Source of the DNA: a virus
Strand: one strand, 5' to 3'
Virus record (IMG/VR): IMGVR_UViG_3300017527_000794
Coordinates: 1 to 36,288 of that record
DNA length: 36,288 nt
Position 1 is the first letter of the stretch, and every line of letters begins with the position of its first letter. Position numbers and translations under genes: made by a program. Below, one piece after another: positions 1 to 36,288 of this stretch. The notes beneath the pieces were generated by a model. That model worked only from the letters and a program-made list of their open reading frames with translations. It was not told the origin of the DNA and made no database searches.

Positions 1-38
1 AATTAACAGAAGATGAAATAAAAAGTGTCCATAAATAA
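1..38 (+). CDS. C-terminal end of an upstream gene (partial)
   Basis: Reading from base 3 there is an open frame, LTEDEIKSVHK, ending at TAA 36-38. It runs off the left edge, so the gene continues outside the window. It is followed 10 nt later by the first copy of the 13-bp start-associated repeat and the next gene on the same strand, so it probably belongs to the same early transcription unit. Too short to identify; no function can be given. Confidence 0.4.
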   Translation, partial: LTEDEIKSVHK

Positions 39-47
39 CCACACAAA

Positions 48-60
48 AAACATCATTATT
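48..60 (+). repeat. Start-associated repeat copy (AAACATCATTATT)
   Basis: Variant of the 13-bp motif AAATCTCATTAYY. It directly abuts the ribosome binding site GAAAGGAAAAG of the gene starting at 75. The same order, motif then RBS then ATG, recurs at 1307, 1641, 2026, 2355 and 2547. Confidence 0.75.
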
Positions 61-74
61 TGAAAGGAAAAGTT

Positions 75-755
75 ATGAGTAAATACCAGAGTAATTATAT
101 AGCCAAAGTACCAAACGACAGTGCAGGAAATCTCATTATTTCAGAATTAAAAAAGTATTTAAATAAAAAGTCTTATTGTCTTAAGATTCGAGGATCAAAA
201 CCAAAAGTAAAAGGATCGCATAATAACAGCCCATCAATACCCATTAAGGATTCTCAGGAACTGCGAATTTATGTAATGACTAAGGATGCTGATGTTGTCG
301 GAATTGATCAGGTAAAATGTAATAAAGATTTAAGTAATAGAAATTATGAACTTGATAAAGAGATCAGAGAGTTAAAAAATACCATTACTCAGTTAGAAGA
401 ATCACAAATTACAAGTGATCATCATAAGGATATACAGTTTAATGATGCCGTATCATGTGGGCGATCTCTTAAAAATCAGGTTAATGATTTAATTGAAATG
501 AATAGTATTCAGTTACAAACCATCGAAGAAATTGGAAGAGAAAATAACAGACTGAAGGCTGAATTAAAAGAGTTTAAATCAAATGCAATTCTGGACGATG
601 TACGCAGAGGCTTACAGTCAATGTTTAAAGACATAAACTGTAAACCAGATAGTTTTTTCATAATTGCTGATTTTTGTGTGGAATATATTGTTGATAATAA
701 ATTAAAAGTATCTGAATTGAATAGAGCATTAACCGCTTATTTAGAAAAAAGATAA
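75..755 (+). CDS. Hypothetical coiled-coil protein, early region
   Basis: 226 aa when started at ATG 75, chosen because GAAAGGAAAAG (62-72) is at normal spacing; a TTG 15 nt upstream lies before that RBS. Family not recognised. Residues about 84-110 (NRNYELDKEIRELKNTITQL) and 130-168 (LKNQVNDLIEMNS..IGRENNRLKAEL) have heptad-like spacing of L/I/V and many charged residues, so two coiled-coil segments are likely. The N-terminal 75 residues are basic. No signal peptide or membrane segment. A further copy of the 13-bp motif lies inside the gene at 128-140, read as NLI. It is the first complete gene of the + strand early cluster. A DNA-binding or scaffolding role would only be a guess. Confidence 0.8.
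   Translation: MSKYQSNYIAKVPNDSAGNLIISELKKYLNKKSYCLKIRGSKPKVKGSHNNSPSIPIKDSQELRIYVMTKDADVVGIDQVKCNKDLSNRNYELDKEIRELKNTITQLEESQITSDHHKDIQFNDAVSCGRSLKNQVNDLIEMNSIQLQTIEEIGRENNRLKAELKEFKSNAILDDVRRGLQSMFKDINCKPDSFFIIADFCVEYIVDNKLKVSELNRALTAYLEKR
128..140 (+). repeat. Intragenic copy of the 13-bp motif (AAATCTCATTATT)
   Basis: Exact match to the intergenic consensus, but inside the coding sequence of the 226-aa protein, read in frame as N-L-I-I. It shows that the motif is not restricted to start sites, which argues for a DNA or RNA role independent of the RBS, or for spread by recombination. Confidence 0.6.
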
Positions 756-773
756 GTATAGTTTAAATCACCA

Positions 774-808
774 TTATACATCTGATGCTCTGAACATCAG
801 GTGTATAA
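774..808 (+). promoter_or_regulatory. Hairpin 1 upstream of a start-associated repeat
   Basis: Arms TTATACATCTGATG (774-787) and CATCAGGTGTATAA (795-808) pair over 14 bp with one G-U, loop CTCTGAA. There is no T-run behind it, so it is not a standard terminator. It is followed within 2 nt by a 25-nt sequence (811-835) nearly identical to 1296-1320, which is itself preceded by hairpin 2. Probably an RNA processing or control element of the 5' leader of the gene at 873. Confidence 0.65.
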
Positions 809-810
809 GT

Positions 811-835
811 GGTAGTTTAATAAATCTCATTATTT
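811..835 (+). repeat. 25-nt leader repeat, copy 1 (contains 13-bp motif at 822-834)
   Basis: Begins GGTAGTTTAATAAAT and ends TCATTATTT. 24 of 25 bases equal those at 1296-1320; the only difference is C826 against A1311. It contains the start-associated motif AAATCTCATTATT. Confidence 0.75.
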
Positions 836-872
836 AAAAAGTACCATTAACTTAAAACCAGAGGAGAAAATT

Positions 873-1256
873 ATGAAGATTAAAAGAATTGATTCAAGAG
901 AGTGCGACATTATCAGAAATAAAGTAGAATCTAAATTGGCAGAGGTTGAGCAGGAATTAGGTATAAATCTCAAGATGAATACCATCAGATATAATGAAGA
1001 TGGAGAATCAGCAGGTTTTAAGGTTGAGGTATCGGTTGCCGATGCTACTCCACAAACTGTTAAAGATTATAATCGTTATGCGAGTATCTGCGAATTACCA
1101 TTACTCGGTACAAAGGTTAAGCTTAACGGCAGAATTTTCAAAACAGCAGGTTATAAATCAAGATCAAGAAAAAAACCAGTTATCATAACTGAGGTTTCAA
1201 CTGGAAAACAATTTACAACAAGTGAAGATTCGGTCAAACGTAATATTATTAATTAA
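873..1256 (+). CDS. Conserved-looking phage protein of unknown function
   Basis: 127 aa from ATG 873, preceded by CCAGAGGAGAAAATT, a strong RBS of the second type used in this cluster. Not assigned to a named family. The N-terminal half (about 1-60) is predicted helix then beta (ESKLAEVEQELGINL..GFKVEVSVAD); the C-terminal part has a basic patch (KTAGYKSRSRKKPVIITEV, about 90-108) with the look of a small beta-barrel that could bind nucleic acid, which is inference. It lies between the two hairpin leaders, as a single gene per leader. No membrane or signal features. Confidence 0.75.
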   Translation: MKIKRIDSRECDIIRNKVESKLAEVEQELGINLKMNTIRYNEDGESAGFKVEVSVADATPQTVKDYNRYASICELPLLGTKVKLNGRIFKTAGYKSRSRKKPVIITEVSTGKQFTTSEDSVKRNIIN

Positions 1257-1266
1257 GGTATCAATT

Positions 1267-1292
1267 CAGTACTGCTCTCAGGAGTAGTACTG
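1267..1292 (+). promoter_or_regulatory. Hairpin 2 upstream of a start-associated repeat
   Basis: Arms CAGTACTGCTC (1267-1277) and GAGTAGTACTG (1282-1292), loop TCAG, 11 bp with one G-U. Its sequence differs from hairpin 1, but position and size are alike and both contain TGCTCT at the apex. No T-run follows, so a terminator is unlikely. Confidence 0.65.
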
Positions 1293-1295
1293 CAT

Positions 1296-1320
1296 GGTAG
1301 TTTAATAAATATCATTATTT
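1296..1320 (+). repeat. 25-nt leader repeat, copy 2 (contains motif at 1307-1319)
   Basis: Second copy of the 811-835 sequence. It directly precedes the RBS GAAAGGAAAAA and ATG 1335. Confidence 0.75.
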
Positions 1321-1334
1321 GAAAGGAAAAATTT

Positions 1335-1640
1335 ATGAGACAATTAGAAGAGGCGATAAGAGGATTATTATCAGATAAGATTGAGAGTGAAATCTACACC
1401 GATGAGGATGGAATATGGCTAGACGAAACAGAGATTATAGTTAAACTTGAAGAGTCAGAATCTCATTACCCAGAAAAAATTCAGGGAACGACAGATAAAA
1501 CATTTTGCTTTCCGGATGAGGACTGTCGGCACTGCAATAAAAAAAAGTATAATTGTGATCCTACAGGCTCTGTCGAATGGATCGCAGAGCTAAGAGAATA
1601 TGAAGAATTGAACCTTACTTATTATGTGGCACAAATCTAA
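1335..1640 (+). CDS. Hypothetical acidic protein with a small Cys cluster
   Basis: 101 aa, ATG 1335 behind GAAAGGAAAAATTT. Family not recognised. The N-terminal half is acidic (EEAIRGLLSDKIESEIYTDEDG). Residues about 55-75 hold C-x6-C-x2-C-x6-C (CFPDEDCRHCNKKKYNC), a possible metal site. It sits between two start-associated repeats. Some small phage proteins of this kind are host modulators, but nothing here proves that. Confidence 0.7.
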   Translation: MRQLEEAIRGLLSDKIESEIYTDEDGIWLDETEIIVKLEESESHYPEKIQGTTDKTFCFPDEDCRHCNKKKYNCDPTGSVEWIAELREYEELNLTYYVAQI

Positions 1641-1653
1641 AAACATCATTATC
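1641..1653 (+). repeat. Start-associated repeat copy (AAACATCATTATC)
   Basis: Begins right at the stop codon of the preceding gene and runs into the RBS CAGAGGAGAGAATT of the gene at 1668. Confidence 0.75.
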
Positions 1654-1667
1654 CAGAGGAGAGAATT

Positions 1668-1880
1668 ATGATTGACTTAAGAAAAATAGTAAAAGGTAAA
1701 AGTACCGCACATGGAGCAATAGAAGTAGAAGTATCGGATAAATTTTTAGGTGGATTTGTTTATGTTTACATGGATTATGTTGAGCAGTATCCACATAAAC
1801 AGACATTCTACAAAGAGAGAGCAATCCAGAAGTTAAGTGCATTAAATCTCATTAACTCAGAATTAATAGCAAAAAGTTAA
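1668..1880 (+). CDS. Small hypothetical protein
   Basis: 70 aa, ATG 1668 with a strong RBS (CAGAGGAGAGAATT). No recognised family. It looks like a compact alpha/beta protein: a beta-rich stretch (GAIEVEVSDKFLGGFVYVYMDYV) followed by a helix (ERAIQKLSALNLINSELI). A copy of the 13-bp motif is embedded at 1844-1856, encoding NLIN, and another follows the stop codon. No Cys cluster, membrane segment or signal peptide. Confidence 0.7.
   Translation: MIDLRKIVKGKSTAHGAIEVEVSDKFLGGFVYVYMDYVEQYPHKQTFYKERAIQKLSALNLINSELIAKS
1844..1856 (+). repeat. Intragenic copy of the 13-bp motif (AAATCTCATTAAC)
   Basis: Near the 3' end of the 70-aa gene; matches AAATCTCATTA exactly in its first 11 bases. Confidence 0.55.
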
Positions 1881-1893
1881 ATATCTCATTATC
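1881..1893 (+). repeat. Start-associated repeat copy (ATATCTCATTATC)
   Basis: Directly after the TAA of the 70-aa gene and 47 nt before the micro-gene at 1941, the longest distance from a start among the intergenic copies. Confidence 0.65.
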
Positions 1894-1940
1894 TTTTGAC
1901 CGTATTTGACAAAACATTAACATATAATCAGAGGTATGTT

Positions 1941-2024
1941 ATGGAATCAAGAATTAGAATATATACAGCTTTATCGTACGGAATTGTGCTTATAGGATGT
2001 CTCATTGTCTCTATGGCAGTTTAA
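1941..2024 (+). CDS. 27-aa single-span membrane micro-protein
   Basis: ATG 1941 to TAA 2022-2024, behind a CAGAGGTATGTT RBS like the other type-B starts. After a short basic N-terminus (MESRIRIY) the rest is hydrophobic (ALSYGIVLIGCLIVSMAV), enough for one membrane helix. Flanked on both sides by start-associated repeats, as its neighbours are, which supports it as a real gene. Function unknown; small phage membrane peptides often affect the host envelope or superinfection, but this is inference. Confidence 0.6.
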   Translation: MESRIRIYTALSYGIVLIGCLIVSMAV

Positions 2025-2025
2025 A

Positions 2026-2038
2026 AAATCTCATTATT
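2026..2038 (+). repeat. Start-associated repeat copy (AAATCTCATTATT)
   Basis: Perfect consensus copy joined to GAAAGGAAAGTTATGAG, the start region of the next gene. Confidence 0.8.
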
Positions 2039-2051
2039 TGAAAGGAAAGTT

Positions 2052-2249
2052 ATGAGTAAATTAGTAAGGTTTGTGAATAAGAATGATCGTACATTAAAAC
2101 ATCCGTTATATCCTGAAAAGGAAAGTCTAAGGTGTGTCCATTGTGGGCATGTCTTCTTAGATGATGAGTATGTCGGACATGGTTTTCTGGGATCACATTG
2201 CCAAACATGTGAAGAGGAGTATAATATTAGCAATAAATGGGGTTCTTAA
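2052..2249 (+). CDS. Small zinc-ribbon protein
   Basis: 65 aa, ATG 2052 behind GAAAGGAAAGTT. It has CVHCGH (about residues 28-33) and CQTC (about 50-53), a four-cysteine zinc-ribbon layout with 18 residues between the knuckles. The N-terminus is basic (SKLVRFVNKNDRTLK). Such ribbons bind nucleic acid or protein partners; the target is unknown. One of a series of small CxxC proteins in this arm. Confidence 0.75.
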   Translation: MSKLVRFVNKNDRTLKHPLYPEKESLRCVHCGHVFLDDEYVGHGFLGSHCQTCEEEYNISNKWGS

Positions 2250-2262
2250 AAATCTCATTACC
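2250..2262 (+). repeat. Start-associated repeat copy (AAATCTCATTACC)
   Basis: Begins at the last base of the TAA stop of the zinc-ribbon gene. No gene follows at once: the next 118 nt (2263-2380) hold no convincing ORF, only two more motif copies, suggesting a gene was lost here or that the motif marks module borders. Confidence 0.7.
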
Positions 2263-2337
2263 CTGGTCAAGTCCCGGCAAAATAATTTCATTTTGTTCTT
2301 GCATAAACGAACAGGATTGATATGATAAACGAATAAA

Positions 2338-2350
2338 AACCATCATTATC
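2338..2350 (+). repeat. Start-associated repeat copy (AACCATCATTATC)
   Basis: First of two copies 4 nt apart (next at 2355), with CTACAAAATCT between; the same TCTACAAAA junction occurs after the copy at 2547. Confidence 0.65.
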
Positions 2351-2354
2351 TACA

Positions 2355-2367
2355 AAATCTCATTACC
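2355..2367 (+). repeat. Start-associated repeat copy (AAATCTCATTACC)
   Basis: Perfect core, fused to the RBS CAGAGGAGTGAGC of the 53-aa gene at 2381. Confidence 0.8.
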
Positions 2368-2380
2368 CAGAGGAGTGAGC

Positions 2381-2542
2381 ATGTCAAAAAACGATACAAT
2401 TAAAATCAATAAAGATGTAAAGAAAATAAGAAAGATGCGTGAGGATCTGCAAGAAGAATTACGCGAGATCGAGTCTGCCGCTGAACTTAAAAAGCTTGAG
2501 ATCAGAAACATGAATTTCATGGAAAAGGAATTGATTAAATAA
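2381..2542 (+). CDS. Small charged helical protein
   Basis: 53 aa, ATG 2381 to TAA 2540-2542, with a good RBS (CAGAGGAGTGAGC) and flanked by the same repeats as its neighbours. Almost wholly charged helix (KINKDVKKIRKMREDLQEEL then REIESAAELKKLEI), probably a short coiled coil that dimerises. No family recognised. Too short for usual gene finders. Confidence 0.65.
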   Translation: MSKNDTIKINKDVKKIRKMREDLQEELREIESAAELKKLEIRNMNFMEKELIK

Positions 2543-2546
2543 CACA

Positions 2547-2559
2547 AAATCTCATTATC
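2547..2559 (+). repeat. Start-associated repeat copy (AAATCTCATTATC)
   Basis: Perfect core, followed by ACAAAACACCATTAATTAA and then the RBS GGAGAGGATT of the gene at 2590. A related CCATTAACTTAAA stretch follows the copy at 822, so the longer leader is partly shared as well. Confidence 0.75.
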
Positions 2560-2589
2560 TACAAAACACCATTAATTAAGGAGAGGATT

Positions 2590-2772
2590 ATGGCAGAAGA
2601 GAATATAATAATATCTGATGGAAGAGAGTGCTTTCAAACCATAATCACAAAAACAATAATGATTAAATCAAGGTGTGATGATTGTGGTAAAGAAATGGAT
2701 ATACATAAAATCGATGGCAGTTATTACGATGTGTGTGATGATTGCGAAATCAACATTAAGAGAGGATGGTAA
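2590..2772 (+). CDS. Small zinc-ribbon protein
   Basis: 60 aa, ATG 2590 with RBS AAGGAGAGGATT (the same RBS string precedes the gene at 35665 on the other strand). CDDCGKEM (about 35-42) and CDDCEI (about 50-55) form a compact four-Cys ribbon. Its end overlaps the candidate upstream ATG of the annealase gene, so the two are probably co-translated. Function unknown; its place next to the recombination genes suggests, but does not show, a role in DNA metabolism. Confidence 0.75.
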   Translation: MAEENIIISDGRECFQTIITKTIMIKSRCDDCGKEMDIHKIDGSYYDVCDDCEINIKRGW

Positions 2773-2774
2773 AA

Positions 2775-3545
2775 ATGACAGAAGAGAACAAAGTTAAACC
2801 ATTTAGAGAGATACTTGAGGAACTGAGAGAGCCACTTGCAATGGAAGATATTGAACTGCGAGTAGGTGCAAACTCTCAAAACAGTTTCCTGCTGTTGGTA
2901 TATAAGACAGCCAGAACAGACATGAAACGGCTAAACGATGTCTGCCCATTATGGGAGAACGAGCATCCTGTTGATTCAAAAGGGAACGTGACCTGTACCA
3001 TCCGTATCTGGGATTATGAAACAGAACAATGGATATCGAGGCAGGACACCGGAAAAGAATCTAAAGAAGACAAAGAAAAGGGTGCTTATTCAGACTCTTT
3101 TAAACGTGCAGGATTCAGGTGGGGAATTGGAATAGAGACATACCATGCCCCGGTTATCAGAATTCCTTGGGATATGGACGAACAAACTTTCGGCAATAAG
3201 AAAAAATATACCCCTAAAAAATTCTGGCCATCAAATCTTGAACTCACAAAATGGGAAGTTGTTAACGGCATCCCAGAACTTGAGATTAAGTATGCCGGAA
3301 AGGTCATTTTCCCTGTGAGTATGCAAAAAGGTAAAAAATCTCATTCTTCAGAAACCGATCCGGACAGGAAAGTTAATACAGAAGAGATTAAATACCTGCG
3401 TGATGCATTAACGGTAAAAGGTCTTGATGATAATTATATTATAGAACAGTTTGATATTGAGAAGCTTGAAGATCTTCTGGAGAAGTATGGTAAAGATGCT
3501 CTTCAAAAAATAAACGATTTTGAATTTGACGATGTCCCATTTTAA
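2775..3545 (+). CDS. Rad52-family single-strand annealing protein (Sak-like)
   Basis: 256 aa from ATG 2775, with GAGAGGA at 2759-2765; the ATG at 2766 touches that RBS and is less likely. It should anneal complementary single strands during phage recombination and replication. Residues 102-119 (KGAYSDSFKRAGFRWGIG) match the hallmark helix of phage Rad52-like proteins (KGAxSDxxKRAAxxxGIG). Residues 20-45 and 68-92 give the beta strands of that fold; 200-247 form a separate helical C-terminal region. The last residues, FEFDDVPF, copy the acidic DDxPF tip of bacterial SSB, while the phage SSB at 7583 lacks it. Followed by an exonuclease gene, as in recombinase operons. Confidence 0.85.
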   Translation: MTEENKVKPFREILEELREPLAMEDIELRVGANSQNSFLLLVYKTARTDMKRLNDVCPLWENEHPVDSKGNVTCTIRIWDYETEQWISRQDTGKESKEDKEKGAYSDSFKRAGFRWGIGIETYHAPVIRIPWDMDEQTFGNKKKYTPKKFWPSNLELTKWEVVNGIPELEIKYAGKVIFPVSMQKGKKSHSSETDPDRKVNTEEIKYLRDALTVKGLDDNYIIEQFDIEKLEDLLEKYGKDALQKINDFEFDDVPF

Positions 3546-3559
3546 AGAAAGGAAAAGTT

Positions 3560-3991
3560 ATGGGTTATTCAACAGAGTTTAAGGGTATATTAAAGTTTAC
3601 AAATGAATTAACTGCATCGCAACTTGCAGAGGTAAAAAAGTTTTTAGGTGAAGATTGTAGAAATCATCCTGAATGGGCAAAGGCAAGAAATCTTTATTAT
3701 GTTGACCTTGAACTTACAAATGATTTTTCAGGATTATGTTGGAGCGGAGCAGAAAAGACAAGTGACATGGTTGAAATAGTTAACATGATAATTCATAACA
3801 TGAAATATCTTTATCCGGAATTTGGCTTATGTGGCAGTCTTAAAGCTCAAGGAGAAGATTTTGAGGACACATGGGAGCTTGTTTTTGAAAATAATATTGC
3901 TGTTGCTAAAAAATTAATTAGAACTGGGAATATTATAAAATGCCCATATTGTGAACAAAAATTTGAATATGAAGGAGAGAACAATGAGTAA
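3560..3991 (+). CDS. Hypothetical phage protein with C-terminal CxxC
   Basis: 143 aa, ATG 3560 behind AAAGAAAGGAAAAGTT (same start string as the gene at 75, but without the 13-bp motif). Mixed alpha/beta sequence with several Trp (HPEWAKARNLYYVDLEL, GLCWSGAEK, EDTWELVF); C-terminus holds a single CPYC knuckle (about 131-134). No family recognised. Its stop codon overlaps the ATG of the exonuclease (ATGAGTAA), so the two are translationally coupled, pointing to a linked function. Confidence 0.75.
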   Translation: MGYSTEFKGILKFTNELTASQLAEVKKFLGEDCRNHPEWAKARNLYYVDLELTNDFSGLCWSGAEKTSDMVEIVNMIIHNMKYLYPEFGLCGSLKAQGEDFEDTWELVFENNIAVAKKLIRTGNIIKCPYCEQKFEYEGENNE

Positions 3992-4640
3992 AGAAGGATT
4001 AGTACTAGCATTCGATTTTGAAACTATCGCAAACCCATTTCTGGTAGAGTTACTGCCGGAAGTGAAACAAAAAGCCAACCTTAAAGATCCTGAGAAGATA
4101 AAGGCAGATATCGAGGAGAAGAAAATCAAACAACTTGATATGATGGGCTGTAATCCTCACCTCAATATCATCTGCTGTGCATCCTTCAGAGATGTATACT
4201 CAGGTGATATCTGCTCCTTCATGCTTGAGTCAGGCACTTTGGATGAAAAGCCATTACTTGAGGAAATATGGGATTTCATGGCAGGGTATCAGATCTATAC
4301 TTCATTCAACGGTATGCAGTTTGATGTCGAATGTCTGAAATTCCACAGCATGACACATGAGATTGCCAGAGAGAAGATTTTTTTTATCGGTCAGAATAAA
4401 TATCTAGTTGATAATCATGTTGATATCAGGATGGTACTCGGTCAGAAGAATGACTATGCTAAAGGAACTCAGGATATGTTTTCCAGGGTAATCCTTGGTG
4501 AAGAGGCAGTCGGGTCCGGATCAGAAGTTCAGGAATGGTGGGATAACGGTGATCATGACAAGATACAGGAACATTGTGAACATGATGTTGATCATCTTGC
4601 CAGAATTTATAGAAAGATTGAGGGATATTATGGATTTTAA
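3984..4640 (+). CDS. DnaQ-fold 3'-5' exonuclease (PolB-exonuclease-like)
   Basis: 218 aa from ATG 3984 (AAGGAGAG RBS). All three exonuclease motifs are visible: Exo I FDFETIA (residues 10-16, D11 and E13), Exo II SFNGMQFDVECLK (107-119, D114) and Exo III EHCEHDVDHLARIY (196-209, D201). These acidic residues bind the two metal ions that cut the terminal phosphodiester. Closest to the predicted 3'-5' exonucleases related to the proofreading domain of PolB. Placed after the annealase it could supply 3' overhang trimming for recombination, or proofreading; the choice is inference. Overlaps the next gene by 11 nt. Confidence 0.85.
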   Translation: MSKEGLVLAFDFETIANPFLVELLPEVKQKANLKDPEKIKADIEEKKIKQLDMMGCNPHLNIICCASFRDVYSGDICSFMLESGTLDEKPLLEEIWDFMAGYQIYTSFNGMQFDVECLKFHSMTHEIAREKIFFIGQNKYLVDNHVDIRMVLGQKNDYAKGTQDMFSRVILGEEAVGSGSEVQEWWDNGDHDKIQEHCEHDVDHLARIYRKIEGYYGF

Positions 4641-4905
4641 AATTAAAAGCATGGGAGCTTTATGCTCCCTTGAAATAGATTGCCATATAAACGGTATAGA
4701 TGTAGATCAGGATGATTTTGTTAATCAATATGATAATGCTGAAGATGATGCTGAAGAGTATGGATGTGGCGATATGACCTGTGATATTGAAGATCCAACA
4801 GATGAAGTATTAAATAAATATAAGATAACTGCTGAAGAGCATAAAGTCTTAGCAGAGAAGATTTCAGCAGAGTTGTCTTTTGGAAGTTGCGGATGGTGTA
4901 CATAA
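4630..4905 (+). CDS. Hypothetical acidic protein
   Basis: 91 aa, ATG 4630 with GAGGGAT RBS, overlapping the exonuclease stop by 11 nt; the open frame extends further upstream but over the exonuclease motifs, so the short form is chosen. Very acidic middle (DVDQDDFVNQYDNAEDDAEE). Cys at the ends (CSLEIDC, GSCGWC). The stop TAA shares a base with the ATG of the next gene (TAATG). No family recognised. Strong acidity could indicate a DNA mimic or a metal binder, unproven. Confidence 0.65.
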   Translation: MDFKIKSMGALCSLEIDCHINGIDVDQDDFVNQYDNAEDDAEEYGCGDMTCDIEDPTDEVLNKYKITAEEHKVLAEKISAELSFGSCGWCT

Positions 4906-5204
4906 TGGATTCTAAACTTCAAAAGCCATCAAAGAATAAAAACTCTCATTACCTTAAAAGTCAAAGAGGTAGAAGGTGTCAGGTTGACGGATGCGGAGAG
5001 TTAGCAGAGCCACATCACGTTAACGGACTTCTTAATGAGAATGCAACAGGCAGTAAAAATGATTATCTTTCTGTCCGGTTATGTCGTGAGCATCACGATG
5101 AAGCACACGACTTCCCGAAGATGTTCTGGAAAACACATAACATTGACCCTAAGAATATTGTTATAAAAAATCTCATTACCTATATAGAAGGGATGCGAAA
5201 ATGA
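4905..5204 (+). CDS. HNH-like zinc-finger protein (Ref/Rap-type recombination nuclease candidate)
   Basis: 99 aa from ATG 4905. CQVDGC (residues about 26-31), then PHHVNG (42-47) and LCREHHDEAH (65-74) give the Cys pair plus paired His of a beta-beta-alpha-metal finger as found in HNH endonucleases of phage recombination loci (Ref, Rap/NinG type). The precise family is uncertain. It lies between a recombination exonuclease and a NinB/DUF1367-like gene, which favours a recombination role. Two copies of the 13-bp motif are embedded (4941-4953 and 5168-5180), the second near the 3' end leading to the next RBS. Confidence 0.65.
   Translation: MDSKLQKPSKNKNSHYLKSQRGRRCQVDGCGELAEPHHVNGLLNENATGSKNDYLSVRLCREHHDEAHDFPKMFWKTHNIDPKNIVIKNLITYIEGMRK
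4941..4953 (+). repeat. Intragenic copy of the 13-bp motif (AACTCTCATTACC)
   Basis: Near the 5' end of the HNH-like gene. The last unbroken cores of the family are this one and 5168-5180. Confidence 0.5.
5168..5180 (+). repeat. Start-associated repeat copy inside an upstream gene (AAATCTCATTACC)
   Basis: Perfect consensus, 20 nt before the ATG at 5201 and followed by AGAAGGGATGCGAAA. It is translated as NLIT at the end of the HNH-like protein, showing that the motif precedes starts even where no intergenic space is left. Confidence 0.65.
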
Positions 5205-5647
5205 GTAAATTAGAAATTGCAATGCAGAAAAAGACTCTCATTGATGTATCAGGTACAGCCATTGAAGTTTTTATCCCGATTGATGAGGATGAGGACAAAG
5301 CAAAAGAATTCCAGGAGAATCAGATCCTCGATTGCGATGTGAAGGGCGAAATAACACCCAGAAATCTTGCTCAGATTAGGCTGTACTGGGTTCTTTGCGG
5401 TAAAGTGTCCGACAACACAGGCTTTACTAAAAAAGAGGATGTACACGAGTATATTAAGATTAAGCTCGGACATACAGAAACCCTCTACGATCAGAGCGGT
5501 GAGCCTAAATACCGGACAAAATCAATTTCGTTCCGGAGAATGAAGCAGAAAAAGTTTGAACAGTACATGTCTGCAGCTGTTCCATTAATGGCTGATATTT
5601 TAAACGTAACAGAGGAAGAATTAACCGAATCACAATATGATATTTAA
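5201..5647 (+). CDS. DUF1367/NinB-like phage protein (tentative)
   Basis: 148 aa, ATG 5201 overlapping the preceding stop by 4 nt. Core TPRNLAQIRLYWVLCGKVSD (about 66-85), then KKEDVHEYIKIKLG and RTKSISFRRMKQKKFEQYM (about 119-137): the Q-x-R-x-x-W, helix, KSISF pattern recalls DUF1367 proteins and the NinB-type recombination mediators found beside phage annealases. Assignment rests on remembered pattern only. The neighbourhood (annealase, exonuclease, HNH) supports a recombination or replication accessory role. Confidence 0.55.
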   Translation: MSKLEIAMQKKTLIDVSGTAIEVFIPIDEDEDKAKEFQENQILDCDVKGEITPRNLAQIRLYWVLCGKVSDNTGFTKKEDVHEYIKIKLGHTETLYDQSGEPKYRTKSISFRRMKQKKFEQYMSAAVPLMADILNVTEEELTESQYDI

Positions 5648-5661
5648 GAAAGGATAAAATT

Positions 5662-6054
5662 ATGAGTGGGAATCCAAGTTGGTGTAAGGCAGAAATGGAA
5701 TGTGAAGCGGATAGAGAGTCTTTTTGTAAAGGTGATGGAGAATGTTATTACTACAACCCCAAAATGACCTTCTTCGAAGCTTGGGAAAAGGCGAAAGAGG
5801 GGGATATTTTAAAACACACAGATTCGAGGATTAAAAAAGAAGCTGAAAATGGTATTTGCTATATTGACTCACCCCACCTTGCAGTTTGGCAAAAATTTTT
5901 ATTCGAAAAAGAATGGACAATCATCCCCCAAAAAAAGACGGTCACGGTTGAGATACCGGAAGGGGCAGAGAATGTGAGTATTGATTATACAGAAGGTAAG
6001 CCGTGTTTGTTCAAAAATATCACAAAAATAACCTACGAGATAGAGGAAAAATAA
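5662..6054 (+). CDS. Hypothetical protein with Cys-rich N-terminus
   Basis: 130 aa, ATG 5662 behind AAGAAAGGATAAAATT. The N-terminal 30 residues have five cysteines (CKAEMEC, SFCKGDGEC; about 8-31), possibly a metal site. The middle (FFEAWEKAKEGDILKHTDSR) resembles small phage proteins in which a Trp-containing helix precedes a beta domain; the C-terminal part is beta-rich (KTVTVEIPEGAENVSIDYTE). No family assigned. Confidence 0.7.
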   Translation: MSGNPSWCKAEMECEADRESFCKGDGECYYYNPKMTFFEAWEKAKEGDILKHTDSRIKKEAENGICYIDSPHLAVWQKFLFEKEWTIIPQKKTVTVEIPEGAENVSIDYTEGKPCLFKNITKITYEIEEK

Positions 6055-6087
6055 ATGCAGTCAACTTTTATAAGAGAGGAAAAGAAC

Positions 6088-6309
6088 ATGGGAAAAGCAT
6101 CAGTTGAAATTAACAAGAAGTGTTGGGTTTGTAAGTTGGTAGTTAAACACGAAAAAGAAGGATGCGTGTATAAAGAATGCTCAAAGTGTGGCAGGAGAGT
6201 GGTATGGTTTAAAGATATTAACCGCGTAAGATTCTCCTGGTTGTCTGGCAAAACTGATCTCGTGAAAAGAACTCCTAAAAAGGGAGAAACTCATGACATG
6301 GCAAAGTAG
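6088..6309 (+). CDS. Small zinc-ribbon protein
   Basis: 73 aa when started at ATG 6088 (GAGAGGAAAAGAAC upstream); an in-frame ATG at 6055, directly behind the previous stop, would add 11 residues. CWVC (about 12-15) and CVYKECSKCGRR (about 26-37) give a ribbon with an extra Cys. The C-terminus is basic. Overlaps the next gene by 17 nt. Function unknown. Confidence 0.7.
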   Translation: MGKASVEINKKCWVCKLVVKHEKEGCVYKECSKCGRRVVWFKDINRVRFSWLSGKTDLVKRTPKKGETHDMAK

Positions 6310-6505
6310 TTGCTCTCATGGAACAGATTATGAGATATTCTTCCTTGATCGATTAGGCACTTTCTCATCAGGAGTTTATCAGTCAAAAGTCTGGCTTCTA
6401 AAAGAATATCTTAAGACAGCACCTAATCGCAGATGGGATAAGAATGTTAATCAGTATGAAATAATCGCCCACTGTAAAGAATTAATAAAACAGTTGACAG
6501 AGTAA
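6293..6505 (+). CDS. Small hypothetical protein
   Basis: 70 aa, ATG 6293 with AAAGGGAGAAACTC upstream, overlapping the previous gene. Sequence is a beta hairpin (YEIFFLDRLGTFSSGVYQS) followed by helices (KVWLLKEYLKTA, YEIIAHCKELIKQL). No family recognised. No metal-binding cluster, unlike its neighbours. Confidence 0.65.
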   Translation: MTWQSSCSHGTDYEIFFLDRLGTFSSGVYQSKVWLLKEYLKTAPNRRWDKNVNQYEIIAHCKELIKQLTE

Positions 6506-6517
6506 ATCCGGAAGGGT

Positions 6518-6655
6518 ATGATGCAAAATAAGTTAACCAGAGATGACTTAAACAATAAAAATAAGGGCAGTAATTGTATTTGTGAGGGATGTAAAAACAT
6601 CCTCTCTGGCTCACAGATCTTTTACTGCCCTTCTTATTTTAAGGAAAGACAATGA
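6518..6655 (+). CDS. Putative 45-aa zinc-finger-like protein overlapping an RNA structure
   Basis: ATG 6518 (GGAAGGGT RBS) to TGA 6653-6655, overlapping the next ATG as ATGA. The C-terminal half, CICEGCKNILSGSQIFYC, has the C-x-C-x2-C ... FYC look of short zinc fingers seen in phage proteins, although the expected fourth Cys is replaced by Phe (CPSYF). The coding region also contains the long hairpin 6563-6632, so the ORF may be secondary to an RNA element or the two may coexist. Confidence 0.5.
   Translation: MMQNKLTRDDLNNKNKGSNCICEGCKNILSGSQIFYCPSYFKERQ
6563..6632 (+). promoter_or_regulatory. Long three-helix RNA hairpin before the replication gene
   Basis: Helix 1: AAGGGCAGTAA (6563-6573) with TTACTGCCCTT (6622-6632), 11 bp perfect. 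Helix 2: TGTGAG (6581-6586) with CTCACA (6610-6615). Helix 3: GGATGT (6587-6592) with ACATCC (6597-6602), loop AAAA. 23 base pairs in all, with internal loops of 7, 7 and 6 nt. It is followed by CTTATTTT and 20 nt later by the start codon of the replication protein. It could be an attenuator, a riboregulator or an RNase III site. Confidence 0.7.
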
Positions 6656-7503
6656 GTAAAAAACAAAAAGACTTCTGTTTCCTCTGGTATGTCAATGATT
6701 GGATAGGTGGTACAGATCTCTTCACACGAGAGCAGAAAGGTGCATATCACGACCTTTTAATGACTCAGGCTAATAACGGTCACCTGTCAGAAAGACAGAT
6801 TGAAACTAAGCTTAATCAGGAGTCTGGTCACTACCAAAAATACTGGCTCGACAATGACGATATCAGGTCAAAGTTTAAAGTAGATGATAAAGGTCTTTTC
6901 TATAATGAAAAACTAGAAGAGCAGATCCTTAAGAGAACACGGTTCCGTGAGAGCAGGAAGAACAATCTCAAGACCGCACCTAATCATATGAAGGATCATA
7001 AGGAAAAAGAAAAAGGAAAAGAAATAGAAAAAGATCCTATTCCTTATAAAGATATAGTCGATGATCTCAATCATAGACTCGGAACAAAATACAGAGTGGT
7101 ACAGAAATACAGGGATAAAATAAAAGCCAGACACAATGAAGGTTTCACCATTAAAGATTTTAAGATAGTCCATGCTAAAAAGATTAAAGAATGGACAGGG
7201 ACAGAATATGCGAAGTACCTTAAACCTGACACTTTATGGAGTAATAAATTCCAAGGTTATCTCAATCAACTTGAAACCCCTGAAAAAAAGCAGGTTGAGA
7301 AAGTTGATTTTAAAAAAGAATGGAGTCTTGTTCAATCGTGCTTCAGACTTCCTGCTGATAAAAGAAATGATATGTTAAACACATTCCCTGTTAAGATTAA
7401 AGAGACTGTGCAGAAGATGCGCGGTCTTTCTGAGATAGGCAGGATGGATGCAAAAGATGGATACTTTAAGTATCTTGATATAAGGAAAACATTAAACAAT
7501 TAG
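6652..7503 (+). CDS. Phage replication initiation / replisome organiser protein
   Basis: 283 aa, ATG 6652, RBS TAAGGAAAGAC. The N-terminal FLWYVNDWIGGTDLFTREQK-GAYHDLL (about 10-37) is the DUF1376 signature found at the start of phage replication proteins, a winged-helix-like DNA-binding domain. After a charged linker (about 110-128, KEKEKGKEIEKD) the segment about 130-215 (YKDIVDDLNHRLGTKYR ... LKPDTLWSNKFQGYLNQ) matches the Phg_2220_C conserved C-terminal region. Expected to bind the phage origin and recruit host helicase machinery. No helicase loader or DnaC-like gene follows. Its leader carries a strong RNA hairpin, so its expression may be controlled after transcription starts. Confidence 0.8.
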   Translation: MSKKQKDFCFLWYVNDWIGGTDLFTREQKGAYHDLLMTQANNGHLSERQIETKLNQESGHYQKYWLDNDDIRSKFKVDDKGLFYNEKLEEQILKRTRFRESRKNNLKTAPNHMKDHKEKEKGKEIEKDPIPYKDIVDDLNHRLGTKYRVVQKYRDKIKARHNEGFTIKDFKIVHAKKIKEWTGTEYAKYLKPDTLWSNKFQGYLNQLETPEKKQVEKVDFKKEWSLVQSCFRLPADKRNDMLNTFPVKIKETVQKMRGLSEIGRMDAKDGYFKYLDIRKTLNN

Positions 7504-7559
7504 GGGGTAGTCAAGGTCTGGGGAGACGAAGACTTTTACACATTCGGGTGTGACCCCTA
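7501..7559 (+). promoter_or_regulatory. Possible three-way-junction leader of ssb
   Basis: Outer stem TAGGGG (7501-7506) pairs with CCCCTA (7554-7559), extended by T7508-A7553 around a bulged G. Inside are two small hairpins, GTCT-GGGG-AGAC (7516-7527) and ACAC-ATTCGG-GTGT (7538-7551). It sits 12 nt before the ssb RBS (AAAGGAG at 7571). No ORF in this stretch. Phage SSBs can repress their own translation through leader structures (T4 gp32 is the known case), so autoregulation is a reasonable guess. Confidence 0.4.
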
Positions 7560-7582
7560 TAATTTTAACAAAGGAGATAAAG

Positions 7583-7954
7583 ATGTCAGTAAATAAAGTA
7601 ATTCTTGTTGGAAAACTTGGTAAAGATCCGGAAGTAAGATATTCAAATAATGGAAATGCCATTACCAATTTCAACCTCGCTACATCAAGAGCGTATAAAA
7701 ATAAAGATGGTGAGAAGGTTGATGAAACAGAATGGCATCGGTGCGTATCTTTCGGCAGAACTGCAGAAGTCTGCGGTGAGTACCTTAAAAAAGGAAGCCT
7801 GATTTATATTGAGGGCAGACTCCAGACAAGAGATTGGGAAGATAAAGATGGAAACAAGCGTTGGACAACTGAGGTTATCCTTGACAACATGAAAATGCTG
7901 GGTTCAAAGAAAGATTCTGATTCATCCGGCAGCGATAACCCATTTGACAAATAG
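7583..7954 (+). CDS. ssb: Single-stranded DNA-binding protein
   Basis: 123 aa from ATG 7583 (AAAGGAGATAAAG). Canonical bacterial SSB OB fold: [17 protein letters not shown] (4-20), [20 protein letters not shown] (about 51-62), [20 protein letters not shown] (about 69-88). Forms tetramers that coat single-stranded DNA in replication and recombination. The tail is short and ends SDNPFDK, not the usual DDDIPF tip that recruits partner proteins; the annealase at 2775 has that tip. Located between the replication initiator and further DNA enzymes. Confidence 0.95.
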
Positions 7955-7963
7955 GAGATTAAA

Positions 7964-8230
7964 ATGATTTACAACGACATAATAAAACCATTTAAAGAAG
8001 GTACTCAGAAATGGAAAATTGTTAATCACATACTCACCTTTAAAAAAATATACAATCATGAAATCCATCAGGCTTATGGTATCTGTTGCCATTCAGCAAG
8101 GATCTCTGAGATCAGAAAACAATTGGCAAAAATAGGACACACCATTATTTGTTATGATGGAGATTCTCCCAGTGAGCATTATTATAAGATAAGAAAGTTT
8201 GGTGAGGTTAAATATGAACAAACCAACTGA
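7964..8230 (+). CDS. Winged helix-turn-helix protein
   Basis: 88 aa, ATG 7964 with TAGGAGATTAAA upstream, 9 nt after ssb. The order helix (KWKIVNHILTFKKIYNHEIHQ), recognition helix (CCHSARISEIRKQLAKIG) and wing (HTIICYDGDSPSEHYYKIRK) is that of small phage HTH proteins (HTH_39-like). It could bind DNA as a regulator or assist the initiator. Overlaps the nuclease gene by 17 nt. Confidence 0.7.
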   Translation: MIYNDIIKPFKEGTQKWKIVNHILTFKKIYNHEIHQAYGICCHSARISEIRKQLAKIGHTIICYDGDSPSEHYYKIRKFGEVKYEQTN

Positions 8231-8582
8231 GCATGAACTACAATCTCATTTTGTGCAATGGTGTGAATTAGAATCACGCACGATAATGGAACTTGCATTG
8301 ATATTCGCAATACCCAACGGATCAAATAAATCAATCGCAACTGCAATGAAGTTTAAAAGGGAAGGATTAAAGAGTGGAGTTCCGGACCTCTTCCTCCCGG
8401 TTGCCAGGGGAAAACATCACGGACTTTTCATCGAGTGGAAAAGAAATGATAAATGTAAACTAAGTGAGACACAAATTGATTGGCAATCTAAATTATCAAA
8501 ACAGGGATATTTAGTTTTTACAGTAAGTGACACATTAATAGCACAGACAATAATTAAAAAATACCTGAGAGGATTGTTATGA
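8214..8582 (+). CDS. VRR-NUC domain endonuclease
   Basis: 122 aa from ATG 8214 (GGTGAGG RBS). The PD-(D/E)xK-type core is clear: E7 in the first helix, SGVPDLFLPVARG (54-66, D58), HGLFIEWKRNDK (69-80, E74 and K76) and Q87. Stand-alone VRR-NUC proteins in phages are structure-specific nucleases thought to cut branched DNA such as Holliday junctions. With the annealase and exonuclease it could serve as the resolvase of this phage; no RuvC or RusA-like gene is seen. The stop TGA overlaps the next ATG. Confidence 0.85.
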   Translation: MNKPTEHELQSHFVQWCELESRTIMELALIFAIPNGSNKSIATAMKFKREGLKSGVPDLFLPVARGKHHGLFIEWKRNDKCKLSETQIDWQSKLSKQGYLVFTVSDTLIAQTIIKKYLRGLL

Positions 8583-9064
8583 GTCTAACATACGCAAAAG
8601 TCAAAGAAGTAAGAGGGAAGTGTGAGGACTGTGGTGGAAGTGGAAGAGTGCCGACTTTACACCATTGGGACTGCCCCACCTGTTCCGGCACAGGCAACGG
8701 AAAAGTAGTCTGGAATGAGGGTGTGGAAGTTCCTGAGGGGTATGAGTTTGATGAAATTTATTACTCTGAGATACTAAAACAGACTATTGCTGTTTTTAGG
8801 CATAATTCTTTACCCCTTTGGGTAAAAGGTACTTTTAAGAAAATAGGCTCAACGGTGAAGGTTGTTTGTGATGTGTGTGGTGGGAGTTGGTATTATAAGT
8901 GTACAATATGTGTATATAAGGGATACTGCCCACAAGATGTCGGGCTGATTTGCACCCAAACTTGCCCTCAATGCCAAGGCAAACCAGAAGCAAGCGTAAC
9001 CGTCACAGATATTTCATGGGATAAGGAAACGAAAACTTTTAAATTTGAAGGGAGAGAGGTGTGA
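8579..9064 (+). CDS. DnaJ-type zinc-finger (CxxCxGxG) protein
   Basis: 161 aa, ATG 8579 overlapping the nuclease stop as ATGA. Four knuckles as in the DnaJ central domain: CEDCGGSGRV (15-24), CPTCSGTGNG (32-41), CDVCGGSW (about 99-106) and CPQCQGKP (about 131-138); the last two have partly lost the GxG. There is no J domain, so it is a free zinc-binding module, probably for protein or nucleic-acid contact. It starts the run of overlapping small genes to 10,100. Confidence 0.7.
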   Translation: MSLTYAKVKEVRGKCEDCGGSGRVPTLHHWDCPTCSGTGNGKVVWNEGVEVPEGYEFDEIYYSEILKQTIAVFRHNSLPLWVKGTFKKIGSTVKVVCDVCGGSWYYKCTICVYKGYCPQDVGLICTQTCPQCQGKPEASVTVTDISWDKETKTFKFEGREV

Positions 9065-9288
9065 TGGACGCACTAGAAACATTGGTTAGAAAAAATCTAA
9101 TGGAGCAAAAAGGATATTCACCTTACTGTGGAAAGCAAGAAAAGTGTTCTGGTAGGTGGCCTAGAACTGTATTCAACGGCAAGCAATTTGTTTGCCCCTC
9201 TTGTGGATGGACTTCGAAGTTTCCAGAACTTTTTATCGAGCAGTATAAAATTAAATGGAACAAGGCAAAGGAGACTAACAATGGATGA
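9064..9288 (+). CDS. Small zinc-ribbon protein
   Basis: 74 aa, ATG 9064 sharing bases with the previous TGA (TGATG). PYCGKQEKC and CPSCGWTSKF (residues about 20-55) form a ribbon with basic surroundings; sequence ends KETNNG. Overlaps the next gene by 8 nt (ATGGATGA). The codons for KETNNG carry the next RBS AAAGGAG, an arrangement repeated at the following junction. Confidence 0.65.
   Translation: MDALETLVRKNLMEQKGYSPYCGKQEKCSGRWPRTVFNGKQFVCPSCGWTSKFPELFIEQYKIKWNKAKETNNG
9267..9288 (+). repeat. Junction repeat, copy 1
   Basis: A 22-nt stretch beginning AAAGGAGACTAACAATGG, containing RBS, start codon and the overlapping stop of the previous gene. Copy 2 is at 9445-9466 with one mismatch (A to G). 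Confidence 0.7.
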
Positions 9289-9466
9289 TATGCAGAAGAT
9301 AATAAATGAAATGAAGGACGATGCAGACAACATGTTTGAGATAGACTCAATTGACCTAGAAGCATACATATTGAGAATTGAGCAAGCCCTATCCAACAAA
9401 GACAAAACTATTGAATGTCCAGTATGTACTTCAACTTTTACAATAAAGGAGACTGACAATGGATGA
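9281..9466 (+). CDS. Small helical protein with CxxC, duplicate A
   Basis: 61 aa, ATG 9281. Helical N-terminus (MDDMQKIINEMKDDADNMFE), then IEQALSNKDKTIECPVC. The next gene begins and continues similarly (MDEVREIIEEMKKA ... LEALSNKD), and DNA identity at the start (9267-9288 against 9445-9466) and at GCCCTATCCAACAAAGACA (9385-9403 against 9579-9597) shows that the two arose by tandem duplication. Only this copy keeps the CPVC. Function unknown. Confidence 0.65.
   Translation: MDDMQKIINEMKDDADNMFEIDSIDLEAYILRIEQALSNKDKTIECPVCTSTFTIKETDNG
9385..9403 (+). repeat. Second block of the tandem duplication, copy 1
   Basis: GCCCTATCCAACAAAGACA; copy 2 at 9579-9597 differs by one base. Spacing from the first block is 96 nt here against 112 nt in copy 2, so the copies have diverged by indels between the blocks. 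Confidence 0.65.
9445..9466 (+). repeat. Junction repeat, copy 2
   Basis: Second copy of 9267-9288, again holding RBS, ATG and an 8-nt ATGGATGA overlap. Confidence 0.7.
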
Positions 9467-9656
9467 GGTGAGAGAGATAATTGAAGAAATGAAAAAAGCA
9501 TGTAGGCTGTTGAATAACTACACAATACAGCAAGACGGTTTTTATGAAATAATAGCAGATAGTATTTGTAAATTAGAAGCCCTATCCAACAAGGACAGTA
9601 AAAAGGAAAAACAGTATACGGGACAATGGTATGGGAAACAATCGCATGAAAGATAA
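9459..9656 (+). CDS. Small helical protein, duplicate B
   Basis: 65 aa, ATG 9459, paralogue of the preceding 61-aa protein (IIxEMKK near the start, EALSNKD near residue 42). It has lost the CxxC and ends in a basic, unrelated tail (KKEKQYTGQWYGKQSHER). Overlaps the previous gene by 8 nt. Function unknown. Confidence 0.6.
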   Translation: MDEVREIIEEMKKACRLLNNYTIQQDGFYEIIADSICKLEALSNKDSKKEKQYTGQWYGKQSHER

Positions 9657-9678
9657 TAACCAAAGCAAAGGAATCAGA

Positions 9679-9936
9679 ATGAAAACATTACTCCTACTAC
9701 TGTTGATGTGTACTCCTGTTGTGGCACAATCCAATATGTACGTTAAGGTGTTCAATAGGACAAGCCAAACGATGGAAAAAGTTTATGGAAAAGAGTTTAC
9801 GGTTTTTGAATGTCATTGCGGAAAAGGTAACACAATAAAAAGATCAGACTTTGTAATTGAAGATAATTCAACTGTAGCAATCGTGCTAAACAATAAAGAT
9901 AAAATTTTCTGTGTAGTACCAAAGGAGGAGAAATGA
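9679..9936 (+). CDS. Small exported protein with Sec signal peptide
   Basis: 85 aa if started at ATG 9679 (AAAGGAATCAG upstream), which puts a signal peptide at the very N-terminus: MKTLLLLLLMCTPVVAQ, probable cleavage after VVA. Longer in-frame starts would hide it. The mature part has FECHCGKGNTIKRSDF and CVVPKEEK; the C-x-C and last Cys may form disulfides or bind metal. Its stop overlaps the next start (ATGA), pairing it with a membrane protein. Position at the end of the early arm suggests an envelope function such as exclusion or lysis control; unproven. Confidence 0.65.
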   Translation: MKTLLLLLLMCTPVVAQSNMYVKVFNRTSQTMEKVYGKEFTVFECHCGKGNTIKRSDFVIEDNSTVAIVLNNKDKIFCVVPKEEK

Positions 9937-10100
9937 AATATTATAAGTATGCCTTTTTATTTTTTTTGGTTACTGTGTGTAGCATAATCGCATGGTGCGA
10001 ATCAGGCTGGCAACCAATATGGATAGTCCCCTTTTTTGTGTCTATGTGGGCGTTCTGGTTTAACGTGCTTAGGATATTGATAGACCTTATTAAGGCCTAA
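9933..10100 (+). CDS. 55-aa membrane protein
   Basis: ATG 9933 (strong RBS AAAGGAGGAGAA) to TAA 10098-10100. Two hydrophobic segments, FLFFLVTVCSIIAW and WIVPFFVSMWAFWF, separated by ESGWQP, predict a helical hairpin in the inner membrane. Overlaps the exported protein gene by 4 nt. It is the last + strand gene; its stop codon shares bases with the stop codon of the convergent - strand gene. A holin-like role is possible on topology alone, but nothing specific supports it. Confidence 0.65.
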   Translation: MKYYKYAFLFFLVTVCSIIAWCESGWQPIWIVPFFVSMWAFWFNVLRILIDLIKA

Positions 10101-10459
10101 CCCTTGTCTTGAAAGTATTTCCAACCTTTATTTTTTACCATTCGGTAATATATAACGGCTCTGCGTAATCTCATACGTTGCAGCCGTTTGTTCTTTGTGT
10201 GATATAAGATAATAGATTTCATGTTCCAGTACATTGTGTGGTTGGCAATCATAAAATCTATGCGTGTAGTTCCTAAATGGAACATATAATCGTGAGGTTG
10301 TCATGCATCTGTAATGCGGAGAAACCAAACTGTGTCAGGAACAAGCAACCCCATCCAGCCTTTAGCTCCGCATCCGTTACAGATTTCTTTAAGACCTTCG
10401 GGTTTGGCAAGCCAAAAAGATTCTGGTGCTATAATCAATCCTATCTTTTCAAGAACCAT
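10097..10459 (-). CDS. Phage phospholipase-A2-like protein interrupted by in-frame TGA at a Cys position
   Basis: One open frame from ATG 10459 to TAG 10097-10099 except for a TGA at 10303-10301 (codon 53 of 120). Before it: ICNGCGAKGWMGLLVPDTVW and FLRITDA; after it: QPHDYMF ... LRRAVIYYRMVKNKGWKYF. Both halves match one family of about 120-residue phage proteins (CNGCG, LVPDT, ITxACNxHDWMY, LRRRRAxxYYxAV from memory) in which the residue at the TGA is cysteine, giving a C-x-x-H-D motif like that of phospholipase A2. Start is 3 nt after the upstream stop (RBS AAGAAGG). If full-length it may attack the envelope; otherwise it is a pseudogene. A 5-bp hairpin (10269-10283) lies 17 nt after the TGA. 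Confidence 0.7.
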
Positions 10460-10462
10460 TAT

Positions 10463-10792
10463 TTAGCCTTCTTTTGATGCCTTTAAAAGCTCTATTATTT
10501 TGAATGGGAGATTATCAACCTTATCAAATAAGGTTTTATGATCTTCCTTGTTCTCTCTTTTTAGTTCTTTTACCTCACTAATATCTGCTTTTGTTTTAAG
10601 AGCATCCTCTAATTCTTTAATATCACTGTCATGATCTATTTTTAAAGCCTTCACTCCATCCTCCTGCTCCTTAAATTTTTTATCAAATCTATTAATAATA
10701 AATTTAACGATACTAAAAATTGAAGCACCAAGAGCAATGATGTTACCAATTATCCTACCACTCAACACAATAACCTGATCTTGTTCTAGCAT
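10463..10792 (-). CDS. Membrane-anchored coiled-coil protein (XhlA/holin-accessory-like)
   Basis: 109 aa. One membrane span at about residues 12-35 (IIGNIIALGASIFSIVKFII) followed by a charged coiled coil (KKFKEQEDGVKALKIDHD ... DISEVKELKRENKEDHKTLF) and an amphipathic end. The topology recalls XhlA-type proteins and other phage lysis accessory proteins, but the sequence is not assignable. It lies between DUF5675 and the phospholipase-like gene at the end of the late operon, where lysis genes are expected. Confidence 0.65.
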   Translation of the reverse strand: MLEQDQVIVLSGRIIGNIIALGASIFSIVKFIINRFDKKFKEQEDGVKALKIDHDSDIKELEDALKTKADISEVKELKRENKEDHKTLFDKVDNLPFKIIELLKASKEG

Positions 10793-10817
10793 AGCATTAA
10801 CCTGTTCTATAATAGCG

Positions 10818-11207
10818 TTAGTTTAAAGCTGTTAAATCACATATCGAAAGTAAAAGATTCTCACCGTTCAGCATGTCGTGAAATCGTTCTATTGTATCAC
10901 CAGAGGACAATACGGCACGTTCTGAGCCTATTGCTCCCGTTCTTGCACCCATTGCTATACATCCGTCCAATTCAGCCGCTACATTAGCAACGTGATGTTT
11001 TATTTCTGTTCTTTTTGGCACGTTCAATAATTCATAAAGGTTGCAGTTAAATCTTGGGGAAAATGAAAATCTACATTCATAAGTTCCACATGGAATAAGT
11101 TTTTGACTGTTTTCAAGTGTGACACAAAAAACTTTGCCGTCAAGCACATAAGTTCCAATAGTTTCCGTTTCTGATTTTTCAAGCCTGTATAATATCGCAG
11201 TTCTCAT
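10818..11207 (-). CDS. DUF5675 family protein
   Basis: 129 aa. Features of DUF5675: LYRLEKSETETIGTYVLDGK at the start, CVTLENSQKLIPCGTYECRF (about 28-47), NVPKRTEIKHHVANVAAELDG-CIAMGARTG (about 62-91). The conserved H, N and GCI-x-G residues suggest an enzyme or sugar-binding site of unknown activity. Members often lie beside phage lysis genes. The ATG overlaps the stop of a 23-codon ORF as TAATG. No signal peptide. Confidence 0.8.
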   Translation of the reverse strand: MRTAILYRLEKSETETIGTYVLDGKVFCVTLENSQKLIPCGTYECRFSFSPRFNCNLYELLNVPKRTEIKHHVANVAAELDGCIAMGARTGAIGSERAVLSSGDTIERFHDMLNGENLLLSICDLTALN

Positions 11208-11278
11208 TACTCACCATAAAAAACATAACAGATTAAACAGATTATTATTAGCAGCCATAATACTATCAGGTCAATCAA
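11207..11278 (-). CDS. 23-aa membrane micro-protein (TTG start)
   Basis: TTG 11278 overlaps the stop of the 304-aa gene (TGATTG) and its own TAA overlaps the ATG of DUF5675, so it fits exactly between the two genes. The sequence is almost all hydrophobic (IDLIVLWLLIIICLICYVFY), one membrane helix. RBS is AGATGGG. It could be a tiny holin-type or regulatory peptide; without comparative data it remains tentative. Confidence 0.4.
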   Translation of the reverse strand: MIDLIVLWLLIIICLICYVFYGE

Positions 11279-12189
11279 TACCCATCTTCAACAAGTAGCA
11301 TGTCAAAGCCACCGACAGTTCCCACCACAGCAGTAGTGTTTGGGATATAAATTTTGATATCTGTTTTTGCTGGAATGCCACCAACTGGTATACCGTATCT
11401 GTATTGCCAAGTGCCAGAGCCTAATGAATTGCATGCCATGTCACCCTTAACCTGCCAAGCTCCATTAGCAGTAACATTTGACCTTGATTGCCATTCGAAT
11501 TCTGCAACATCACCATCTTTAGAATCATCAGAAACAGCAACATACCCCTTTATAAAATAACCTGTTTTGCCATTAGGAATTGTATATATGCATTGCTGAG
11601 TCTGGCCTTTTCCTTCATCAATAATTGCTCCCGTTCCTGTTGCCCCTGCGACAGTGATTATACCTTCGTTGCTTTTTGAACTTCCTGCAGTTTCAACCGA
11701 TGCTCTAAAAACTCTTATCCAAGTGCTTGCTGAACCACCATCAATTGTTACATTAACAGCACTAGCACCATTCATCACCATAGCATCAGAAATTTGCTCA
11801 TCCCAGTTCGCATCAAGACCTTGGATAACAACTGTTCTAGCACCAGTATCACCGCTTGTATCATCACCATCATCTGATACTACAGTGATTGCTTCAGCGG
11901 TTGTTGGATAGTATGAATATAGACTGCTTCCAGCCCACAAATCTTCATTGTCACCAGAAGCAGGGTTCTTACCAAACTTATTAATAACAGAATGACCCGC
12001 TATATTGCCCTTTGCAACTTCCGTCATGAAGTCACCTGTGTACAATGTTCCATAGTTAGATACTGTTGCAACCTCACCAGTTGTTGGATCAGTAATAAAA
12101 ACAGATTCAAAATAAGACGAAAAAACCGGAAATTGAAAACATAATGCGAGTAACAGTATTAATGATATTACATATAGTTTTACTTTCAT
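11275..12189 (-). CDS. Exported virion or surface protein, fibre region
   Basis: 304 aa, RBS AGGAGGATAAA before ATG 12189. N-terminal signal peptide (MKVKLYVISLILLLALCF ... VFSS), unusual for a phage structural gene. The rest (TGDFMTEVAKGNIAGHSVIN, KFGKNPASGDNEDLWAGSS, TGARTVVIQGLD) resembles proteins of unknown function seen in environmental phages near tail-fibre genes; it is Gly/Ser/Thr-rich and beta-structured with a C-terminal jelly-roll-like part. Role may be a tail accessory or an exported protein that coats the host. Confidence 0.65.
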   Translation of the reverse strand: MKVKLYVISLILLLALCFQFPVFSSYFESVFITDPTTGEVATVSNYGTLYTGDFMTEVAKGNIAGHSVINKFGKNPASGDNEDLWAGSSLYSYYPTTAEAITVVSDDGDDTSGDTGARTVVIQGLDANWDEQISDAMVMNGASAVNVTIDGGSASTWIRVFRASVETAGSSKSNEGIITVAGATGTGAIIDEGKGQTQQCIYTIPNGKTGYFIKGYVAVSDDSKDGDVAEFEWQSRSNVTANGAWQVKGDMACNSLGSGTWQYRYGIPVGGIPAKTDIKIYIPNTTAVVGTVGGFDMLLVEDGY

Positions 12190-12198
12190 TTTATCCTC

Positions 12199-13455
12199 CT
12201 AAGATATTGGTATGCTTCCAAAATATGACCCATAACCTTCAAGGTCTTTGTTATAGTTTACAGTCTGCTCTGCAAGTGCAAAAGTCTGTGAAACAATTAT
12301 TTTGTTTTTCTCTATGCCTACGATAGAGCAATCATCAGCCATCCTTAGGTCTGTGTTATAGTCTGTTGTTATTAATACCTTTTCATTTACGAATGGGCCG
12401 ATTGGCGAATCAGATTCGGCAATTGTTATTTTTGAAGTTGAATCATCATCCCATCCGTCTGGAAAATTATGCGGAGTAGTGAAAGTTCTAACCAGTATAA
12501 ACTTTGAGTGATGTGGAGAATATTGCACTTCGCATGTCCATTGGTCACCAAGGTATGTGATAGTTGTAGCCTGTTGAAGATCATTAACAAACCTTGTCCC
12601 TGTAAAAAAATCCCAATCTGAAGCGTTCATTATTGGGTCTGGATTTCCCGTTCCGGTTTCAGTTGAATCCCTGTTGAGCCATATTCCATCTTCATACACT
12701 TTTACCTTTGCAACCATAACACCCGTTCCACCTACAGGCCATATGTCGCATTGCTGACCGTAGATATAAACATAGAGTGTTTCGTTGTTGGCAATCGGCC
12801 TGTTATCATAATAAACAGGCTTACCAGATAAATCTTTATTCTGCTCAAAGTAAGATGATGATTTTATTGGCTTTCCTTTGCTGTCAAAAAGAGTCTGACA
12901 AACTCTCGGCAAAACAAAACGAACAGAACCCGATTCTGTTTTCCAGTTCCACAATAAAGATGTTGGGTCTGTTGCTGGGTTCTCACTTAAGGCAGCACCA
13001 CCTCCATTGTTGAAAAAATCATATCCATTCTCGGTATAGTAAACAAGGTTAAAAATAGGATATTGACTATCATCTGAAGGGAAAACAAGGTTGTTAAATT
13101 TAATCATTCTATCGCCAAGCTCAATCCCATTTGCACCGCCTGCGTGGTGTGTGCCATATCCACCAACACCGAAACTGTCAAACTCAACGAACAATCTTTT
13201 TATCTTACTACTACCGTCAAGGAAATAGTCATAAGTATAACCATCTGAAGGATCTTTTGCAGGAAGCGTGAACCCAAAATTATTTAAAATTCCATCATAA
13301 TAGGTACAGTCACCACCATAGCAATACAACTCCCCTTTAAAATTGATACAAATAAGATTATCACCCCTTAAAAGATAACCCATGTCGGAAGCATCGTTTC
13401 CATCAAGTGGGTATATTATACCATTAGCATTTAACGATAAATCACCAAAGTTCAT
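12199..13455 (-). CDS. Probable receptor-binding / tail-fibre protein with glycosidase-like C-terminus
   Basis: 418 aa. The ATG overlaps the stop of the upstream gene. Rich in aromatic residues. The last 150 residues (WTCEVQYSPHHSKFILVRTF, DSTSKITIAESDSPIGPF, LRMADDCSIVGIEKNKIIVS) have the blade-like pattern of five-bladed propeller glycosidases (GH43/GH32-like), where a D/H-rich repeat lines the sugar site; this is inference from pattern. Unlike its neighbours it has no signal peptide. It sits between two exported proteins in the fibre cluster. Confidence 0.55.
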   Translation of the reverse strand: MNFGDLSLNANGIIYPLDGNDASDMGYLLRGDNLICINFKGELYCYGGDCTYYDGILNNFGFTLPAKDPSDGYTYDYFLDGSSKIKRLFVEFDSFGVGGYGTHHAGGANGIELGDRMIKFNNLVFPSDDSQYPIFNLVYYTENGYDFFNNGGGAALSENPATDPTSLLWNWKTESGSVRFVLPRVCQTLFDSKGKPIKSSSYFEQNKDLSGKPVYYDNRPIANNETLYVYIYGQQCDIWPVGGTGVMVAKVKVYEDGIWLNRDSTETGTGNPDPIMNASDWDFFTGTRFVNDLQQATTITYLGDQWTCEVQYSPHHSKFILVRTFTTPHNFPDGWDDDSTSKITIAESDSPIGPFVNEKVLITTDYNTDLRMADDCSIVGIEKNKIIVSQTFALAEQTVNYNKDLEGYGSYFGSIPIS

Positions 13456-14681
13456 TATTTAACTCTCCATTCATCGTCATTATACATAACCGTCACAGAG
13501 GTGTTAAGAGCAACATCCTTTGTTCCTGCACCGTTGATAGTGTTACCGTTCCCTGAGATAGTCGTGGTATTGCTACCTGCTATTTTTGAAAAAGTATATT
13601 CACATTCTGATATGGGAGTATCAGGTAGGTTTTGTGTCACATTACCACCAGAGTCATCAATGTACACAGTATAACCATCTTTACTTTGCGTTAAATCTGA
13701 CAATGTTATAGCTGATTCAATTGAGGTAAACTGTCTATTGGTTGGGGTAAAAGCTATCCCACCAAGTTTTAAGGTACTAGTGCCGGAAACATGGTTTCCA
13801 TATGAAACATTAGTACCTATGAATGCACCTGCCCAATCCTCAAAAGCTGTGCCTAATACCATGAAGTCACTTGGCCCGCCACCATCTCTTATGTCTGTGC
13901 TATCTCCTATTTTACCGTCAATACTTGAATATGCAGACCATGCTGTCCCATTAATGTTTACGGTTATTATATTATCAACACCACTAGTAACCTCAAGCTC
14001 GGTGGTTAGATATTTATTATTATGAATGTAAACCTGATACACACCTAATACACCATCAGTTCTTGTTGCTTGAATTTGAAAAATTTTTAATGGGACTTTA
14101 TCATAAAATAAAACTCCCTCTACCACATTTAATCCACTTATTCCAACTTCAGCCCAATTCATAACAAAACTAAAAGTAAGAGGTGTTTGTGTTACATCAA
14201 ACGCATAATCAGAAACATCGTTATTGTAAAGAAGTATTGTTTGGTTGTTACCTGCATTTGTGGTTACAAAATAATTATCTTTTCTTGATAAAGTACCAGC
14301 CGTACTACTATCCCCCCAATAATCATCAAAGACATCATCACCACCAGCAGTAAGGTTAGCATAATCAGCCCCAGCAGTTGACATCTGTAGAAACTTTTTT
14401 GTCGTGTCTTTCATTCCTTCAGACCATGCAACCCCAATTGTATCATCGGCAACTCTTGTGTACCATTCATCGGAAAAAACAAACTGATGAAATTGACAAC
14501 CAAGTTCAGGAGGGAAGTTGGCATTATCGAAACAAACTCCCTGTTCAAAATTGTTTTGACCTGTGTATTCGTTGTTGCCATCAAGTTCTGCAAACGTACC
14601 ACTTCCTTTAGGAGCAGGTTTTTTCGCTACCGCTCCACAGAGTAAAAATAAAATGACGATAAAAAATAATATCTTTTTCAT
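13455..14681 (-). CDS. Exported tail-fibre-like protein with Sec signal peptide
   Basis: 408 aa. Signal peptide MKKILFFIVILFLLCGAVA then KKPAPKGSG. The mature start GSGTFAELDGNNEYTGQNNF is like tail-fibre repeats that follow the anchoring domain. The C-terminal 90 residues (SGNGNTINGAGTKDVALNTS, VTVMYNDDEWRV) are a common fibre-tip beta motif. Middle about 90-320 is beta-rich, perhaps LamG/concanavalin-like. The first 17 nt of the coding region are identical to those of the next upstream gene (15144), so the signal-peptide segment may be duplicated or exchanged. Confidence 0.65.
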   Translation of the reverse strand: MKKILFFIVILFLLCGAVAKKPAPKGSGTFAELDGNNEYTGQNNFEQGVCFDNANFPPELGCQFHQFVFSDEWYTRVADDTIGVAWSEGMKDTTKKFLQMSTAGADYANLTAGGDDVFDDYWGDSSTAGTLSRKDNYFVTTNAGNNQTILLYNNDVSDYAFDVTQTPLTFSFVMNWAEVGISGLNVVEGVLFYDKVPLKIFQIQATRTDGVLGVYQVYIHNNKYLTTELEVTSGVDNIITVNINGTAWSAYSSIDGKIGDSTDIRDGGGPSDFMVLGTAFEDWAGAFIGTNVSYGNHVSGTSTLKLGGIAFTPTNRQFTSIESAITLSDLTQSKDGYTVYIDDSGGNVTQNLPDTPISECEYTFSKIAGSNTTTISGNGNTINGAGTKDVALNTSVTVMYNDDEWRVK

Positions 14682-14682
14682 A

Positions 14683-15144
14683 TTATAACCTTTCCATTGT
14701 AATCAAGGCATATGCACTTGTCCCTGTTGCTACTGCTCCGTTATTTATTAATGTCATATACAGGACATCGTCTTGTGGACTGTCTCCATTATGCATTATA
14801 GTAGGATCAATCGCTGGCCTGTCACCTGTACCAAACTCCTCAAGGCTAACCCTTGTTTCAACGCTCTTGGCTGTTTGTGCATCTATCTGGCTAAGGTAAA
14901 GATCAACATCCAGGCTTGCCGAATCAAAATCAACATCAATTATTTTAACAGAACTTCCGAAAACTGCTATCTCGTATACCGCGGTTGCACCTGATGCAAG
15001 AGTTGGTACAGTATATCTATACTGATAGACAGTAGGATTTTTCCATACTTTAGGACTTGAAGTTGCGGCTAAAGGTGTTGCCTGTCCAAAAGAAACTGAG
15101 CACCACATCAAAACTAAACAAATTGTTAATAATATCTTTTTCAT
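14683..15144 (-). CDS. Exported small beta-rich protein of the fibre cluster
   Basis: 153 aa. Signal peptide MKKILLTICLVLMWCSVSFGQ, likely cut after SFG. The mature chain (YQYRYTVPTLASGATAVYEI, FGSSVKIIDVDFDSASLDVD) is predicted all-beta and resembles small structural proteins with immunoglobulin-like folds. Its stop is 1 nt from the start of the 408-aa gene. RBS GGAGAGTGAA. Function unknown. Confidence 0.65.
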   Translation of the reverse strand: MKKILLTICLVLMWCSVSFGQATPLAATSSPKVWKNPTVYQYRYTVPTLASGATAVYEIAVFGSSVKIIDVDFDSASLDVDLYLSQIDAQTAKSVETRVSLEEFGTGDRPAIDPTIMHNGDSPQDDVLYMTLINNGAVATGTSAYALITMERL

Positions 15145-15153
15145 TTCACTCTC

Positions 15154-15588
15154 CTAATCTATTAAGTAAGGAATCATTTTTTTAAGTATTTTTCTTGTTT
15201 CTTCTCTTAACTCCTGTAAGTTTGTTGCCCGGTCAAGTCGTTTATCGATGAAGTCGTGACCCTGTTCTACGGTAATTTTTCTAAAGCCTGAATTTTTTTT
15301 ACCCTCTTCAATCGCAGACAACCGGACTGCTTCTGTATCTTTTTCATCTTTTATTGATTGACTTTCCGCAAGGATTTCCCATCCAGACTTATCATTTTTT
15401 AAAGTATGGTATTTTGATGGTTTCTTTTCTGGTTTACCTTCCGGTCCAATTGCTATGTTTGAGCTACCGTTATTAAATAATTTTTTATACTCTTCCCTTG
15501 TTAAAGTAATAACATCCTTAGGTATTTTATTGCCGTGAATTTTTTTTATATAAAAACCTTTTGAACCTGGTGAATAAAAGTATTTCAT
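15154..15588 (-). CDS. Tail fibre assembly protein (Caudo_TAP-like)
   Basis: 144 aa. The N-terminus, YFYSPGSKGFYIKKIHGNKI-PKDVITLTREEYKKLFNNG (about 3-42), is the recognisable pattern of tail-fibre chaperones (YSP...GFY..., IPxDxVxIT-x-EEYxxL). The C-terminal half is helical and charged, as usual. It follows the fibre gene at 15604-16377, the fibre it probably helps to trimerise. RBS AAGGAGTTAAAA. Confidence 0.75.
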   Translation of the reverse strand: MKYFYSPGSKGFYIKKIHGNKIPKDVITLTREEYKKLFNNGSSNIAIGPEGKPEKKPSKYHTLKNDKSGWEILAESQSIKDEKDTEAVRLSAIEEGKKNSGFRKITVEQGHDFIDKRLDRATNLQELREETRKILKKMIPYLID

Positions 15589-15603
15589 TTTTAACTCCTT
15601 ATT

Positions 15604-16377
15604 TTAATATCCAACTGCTATCCAATGAACACCCCATGTAGTTATGGTTGTTAAAGATACAGTGTTTATTTGACCTTGTGTTGTGCTGTTTGGAATAAAT
15701 GAAAAATTCTGCCCACCAGTAGACCCTGATGTTATAGCAGATACCGACCCTACCAATATAAAAATGTCATTGGGAAATGTAATTGGATAATTAAAAGTAG
15801 TAGCTCCTGTTCCGGACCCTGACTCCCTCCCCCACTGAACAATAATTCCACTGTTTAATTTTTGATATCCATCCCGTGATAAGTCTACAATGTTCTCATC
15901 TGTTAATACAAAGTTTGTCCCATCATATCTTAACTTAACAAATTCTCCTGCCAATATTGAGTTTACAATAAGATTTGTCCCTGCCGTATCTTTTATTGTA
16001 TTTGCACCTATTGCATTAATGTTGACAGTAGCATTTGCAAGAGATCCGTTTCCGGCAACAAAACTGACGGTCATGCCCTCAAAATAAGCATCAGGAGATC
16101 TTATGTTTGAAACAGGGTCCAAGACATAAGCACCACCCGTTCCAGTATCTTTATGATATTCAGCACCTCCCATGCCATAGATAGCCATTGCCTGTGCCAG
16201 TTGATAAAAGGTTTCAACGGCAGGAGAATTATTATAGGTGGCAGGAGTCAGCCCTGCTGATATTACTGCATTTTTTAGTTCTTTTAAAAAGCTTGTTGCT
16301 TCAAGACCATTAAGATGCTCATTGTCCCAAACATCAGAAGCCGAGGCTGCGTTTTGTTTGTCTTCATAATTTCTCAT
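15604..16377 (-). CDS. Tail fibre protein with gp53-like C-terminal tip
   Basis: 257 aa, RBS TAGGAGTTTTAT. N-terminal region about 1-80 (ASASDVWDNEHLNGLEATSF, TYNNSPAVETFYQLAQAMAI) is helical, as in baseplate-attachment segments. Middle about 100-165 is a beta repeat (FVAGNGSLANATVNINAIG). The C-terminal 85 residues (GYQKLNSGIIVQWGRESGSG ... TWGVHWIAVGY) are the classic gp53/receptor-binding tip of phage fibres, ending in WIAxGY. It follows the gp48-like baseplate gene, the usual place. Confidence 0.8.
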   Translation of the reverse strand: MRNYEDKQNAASASDVWDNEHLNGLEATSFLKELKNAVISAGLTPATYNNSPAVETFYQLAQAMAIYGMGGAEYHKDTGTGGAYVLDPVSNIRSPDAYFEGMTVSFVAGNGSLANATVNINAIGANTIKDTAGTNLIVNSILAGEFVKLRYDGTNFVLTDENIVDLSRDGYQKLNSGIIVQWGRESGSGTGATTFNYPITFPNDIFILVGSVSAITSGSTGGQNFSFIPNSTTQGQINTVSLTTITTWGVHWIAVGY

Positions 16378-16386
16378 ATAAAACTC

Positions 16387-16983
16387 CTATGTATAATAAA
16401 AAATAAAATGTACATTTGCAGGGATTATCTTATCTAAAACACACGTAACCTGCTCAACATTAATACCGCCAGTAAAAGGTAGAGGTGTAAATTCATATAC
16501 AAAAGACTCTGTTGTTAACTGAACCTCACCGACTATTAAAAACTTCTTATTGATAGCATCAGAGAATCCGACAGGATATGAAGGATAATCTTCTCCTGCA
16601 TATAGCGTAATGGTAATGTCAGGGAAAAGTCTATCAATATAATCCTGTAAATGCGTAAGCTTTACCTTTGGTATTTTTTGAAATCTATCTATGACACCCT
16701 GTCTACGTTGCTCCAACGTAGTCGCTGTTCGTCCTCATGTATCAGGAATGCCGACCGACACTTCCCACTCATCAATCAATTGCGTTGTGTTATTAATGTT
16801 AAATTCATATGCAAGCTCTTCAACCTTTTGCTGTGTGTTATTATGAGCAAGAGCTAAAGAGTTTATCAGTTTCCTTACATTTGATTCATCGATGTTCTTC
16901 GCATCCCAAACCTTACCTATTGGCAAACAATCGGACATCTGTTGTGCTGTTACTTCTTTTTCAGGTGCTGTAAATATGCTCAT
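16387..16983 (-). CDS. Mu gp48/YmfQ-like (DUF2313) baseplate protein with in-frame TGA at Cys 83
   Basis: 198 residues if the single internal TGA (16737-16735) is read. Start ATG 16983 overlaps the stop of the gp47-like gene. Residues 1-82: SDCLPIGKVWDAKN, then TQLIDEWEVSVGIPDT; after the TGA: GRTATTLEQRRQGVIDRF and a normal C-terminal domain to TAG 16387. DUF2313 proteins read (L/I)PDxC followed by TLxxRR at this place, so the TGA replaces a conserved cysteine. Total length is normal for the family and no other stop or frameshift is present. A perfect 8-bp hairpin (16703-16721) follows 13 nt after the TGA. Baseplate protein needed in Mu-like tails; recoding (Sec/Cys) or a nonsense mutation are the alternatives. 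Confidence 0.8.
16703..16721 (-). promoter_or_regulatory. SECIS-like hairpin downstream of the in-frame TGA
   Basis: On the mRNA strand: CTACGTTG, loop GAG, CAACGTAG, 8 perfect base pairs. It begins 13 nt and its loop lies 21 nt after the TGA. Bacterial SECIS elements are hairpins just after UGA with a loop about 16-37 nt away and a G at the start of the loop, all true here. The hairpin also encodes TTLEQRR, a conserved protein motif, so coincidence is possible. Confidence 0.45.
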
Positions 16984-18536
16984 TATATTGACCAAGTAAT
17001 TATTCCAAGTGATGCAATCTCACCATCTGTTGGTTCTATATCACCCGATGGAGCAGACAAAGCAAAGGACACTAAAAAGGCTCCTGTCTCTAAATCCTGA
17101 GTGTTTTGGATTGTGCCTAAGTAACTTGCTTCAGTAACATCTGTTTCTATCTCAACTGAATCTTTAAAAAATGCTTCAAGTTGATCCTCAACTGCTGATC
17201 GCATTGTCGGAGTATCAGGATTAAGAGCAGTAAAAGTAAAATCCGTTGCTGTAAGAGTGGGTGCTTCAACAAAGAGATTATCTTCAGGAGAGTTGGCAGG
17301 TAATGCACCATTATCAATTATTATTTGTTTTGTGTCATCCAATATGTCTTGTGTAGGAATAAGGTTCAAGTCATTGTCTCTTAAAATAAATACTGAGCAT
17401 TGCCCTGGTTCCGGTAGTAAAGCATTTCCTATTCCAACCCAGACACCAGAATCAGAACCTGCCCCAGAGACTACGGTATATGTAAAATTAAGAGTAGTAG
17501 TAACAGTTATTGTTGCCGTAATATTATACTTTGCATCAGTAGCACCACTTACAGTTACTTCCATACCAGTTTGAAGTCCGTGAGCTTCAGCACAAATCGC
17601 AGTTGCTGTTGTGCTGGAAGAGGAAAGAGTTGTTATGGTATGTTCAGAAACAATATCTAATGTTGGTTTCTTTATAAATACTCTGGTATTACCTGTATAG
17701 GAAAGTGCAGCGAGTTTAATTTGATCAGGTGTAAACACACCCTCAATGATCGATCTTGAGAGTATTATTCTTTCTCTATATGCCTCATCCTCTTCTTCTG
17801 ATGCACCACCTGACAAGCCGTCAAACTGAGCATATGCTGTCCCATATGTTGCATTAGTGAACTGTGCTCCTGATGAGAGATTGGTATCAACACCATCTTC
17901 CTGTGCTGTGACATTAATATCTGCGATGTCTGTCTCATATGTTATAGCTGTTGAGGTTGTAGCAGGACTTGTTCCTGACCCGGCAAACTGATATGTAAAC
18001 TTATTGTTTGCAATTGGTGTAACTGCATAGGTTCCTTCATATTCAGTCTGAGTTACCCCTGCTATGGTAACCTCAATCCCTGTGGCGAGAGCATGATCAG
18101 AACTTAATGTTGCGGTTGCAGTAGTGCCAGAACTTGTGAGGCTTGTAATCGTCTGTGTGACGGTCTGTATTGAAGCAACAGAATCCGGCAGGTAAATGAC
18201 ACCATTACTGCCTAAAAACTCGTCTGTGGTCAATATGGTGTTCCCTACCGTACCCTCAATAGTTATGCCACCGAACGCAGGAGTTTCTGTGAGTCTGGGC
18301 AGATCTTCATATCCACCCCATATCTCAAGCCACTCATCTGTCGCAGTTTGTGGAAACATCTGTTTTTCTAAGTCTCTGACAAGAAAAGATATTGCCTGAG
18401 CGAGAACAGCATTTCCCTTTGCAAATGATAATGCCCATGTTGCAAAGACAGTAGGGTCAACGCTTGGAAGTTGTGTTTTAAATTCTGCTGTGATTAGTCC
18501 TGAAAGTTCTTCTAGAGTTGGATAGGTTAGGCTCAT
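16983..18536 (-). CDS. Baseplate J-like protein (Mu gp47-like) with two inserted beta domains
   Basis: 517 aa from ATG 18536, which overlaps the stop of the gp46-like gene (TAATG); the upstream in-frame start lies inside that gene. SLTYPTLEELSGLITAEFKT at the start, then WLEIWGGYEDLPRL and GGASEEEDEAYRERI-ILSRSI are typical of baseplate J proteins, which form the wedges around the hub. Two copies of an extra domain, about 127-205 (SGTTATATLSSDHALATGIE) and about 300-372 (SSTTATAICAEAHGLQTGME), interrupt the core; such HG-loop beta modules are used as insertions in phage tail proteins. Acidic C-terminus. Confidence 0.85.
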   Translation of the reverse strand: MSLTYPTLEELSGLITAEFKTQLPSVDPTVFATWALSFAKGNAVLAQAISFLVRDLEKQMFPQTATDEWLEIWGGYEDLPRLTETPAFGGITIEGTVGNTILTTDEFLGSNGVIYLPDSVASIQTVTQTITSLTSSGTTATATLSSDHALATGIEVTIAGVTQTEYEGTYAVTPIANNKFTYQFAGSGTSPATTSTAITYETDIADINVTAQEDGVDTNLSSGAQFTNATYGTAYAQFDGLSGGASEEEDEAYRERIILSRSIIEGVFTPDQIKLAALSYTGNTRVFIKKPTLDIVSEHTITTLSSSSTTATAICAEAHGLQTGMEVTVSGATDAKYNITATITVTTTLNFTYTVVSGAGSDSGVWVGIGNALLPEPGQCSVFILRDNDLNLIPTQDILDDTKQIIIDNGALPANSPEDNLFVEAPTLTATDFTFTALNPDTPTMRSAVEDQLEAFFKDSVEIETDVTEASYLGTIQNTQDLETGAFLVSFALSAPSGDIEPTDGEIASLGIITWSI

Positions 18537-18991
18537 TATAATATCCTTGAAAGATCGGTATTTTTCCAAAGAGTAACATATGGCAATACCGTATTATCAA
18601 TTTGTGTTATATTTGTAAAGATTTTTATAGCTCTTTCATCCGTCTGTGTTACTGTTATTTCTATCTGCTGTGCGACACTGTCTTCAGTCATCCATTTTAA
18701 ACTAGCCTGTGCATATGCCCTTGCGAAATTTAAATCATCAATTGTAATTCGTGCCTGTTCTAACAGCCAAAGCATTCCACCAAGTTGTCGGCTAACATCA
18801 ACTGTAAGGATATTTCCAACCCATCCTCGTCTCCTTGATGCTTCCTGAACCTGAACAGATGATGCTCTCGCATCGGTAAAGAAACTTGTGGGAATTGCAG
18901 TTTCAAATCCTTCTGCTGATGAGAAGTCTGAATCCTCCACAACTAAATCATAATATCCTTCACTAGTCTGTTTTATTAATACATCCTGCAT
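18536..18991 (-). CDS. Mu gp46-like baseplate protein (GP46)
   Basis: 151 aa, RBS GGAGAACAAATG region. RRRGWVGNILTVDVSRQLGG-MLWLLEQARI (about 54-83) is the GP46 signature (RRGWW...G...GSxLWLLxR) and precedes helices that contact the wedge. The following gene is gp47-like and the preceding gp45-like, the Mu order. Overlaps the next start by one base. Confidence 0.8.
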   Translation of the reverse strand: MQDVLIKQTSEGYYDLVVEDSDFSSAEGFETAIPTSFFTDARASSVQVQEASRRRGWVGNILTVDVSRQLGGMLWLLEQARITIDDLNFARAYAQASLKWMTEDSVAQQIEITVTQTDERAIKIFTNITQIDNTVLPYVTLWKNTDLSRIL

Positions 18992-18999
18992 TTGTTCTC

Positions 19000-19608
19000 C
19001 TATGCTGTTAACACTGCTTTGGTGTTGAATGTGAAAGAAGCACCCATTATACTAACTGCACCCGTAGAATTTATCTGAATATAATCAGCCTTATTCCTGC
19101 CACCAGAAATTTTACAGCCTCCTGTTGGATTAAGCAACAAATATGAACCATCCGTTCCACCAACAGTTGCTTCCAGTTTTCCAGCGGTGTCTACTGCAAT
19201 TATTGTATTTGAATTTTCAATTTGGATACTACCATCTGATCCTAGATTAACATTCGCATTTGTTTTTGCATTTTGGATTTTTATATTATTGTCTTCATCA
19301 AAATAAATATAATCACCTGTCACATAATTACCAAGTGCGACCTCACCCTCGGCAAGATTTTTAAATATTCTATTGGCAGGGTCATCAGCAACACCAATGC
19401 CATTACTAGCCTGTGCTAATTGATTACCGACACATACCATTGAATCTTCAGGAGGATGGTGCATTAATCCATATGGTGTGAATCCAAGTATCTTCTGCTC
19501 TTTACCCATAAAAGAAACATTATAAACTCTGAAGTCACCGGAATCATCTGTGGATAAAAGCCTTGCAACTTTAAATAAGTTCTTAATCATAGTAAACAGT
19601 TTAATCAT
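19000..19608 (-). CDS. Mu gp45-like baseplate spike/assembly protein
   Basis: 202 aa. DFRVYNVSFMGKEQKILGFT-PYGLMHHPPEDSMV (about 25-58) then NRIFKNLAEGEVALGNYVTG match the gp45 N-terminal domain. The C-terminal half has short beta repeats (NIKIQNAKTNANVNLGSDGS-IQIENSN, GAVSIMGASFTFN) like a beta-helical spike. It forms the membrane-piercing tip in Mu-like phages. Start ATG 19608 overlaps the previous stop (TAATG) with no clear RBS; instead ATCTCATTATT, the early-arm motif, lies directly before it on this strand. An in-frame ATG 18 nt downstream is possible. Confidence 0.75.
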   Translation of the reverse strand: MIKLFTMIKNLFKVARLLSTDDSGDFRVYNVSFMGKEQKILGFTPYGLMHHPPEDSMVCVGNQLAQASNGIGVADDPANRIFKNLAEGEVALGNYVTGDYIYFDEDNNIKIQNAKTNANVNLGSDGSIQIENSNTIIAVDTAGKLEATVGGTDGSYLLLNPTGGCKISGGRNKADYIQINSTGAVSIMGASFTFNTKAVLTA

Positions 19609-20789
19609 TAATAATGAGATCCAAGTCTAGGTTTAAAAATATTCCAGAGTTTTTTTGCCAGAGGATCTCTCTGATACCCATTTGAAATATTTGTTTTTCT
19701 TTTTGTCTCTGCCGTTGGTTCAGCTACAACCTGATATGCATCCGGTGGAGCAAGCGTGATATTTGTAGTGGAACCACTTTTTTTATTCACATTATACTTT
19801 ACCGCCTTGATCATCATTTCACCCTGGATATCTGCGAACTCATCAACAACAGATACAAACTGTCCTATATCCCAAGGTGTGCCGTCTGTTTGAGTCAACC
19901 CGGCAACAGTACATGTATATTGCTGGCTTTCTGATCTTCTTAGATTACATTCTTCAGAAGCTCTTCTAAGACATTCGGCATCGTCCATAGTTTCTTCTGC
20001 TTCGATTTCTAAATATCTCGACTCTCTTGCACCCTTGTCAAACACAAAACCTTCTCTTTTAGTTGCTTCACCCTCATCGGGATGAGTTTTCTTCCACGAA
20101 TCTAAAACCGCGAAGATAAGATTATCCTGAGAGCGACAGGTATACTTTCTAAACCGTTTCTGGTGAGAGAGCCTGACCCTGTAGGATAAAACATTATTTA
20201 ACGGATCATTTATCCTGTGAAGTAGAGGAGTAGAAGATTTCACATTTTCATCTGGTCTGTATATAATCAACCTTCCATACCCATCAGCCAACAGATAAAT
20301 CTGTCTGCTCCTTGAGAAGTTCACAAGCTCGTCCATTATTGTACCACCAAAATCACATCCCTTTAATTCTTTTGTCGTGAACTCTGGGATATTCCCAACC
20401 CAATCCGCAACCTTTATCTCTGCACCTAACTCTTTAATCATTTTTTCACAAAGAGCCTTAAGTGTAATTGGTCCCTTGTTAACTTTAGCATCGTCTGGGA
20501 CACTTGAATCAATTAAATCCTGAATGTTATCCCTGCCTGAGACATCAATAGAATGGATTGTGCCACTTTGAGAGCAGGACACTTCATCTACAAAGCCTGT
20601 TATTTTACTGCTGCCGTCAATTGATACGTTTATGAAATCCTCTGCTTTAACGGGAAAAGAAAACGCAGGAGGTACGGTGCTTGAAGTGCTAAAGTTAAAA
20701 ATTCCTGCATTGTCATCAATAGACCTTTCAATCTCTAGAGAATCCCAAAGATCCAAAGGTGTACCATTTACATTAATTATAACGCTCAT
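19608..20789 (-). CDS. Mu gp44-like baseplate hub protein (gpP / late control D-like)
   Basis: 393 aa. LDLWDSLEIERSIDDNAGIF-NFSTS (about 12-36), VSIDGSSKITGFVDEV, SIDVSGRDNIQDLIDSS (about 77-93) and the C-terminal DGTPWDIGQFVSVVDEFADI match Mu gpP / phage gpD hub proteins, which form the central ring through which the tail tube passes. Overlaps the gp43-like gene by 4 nt (ATGA). Confidence 0.85.
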   Translation of the reverse strand: MSVIINVNGTPLDLWDSLEIERSIDDNAGIFNFSTSSTVPPAFSFPVKAEDFINVSIDGSSKITGFVDEVSCSQSGTIHSIDVSGRDNIQDLIDSSVPDDAKVNKGPITLKALCEKMIKELGAEIKVADWVGNIPEFTTKELKGCDFGGTIMDELVNFSRSRQIYLLADGYGRLIIYRPDENVKSSTPLLHRINDPLNNVLSYRVRLSHQKRFRKYTCRSQDNLIFAVLDSWKKTHPDEGEATKREGFVFDKGARESRYLEIEAEETMDDAECLRRASEECNLRRSESQQYTCTVAGLTQTDGTPWDIGQFVSVVDEFADIQGEMMIKAVKYNVNKKSGSTTNITLAPPDAYQVVAEPTAETKRKTNISNGYQRDPLAKKLWNIFKPRLGSHY

Positions 20790-22081
20790 TTCTGAAGTAC
20801 CGTTATATCTCCCTTAAGTTTGTCTGAAGGGAGTGTTGGGTTTAATGCTCGGAGTTCAATACCTCTATTAACAACATCTTCACTTGTAAAAAAATCCTCG
20901 GCATATAAGTTGTATGCCTCGACATAAGAGGTGGTTGAAGCCTGTCTTGGAAGTGAAGTTAAAACATACACCGACTGCTCTTTCTCAGCGAGAAGTTCAA
21001 GTGCTGTTAGCCGGACATCATCAATTGCAGTACGGATTTCTGGATCTGACTGAATAAGAGTAGGATCATTTGTATCAATAAACATCAACCTGCTATATGC
21101 AGTTTCAACATCTGCTCTTGCATATTCAAGCTCAACATCAGTCTGATAGGTTGCCTCCGCTGTCTGGTCATATGCAGTTACAAGTGCTGAAAGTCTCCCT
21201 GCATTTACAACTGTAAGCCTGTTTGCGTTTCGTGCTATTCTTGTTGCTGTGTTTCCAATCCAAAGAGGAATGGCATAATCGCCTGGCGATTCGACAGCGT
21301 TCTCATAAGCATTTTTAATGTCCGACAAACTTAATGTTAAGTCTGCACCAAACTTAGTTAAATCTAATAGTTTCTTTACTCCCTTACCACCTGTTAATCC
21401 AACGCTTACTTTCTGCCACAGATTTGTCATAAAAGAAGTCTTCATACTAGAACCTGCCCTGACTATCTTCGGAGCATTTATCTGTATTAACGCTATTGCT
21501 GATTCAATATCTGAGACATTATTTACAGTTGAGATTACTGTCTGTAAAGCATTTGCACACTGCTTTAAATCATACATCGCAGCCAATGCGTTTGAGGTGT
21601 TGGTTGGTGGAATTTGTTTCTCTTCTACTTTGTTGGCAATTTCATTAAGAGCCTTATCAGTTTTAGAGTGTAGGGTCTGAATTACAGGTCTTGCTTTTAC
21701 CGGTCCGGAAATAGATATTCCTGAAGCAAATGACAGTTCAAATGTTATTTCACCAACATCTCTCAGAGTAGCATCTTTCTGATACGGCAGAGCGTACAGG
21801 TTCAGTTCTCCAAATGTCGGCATTACTAACTTACCGACACCCTGCTGATTCAATGCTTTTTCAAGTTTATCTGCTTTCTCTAAAAAATCCTCGCCATGAA
21901 CAAATGCTGTTATTTTAAAATTAGGTGGGATCTGTCCCATGTCCTCAATATATCTTCGGTCACTATTGAGATAATCATGGATAATAATTCTACGACCACC
22001 GTCTGTTTGGCTCTCTGCTCTGACTTGAAACGGGACTTCTCTCCAGGATGCAGGTAATAGTTTTTCTAGTCGGTTACCCAT
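20786..22081 (-). CDS. DNA circularisation N-domain protein (Mu gp43-like)
   Basis: 431 aa. The first 140 residues (LLPASWREVPFQVRAESQTD-GGRRIIIHDYLNSDRRYIED, GEDFLEKADKLEKALNQ, PTFGELNLYALPY, ITFELSF) are the DNA_circ_N domain. In Mu-like phages this is a tail protein near the hub despite its historic name. The C-terminal 290 residues are mostly helical. ATG follows the tape-measure stop with no gap. Confidence 0.85.
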   Translation of the reverse strand: MGNRLEKLLPASWREVPFQVRAESQTDGGRRIIIHDYLNSDRRYIEDMGQIPPNFKITAFVHGEDFLEKADKLEKALNQQGVGKLVMPTFGELNLYALPYQKDATLRDVGEITFELSFASGISISGPVKARPVIQTLHSKTDKALNEIANKVEEKQIPPTNTSNALAAMYDLKQCANALQTVISTVNNVSDIESAIALIQINAPKIVRAGSSMKTSFMTNLWQKVSVGLTGGKGVKKLLDLTKFGADLTLSLSDIKNAYENAVESPGDYAIPLWIGNTATRIARNANRLTVVNAGRLSALVTAYDQTAEATYQTDVELEYARADVETAYSRLMFIDTNDPTLIQSDPEIRTAIDDVRLTALELLAEKEQSVYVLTSLPRQASTTSYVEAYNLYAEDFFTSEDVVNRGIELRALNPTLPSDKLKGDITVLQK

Positions 22082-24100
22082 TTAGAATGCTCCTGTTCTA
22101 TTACTGCCACGATTTATTGTGATGGGGATAGAAGTCTTGTCAGCAGACAAACTATCTACTAAAGAAATATTTAAATTCCCATCTGAAAGAGCAAATTTTT
22201 GTTGTATTGCACTCTGTGCTTTAAGCCTTGATATCATTTCCCCCATTGGATCAAGAAATGGATGTCCTTCTGTTTCTAATCCTTTGCTAAAAGTTGGTGC
22301 CATAGCTCCCGACCAAAAACTACTCACAAAACTTTGCAACTTTTTAGGTGCGGTCAGATTTGCATTGTACTGCTCTATGCCAGGGAAGTATCCTTTATCT
22401 TCAAATAATATTTTTCGCACACCTCCCCAATCACCGACTGAAACTGCCCCAAACAAAGAACCAATCCCTTTAATGCTTTGCACTATAAATTTAATTCCAT
22501 TTGCAATTGCATCTATAATCAAACTAAGGTTCTGTGCAAAAGCAAGAAATGGGAGAAAGGTTCTGGATGCATCGGCACGATCAATCTCATTTAAAAAATT
22601 TCCAATCGCAATGGCTCCTATTTTAATACTATTGATTAAAAGCCACAAAGAGCCACCTAAGTTCTTTAAAGAATTTCTCAATATCCCTGAGGTCATATAC
22701 ATTCCCACAAACACACCAACTAAGGCAGTAGCCACCGCAACCCCTGCCGTGATAGGCAAAAGGAGTCCTGCTAAACCAACAGTTGCTCCTGCTCCTGCAA
22801 TAGCAACCATAGTAAGCCCCGAAGCGATAAAAGGAAGTGCTTTTGCAAAAAGTCCAAGACTAATTAAAAGAGGAGGAAGCAAAGCAGTCATCACAAGTAA
22901 AGTAAGAACCACCTTCTTAACAGGTCTTGGAAGTTCTGCAATCTTCTGAGTGAGCCTTGCTATTGTTGCTAAAATCAATTTTAACTCAGGAGCAAAAACC
23001 TTGACAAAGTTTTTCATGGCAATGGTCATTGCCCCTTTGGCTCTTAAAAATGTCCATGACAAACTCTTGGTCTGGTCTTTCCATGCTCTCATAAGACCAT
23101 CGCCAGTTTTCATGTCTGACTGAATTTTAACTATAGTTTCCTTAACTTTCCTCAACTGATAATCGCTCATTGAGGTTACAGCCGTAAACGCTCTGATGTT
23201 TGGGATGGCTTTCGCAACAGCATCAATTCCGTATTTCTCGATCGCAACTTTCATTGAGCGGAATGACTCGGTGATACCAAGTGCTTTGATGTTCGCACCA
23301 CCGTAAACGATGCCCATAGAATCCATTGCTTTCGCTGCGTTCTCCTGTGGCTTAACAAGAGCATTAAACGCACCACGGAGTGCGGTGGTTGCATTGTCCG
23401 TTCTCAAACCACCAAGAGTCAATGCAGTCATCGTAGCAAGAAGTTCCTGAAAACTTGTTCCGGCTGCCCTTGCTATTGGAGCAACAGCACCAACATTATC
23501 AGCAAGTTCTCTAACAGTTGTAACACCCTTAACCTGTGCGGAAAAGAATGCATTCGCAGCATCCAAGGCAGAAACATTCTCTGCCCTGTAGGTGTTCATA
23601 ATAGCAGCAATACCTTTTACCGCGATACCAAGCTCTGTATTTCCACCAATGGCGAGTTTTTGTGCAACAGAAAAAGCTTTAAAGGTTTGCTCACTTGCAC
23701 CCATTGCTGAGATCGTATCAAACAAACCTTTATTCACATCGCTAATTGTATACCCTGCTCTTATGCCCTGTGTCTGAAGGTTCTCAAGTGTGCCACCATA
23801 TTTTGCCAGTTCATCTTTTTGAAGAAGGTTATTGGTATTGATTAACCCTCTTTCCAGTTTAGCAAACGATGTTGTAGCAACAAGACCAAGTCCTGCAATT
23901 GGCATGGTGACCCTTAAAGCCAACGCTCTGCCAACACTTTGAAGAGTACCACCCAATCTCTTCATCCTGCCATCGAGTCTCTTTACTTCTTTCCCTGCAT
24001 GTTTAAGGGATTTCTCAAACTTTTTGTTCCCTTTCATCATCGCTCGGATTTTAGGACTATACTTATCTAAAATACGGTATGTATACGATGCTGTGAACAT
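22082..24100 (-). CDS. Tail tape measure protein
   Basis: 672 aa, short for a myophage, implying a short tail. Basic helical N-terminus (KKFEKSLKHAGKEVKRLDGR-MKRLGGTLQSVGRAL), then the TP901-type tape measure core (AKLERGLINTNN, ISAMGASEQTFKAF, ADNVGAVAPIARAAGTSFQE-LLATMTALTLGG, about 80-240). Hydrophobic helices about 396-475 (VVLTLLVMTALLPPLLISLG and following) probably form the membrane pore. Overlaps the chaperone frameshift product at its stop. It determines tail length. Confidence 0.9.
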   Translation of the reverse strand: MFTASYTYRILDKYSPKIRAMMKGNKKFEKSLKHAGKEVKRLDGRMKRLGGTLQSVGRALALRVTMPIAGLGLVATTSFAKLERGLINTNNLLQKDELAKYGGTLENLQTQGIRAGYTISDVNKGLFDTISAMGASEQTFKAFSVAQKLAIGGNTELGIAVKGIAAIMNTYRAENVSALDAANAFFSAQVKGVTTVRELADNVGAVAPIARAAGTSFQELLATMTALTLGGLRTDNATTALRGAFNALVKPQENAAKAMDSMGIVYGGANIKALGITESFRSMKVAIEKYGIDAVAKAIPNIRAFTAVTSMSDYQLRKVKETIVKIQSDMKTGDGLMRAWKDQTKSLSWTFLRAKGAMTIAMKNFVKVFAPELKLILATIARLTQKIAELPRPVKKVVLTLLVMTALLPPLLISLGLFAKALPFIASGLTMVAIAGAGATVGLAGLLLPITAGVAVATALVGVFVGMYMTSGILRNSLKNLGGSLWLLINSIKIGAIAIGNFLNEIDRADASRTFLPFLAFAQNLSLIIDAIANGIKFIVQSIKGIGSLFGAVSVGDWGGVRKILFEDKGYFPGIEQYNANLTAPKKLQSFVSSFWSGAMAPTFSKGLETEGHPFLDPMGEMISRLKAQSAIQQKFALSDGNLNISLVDSLSADKTSIPITINRGSNRTGAF

Positions 24101-24746
24101 TACCTATTCTTTCTGTTTGCTTCTTTAATTATTTTGTCAAGCTCGTTTGATACAACTGAAAGTTCATAAAATTTCATGTTCATTGCTTCGGTATAACTTA
24201 TACCTCCATCGGTTCCATAGGCGATTCTGGTTGCGGTTCGGATATAGTCTTCTCGCCCTCTATCGAGGGCATAGCGAAAAAAGAACACCACCTTAATGCC
24301 ATTTCAAAAGCATCATCTGGTGTAAGGTTCGCCCAAAGAGAGTCTGCTATACTTAGTCTGCCGTCAACCATGCAAACACCTTTTCGTGCGATGGTACAGC
24401 ACATCTTTTTGAAGGTGTTTACAAACTGATAAATATCAACAGATTCAGATCCCTGAATACAGACGGAATACATATTATAAACATCATCTGATTGAGACTC
24501 AATATCATCTGCTTCTTCGTGGAAAGGCTTTACGACTTCACCAACCTGCTCTTCCATAGCACCTGCTTTTTCGGCAAGGTCTAACTGTGCTCTTGTCAAC
24601 ATCTGTTTAAGCCTGAGATAGAACTTTATGTGTTCCATCCCCGGCTCTCTCAGAATGACATGATTTGCTTCATGTATACCGTTGTCAAACTTATATGATA
24701 ACGGTCGTGATAATTTGAAAGTAAAGTCACCACTCTTTATTCCCAT
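24100..24746 (-). CDS. Tail assembly chaperone, -1 frameshift product (gpGT type)
   Basis: Long product of the chaperone gene. Ribosomes slip -1 at T-TTT-TTC (24282-24276) in the frame of the 182-aa protein and continue as RYALDRGREDYIRTATRIAY to the stop at 24100, giving about 215 aa (157 + 58). The 3' frame has no usable start of its own apart from weak GTG codons. A 6-bp GC hairpin 5 nt downstream of the slip site supports frameshifting. As in lambda G/GT and Mu, the long form binds both tape measure and tube subunits during tail assembly. Confidence 0.8.
24198..24746 (-). CDS. Tail assembly chaperone, short form (gpG type)
   Basis: 182 aa from ATG 24746 (TTGGAGAAT RBS); the upstream TTG lies inside that RBS. 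Mostly helical (IKFYLRLKQMLTRAQLDLAE-KAG, DIYQFVNTFKKMC). Located between tube and tape measure genes, where this chaperone always lies. Most ribosomes read through to the end MEPMEV; some shift at 24282-24276. The tail after the slip site (GEKTISEPQPESPMEPME) is low-complexity, as expected of the dispensable zero-frame end. Confidence 0.8.
   Translation of the reverse strand: MGIKSGDFTFKLSRPLSYKFDNGIHEANHVILREPGMEHIKFYLRLKQMLTRAQLDLAEKAGAMEEQVGEVVKPFHEEADDIESQSDDVYNMYSVCIQGSESVDIYQFVNTFKKMCCTIARKGVCMVDGRLSIADSLWANLTPDDAFEMALRWCSFFAMPSIEGEKTISEPQPESPMEPMEV
24255..24282 (-). promoter_or_regulatory. Programmed -1 ribosomal frameshift signal
   Basis: Slippery heptamer TTTTTTC (24282-24276 on the - strand), 5-nt spacer GCTAT, then hairpin GCCCTC-GATA-GAGGGC (24270-24255). 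X-XXY-YYZ type, with tRNAs able to re-pair as TTT TTT. Spacing and hairpin are of the usual kind for phage tail chaperones. Confidence 0.85.
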
Positions 24747-24766
24747 TTTATTCTCCAAAGTTAAGA

Positions 24767-25165
24767 TTAAACTACGCTATCGCCTTCAAATTCAAGATTT
24801 GTTACACCGTCTGCTGATGCTTCACGCTCAACTGAATTTACAAGAGACAAGTTTCTCCATGACTTGGTAACAGACTCATTGCTTTCAGATTTCTGAACTG
24901 CTTGGATGTCATTGTCACCAACTTTCTTTTTCCATCTCTTTATTTTTGCATCAACATCAGGAGTAAGAAAGATGTCAAAACTACACTTACCAATATGCGA
25001 TTCTGCGTTTTCAGAGTGAACACTTGAACTTTTTCTGCCACCCATACTCGCAGCCCTTACATTGATTTCTCCCTCGCCATCATCATACTTGAAACTGTTC
25101 GGAACAATCGCAATATTTTCTCCATTTACTACGATGCCAGGGACACTCAGCGTTACATTTCCCAT
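24767..25165 (-). CDS. Tail tube protein (Mu gpM-like)
   Basis: 132 aa, RBS GAGGAGGATAATATATC. NIAIVPNSFKYDDGEGEINV-RAASMGGRKSSSVHSENAES (about 18-57) is the tube-protein pattern (VPNSxxYxxGxGE, then a gap-GG loop). C-terminus beta (SVEREASADGVTNLEFEGDS). Hexamers stack inside the sheath. Follows the sheath gene directly. Confidence 0.85.
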   Translation of the reverse strand: MGNVTLSVPGIVVNGENIAIVPNSFKYDDGEGEINVRAASMGGRKSSSVHSENAESHIGKCSFDIFLTPDVDAKIKRWKKKVGDNDIQAVQKSESNESVTKSWRNLSLVNSVEREASADGVTNLEFEGDSVV

Positions 25166-25181
25166 GATATATTATCCTCCT

Positions 25182-26783
25182 CTATACGGTTATTTGTGTT
25201 CCTGTTGAGCCGACAGTAAATGCCAACTGCAAGGAATAGTTAATTGTTCCCATCTGAGTCACAATTGGAAGTGGACCTGATATGGTTACTGTCCTTGTTG
25301 CCAGAGAAACGGTTACTGTTGTGTTGTCAGAGAAATACTGCTGTGCTTCACTTCCTGCCTGAGTAAGTGCAAGGTCAGAAAGAATTTTATATATCTTCAT
25401 CAGTGTTGCTTTGATGCTCTCAGCATTTGCAATTGACCGTCCCGGAATGAGTTCACCCTCTGTCAATCTTGACTGAGCATAAGTTGATTTTAATACACTG
25501 TGGAACATCTCACGACAGACAGATCCGGTATCAACATAATTCAGATAATGGAAACTTACATTCTCATTTTCTCCTGCATCAGTTGTCCAGTTTGTAACAA
25601 CCGGACCCATAAGCATCATATTCTTGGCAGAATTAACACCAAAACCTGTCCCACCAGCGATTTCAAGACCACTCTGCTCCTCGCCTGTAAGAAGATTCGT
25701 TGCAGGAGTTACAGGTGTGAGTCTCAGCGGAGTATTGAAATACGGCAGACTCGCAAGAGATGGACCACCAAAGGCATCAAGACCGCCTGATGTTGATATA
25801 ATGTCATCTGCAATCGGAGCACCTGTAGTAAGTCTACGAGAGCGAATACCAAGAAACTCAGAAGCAATCCAATCAGCAGGTCTTATAACTGCTGGACCTT
25901 TATGGTCTGCAAGAGCAAGAACAGGATTAAAAATATTTACAAATGTCTGACTGTTTTCAGAAAGAAGAGTTACTATAACATTTAAAAATGTTTTACTTGA
26001 AAAACCCTGAAATACTGTTCCATCCATAATTGTATTTGAAGCATTGAACCTTGTTTCCATCTCTGTTTTAAGTGCGGCTTGTGCTGTTGTATCTGCTCTC
26101 CATGCTTCAGGCCAGATAATTCCGGTATACCGAATACCTGCGATCAGATCAAGGATACCTGTTAATGTCGGATCAGTTCCACCACCTGTGAACGCTGTGA
26201 TTGCAATGGAAATTCCAGGGACTGTACCCCTAATCTTGATTCCGTAAGTATCACCAATTGTACCCTCATCTGTAGCTGTTACTGTACAAGATCCGGCAGG
26301 AGAATTTGTTGATACAAATACGGTATCTGTTAAAGCATCGAGTGCAGTATGAATTGCTGTTGCGACAGCGGTATGTGTGTCAAGATCAGAAACAGAAACC
26401 GCAACCTCGTATTTCTCTTCATCTACTACTGAGATGTAAAGAGTTCCATCTGCTGATGCTGTTCCGGTAACTGCCATAATTCCTGCTGCATTTGCGTTGG
26501 TAACTTCTGTGATTGAAACAACATCAAGAGGAGAATATCCCTCGTTTGTTGACTTCCAATCAAGGATACAATTTGTCAGGTACGATGTCGCACCACAAAG
26601 AGTTTTGATTTCTGCTGTGGTTAATAAATGAACATCAGTTGTCAGCATTCCACCAGATGATGCCCCCCCTGCTGTGGATGGAACCTGCCCAAAGATAACG
26701 TCTCTTCGGTCGGCATATGCATCGACAACAGCAGCAGGTAGTAATTGAATATTTGTGTTTGGATTACTTGTTGGGCTTCCCAT
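25182..26783 (-). CDS. Contractile tail sheath protein (Mu gpL-like)
   Basis: 533 aa; ATG overlaps the previous stop (TAATG), RBS GAGGAGGATAAAG. Typical sheath composition: N-terminal NTNIQLLPAAVVDAYADRRD, middle variable beta domain (about 100-210), IASEFLGIRSRRLTTGAPIA, and the conserved C-terminal domain VCREMFHSVLKSTYAQSRLT ... PLPIVTQMGTINYSLQLAF that carries the strand exchanged between subunits. Proves a contractile tail (myovirus morphology). Confidence 0.9.
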   Translation of the reverse strand: MGSPTSNPNTNIQLLPAAVVDAYADRRDVIFGQVPSTAGGASSGGMLTTDVHLLTTAEIKTLCGATSYLTNCILDWKSTNEGYSPLDVVSITEVTNANAAGIMAVTGTASADGTLYISVVDEEKYEVAVSVSDLDTHTAVATAIHTALDALTDTVFVSTNSPAGSCTVTATDEGTIGDTYGIKIRGTVPGISIAITAFTGGGTDPTLTGILDLIAGIRYTGIIWPEAWRADTTAQAALKTEMETRFNASNTIMDGTVFQGFSSKTFLNVIVTLLSENSQTFVNIFNPVLALADHKGPAVIRPADWIASEFLGIRSRRLTTGAPIADDIISTSGGLDAFGGPSLASLPYFNTPLRLTPVTPATNLLTGEEQSGLEIAGGTGFGVNSAKNMMLMGPVVTNWTTDAGENENVSFHYLNYVDTGSVCREMFHSVLKSTYAQSRLTEGELIPGRSIANAESIKATLMKIYKILSDLALTQAGSEAQQYFSDNTTVTVSLATRTVTISGPLPIVTQMGTINYSLQLAFTVGSTGTQITV

Positions 26784-26989
26784 TATTCTTTATCCTCCTC
26801 TTTTTTATTTTTAATTTTCTTTTCTTTTACAATTTCTATACATCCGTCAATTTCTGCATCCCGGAACCTTCTTCTCCAATGTCTATCGAGTGGAGTCCCA
26901 TCTTTATCCACTTCAATCTCCATTGTTTTCTTAGGCTGAAGTCCATGTATAGGGACAATAGTCTTATTTAAAATTATTACTTTCGCCAT
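26783..26989 (-). CDS. DUF2635 protein (Mu gp38-like)
   Basis: 68 aa from ATG 26989, with ATGGAGGATAAG as RBS; an in-frame ATG at 27016 overlaps the stop of the upstream gene and would add 9 residues. GLQPKKTMEIEVDKDGTPLD-RHWRRRFRDAEIDGCIEI shows the DUF2635 end (YWxRRLRDGDV). In Mu-like phages this small gene lies just before the sheath gene, as here; its job in tail assembly is unknown. Lys/Glu-rich C-terminus. Confidence 0.75.
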   Translation of the reverse strand: MAKVIILNKTIVPIHGLQPKKTMEIEVDKDGTPLDRHWRRRFRDAEIDGCIEIVKEKKIKNKKEEDKE

Positions 26990-27015
26990 CTTATCCTCCA
27001 TATTTGGTTTAAACA

Positions 27016-28107
27016 TTAAAGTTCATCCTCATCTAGATCTATGTTAGCGGTCATCTGTGCATCCGTATCATTATTAAACATGTTTAATGTTTGGACAATA
27101 TCCCTGAAAGCAACATCGCCAAAAGGAAGAAAACCATCATCAAAAGTAAGTGATGTCGGAAGTTGCCAATCATATACATGTGCATACCATGCGGTATTAT
27201 ATTCAGCCGGACCATCTCCAACAGGTACTGCGGAATATTTTATAACCACATCTTCATCTGTAAATCCAAACAACACTCTTATCAGTGCTGAATAAATAGT
27301 ATCATATGCCAAGTCCTGTGCATCTGCTCCTGACAGATCATCATCTGTCGGCAGAAAAACAACTGTTGAAAAATTTCTTAACATCCTGACTAGATGCATG
27401 TCCTGTGAAGTGAAAGATGCCTGACCATCATTAAACGTATGTCGGTCTTTTGAAACATCACCATCGGTCATTATTACAAACAGATATGCTTCGCCTGTTG
27501 TCTGTTTTGTGTATACTGCTTTTGCCCTGTTAAAATCAGATGCTGCGGAAATTCTGAACCCTGAGATCACTGTTAAGCCGTCAATAGCTCCGGCAGGAAG
27601 AGAAGGTGATCCGGAAAAATCTATTGTGAATGAGTCAGCAGTCGGCACCGTGGCGATTGGATAAACCCCTATTATTAAGTTTTCTTTTAAATATTGAGTC
27701 TCATCGACAGTCGGTGCCAAACTGCCGTCAACAATAAAGTTTCTTCTGTTTGGAACATCTATAATTTGATGATCGTCATTCCAAGAGGTATCTCCACCCG
27801 TGAACCCATCGAGAGTTAATTTCTGAGTATCGCCAGAGAGCATTGGTTTTGTCTGATCATGGTCATATTTTGTTGTGAACTGGACGGTATCGTCTACTAC
27901 AGCCGATACTGTTAATGGATTCCGAACCGTTCCTCCGGAGATAACCACCTTATCACCAATTTCTTTTCCATGACCTACTACATTCACGGTCAGGATATTA
28001 AGAGCAGACATACTTGCAGAGGCAACGGTAAAAGTCTCTGTAAACCTATCCGTAGCAACAGGAAGATATGTTTTAAGATGCTTTGTAATTTCCGATGGTG
28101 TTATCAA
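27016..28107 (-). CDS. Tail terminator-like protein with inserted beta domain
   Basis: 363 aa, longer than usual tail terminators (about 140-200). The N-terminus (TPSEITKHLKTYLPVATDRF) and the C-terminal 170 residues (FNRAKAVYTKQTTGEAYLFV, MLRNFSTVVFLPT, AYAHVYDWQLPTSLTFDDGF-like) fit a tail-completion protein; between them about 30-180 is an inserted region that includes an HG-loop module (VNVVGHGKEIGDKVVISGGT) similar to the insertions of the baseplate J-like protein. Lies between HK97 gp10-like and DUF2635 genes. Overlaps the upstream gene by 4 nt. Confidence 0.6.
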   Translation of the reverse strand: MITPSEITKHLKTYLPVATDRFTETFTVASASMSALNILTVNVVGHGKEIGDKVVISGGTVRNPLTVSAVVDDTVQFTTKYDHDQTKPMLSGDTQKLTLDGFTGGDTSWNDDHQIIDVPNRRNFIVDGSLAPTVDETQYLKENLIIGVYPIATVPTADSFTIDFSGSPSLPAGAIDGLTVISGFRISAASDFNRAKAVYTKQTTGEAYLFVIMTDGDVSKDRHTFNDGQASFTSQDMHLVRMLRNFSTVVFLPTDDDLSGADAQDLAYDTIYSALIRVLFGFTDEDVVIKYSAVPVGDGPAEYNTAWYAHVYDWQLPTSLTFDDGFLPFGDVAFRDIVQTLNMFNNDTDAQMTANIDLDEDEL

Positions 28108-28538
28108 GGTTTTGTCTCTCTTTTAATATTCCGTATAATTGTATTCACGCTGTCCTGATGTTCATTCCTTACTGCTTTAATTAACTGTTGTCTTGGAGCA
28201 ATTCTTCTCGTTCCGTCTTCAATCCACTTTGCGTATTTTGCTGTTTGTCCAAATGTCATCTCCATGTGATTTCTTACTTTAAATCTTGTTGACCTTGCTA
28301 ATCTTCCCGACCTGTTTGCTGGTGGTTCTTTTGGAGATGAGGCTTGATATTTTCTTCCTTTATATTTATAAATTCTCCCTGTTCTTGTCCCGGTGGTTAT
28401 TAATCTTTTTTCTTCCTTTGTAACTGCCGACCCTATTTCCTGTAACGAATTATAAAGAGCACGTTTTGTTGTCTTGTCTAAATTCTCTATACTTATAAGA
28501 ATTTCATTTGTGCCGTAAGTCGGCTTAATTGTTATCAT
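28104..28538 (-). CDS. HK97 gp10-like head-tail joining protein
   Basis: 144 aa. GRKYQASSPKEPPANRSGRL-ARSTRFKV (about 62-89) is the gp10-like motif (ASxPGExPANxTGxLxxS). Preceded by a helical N-terminus. It acts at the head-tail interface, with the two connector genes upstream. It overlaps the micro-protein gene upstream by 14 nt. Confidence 0.85.
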   Translation of the reverse strand: MITIKPTYGTNEILISIENLDKTTKRALYNSLQEIGSAVTKEEKRLITTGTRTGRIYKYKGRKYQASSPKEPPANRSGRLARSTRFKVRNHMEMTFGQTAKYAKWIEDGTRRIAPRQQLIKAVRNEHQDSVNTIIRNIKRETKP

Positions 28539-28617
28539 GATCTCTGTTAATTATCACCATCGCAAATAATATTGGGATGACAATACTGCAAATAATGTGA
28601 AGAGCAATGGCTATCAT
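28525..28617 (-). CDS. 30-aa membrane micro-protein
   Basis: ATG 28617 overlaps the stop of the head closure gene (ATGA) and the ORF ends inside the next gene (TAA 28527-28525). MIAIALHIICSIVIPILFAM then VIINRDHDNN: one membrane helix with a charged end. The exact overlap on both sides supports translation. Function unknown; a membrane peptide within the head-tail module is odd. Confidence 0.45.
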   Translation of the reverse strand: MIAIALHIICSIVIPILFAMVIINRDHDNN

Positions 28618-29027
28618 GCTTTCGTTGCCTCCTCTGAATCTTCCCCTCTCTCGGTGACCTGAATAGCAAGCGTTTCATTTAACTCGTTAATATTGTCCAC
28701 CCTCAACACCTTGTATCTTTTATCATTATAAAGAATATAATGGTTCCCGTTCTCCACACTTGGAAAAGCAGAATCGTAATCAGCCCAAAAAATATGAGTG
28801 GAACCTTCCTCTATATTAATCTCTGCAAATCTCGCTACCCCAGAATTAGGGAAGCCTATTGTTTCTAATGCACACCATTGACTCCTGACCGTTGTGAAAT
28901 CTTCATCAGGCTGACTGCTTTCAAAGTCTGACTCGGTAAGATCCCGTGTCTGAATGGAAACCAGATGTGGTTTGTCACCGATACAGGTCTTGGTCTTCTT
29001 GACTCTTTTAACAGTACAGTTATCCAT
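28614..29027 (-). CDS. Head closure protein (phage head-tail adaptor)
   Basis: 137 aa. GSTHIFWADYDSAFPSVENG-NHYILYNDKRYKVLRVDNIN (about 74-113) matches the phage head-tail joining (SPP1 gp16-like) pattern: a beta barrel with THxFxxRYD, Y..I..V.N. Overlaps the connector gene by 8 nt. Connects portal ring and tail. Confidence 0.8.
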   Translation of the reverse strand: MDNCTVKRVKKTKTCIGDKPHLVSIQTRDLTESDFESSQPDEDFTTVRSQWCALETIGFPNSGVARFAEINIEEGSTHIFWADYDSAFPSVENGNHYILYNDKRYKVLRVDNINELNETLAIQVTERGEDSEEATKA

Positions 29028-29604
29028 AGGTATTTATAATTCTATACTCTCTGAGTAATGCTTTCGCAGTTCCTGGTAATTCATCACCCTTACCACAGTC
29101 TCCGCGGTTTTTATACCAATACGCTACGATCTGTTTTATAGCCAGCTTGATCGGGTCCGGAACTGTTGATGCCGTTGCTCCATATCCTGCTGTAAAAGCA
29201 ACCTGATAAGGATAAGGAACACAGTCCGGACTTTCGTTCACCTCTTCAAAAACAACCTTTGAGAATCCGCTTGACGGTTTCAGATTGTAATCATCAGAAG
29301 AAATTGTCTCAAGAGAATCGTCTTCCCAAACCTTTATGGACTGAACAGAGATAAGAGGTGCTCTTCTTATCTGAAAGAAATAGCCAACATCTCTTTTAGG
29401 GCAGGAAAGACCATCAAAATATCCGGTGAAAGTTCTTTGAATAAAAACCCTGTTTGTGAACAGTTCGGCTTTTTGTCTGGCAGCCACAATCAAAGAATCA
29501 AACAGATCATTTTCAACAGTATGTGTAACCTTACACCATGCCTTTGCTTCGGCTTGAGTGATAGGCTCTTCTGATGGATCTGTGTCCTGAGTGTAATAGT
29601 CCAT
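29020..29604 (-). CDS. gp6-like head-tail connector protein
   Basis: 194 aa. EEPITQAEAKAWCKVTHTVE-NDLFDSLIVAARQKAELFTN (about 12-52) is the typical first part of gp6/phiE125 gp8-like connectors (PxTLxEAKxHLRV..xxDxxLxxLIxAAR), followed by the beta part with VAFTAGYGATASTVPDPIKL (about 134-153). It forms the ring under the portal. ATG overlaps the stop of the Lys-rich gene (TAATG). Confidence 0.85.
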   Translation of the reverse strand: MDYYTQDTDPSEEPITQAEAKAWCKVTHTVENDLFDSLIVAARQKAELFTNRVFIQRTFTGYFDGLSCPKRDVGYFFQIRRAPLISVQSIKVWEDDSLETISSDDYNLKPSSGFSKVVFEEVNESPDCVPYPYQVAFTAGYGATASTVPDPIKLAIKQIVAYWYKNRGDCGKGDELPGTAKALLREYRIINTYG

Positions 29605-29732
29605 TATTTTTTCTTCTTAGACTTAGATTTTGGTGCTGATTTCTTTACAACTTTTTTCTCTTCTTTTTTCTCAACAGGTTTTTCTACCTGTTTAACTACA
29701 CGTTTGTTTTTATCTTTTACTTTTCTTTTCAC
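29604..29732 (-). CDS. Small lysine-rich head protein (GTG start)
   Basis: 42 aa from GTG 29732 with an excellent RBS (AAAGGAGGTAGC) to TAA 29606-29604, overlapping the next ATG. About half the residues are Lys/Arg (KRKVKDKNKRVVKQVEKPVE, KKSAPKSKSKKKK). It probably binds DNA or nucleates on the acidic capsid interior; similar Lys-rich peptides occur beside phage capsid and connector genes. Short and of low complexity, but RBS and overlap make it convincing. Confidence 0.65.
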   Translation of the reverse strand: MKRKVKDKNKRVVKQVEKPVEKKEEKKVVKKSAPKSKSKKKK

Positions 29733-29750
29733 GCTACCTCCTTTAAATGG

Positions 29751-29765
29751 GGGGGATTAACCCCC
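29751..29765 (-). terminator. GC-rich hairpin downstream of the exported head-region gene
   Basis: GGGGG-TTAAT-CCCCC on the transcript, between the stop at 29773 and the RBS of the Lys-rich gene. No real T-run follows (ATTTAAA), so it may weaken rather than end transcription. Partner of the hairpin at 30401-30420 on the other side of the gene. Confidence 0.4.
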
Positions 29766-29772
29766 TCACCAT

Positions 29773-30384
29773 TTATTCAAGAACATAATCTAAAAACACA
29801 TCAACACCCTCACAGGTTTCAATGTTAGTTCCAACCGATGCGATTGATATTGCTGTATTAGCGGTCATAGAAACAAGTCCTGCCCCATTAGCTAACGGAG
29901 TAGTGTTTGTGTCACCCATTCTAATTAAAGTGTCATCGTCTAATGCTGTTGTAGTAAATTTTACTATAGCAACAGCACCAGCAGTTCCACCTATAATATC
30001 AACAGAAGTTGAATTGTCGCAATTACCCCCATAAGGAAGGAGAAAAACATCAACGACCCTGTAACGGTTAGATGCACCTGGAGCAACAAGCAACTCTTCT
30101 CCTGCTATTAACTGAGCAATGGTAACCCTCTCTCTTATATTCTGCACAAAAGTAGGATAATCTTTTGTTTGGTCATCATAGGTAAAGGTTGCTCCGGTTT
30201 CAATATCCAATAGACCACCGCTGGCAACAGTAACGGTTCCACCACTCTGAACAAGAACATCACCACCAGAAGTAACAACCTGCCTATCACCACCCTTATC
30301 CTTATAGATCTTTGTGGTGTTCACGGCATAAGATATACTTACAAGACCAAGCATGATAAATAAAATTAAAAATATTCTTTTCAT
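29773..30384 (-). CDS. Exported beta-repeat protein in the head module (moron-like)
   Basis: 203 aa from ATG 30384 (RBS AGGAGGAAGA); the longer frame start lies before that RBS. Signal peptide MKRIFLILFIMLGLVSISYA. The mature chain has a repeat GGDVLVQSGGTVTVASGGLL-DIETGATF (about 36-63) like beta-solenoid coils, then NIRERVTIAQLIAGEELLVA and a beta domain rich in Thr/Ala. It is bracketed by two GC-rich hairpins and stands between the decoration-like and connector genes, where no exported protein is expected; likely a moron gene for the host surface, or a capsid accessory protein. Confidence 0.65.
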   Translation of the reverse strand: MKRIFLILFIMLGLVSISYAVNTTKIYKDKGGDRQVVTSGGDVLVQSGGTVTVASGGLLDIETGATFTYDDQTKDYPTFVQNIRERVTIAQLIAGEELLVAPGASNRYRVVDVFLLPYGGNCDNSTSVDIIGGTAGAVAIVKFTTTALDDDTLIRMGDTNTTPLANGAGLVSMTANTAISIASVGTNIETCEGVDVFLDYVLE

Positions 30385-30400
30385 TCTTCCTCCTGTATTA

Positions 30401-30420
30401 GGGGTGAGTTTCCCCACCCC
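30401..30420 (-). terminator. GC-rich hairpin upstream of the exported head-region gene
   Basis: GGGGTG, 8-nt loop GGGAAACT, CACCCC on the transcript. Located in the gap between 30433 and the RBS of the gene starting at 30384. Only TAATAC follows, so a full terminator is doubtful. Confidence 0.4.
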
Positions 30421-30432
30421 CAACAGTAAAGG

Positions 30433-30858
30433 TTAAGTAGTTGAGTTCTGAAGAGTTGGTGCAATTTCAGGATTCTTAATACAGAGTACTGTTACATAAA
30501 GACTCGGAGTATCAGATCCTGTTACCTCAACCTGAATGTATCTCTTTGTTCCAAACACACCCTCGGTTGCAAGGAACTCACCCTCAGTAAGAGCATTACC
30601 TACCGTACAAGCTGTCCCACGGACAAGATTCTTTGTTGCTACTGCTGTCTTACCAGACATTCCAGAATCATCACTTTCATAGAAAGTAAGTGCCGCCTGG
30701 CCTGTGGTGAAAGCGGTGCAGTAAAGTGCAAAGTAAACTCCATTATCATAGTTCGCAGTATCAACAGTTACACCAAGCACAGGGGTTACGTTTGCGATGT
30801 TCTGGTTGTCAAAAGCAACCATTACTATTTGTTTTGTACATTCTTCTTTGATAGGCAT
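30433..30858 (-). CDS. Probable head decoration / structural protein
   Basis: 141 aa. Beta-rich: VMVAFDNQNIANVTPVLGVT, YDNGVYFALYCTAFTTGQAA, VFGTKRYIQVEVTGSDTPSL-YVTVLCIKNP (about 103-132). The last pattern occurs in small phage structural proteins placed after the capsid gene. Position right after the capsid supports decoration or stabilisation. RBS GGAGGCCATTAAA. No signal peptide, unlike the next gene. Confidence 0.65.
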   Translation of the reverse strand: MPIKEECTKQIVMVAFDNQNIANVTPVLGVTVDTANYDNGVYFALYCTAFTTGQAALTFYESDDSGMSGKTAVATKNLVRGTACTVGNALTEGEFLATEGVFGTKRYIQVEVTGSDTPSLYVTVLCIKNPEIAPTLQNSTT

Positions 30859-30889
30859 TTTAATGGCCTCCTTCTTTTTTGTTTTTGTT

Positions 30890-32185
30890 TTAGTTTATTA
30901 CCAGGATCTTGATTGCTTCAAAATTCGTTACTCCACCGCCAGTACGTTTTGTTGAGTAGAACTCAATGTACGGTTTGGCTGAGTAAGGATCACGGAGCAC
31001 TCGGATACCAAAACGATCAACAACTGTATAACCTACTGAGAAATTACCATAAGCAAGAGGAAGATTACCAGTTCCGATGGCTGCCATGTCACCGAAGATC
31101 ATATAAGACTTACCAAGCAGAACACGGTCAGTTCCGTCTTTCAGCATTGTCGGAGAAAAAAGATAACGACCTTCGCCATCAGCAAGTTTCATAATGTCGG
31201 AGAATGTTCCACGGTTCCCGGCAAAGATTGCACCCTGCTGATATCCATCATGCAGAGAGTTCTGAAGAGTGATAAGATCATCAGGTTCATCAATAGAACC
31301 TGCGGTTCCTGTTGCTGTGATCTGTGTGATTGCATCACGCTGATATGTGTTAGGAGTTGTTGCAGCCGTGTATGCAAGAAAACCCTTTGGTTTCTTGGAA
31401 CCATCGCCAGTACAGAAAGCAGTATTTTCAGTTCTTGAAATCTTGTCAACAACTTTACCTTGCAACCAACCTTCAATATCAAATCCTGCATCATCGAGCA
31501 TGGTCTGGGTGGCTTTTGGTTTGGCATAAACTTCATGGACAGGAATACTTAAGAGTCCAACCTGTGGAGTGTCAGTTTCATCTCTGTCCTCAACTTCTCC
31601 GACCCAACCGCAAGCAGCTTCATCATCATCCAGAACCATTTCAAAAACATTACTGGTTGTGGTAACAACGGAACAGACAGAACGCATAGGAGAGGTTTCA
31701 AAGATTCTTTTGATCATTGCAGATGACCGATCCGGAGTTACAAAGAATCCACCGTCAGGATTAGATCCCTCAACGAGTGCTTTTGCATATGCCTGAACTT
31801 TCATATCATCACCGTGGATGATTGACTTCTTGGCAACTTCAGAACAGAAAGCATCAACTGAATCAGCAGAAGGAACATTGCCTTTCCGGAGATAAGAGTA
31901 AAAAGACTGTTTGTGCTCATCAGTTACTTTACCTGAATTTCCATTACCATCGGTCAAAGCCTTTTCAATTGCGAAAAGTCTTTCATTGGTTTTCGCACCA
32001 TCGATCTTGACCTGTTCTGCCTGAATCTCTTCCATCAGTTTTGAAGATTTTTCCTGTGCCTCTTTCATGGATGCGAAATCCACGGCATCAATCTTCTTTT
32101 CCAAAGATGCGTGTTTCTCCTGAACGTGTGTTACTCCATCAGCAACGTCATCCAGTTTTTTCTGTAATTCTTTTTCAAATTCCAT
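30890..32185 (-). CDS. Major capsid protein, HK97 fold
   Basis: 431 aa, RBS AAGGAG before ATG 32185. N-terminal about 110 residues are charged helix (delta/scaffolding domain: KKLDDVADGVTHVQEKHASL ...). Then SNPDGGFFVTPDRSSAMIKR (about 148-167), VCSVVTTTSNVFEMVLDDDE, PVHEVYAKPKATQTMLDDAG-FDIEGWLQGKV (about 226-256) and NTAFCTGDGSKKPKGFLAY, the hallmark of HK97-type capsids. The protease encoded directly upstream should remove the delta domain. Confidence 0.95.
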   Translation of the reverse strand: MEFEKELQKKLDDVADGVTHVQEKHASLEKKIDAVDFASMKEAQEKSSKLMEEIQAEQVKIDGAKTNERLFAIEKALTDGNGNSGKVTDEHKQSFYSYLRKGNVPSADSVDAFCSEVAKKSIIHGDDMKVQAYAKALVEGSNPDGGFFVTPDRSSAMIKRIFETSPMRSVCSVVTTTSNVFEMVLDDDEAACGWVGEVEDRDETDTPQVGLLSIPVHEVYAKPKATQTMLDDAGFDIEGWLQGKVVDKISRTENTAFCTGDGSKKPKGFLAYTAATTPNTYQRDAITQITATGTAGSIDEPDDLITLQNSLHDGYQQGAIFAGNRGTFSDIMKLADGEGRYLFSPTMLKDGTDRVLLGKSYMIFGDMAAIGTGNLPLAYGNFSVGYTVVDRFGIRVLRDPYSAKPYIEFYSTKRTGGGVTNFEAIKILVIN

Positions 32186-32186
32186 T

Positions 32187-32888
32187 TTAAAACTCCTTTA
32201 TTGATTTAAGTATTTTATCCATCGTTTTAATTAACTCTTCACCCTCACGGTGGCTGTCATGCACCTCGCGTAACATGTCAGCTTCTCTCATTAATCTGAT
32301 TATTGTTTTAGCTTCGCTCTGTGAAAACTTAATTCCTGTTCGGAGTGCTTCCTCAAGAGCTTTTATTTCAACACCTTTTAATCTACTGAAGTCAATTCCC
32401 TTAACTGCGGTGATATTCGCAAAAGGATTCATAGGTTCATCAACAATTGAACCTTCCCAGATCTCAGCCTTTGATATTTCTCTGATTCCATCTTTAGTCT
32501 CAGCCTTTTTCTTTTCCCACCCGATTGAGAAATCAGAATAAACTCCCTGTTTTGCCAGAGCGTATGCTTCCTGCCCCAACTGCACATCAAGATTAATCTC
32601 ACCGATTCCAAACAGTCCCTTCTCATCCTCACGGACAGTTTCAATTGGAAACCCACCGATGGTACGACCGTGCATATCCTTCAGCCGGACAGGACGGTTG
32701 GTTTCTTTATGTCTTTCAATGCTTTCAAGGAATGCTCCCTTTACAAACCTGTCTTTTACTCCTGTCCAATCACCACGGTCAACATCCCATGTAGCGATAT
32801 GACCTTCAACAATTCCTATATTTACACCGTCTTTTTCTTTTGTCTGTGTAATTCTTCCACCACATTTATTTTCTATGACTCTTGCCAT
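32187..32888 (-). CDS. Prohead protease, HK97 type (S78)
   Basis: 233 aa, RBS AAGGAGGTCGT. VEGHIATWDVDRGDWTGVKD-RFVKGAF (about 28-54), VRLKDMHGRTIGGFPI (catalytic His, about residue 70), QGVYSDFSIGWEKKK (catalytic Ser, about 117) and EIWEGSIVDEPMNPFA (acidic residue). Cuts capsid delta domains during maturation. C-terminal helical extension (residues about 165-233), longer than some homologues, may be the self-processed scaffold part. TAA and next ATG are 1 nt apart. Confidence 0.9.
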   Translation of the reverse strand: MARVIENKCGGRITQTKEKDGVNIGIVEGHIATWDVDRGDWTGVKDRFVKGAFLESIERHKETNRPVRLKDMHGRTIGGFPIETVREDEKGLFGIGEINLDVQLGQEAYALAKQGVYSDFSIGWEKKKAETKDGIREISKAEIWEGSIVDEPMNPFANITAVKGIDFSRLKGVEIKALEEALRTGIKFSQSEAKTIIRLMREADMLREVHDSHREGEELIKTMDKILKSIKEF

Positions 32889-32897
32889 ACGACCTCC

Positions 32898-33671
32898 TTA
32901 AAAAGTATATTTACTTCCACATCTGCATCCTGCCACATTCCCTATTAATGCTCCCATTGACATGTCGCCAGGAAACATAAGGAACTGTCCGTTTACTAAA
33001 AAAGGCTGGTTGATAGGAACGGATGCAACATCTGAGTGGCGATGTCCTCTCCGGACTAAGTGATCCCCAACATCCCACCATTCTTTTTTTGCCAACACTG
33101 CACCAACAGCACCTGCCACCAGAGCATCCCTTGGCTCCATCCCTGCCTCTGCATAAGCCTCAATCAGTTTAGTCGATTCTGAGGCTTTTTGTGTTTCAGA
33201 TATTATGATCGTATTCTCACGACCTTTAAACTTTCTACTCAGGATAGTTGCAGACACGACAGCCAGTTCCCTAGTGGTGAACGAATAGTTTCCTTCGTTA
33301 GCAAACGACTGTCGAGCCTGCGTAACTGCATCGTCCATATTGTTCTGAGTCGTATTTAGCATTTCGTCTGTCACCACTGTTCCTGTTCTTTCTCCCCACA
33401 TTAAAAGTGCTGCGAGGACTGCATCGTTTAAATTTTCTTCATCCTGTTTTGTGTCTGTCTTAACCACACCCATGAACGCATTTTGAACTCTTCCGTAATG
33501 ATTATCCAATATTGTTTCAAGTTGTGATTTATATCTATATGCTCTTATAAAAGTTCCTGTTGAAATTCCAATCCTAAACTCAGCATTTATCTTTTGGAAT
33601 AATCTTTTTACTTCCGGTCTGAATTTCTCCTCAAGTTTAATCTTTAATTTTAACTGTTTCTTAAGGTTCAT
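32898..33671 (-). CDS. Minor head / morphogenesis protein (Mu F-like)
   Basis: 257 aa; ATG overlaps the portal stop by 11 nt, RBS GAGGA. Helical N-terminus (LEEKFRPEVKRLFQKINAEF) and the C-terminal signature KEWWDVGDHLVRRGHRHSDV ... PFLVNGQFLMFPGDMSMGAL ... NVAGCRCGS (about 197-253) of Mu gpF/SPP1 gp7 minor head proteins, with the RxxH and CRC metal-like residues. A few copies sit inside the head and may be injected with the DNA. Immediate portal partner. Confidence 0.85.
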   Translation of the reverse strand: MNLKKQLKLKIKLEEKFRPEVKRLFQKINAEFRIGISTGTFIRAYRYKSQLETILDNHYGRVQNAFMGVVKTDTKQDEENLNDAVLAALLMWGERTGTVVTDEMLNTTQNNMDDAVTQARQSFANEGNYSFTTRELAVVSATILSRKFKGRENTIIISETQKASESTKLIEAYAEAGMEPRDALVAGAVGAVLAKKEWWDVGDHLVRRGHRHSDVASVPINQPFLVNGQFLMFPGDMSMGALIGNVAGCRCGSKYTF

Positions 33672-34953
33672 CCACCGTCCTCGGCTCAGGCTCGTTTAAA
33701 TCTGTTCCAAGCGGAATGTATGCTGCGTTCTGATAAAGGACATCTCCACCTTCAACATCTTTACGGTTAGGCATTGATTCCCTTATCTCGTTAATTGTTT
33801 CAAGCCCTGTTTCTTTACGCTCTTTAAGTTCTTTAAGTTTTCTCGCTTTAAGAGGTTGAAGCGATTCAGGATTATAGGTTATTTTCATTCCGGATTTAAG
33901 ATCTATCCCATATCTTGGAAGTAAAAATCTGGTAAGACCCTGGAACAGTTTATCGGCAAGAGGAAGAGTTGCCATGTCATACAGCATCTCAATTCCTGTT
34001 GCAAGATTGTTAAATGTACTTGCCTTGTTTGAAATTAATGGAAGCGGAATGTGATATCTTGAGTAGATGGATCTCCCGGCAATCTGATCAAGTTCTGCAA
34101 AGTCCATATCTTTTTGCGTGATACCCATCTCCTGTACGGTTTCAACATCGCCACCAGAAAGGACTGCGATCTTACCGGCATTTTCCTCTCCAGCGAAGGT
34201 ATCATTAAGTCTCTCGGATCTTTGCAGATGCTCATCATCAGACATGTGCTCATCTTTAAAAACTACCAACAAAGAGAGTCTTCCACCGTTATCAATAATC
34301 TTCATATTATGGATACGGCCTTTTATCTGTTGGTTCGCTTCAAGCGATGCCGCCTGAAGTGGAGAGTCTGCGGTTCCATCGGTCGGCATGGATGAGAACC
34401 CTGCAATCCGGTAAATTTCTTTTAAAGGTCCGTCATAATATCTTGACACTCTTTGTTTTGATATTTTGACATCGTACTCACCTCTTCCGATTCCGGACCC
34501 GATATTAAACATGTCTACATATCCATCACCACCTGTTGTAGCTGTCACGTTAATCGGTTTAACCGGATGAATTTCGGTAGGTGGCAGGGTCACGGCACCC
34601 ATACCATAGAAGTGAGTTTGATTTGTCAAAAGACTGTGTCTTGCAATCCGTGATGCGAAATCGTTCCATGTCATGTGAGAGTTTGGGTTTTTGAGGAGAT
34701 CAACAATTGGATGTTCATCAACTATTGATCCATCGGCAAGCATTAAGATTGGTTTAATCTGTTCAAATGTGTCGGCAATAATATCTACTGCTGTTGCGAC
34801 TGAGGAATTTTGACCGTAGAATTTAAATGCTTTTTGAGGAGTAATTTTCTCGTTTGTCAGGCAATCAAATAAAAATTCATTTGTCAGGCTGTCTATGTAA
34901 ACACTTCTGGTGGATGGTTGTGAGGCTTTTGTTTCCCAAAATTTCCAGTTCAT
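33661..34953 (-). CDS. Portal protein
   Basis: 430 aa from ATG 34953 (an upstream TTG adds 3 residues). NWKFWETKASQPSTRSVYID then QNSSVATAVDIIADTFEQIK (about 46-65) and LLKNPNSHMTWNDFASRIAR-HSLLTNQTHFYG (about 82-113) are the HK97-like portal (phage_portal) pattern; SRYHIPLPLISNKASTFNNL and LTRFLLPRYGIDLKSGMKIT lie in the stem/wing. Dodecamer at one head vertex. It is the first gene of the late transcription unit; the terminase genes that normally precede it are missing here. No clear RBS. Confidence 0.9.
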   Translation of the reverse strand: MNWKFWETKASQPSTRSVYIDSLTNEFLFDCLTNEKITPQKAFKFYGQNSSVATAVDIIADTFEQIKPILMLADGSIVDEHPIVDLLKNPNSHMTWNDFASRIARHSLLTNQTHFYGMGAVTLPPTEIHPVKPINVTATTGGDGYVDMFNIGSGIGRGEYDVKISKQRVSRYYDGPLKEIYRIAGFSSMPTDGTADSPLQAASLEANQQIKGRIHNMKIIDNGGRLSLLVVFKDEHMSDDEHLQRSERLNDTFAGEENAGKIAVLSGGDVETVQEMGITQKDMDFAELDQIAGRSIYSRYHIPLPLISNKASTFNNLATGIEMLYDMATLPLADKLFQGLTRFLLPRYGIDLKSGMKITYNPESLQPLKARKLKELKERKETGLETINEIRESMPNRKDVEGGDVLYQNAAYIPLGTDLNEPEPRTVDEP

Positions 34954-34962
34954 AAACACCAA

Positions 34963-35025
34963 CTATTAAATTTTTTTATAGTTTGTAAAACTATTTTACA
35001 CCCTATTAAATCATTTAATAGTTTA
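34963..35025. promoter_or_regulatory. Operator array of the late promoter
   Basis: Repeated half-sites in 63 bp: CTATTAAA (34963-34970), perfect palindrome ATAGTTT-GTA-AAACTAT (34978-34994), perfect palindrome CTATTAAA-TCA-TTTAATAG (35003-35021), flanked by GTTTA. The half-site consensus is about AAACTATTAAA. One palindrome covers the -10/spacer region of the candidate promoter, the other lies just downstream, as operators of a dimeric regulator would. Confidence 0.6.
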
Positions 35026-35031
35026 TGTCAA
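35003..35031 (-). promoter_or_regulatory. Candidate late promoter
   Basis: On the - strand TTGACA (35031-35026, perfect -35) is followed after 17 nt by TAATAG (35008-35003), a modest -10; TTTAAT at 15 nt is an alternative. Transcripts would start about 40 nt before the portal ATG. It is the only good sigma70-like site in front of the head genes and lies inside the operator array. Confidence 0.5.
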
Positions 35032-35047
35032 GCTTTTTTAGGAGAAA

Positions 35048-35064
35048 GTGACAAAAAATGTCAC
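35048..35064. promoter_or_regulatory. Inverted repeat upstream of the late promoter
   Basis: GTGACA-AAAAA-TGTCAC, perfect 6-bp arms, centred about 25 bp upstream of the -35 box. Unrelated to the AACTATTAAA half-sites; position fits an activator or second regulator. Confidence 0.45.
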
Positions 35065-35090
35065 CTATTGTATATATGTGTGCATTTTGA

Positions 35091-35122
35091 ATAAAAAAAA
35101 GCCGGAGGCAGCACCCCGACTT
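35091..35122 (-). terminator. Rho-independent terminator for leftward transcripts
   Basis: On the - strand AAGTCGGGG, loop TGCTGC, CTCCGGCTT followed by TTTTTT. The 9-bp stem includes two G-U pairs that exist only in the - strand RNA (they are C-A mismatches on the other strand), so it is directional. It isolates the late promoter from the tRNA/small-gene unit to the right. Confidence 0.75.
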
Positions 35123-35164
35123 GTTTATTGATGCCAACGCATGACACCTTTATCTTTTAATATT

Positions 35165-35190
35165 TCCCAATTGTATTGGGATTCTTTTTT
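35165..35190 (+). terminator. Rho-independent terminator-like hairpin (+ orientation)
   Basis: TCCCAAT-TGT-ATTGGGA, 7 bp perfect, followed by TTCTTTTTT on the + strand. No + strand gene is seen before it in this area; it may guard against rightward antisense transcription or be a coincidental part of the micro-ORF. Confidence 0.5.
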
Positions 35191-35314
35191 CTATAATATT
35201 TATGTTTGCGACTTTTCATCGCCTGTTCATATTCCCTCCCTCTGAATAAGATTTATATGATTTACTAACCAATATAATCAGAATATACATTATTTTGATA
35301 TCGTTTGTCAATAA

Positions 35315-35347
35315 AAAAGCACCATCTCCCATGAGACAGTGCTTTTT
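35315..35347. terminator. Bidirectional rho-independent terminator
   Basis: AAAAAGCAC ... GTGCTTTTT outer stem (9 bp) with inner TCTC-CCAT-GAGA; A-run on one side and T-run on the other make it active in both directions. It ends the tRNA-Thr / 81-aa gene unit coming from the right. Confidence 0.75.
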
Positions 35348-35419
35348 CAGAAAGGAAAGACAGATATGAGCACCTGTATGTATATCAAACCTTTTCAGGG
35401 ATGTCAAGTAAATTAAAGG

Positions 35420-35665
35420 CTATTTTTCACCCCATTCATACATCTCTTTAAAATTAAGTCTTGGTGGAGGATTTAATGGAATAAAAGTACACCCATGCTC
35501 CTTTATATAATTTTCCTCTGTCAAAATAATTCTATCAAAAATTTCTCTTATAGGATTTTCACACCTTGTGGACAAATCTTCTATCTCATCCCTGTATCTC
35601 CATATTTCTCCTAAATCAGAATCACATTTTTCTTCCATTGCATCAATTCTTTGCTTATCATCCAT
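35420..35665 (-). CDS. Small hypothetical protein
   Basis: 81 aa, ATG 35665 with RBS AAGGAGAGGATT, the same string as before the zinc-ribbon gene at 2590, hinting that this end belongs to the same phage. N-terminus is a charged helix (DDKQRIDAMEEKCDSDLGEI), then EEDLSTRCENPIREIFDRII-like helix and a Pro-rich turn (IPLNPPPRL). No family recognised. It follows the tRNA on the same strand and is ended by the terminator at 35315-35347. Confidence 0.65.
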   Translation of the reverse strand: MDDKQRIDAMEEKCDSDLGEIWRYRDEIEDLSTRCENPIREIFDRIILTEENYIKEHGCTFIPLNPPPRLNFKEMYEWGEK

Positions 35666-35686
35666 AATCCTCTCCTTTTTAAGTTA

Positions 35687-35759
35687 AGCCGAATATTGGA
35701 TTTGAACCAATGACCCTCTCATTACAAGTGAGATGCTCTACCAACTGAGCTAATCCGGC
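35687..35759 (-). tRNA. tRNA-Thr (anticodon UGU)
   Basis: 73 nt, complete cloverleaf: acceptor GCCGGAT/ATTCGGC (one G-U), D arm GCTC..GAGC with AGTTGGTA, anticodon arm TCTCA-CTTGTAA-TGAGA (anticodon TGT), TPsiC arm ATTGG-TTCAAAT-CCAAT, discriminator T. No CCA encoded. It would read ACA codons, frequent in these genes. Either a phage-carried tRNA or a host tRNA used as attachment site; no attL/attR duplicate is visible within the window. Confidence 0.9.
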
Positions 35760-35761
35760 AG

Positions 35762-35845
35762 TTAGTTATCCCATTCAAATAATATTGAAACTACTAAACA
35801 AAATGCGGTTACTAATACCCCTGATATGATTAACCATAAAGCCAT
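35762..35845 (-). CDS. 27-aa membrane micro-protein
   Basis: ATG 35845 directly follows the TAA of the 39-aa ORF; RBS GAGAGGGATAATTAA. MALWLIISGVLVTAFCLVVS then ILFEWDN: one membrane helix, outside-acidic end. Stop is 2 nt from the tRNA 5' end. Same size class as the peptide at 1941. Function unknown. Confidence 0.55.
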   Translation of the reverse strand: MALWLIISGVLVTAFCLVVSILFEWDN

Positions 35846-35965
35846 TTAATTATCCCTCTCTAAATTGTAATTATCACCAAAGGCACGAATAACAGTAATA
35901 GTGTGTTCATCCATTACTATGCACATAAAAATATGTTGCTCTTCAAATGATTCAATTATTTCCAT
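35846..35965 (-). CDS. 39-aa hypothetical protein
   Basis: ATG 35965 to TAA, overlapping the upstream gene by 10 nt. MEIIESFEEQHIFMCIVMDE-HTITVIRAFGDNYNLERD: acidic and amphipathic, a small beta-alpha protein by look. RBS is weak. Its 3' end carries the RBS of the next micro-gene, a tight arrangement that supports translation. Confidence 0.45.
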   Translation of the reverse strand: MEIIESFEEQHIFMCIVMDEHTITVIRAFGDNYNLERDN

Positions 35966-36288
35966 GAGTAATTTAAATGATTGTAAGTTGAAATAAGTTT
36001 ATTTTTTATGGTTGGATTGTTTCGTTCAATCGTGTTTAATATACGATTTTTAATCCATTTTTTTAACCACGGAATTGACTCAATTATAATCATTCTATTA
36101 TTTAACCTTAATGTACTTAGTTTAAAATAAAAAATTTCGTATTTACCTGTTTTATTTTTAAGTATTTTAAATTGTAAATAAAATAAGAGATATGGACTAT
36201 GTAACCATGGATCAACGTGCATTTCTTTGTCTTTCAAATCAAGAGCATTACAAGCAGACTTAAAAGCTTTAGTTATTTTTTTATTCAT
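35956..36288 (-). CDS. Hypothetical protein, 5' end at or beyond window edge
   Basis: At least 110 aa; an ATG lies exactly at the right edge (36288), so the true start may be there or outside. No family recognised. Sequence is basic and aromatic-rich (HSPYLLFYLQFKILKNKTGK, IPWLKKWIKNRILNTIERNN), AT-rich even for this window. No clear membrane segment. May be phage early-type or host; unresolved. Confidence 0.5.
   Translation of the reverse strand: MNKKITKAFKSACNALDLKDKEMHVDPWLHSPYLLFYLQFKILKNKTGKYEIFYFKLSTLRLNNRMIIIESIPWLKKWIKNRILNTIERNNPTIKNKLISTYNHLNYSWK

Follow-up and report, generated by a model that had tools for sequence, protein, structure and literature searches.

A candidate selenocysteine codon at an invariant cysteine of the gp48-like baseplate wedge protein in two phages

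In bacterial selenoproteins whose SECIS element lies within the coding sequence, such as E. coli fdhF and the families recovered from the Sargasso Sea (PMC1088965), an in-frame UGA stands where homologues have cysteine, a small-loop hairpin with a G in the loop follows it, and the selenocysteine (Sec) forms are scattered sporadically among Cys homologues. The gene described here, a relative of phage Mu gp48 carried by a 36,288-base contig of an uncultured virus (the window, by which we mean this whole stretch of DNA), shares these traits; however, bacterial selenoproteins are mostly cellular redox enzymes, whereas gp48 is a structural virion protein of a phage. The Sargasso Sea study reserved the term "new selenoproteins" for clusters in which two or more different TGA sequences come together with Cys homologues and SECIS-like structures, and treated single-sequence clusters only as "candidates" because of possible sequencing error (PMC1088965). 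With two TGA sequences, Cys homologues and SECIS-like hairpins, the phage gp48 case falls into the more demanding of these classes.

Basilisk-like Bacillus phages carry a tRNA-Sec gene (PMC6145125), which suggests, as does the gp48 case, an interaction of phages with Sec decoding, but there only the tRNA gene is reported, while here we have a candidate Sec protein and no phage tRNA-Sec. The glutathione peroxidase of poxviruses is a virus-encoded selenoprotein produced on host machinery, and in fowlpox its SECIS element is situated in the coding sequence (PMC8310308). The gp48 case would resemble it in being a viral selenoprotein that uses host machinery and a coding-sequence SECIS, although the former is an enzyme of an animal virus made by the eukaryotic mechanism and the latter a structural protein with a candidate SECIS of bacterial type. 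Engineered T7 offered Sec at amber codons displayed no Sec-specific adaptation (PMC8923235). No phage selenoprotein was found in the literature searched, a body of work whose coverage leaves out most subscription journals.

The closest described protein is Mu gp48/YmfQ (PF10076; PDB 9KI1), which belongs to the same family, likewise follows gp46 and gp47 in the tail operon and possesses both invariant cysteines. Mu gp48 and all but one of the other homologues have a Cys codon, whereas the window gene has UGA and a hairpin. This wedge protein of Mu, BW3, docks the tail fibre (PMC11915804). In Agrobacterium phage Milano, cysteines of BW3 and of other wedge proteins belong to a disulfide network that stabilises the baseplate and whose reduction has to precede contraction (PMC10811340). 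BW3 cysteines are bonded there, as is proposed below for gp48, the likeness being drawn at the level of the protein; Milano has disulfides only and no selenium, in contrast to the candidate Sec of the gp48 case.

The gp48 gene and its neighbourhood

The gene for the gp48/YmfQ-like baseplate wedge protein 3 (PF10076) occupies positions 16387..16983 of the minus strand and has 198 codons, read through one TGA, before a TAG stop. An earlier note on this DNA had described the frame as open save for one TGA at codon 83 (16735..16737), and this is confirmed, that triplet being the single internal stop from 16983 to 16387. The proposed identity of the gene holds as well. The read-through protein matches the PF10076 Phage_Mu_Gp48 profile over residues 15-197 (E 7.9e-16; 58.7 bits vs a curated cut-off of 37.4) and PHROG 203 "baseplate wedge subunit" (E 1.5e-18), both matches spanning the TGA position, and a profile search links it to Mu gp48 as resolved in the baseplate structure 9KI1 (9ki1_a; E 1.8e-23). 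A fold model of the read-through protein, helical in its N-part and globular in its C-part, is only moderately confident (mean pLDDT 82, pTM 0.57); Foldseek with this model places 9ki1_b and 9ki1_a in the top three, with a low full-length TM of about 0.3.

The genes around it (PF07409, PF04865, gp48, Gp53-like_C) follow the usual order gp46-gp47-gp48-tail fibre, all on the minus strand. A gp46-like baseplate wedge gene, recognised by its profile match to PF07409, lies at 18536..18991, and the gp47/baseplate J-like gene at 16983..18569 is directly upstream of gp48. The TAA of the latter overlaps the gp48 ATG (TAATG), so translation of gp47 and gp48 may be coupled. Directly downstream of gp48 is the tail fibre gene (Gp53-like_C) at 15604..16377. 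Elsewhere in the window a portal gene is found at 33661-34962 and no terminase was recognised among the ORFs scanned (33661-36288); the record may be a fragment. Positions 35-5184 contain repeated leader-like sequences around AAATCTCATTA, several of them just upstream of the starts of small early ORFs, and these repeats are possibly a shared operator, promoter or translation leader.

Codon 83 in the family and a second TGA gene

The alignment of homologues bears out the earlier expectation that the TGA stands in the place of a cysteine. Column 83 was read in 81 viral homologues in which the motif could be placed and in three more close relatives of the window phage. It is occupied only by Cys (TGC/TGT) or by TGA, and besides the window gene the only exception to Cys is a TGA in one other phage, IMGVR_UViG_3300028840_005437. 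The five nearest relatives of the window gp48 (L017/L115, L018, L112, L113, L114) all have Cys, encoded by TGT or TGC, one base away from TGA. Cys is also present in the near relatives of the second TGA phage, so each TGA case is a singleton in its clade. The earlier note had proposed to look for TGA or Cys in close relatives: the five nearest have no TGA, while an independent phage has both TGA at this codon and a hairpin.

The second invariant cysteine, residue 181 (a TGT codon at 16441..16443, minus strand), is a possible partner of residue 83. Its column is invariant in a 31-row alignment, although homology there is uncertain for the C-terminal part of L018. In L018 the gp48 relative is located inside a 471-codon open frame (1658-3070) that has no gp48 match beyond about residue 127 and possibly represents a fusion or recombination. 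Another homologue, L061 (2001 onward), appears to have lost roughly 40 residues from within its C-terminal part. A sister phage, IMGVR_UViG_3300031920_000119 (L109-L111), has the whole structural module in common with the window, in the same gene order; its sheath is 63% identical to that of the window and its gp48 has Cys at the site.

The second TGA gene was detected by scanning 2.9 million viral contigs for Trp-Glu-x3-Gly-x-Pro-Asp-x-TGA, which gave ten hits. One of them, L008, in the 52-kb record IMGVR_UViG_3300028840_005437 named above, is a genuine gp48 gene whose frame is interrupted by TGA at this codon and nowhere else; it is flanked by gp46/gp47-like genes (with one small extra ORF) on one side and by a tail-fibre gene on the other. 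The nine others were rejected as chance frames that lie outside any gp48. When the pattern was broadened by dropping Trp, it returned L008 again and one more match, L104, likewise a chance frame with no gp48 around. The strict TGA pattern applied to 84,980 genomes yielded no true case, its six hits being chance frames that also have no gp48 around. A maximum-likelihood tree separates the two TGA genes into distinct, well-supported clades where each has Cys relatives as neighbours, and on this tree Cys must have changed to TGA twice, independently (window; L008/L022). The TGA base calls of both phages are metagenome consensus.

Hairpins, decoding and rival explanations

As the earlier note had stated, a perfect 8-bp hairpin with a GAG loop follows the window TGA after a 13-nt spacer (16703..16721, minus strand); its sequence is CTACGTTG-GAG-CAACGTAG, also given as CUACGUUG-GAG-CAACGUAG, and its loop begins 22 nt after TGA. 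The hairpin of L008 is CGGC-U-CUC-UGGAU-GAG-C-GCCG with an 11-nt spacer, and its loop UGGAU begins 20 nt after TGA, with G in the second place. In the fdhF element of E. coli the spacer is likewise 11 nt, and the loop, small but larger than the GAG triloop of the window, starts with G about 19 nt after UGA. Compared with random synonymous recodings that keep each phage's own codon usage, the stability of the hairpin gives p 0.008 for the window and p 0.032 for the second TGA phage; these values are modest, and none of 34 non-redundant Cys homologues reaches 0.05 in the same test. An equally good hairpin in that position accompanies 10 of 1538 TGA triplets in the window and 80 of 1847 in the second TGA phage. 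Raw folding energy was rejected as a diagnostic across homologues, as Cys homologues rich in GC form structures just as stable as those of the TGA genes, which therefore do not stand out. A comparison with Rfam returned nothing at all at E up to 10; bacterial SECIS elements of the short type are variable and may fall outside its coverage.

TGA serves as the stop of 4 of 27 window genes and of 15 of 46 ORFs of G001. It ends ordinary genes in both phages, so UGA is not reassigned genome-wide, and a code 4/25 reading was rejected, there being one candidate in-frame TGA while TGA is still used as stop. Neither a tRNA-Sec nor an opal suppressor was found in the window, in the L008 record or in the sister phage G002. 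Opal suppression, which the earlier note had also considered, is on this account unsupported in its phage-tRNA version, while the other parts of its interpretation (gene identity, Cys alignment and SECIS-like hairpin) stand. With no phage tRNA-Sec, Sec insertion would have to rely on host SelA/SelB/SelC/SelD. The window does have a tRNA-Thr (anticodon TGT; 35687-35759, minus strand) upstream of the structural module, which is neither a Sec nor a suppressor tRNA. When 24.8 kb of the window was compared with phages by megablast there was no match, and tblastn of the portal, sheath and capsid against phages or plasmids returned distant matches with mixed hosts only, or nothing.

From these data we consider Sec insertion at codon 83 by host SelB to be the best explanation, and a reasonably probable one. 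Its main rival is coincidence: in each phage TGA would have replaced TGT/TGC, be it by recent nonsense mutation or through a mistake in the consensus, and the gene would be either broken or mis-sequenced. It would be logical to suspect this, as the close relatives are one base away with their TGT or TGC, neither TGA recurs within its clade, rare errors are possible among the more than 500 homologue loci in reach, and the window was chosen by a reader seeking oddities. However, two independent changes struck the one invariant Cys. No other internal stops occur in about 100 homologues (the viral gp48 genes checked and 19 prophage matches in 398 genomes), and control scans found no TGA at two comparable codons, those of a conserved Trp and of Cys181. 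Counted on the nearest full-length Cys relative, a single substitution can create TGA at 19 codons and a stop of any kind at 68, and the odds that a random nonsense change falls on this Cys are therefore about 1 in 19 to 68. The hairpin excess is confined to the two TGA genes, and a contractile-tail phage is not expected to survive the loss of its gp48 wedge protein. The part of gp48 after TGA evolves no faster than in Cys relatives and has synonymous differences far in excess of nonsynonymous ones; this constraint excludes an old pseudogene and is still compatible with a very recent mutation. That a second phage independently has TGA at this codon, followed by a hairpin of its own, favours selenocysteine over random nonsense mutation, and we regard coincidence as unlikely, though by a wide distance the most serious of the alternatives.

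Two other readings keep the TGA in use. In the first, a suppressor or near-cognate tRNA (Trp, Cys or Arg) would decode the UGA, no Sec would be involved and the hairpin would do no more than assist readthrough; only one codon is affected, and in other systems a 3' hairpin can promote stop-codon readthrough. Against it, the residue is an invariant Cys, so that Trp or Arg would break a conserved site, both phage records lack a suppressor tRNA, UGA is a normal stop in both phages, and neither TGA is in the context UGA-C, the leaky one in E. coli. This makes such readthrough very improbable in our judgement. Still less credit can be given to a split gene, in which the TGA would end an 82-residue N-terminal protein and a second protein would restart just downstream, the two halves assembling. 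Each phage has a possible restart codon, a TTG (codon 90) in the window and a GTG (codon 98) in L008, and the helical N-part and globular C-part of the fold model agree with two pieces, but no Shine-Dalgarno-like sequence precedes either restart, the TTG of the window sits within the hairpin, and no homologue is split at the codon-83 point.

A putative selenocysteine in the phage baseplate

Our proposal is that baseplate wedge protein 3 (Mu gp48/YmfQ) is made from this gene as a selenoprotein. Ribosomes arriving at the UGA of codon 83 would meet, 13 nt downstream, a hairpin acting as a bacterial SECIS element, which may recruit host SelB with selenocysteinyl-tRNA(Sec), provided that the host decodes Sec and its SelB binds the hairpin. 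Sec would then be placed where all relatives have Cys, and translation would run on to the full 198 residues. By this proposal Sec83 would replace one of the two family-invariant cysteines (83, 181) and probably take part in the same bond or redox pair as the Cys it replaces, as for instance in a Se-S bridge within or between wedge subunits. Such a bridge, formed by Sec at one of the two invariant thiol positions, could withstand reducing conditions.

On a larger scale, some tailed phages may have independently turned an invariant baseplate Cys into selenocysteine, with a selenium bond in the contraction-related baseplate and an assembly that depends on host selenium; this broader suggestion we put forward tentatively, with more doubt than confidence. 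If true, a bond containing selenium would belong to the baseplate machinery by which tail contraction is held or triggered, and virion assembly would depend on the selenium supply of the host. Since most bacterial selenoproteins are redox enzymes, one with a structural role in the virion would widen the known uses of selenocysteine. The case would also be a warning that gene callers split or drop phage genes of this kind. For the gp48 family, it would point to a real role for its two invariant cysteines, and for the phages concerned it would link virion production to the selenium status of the host.
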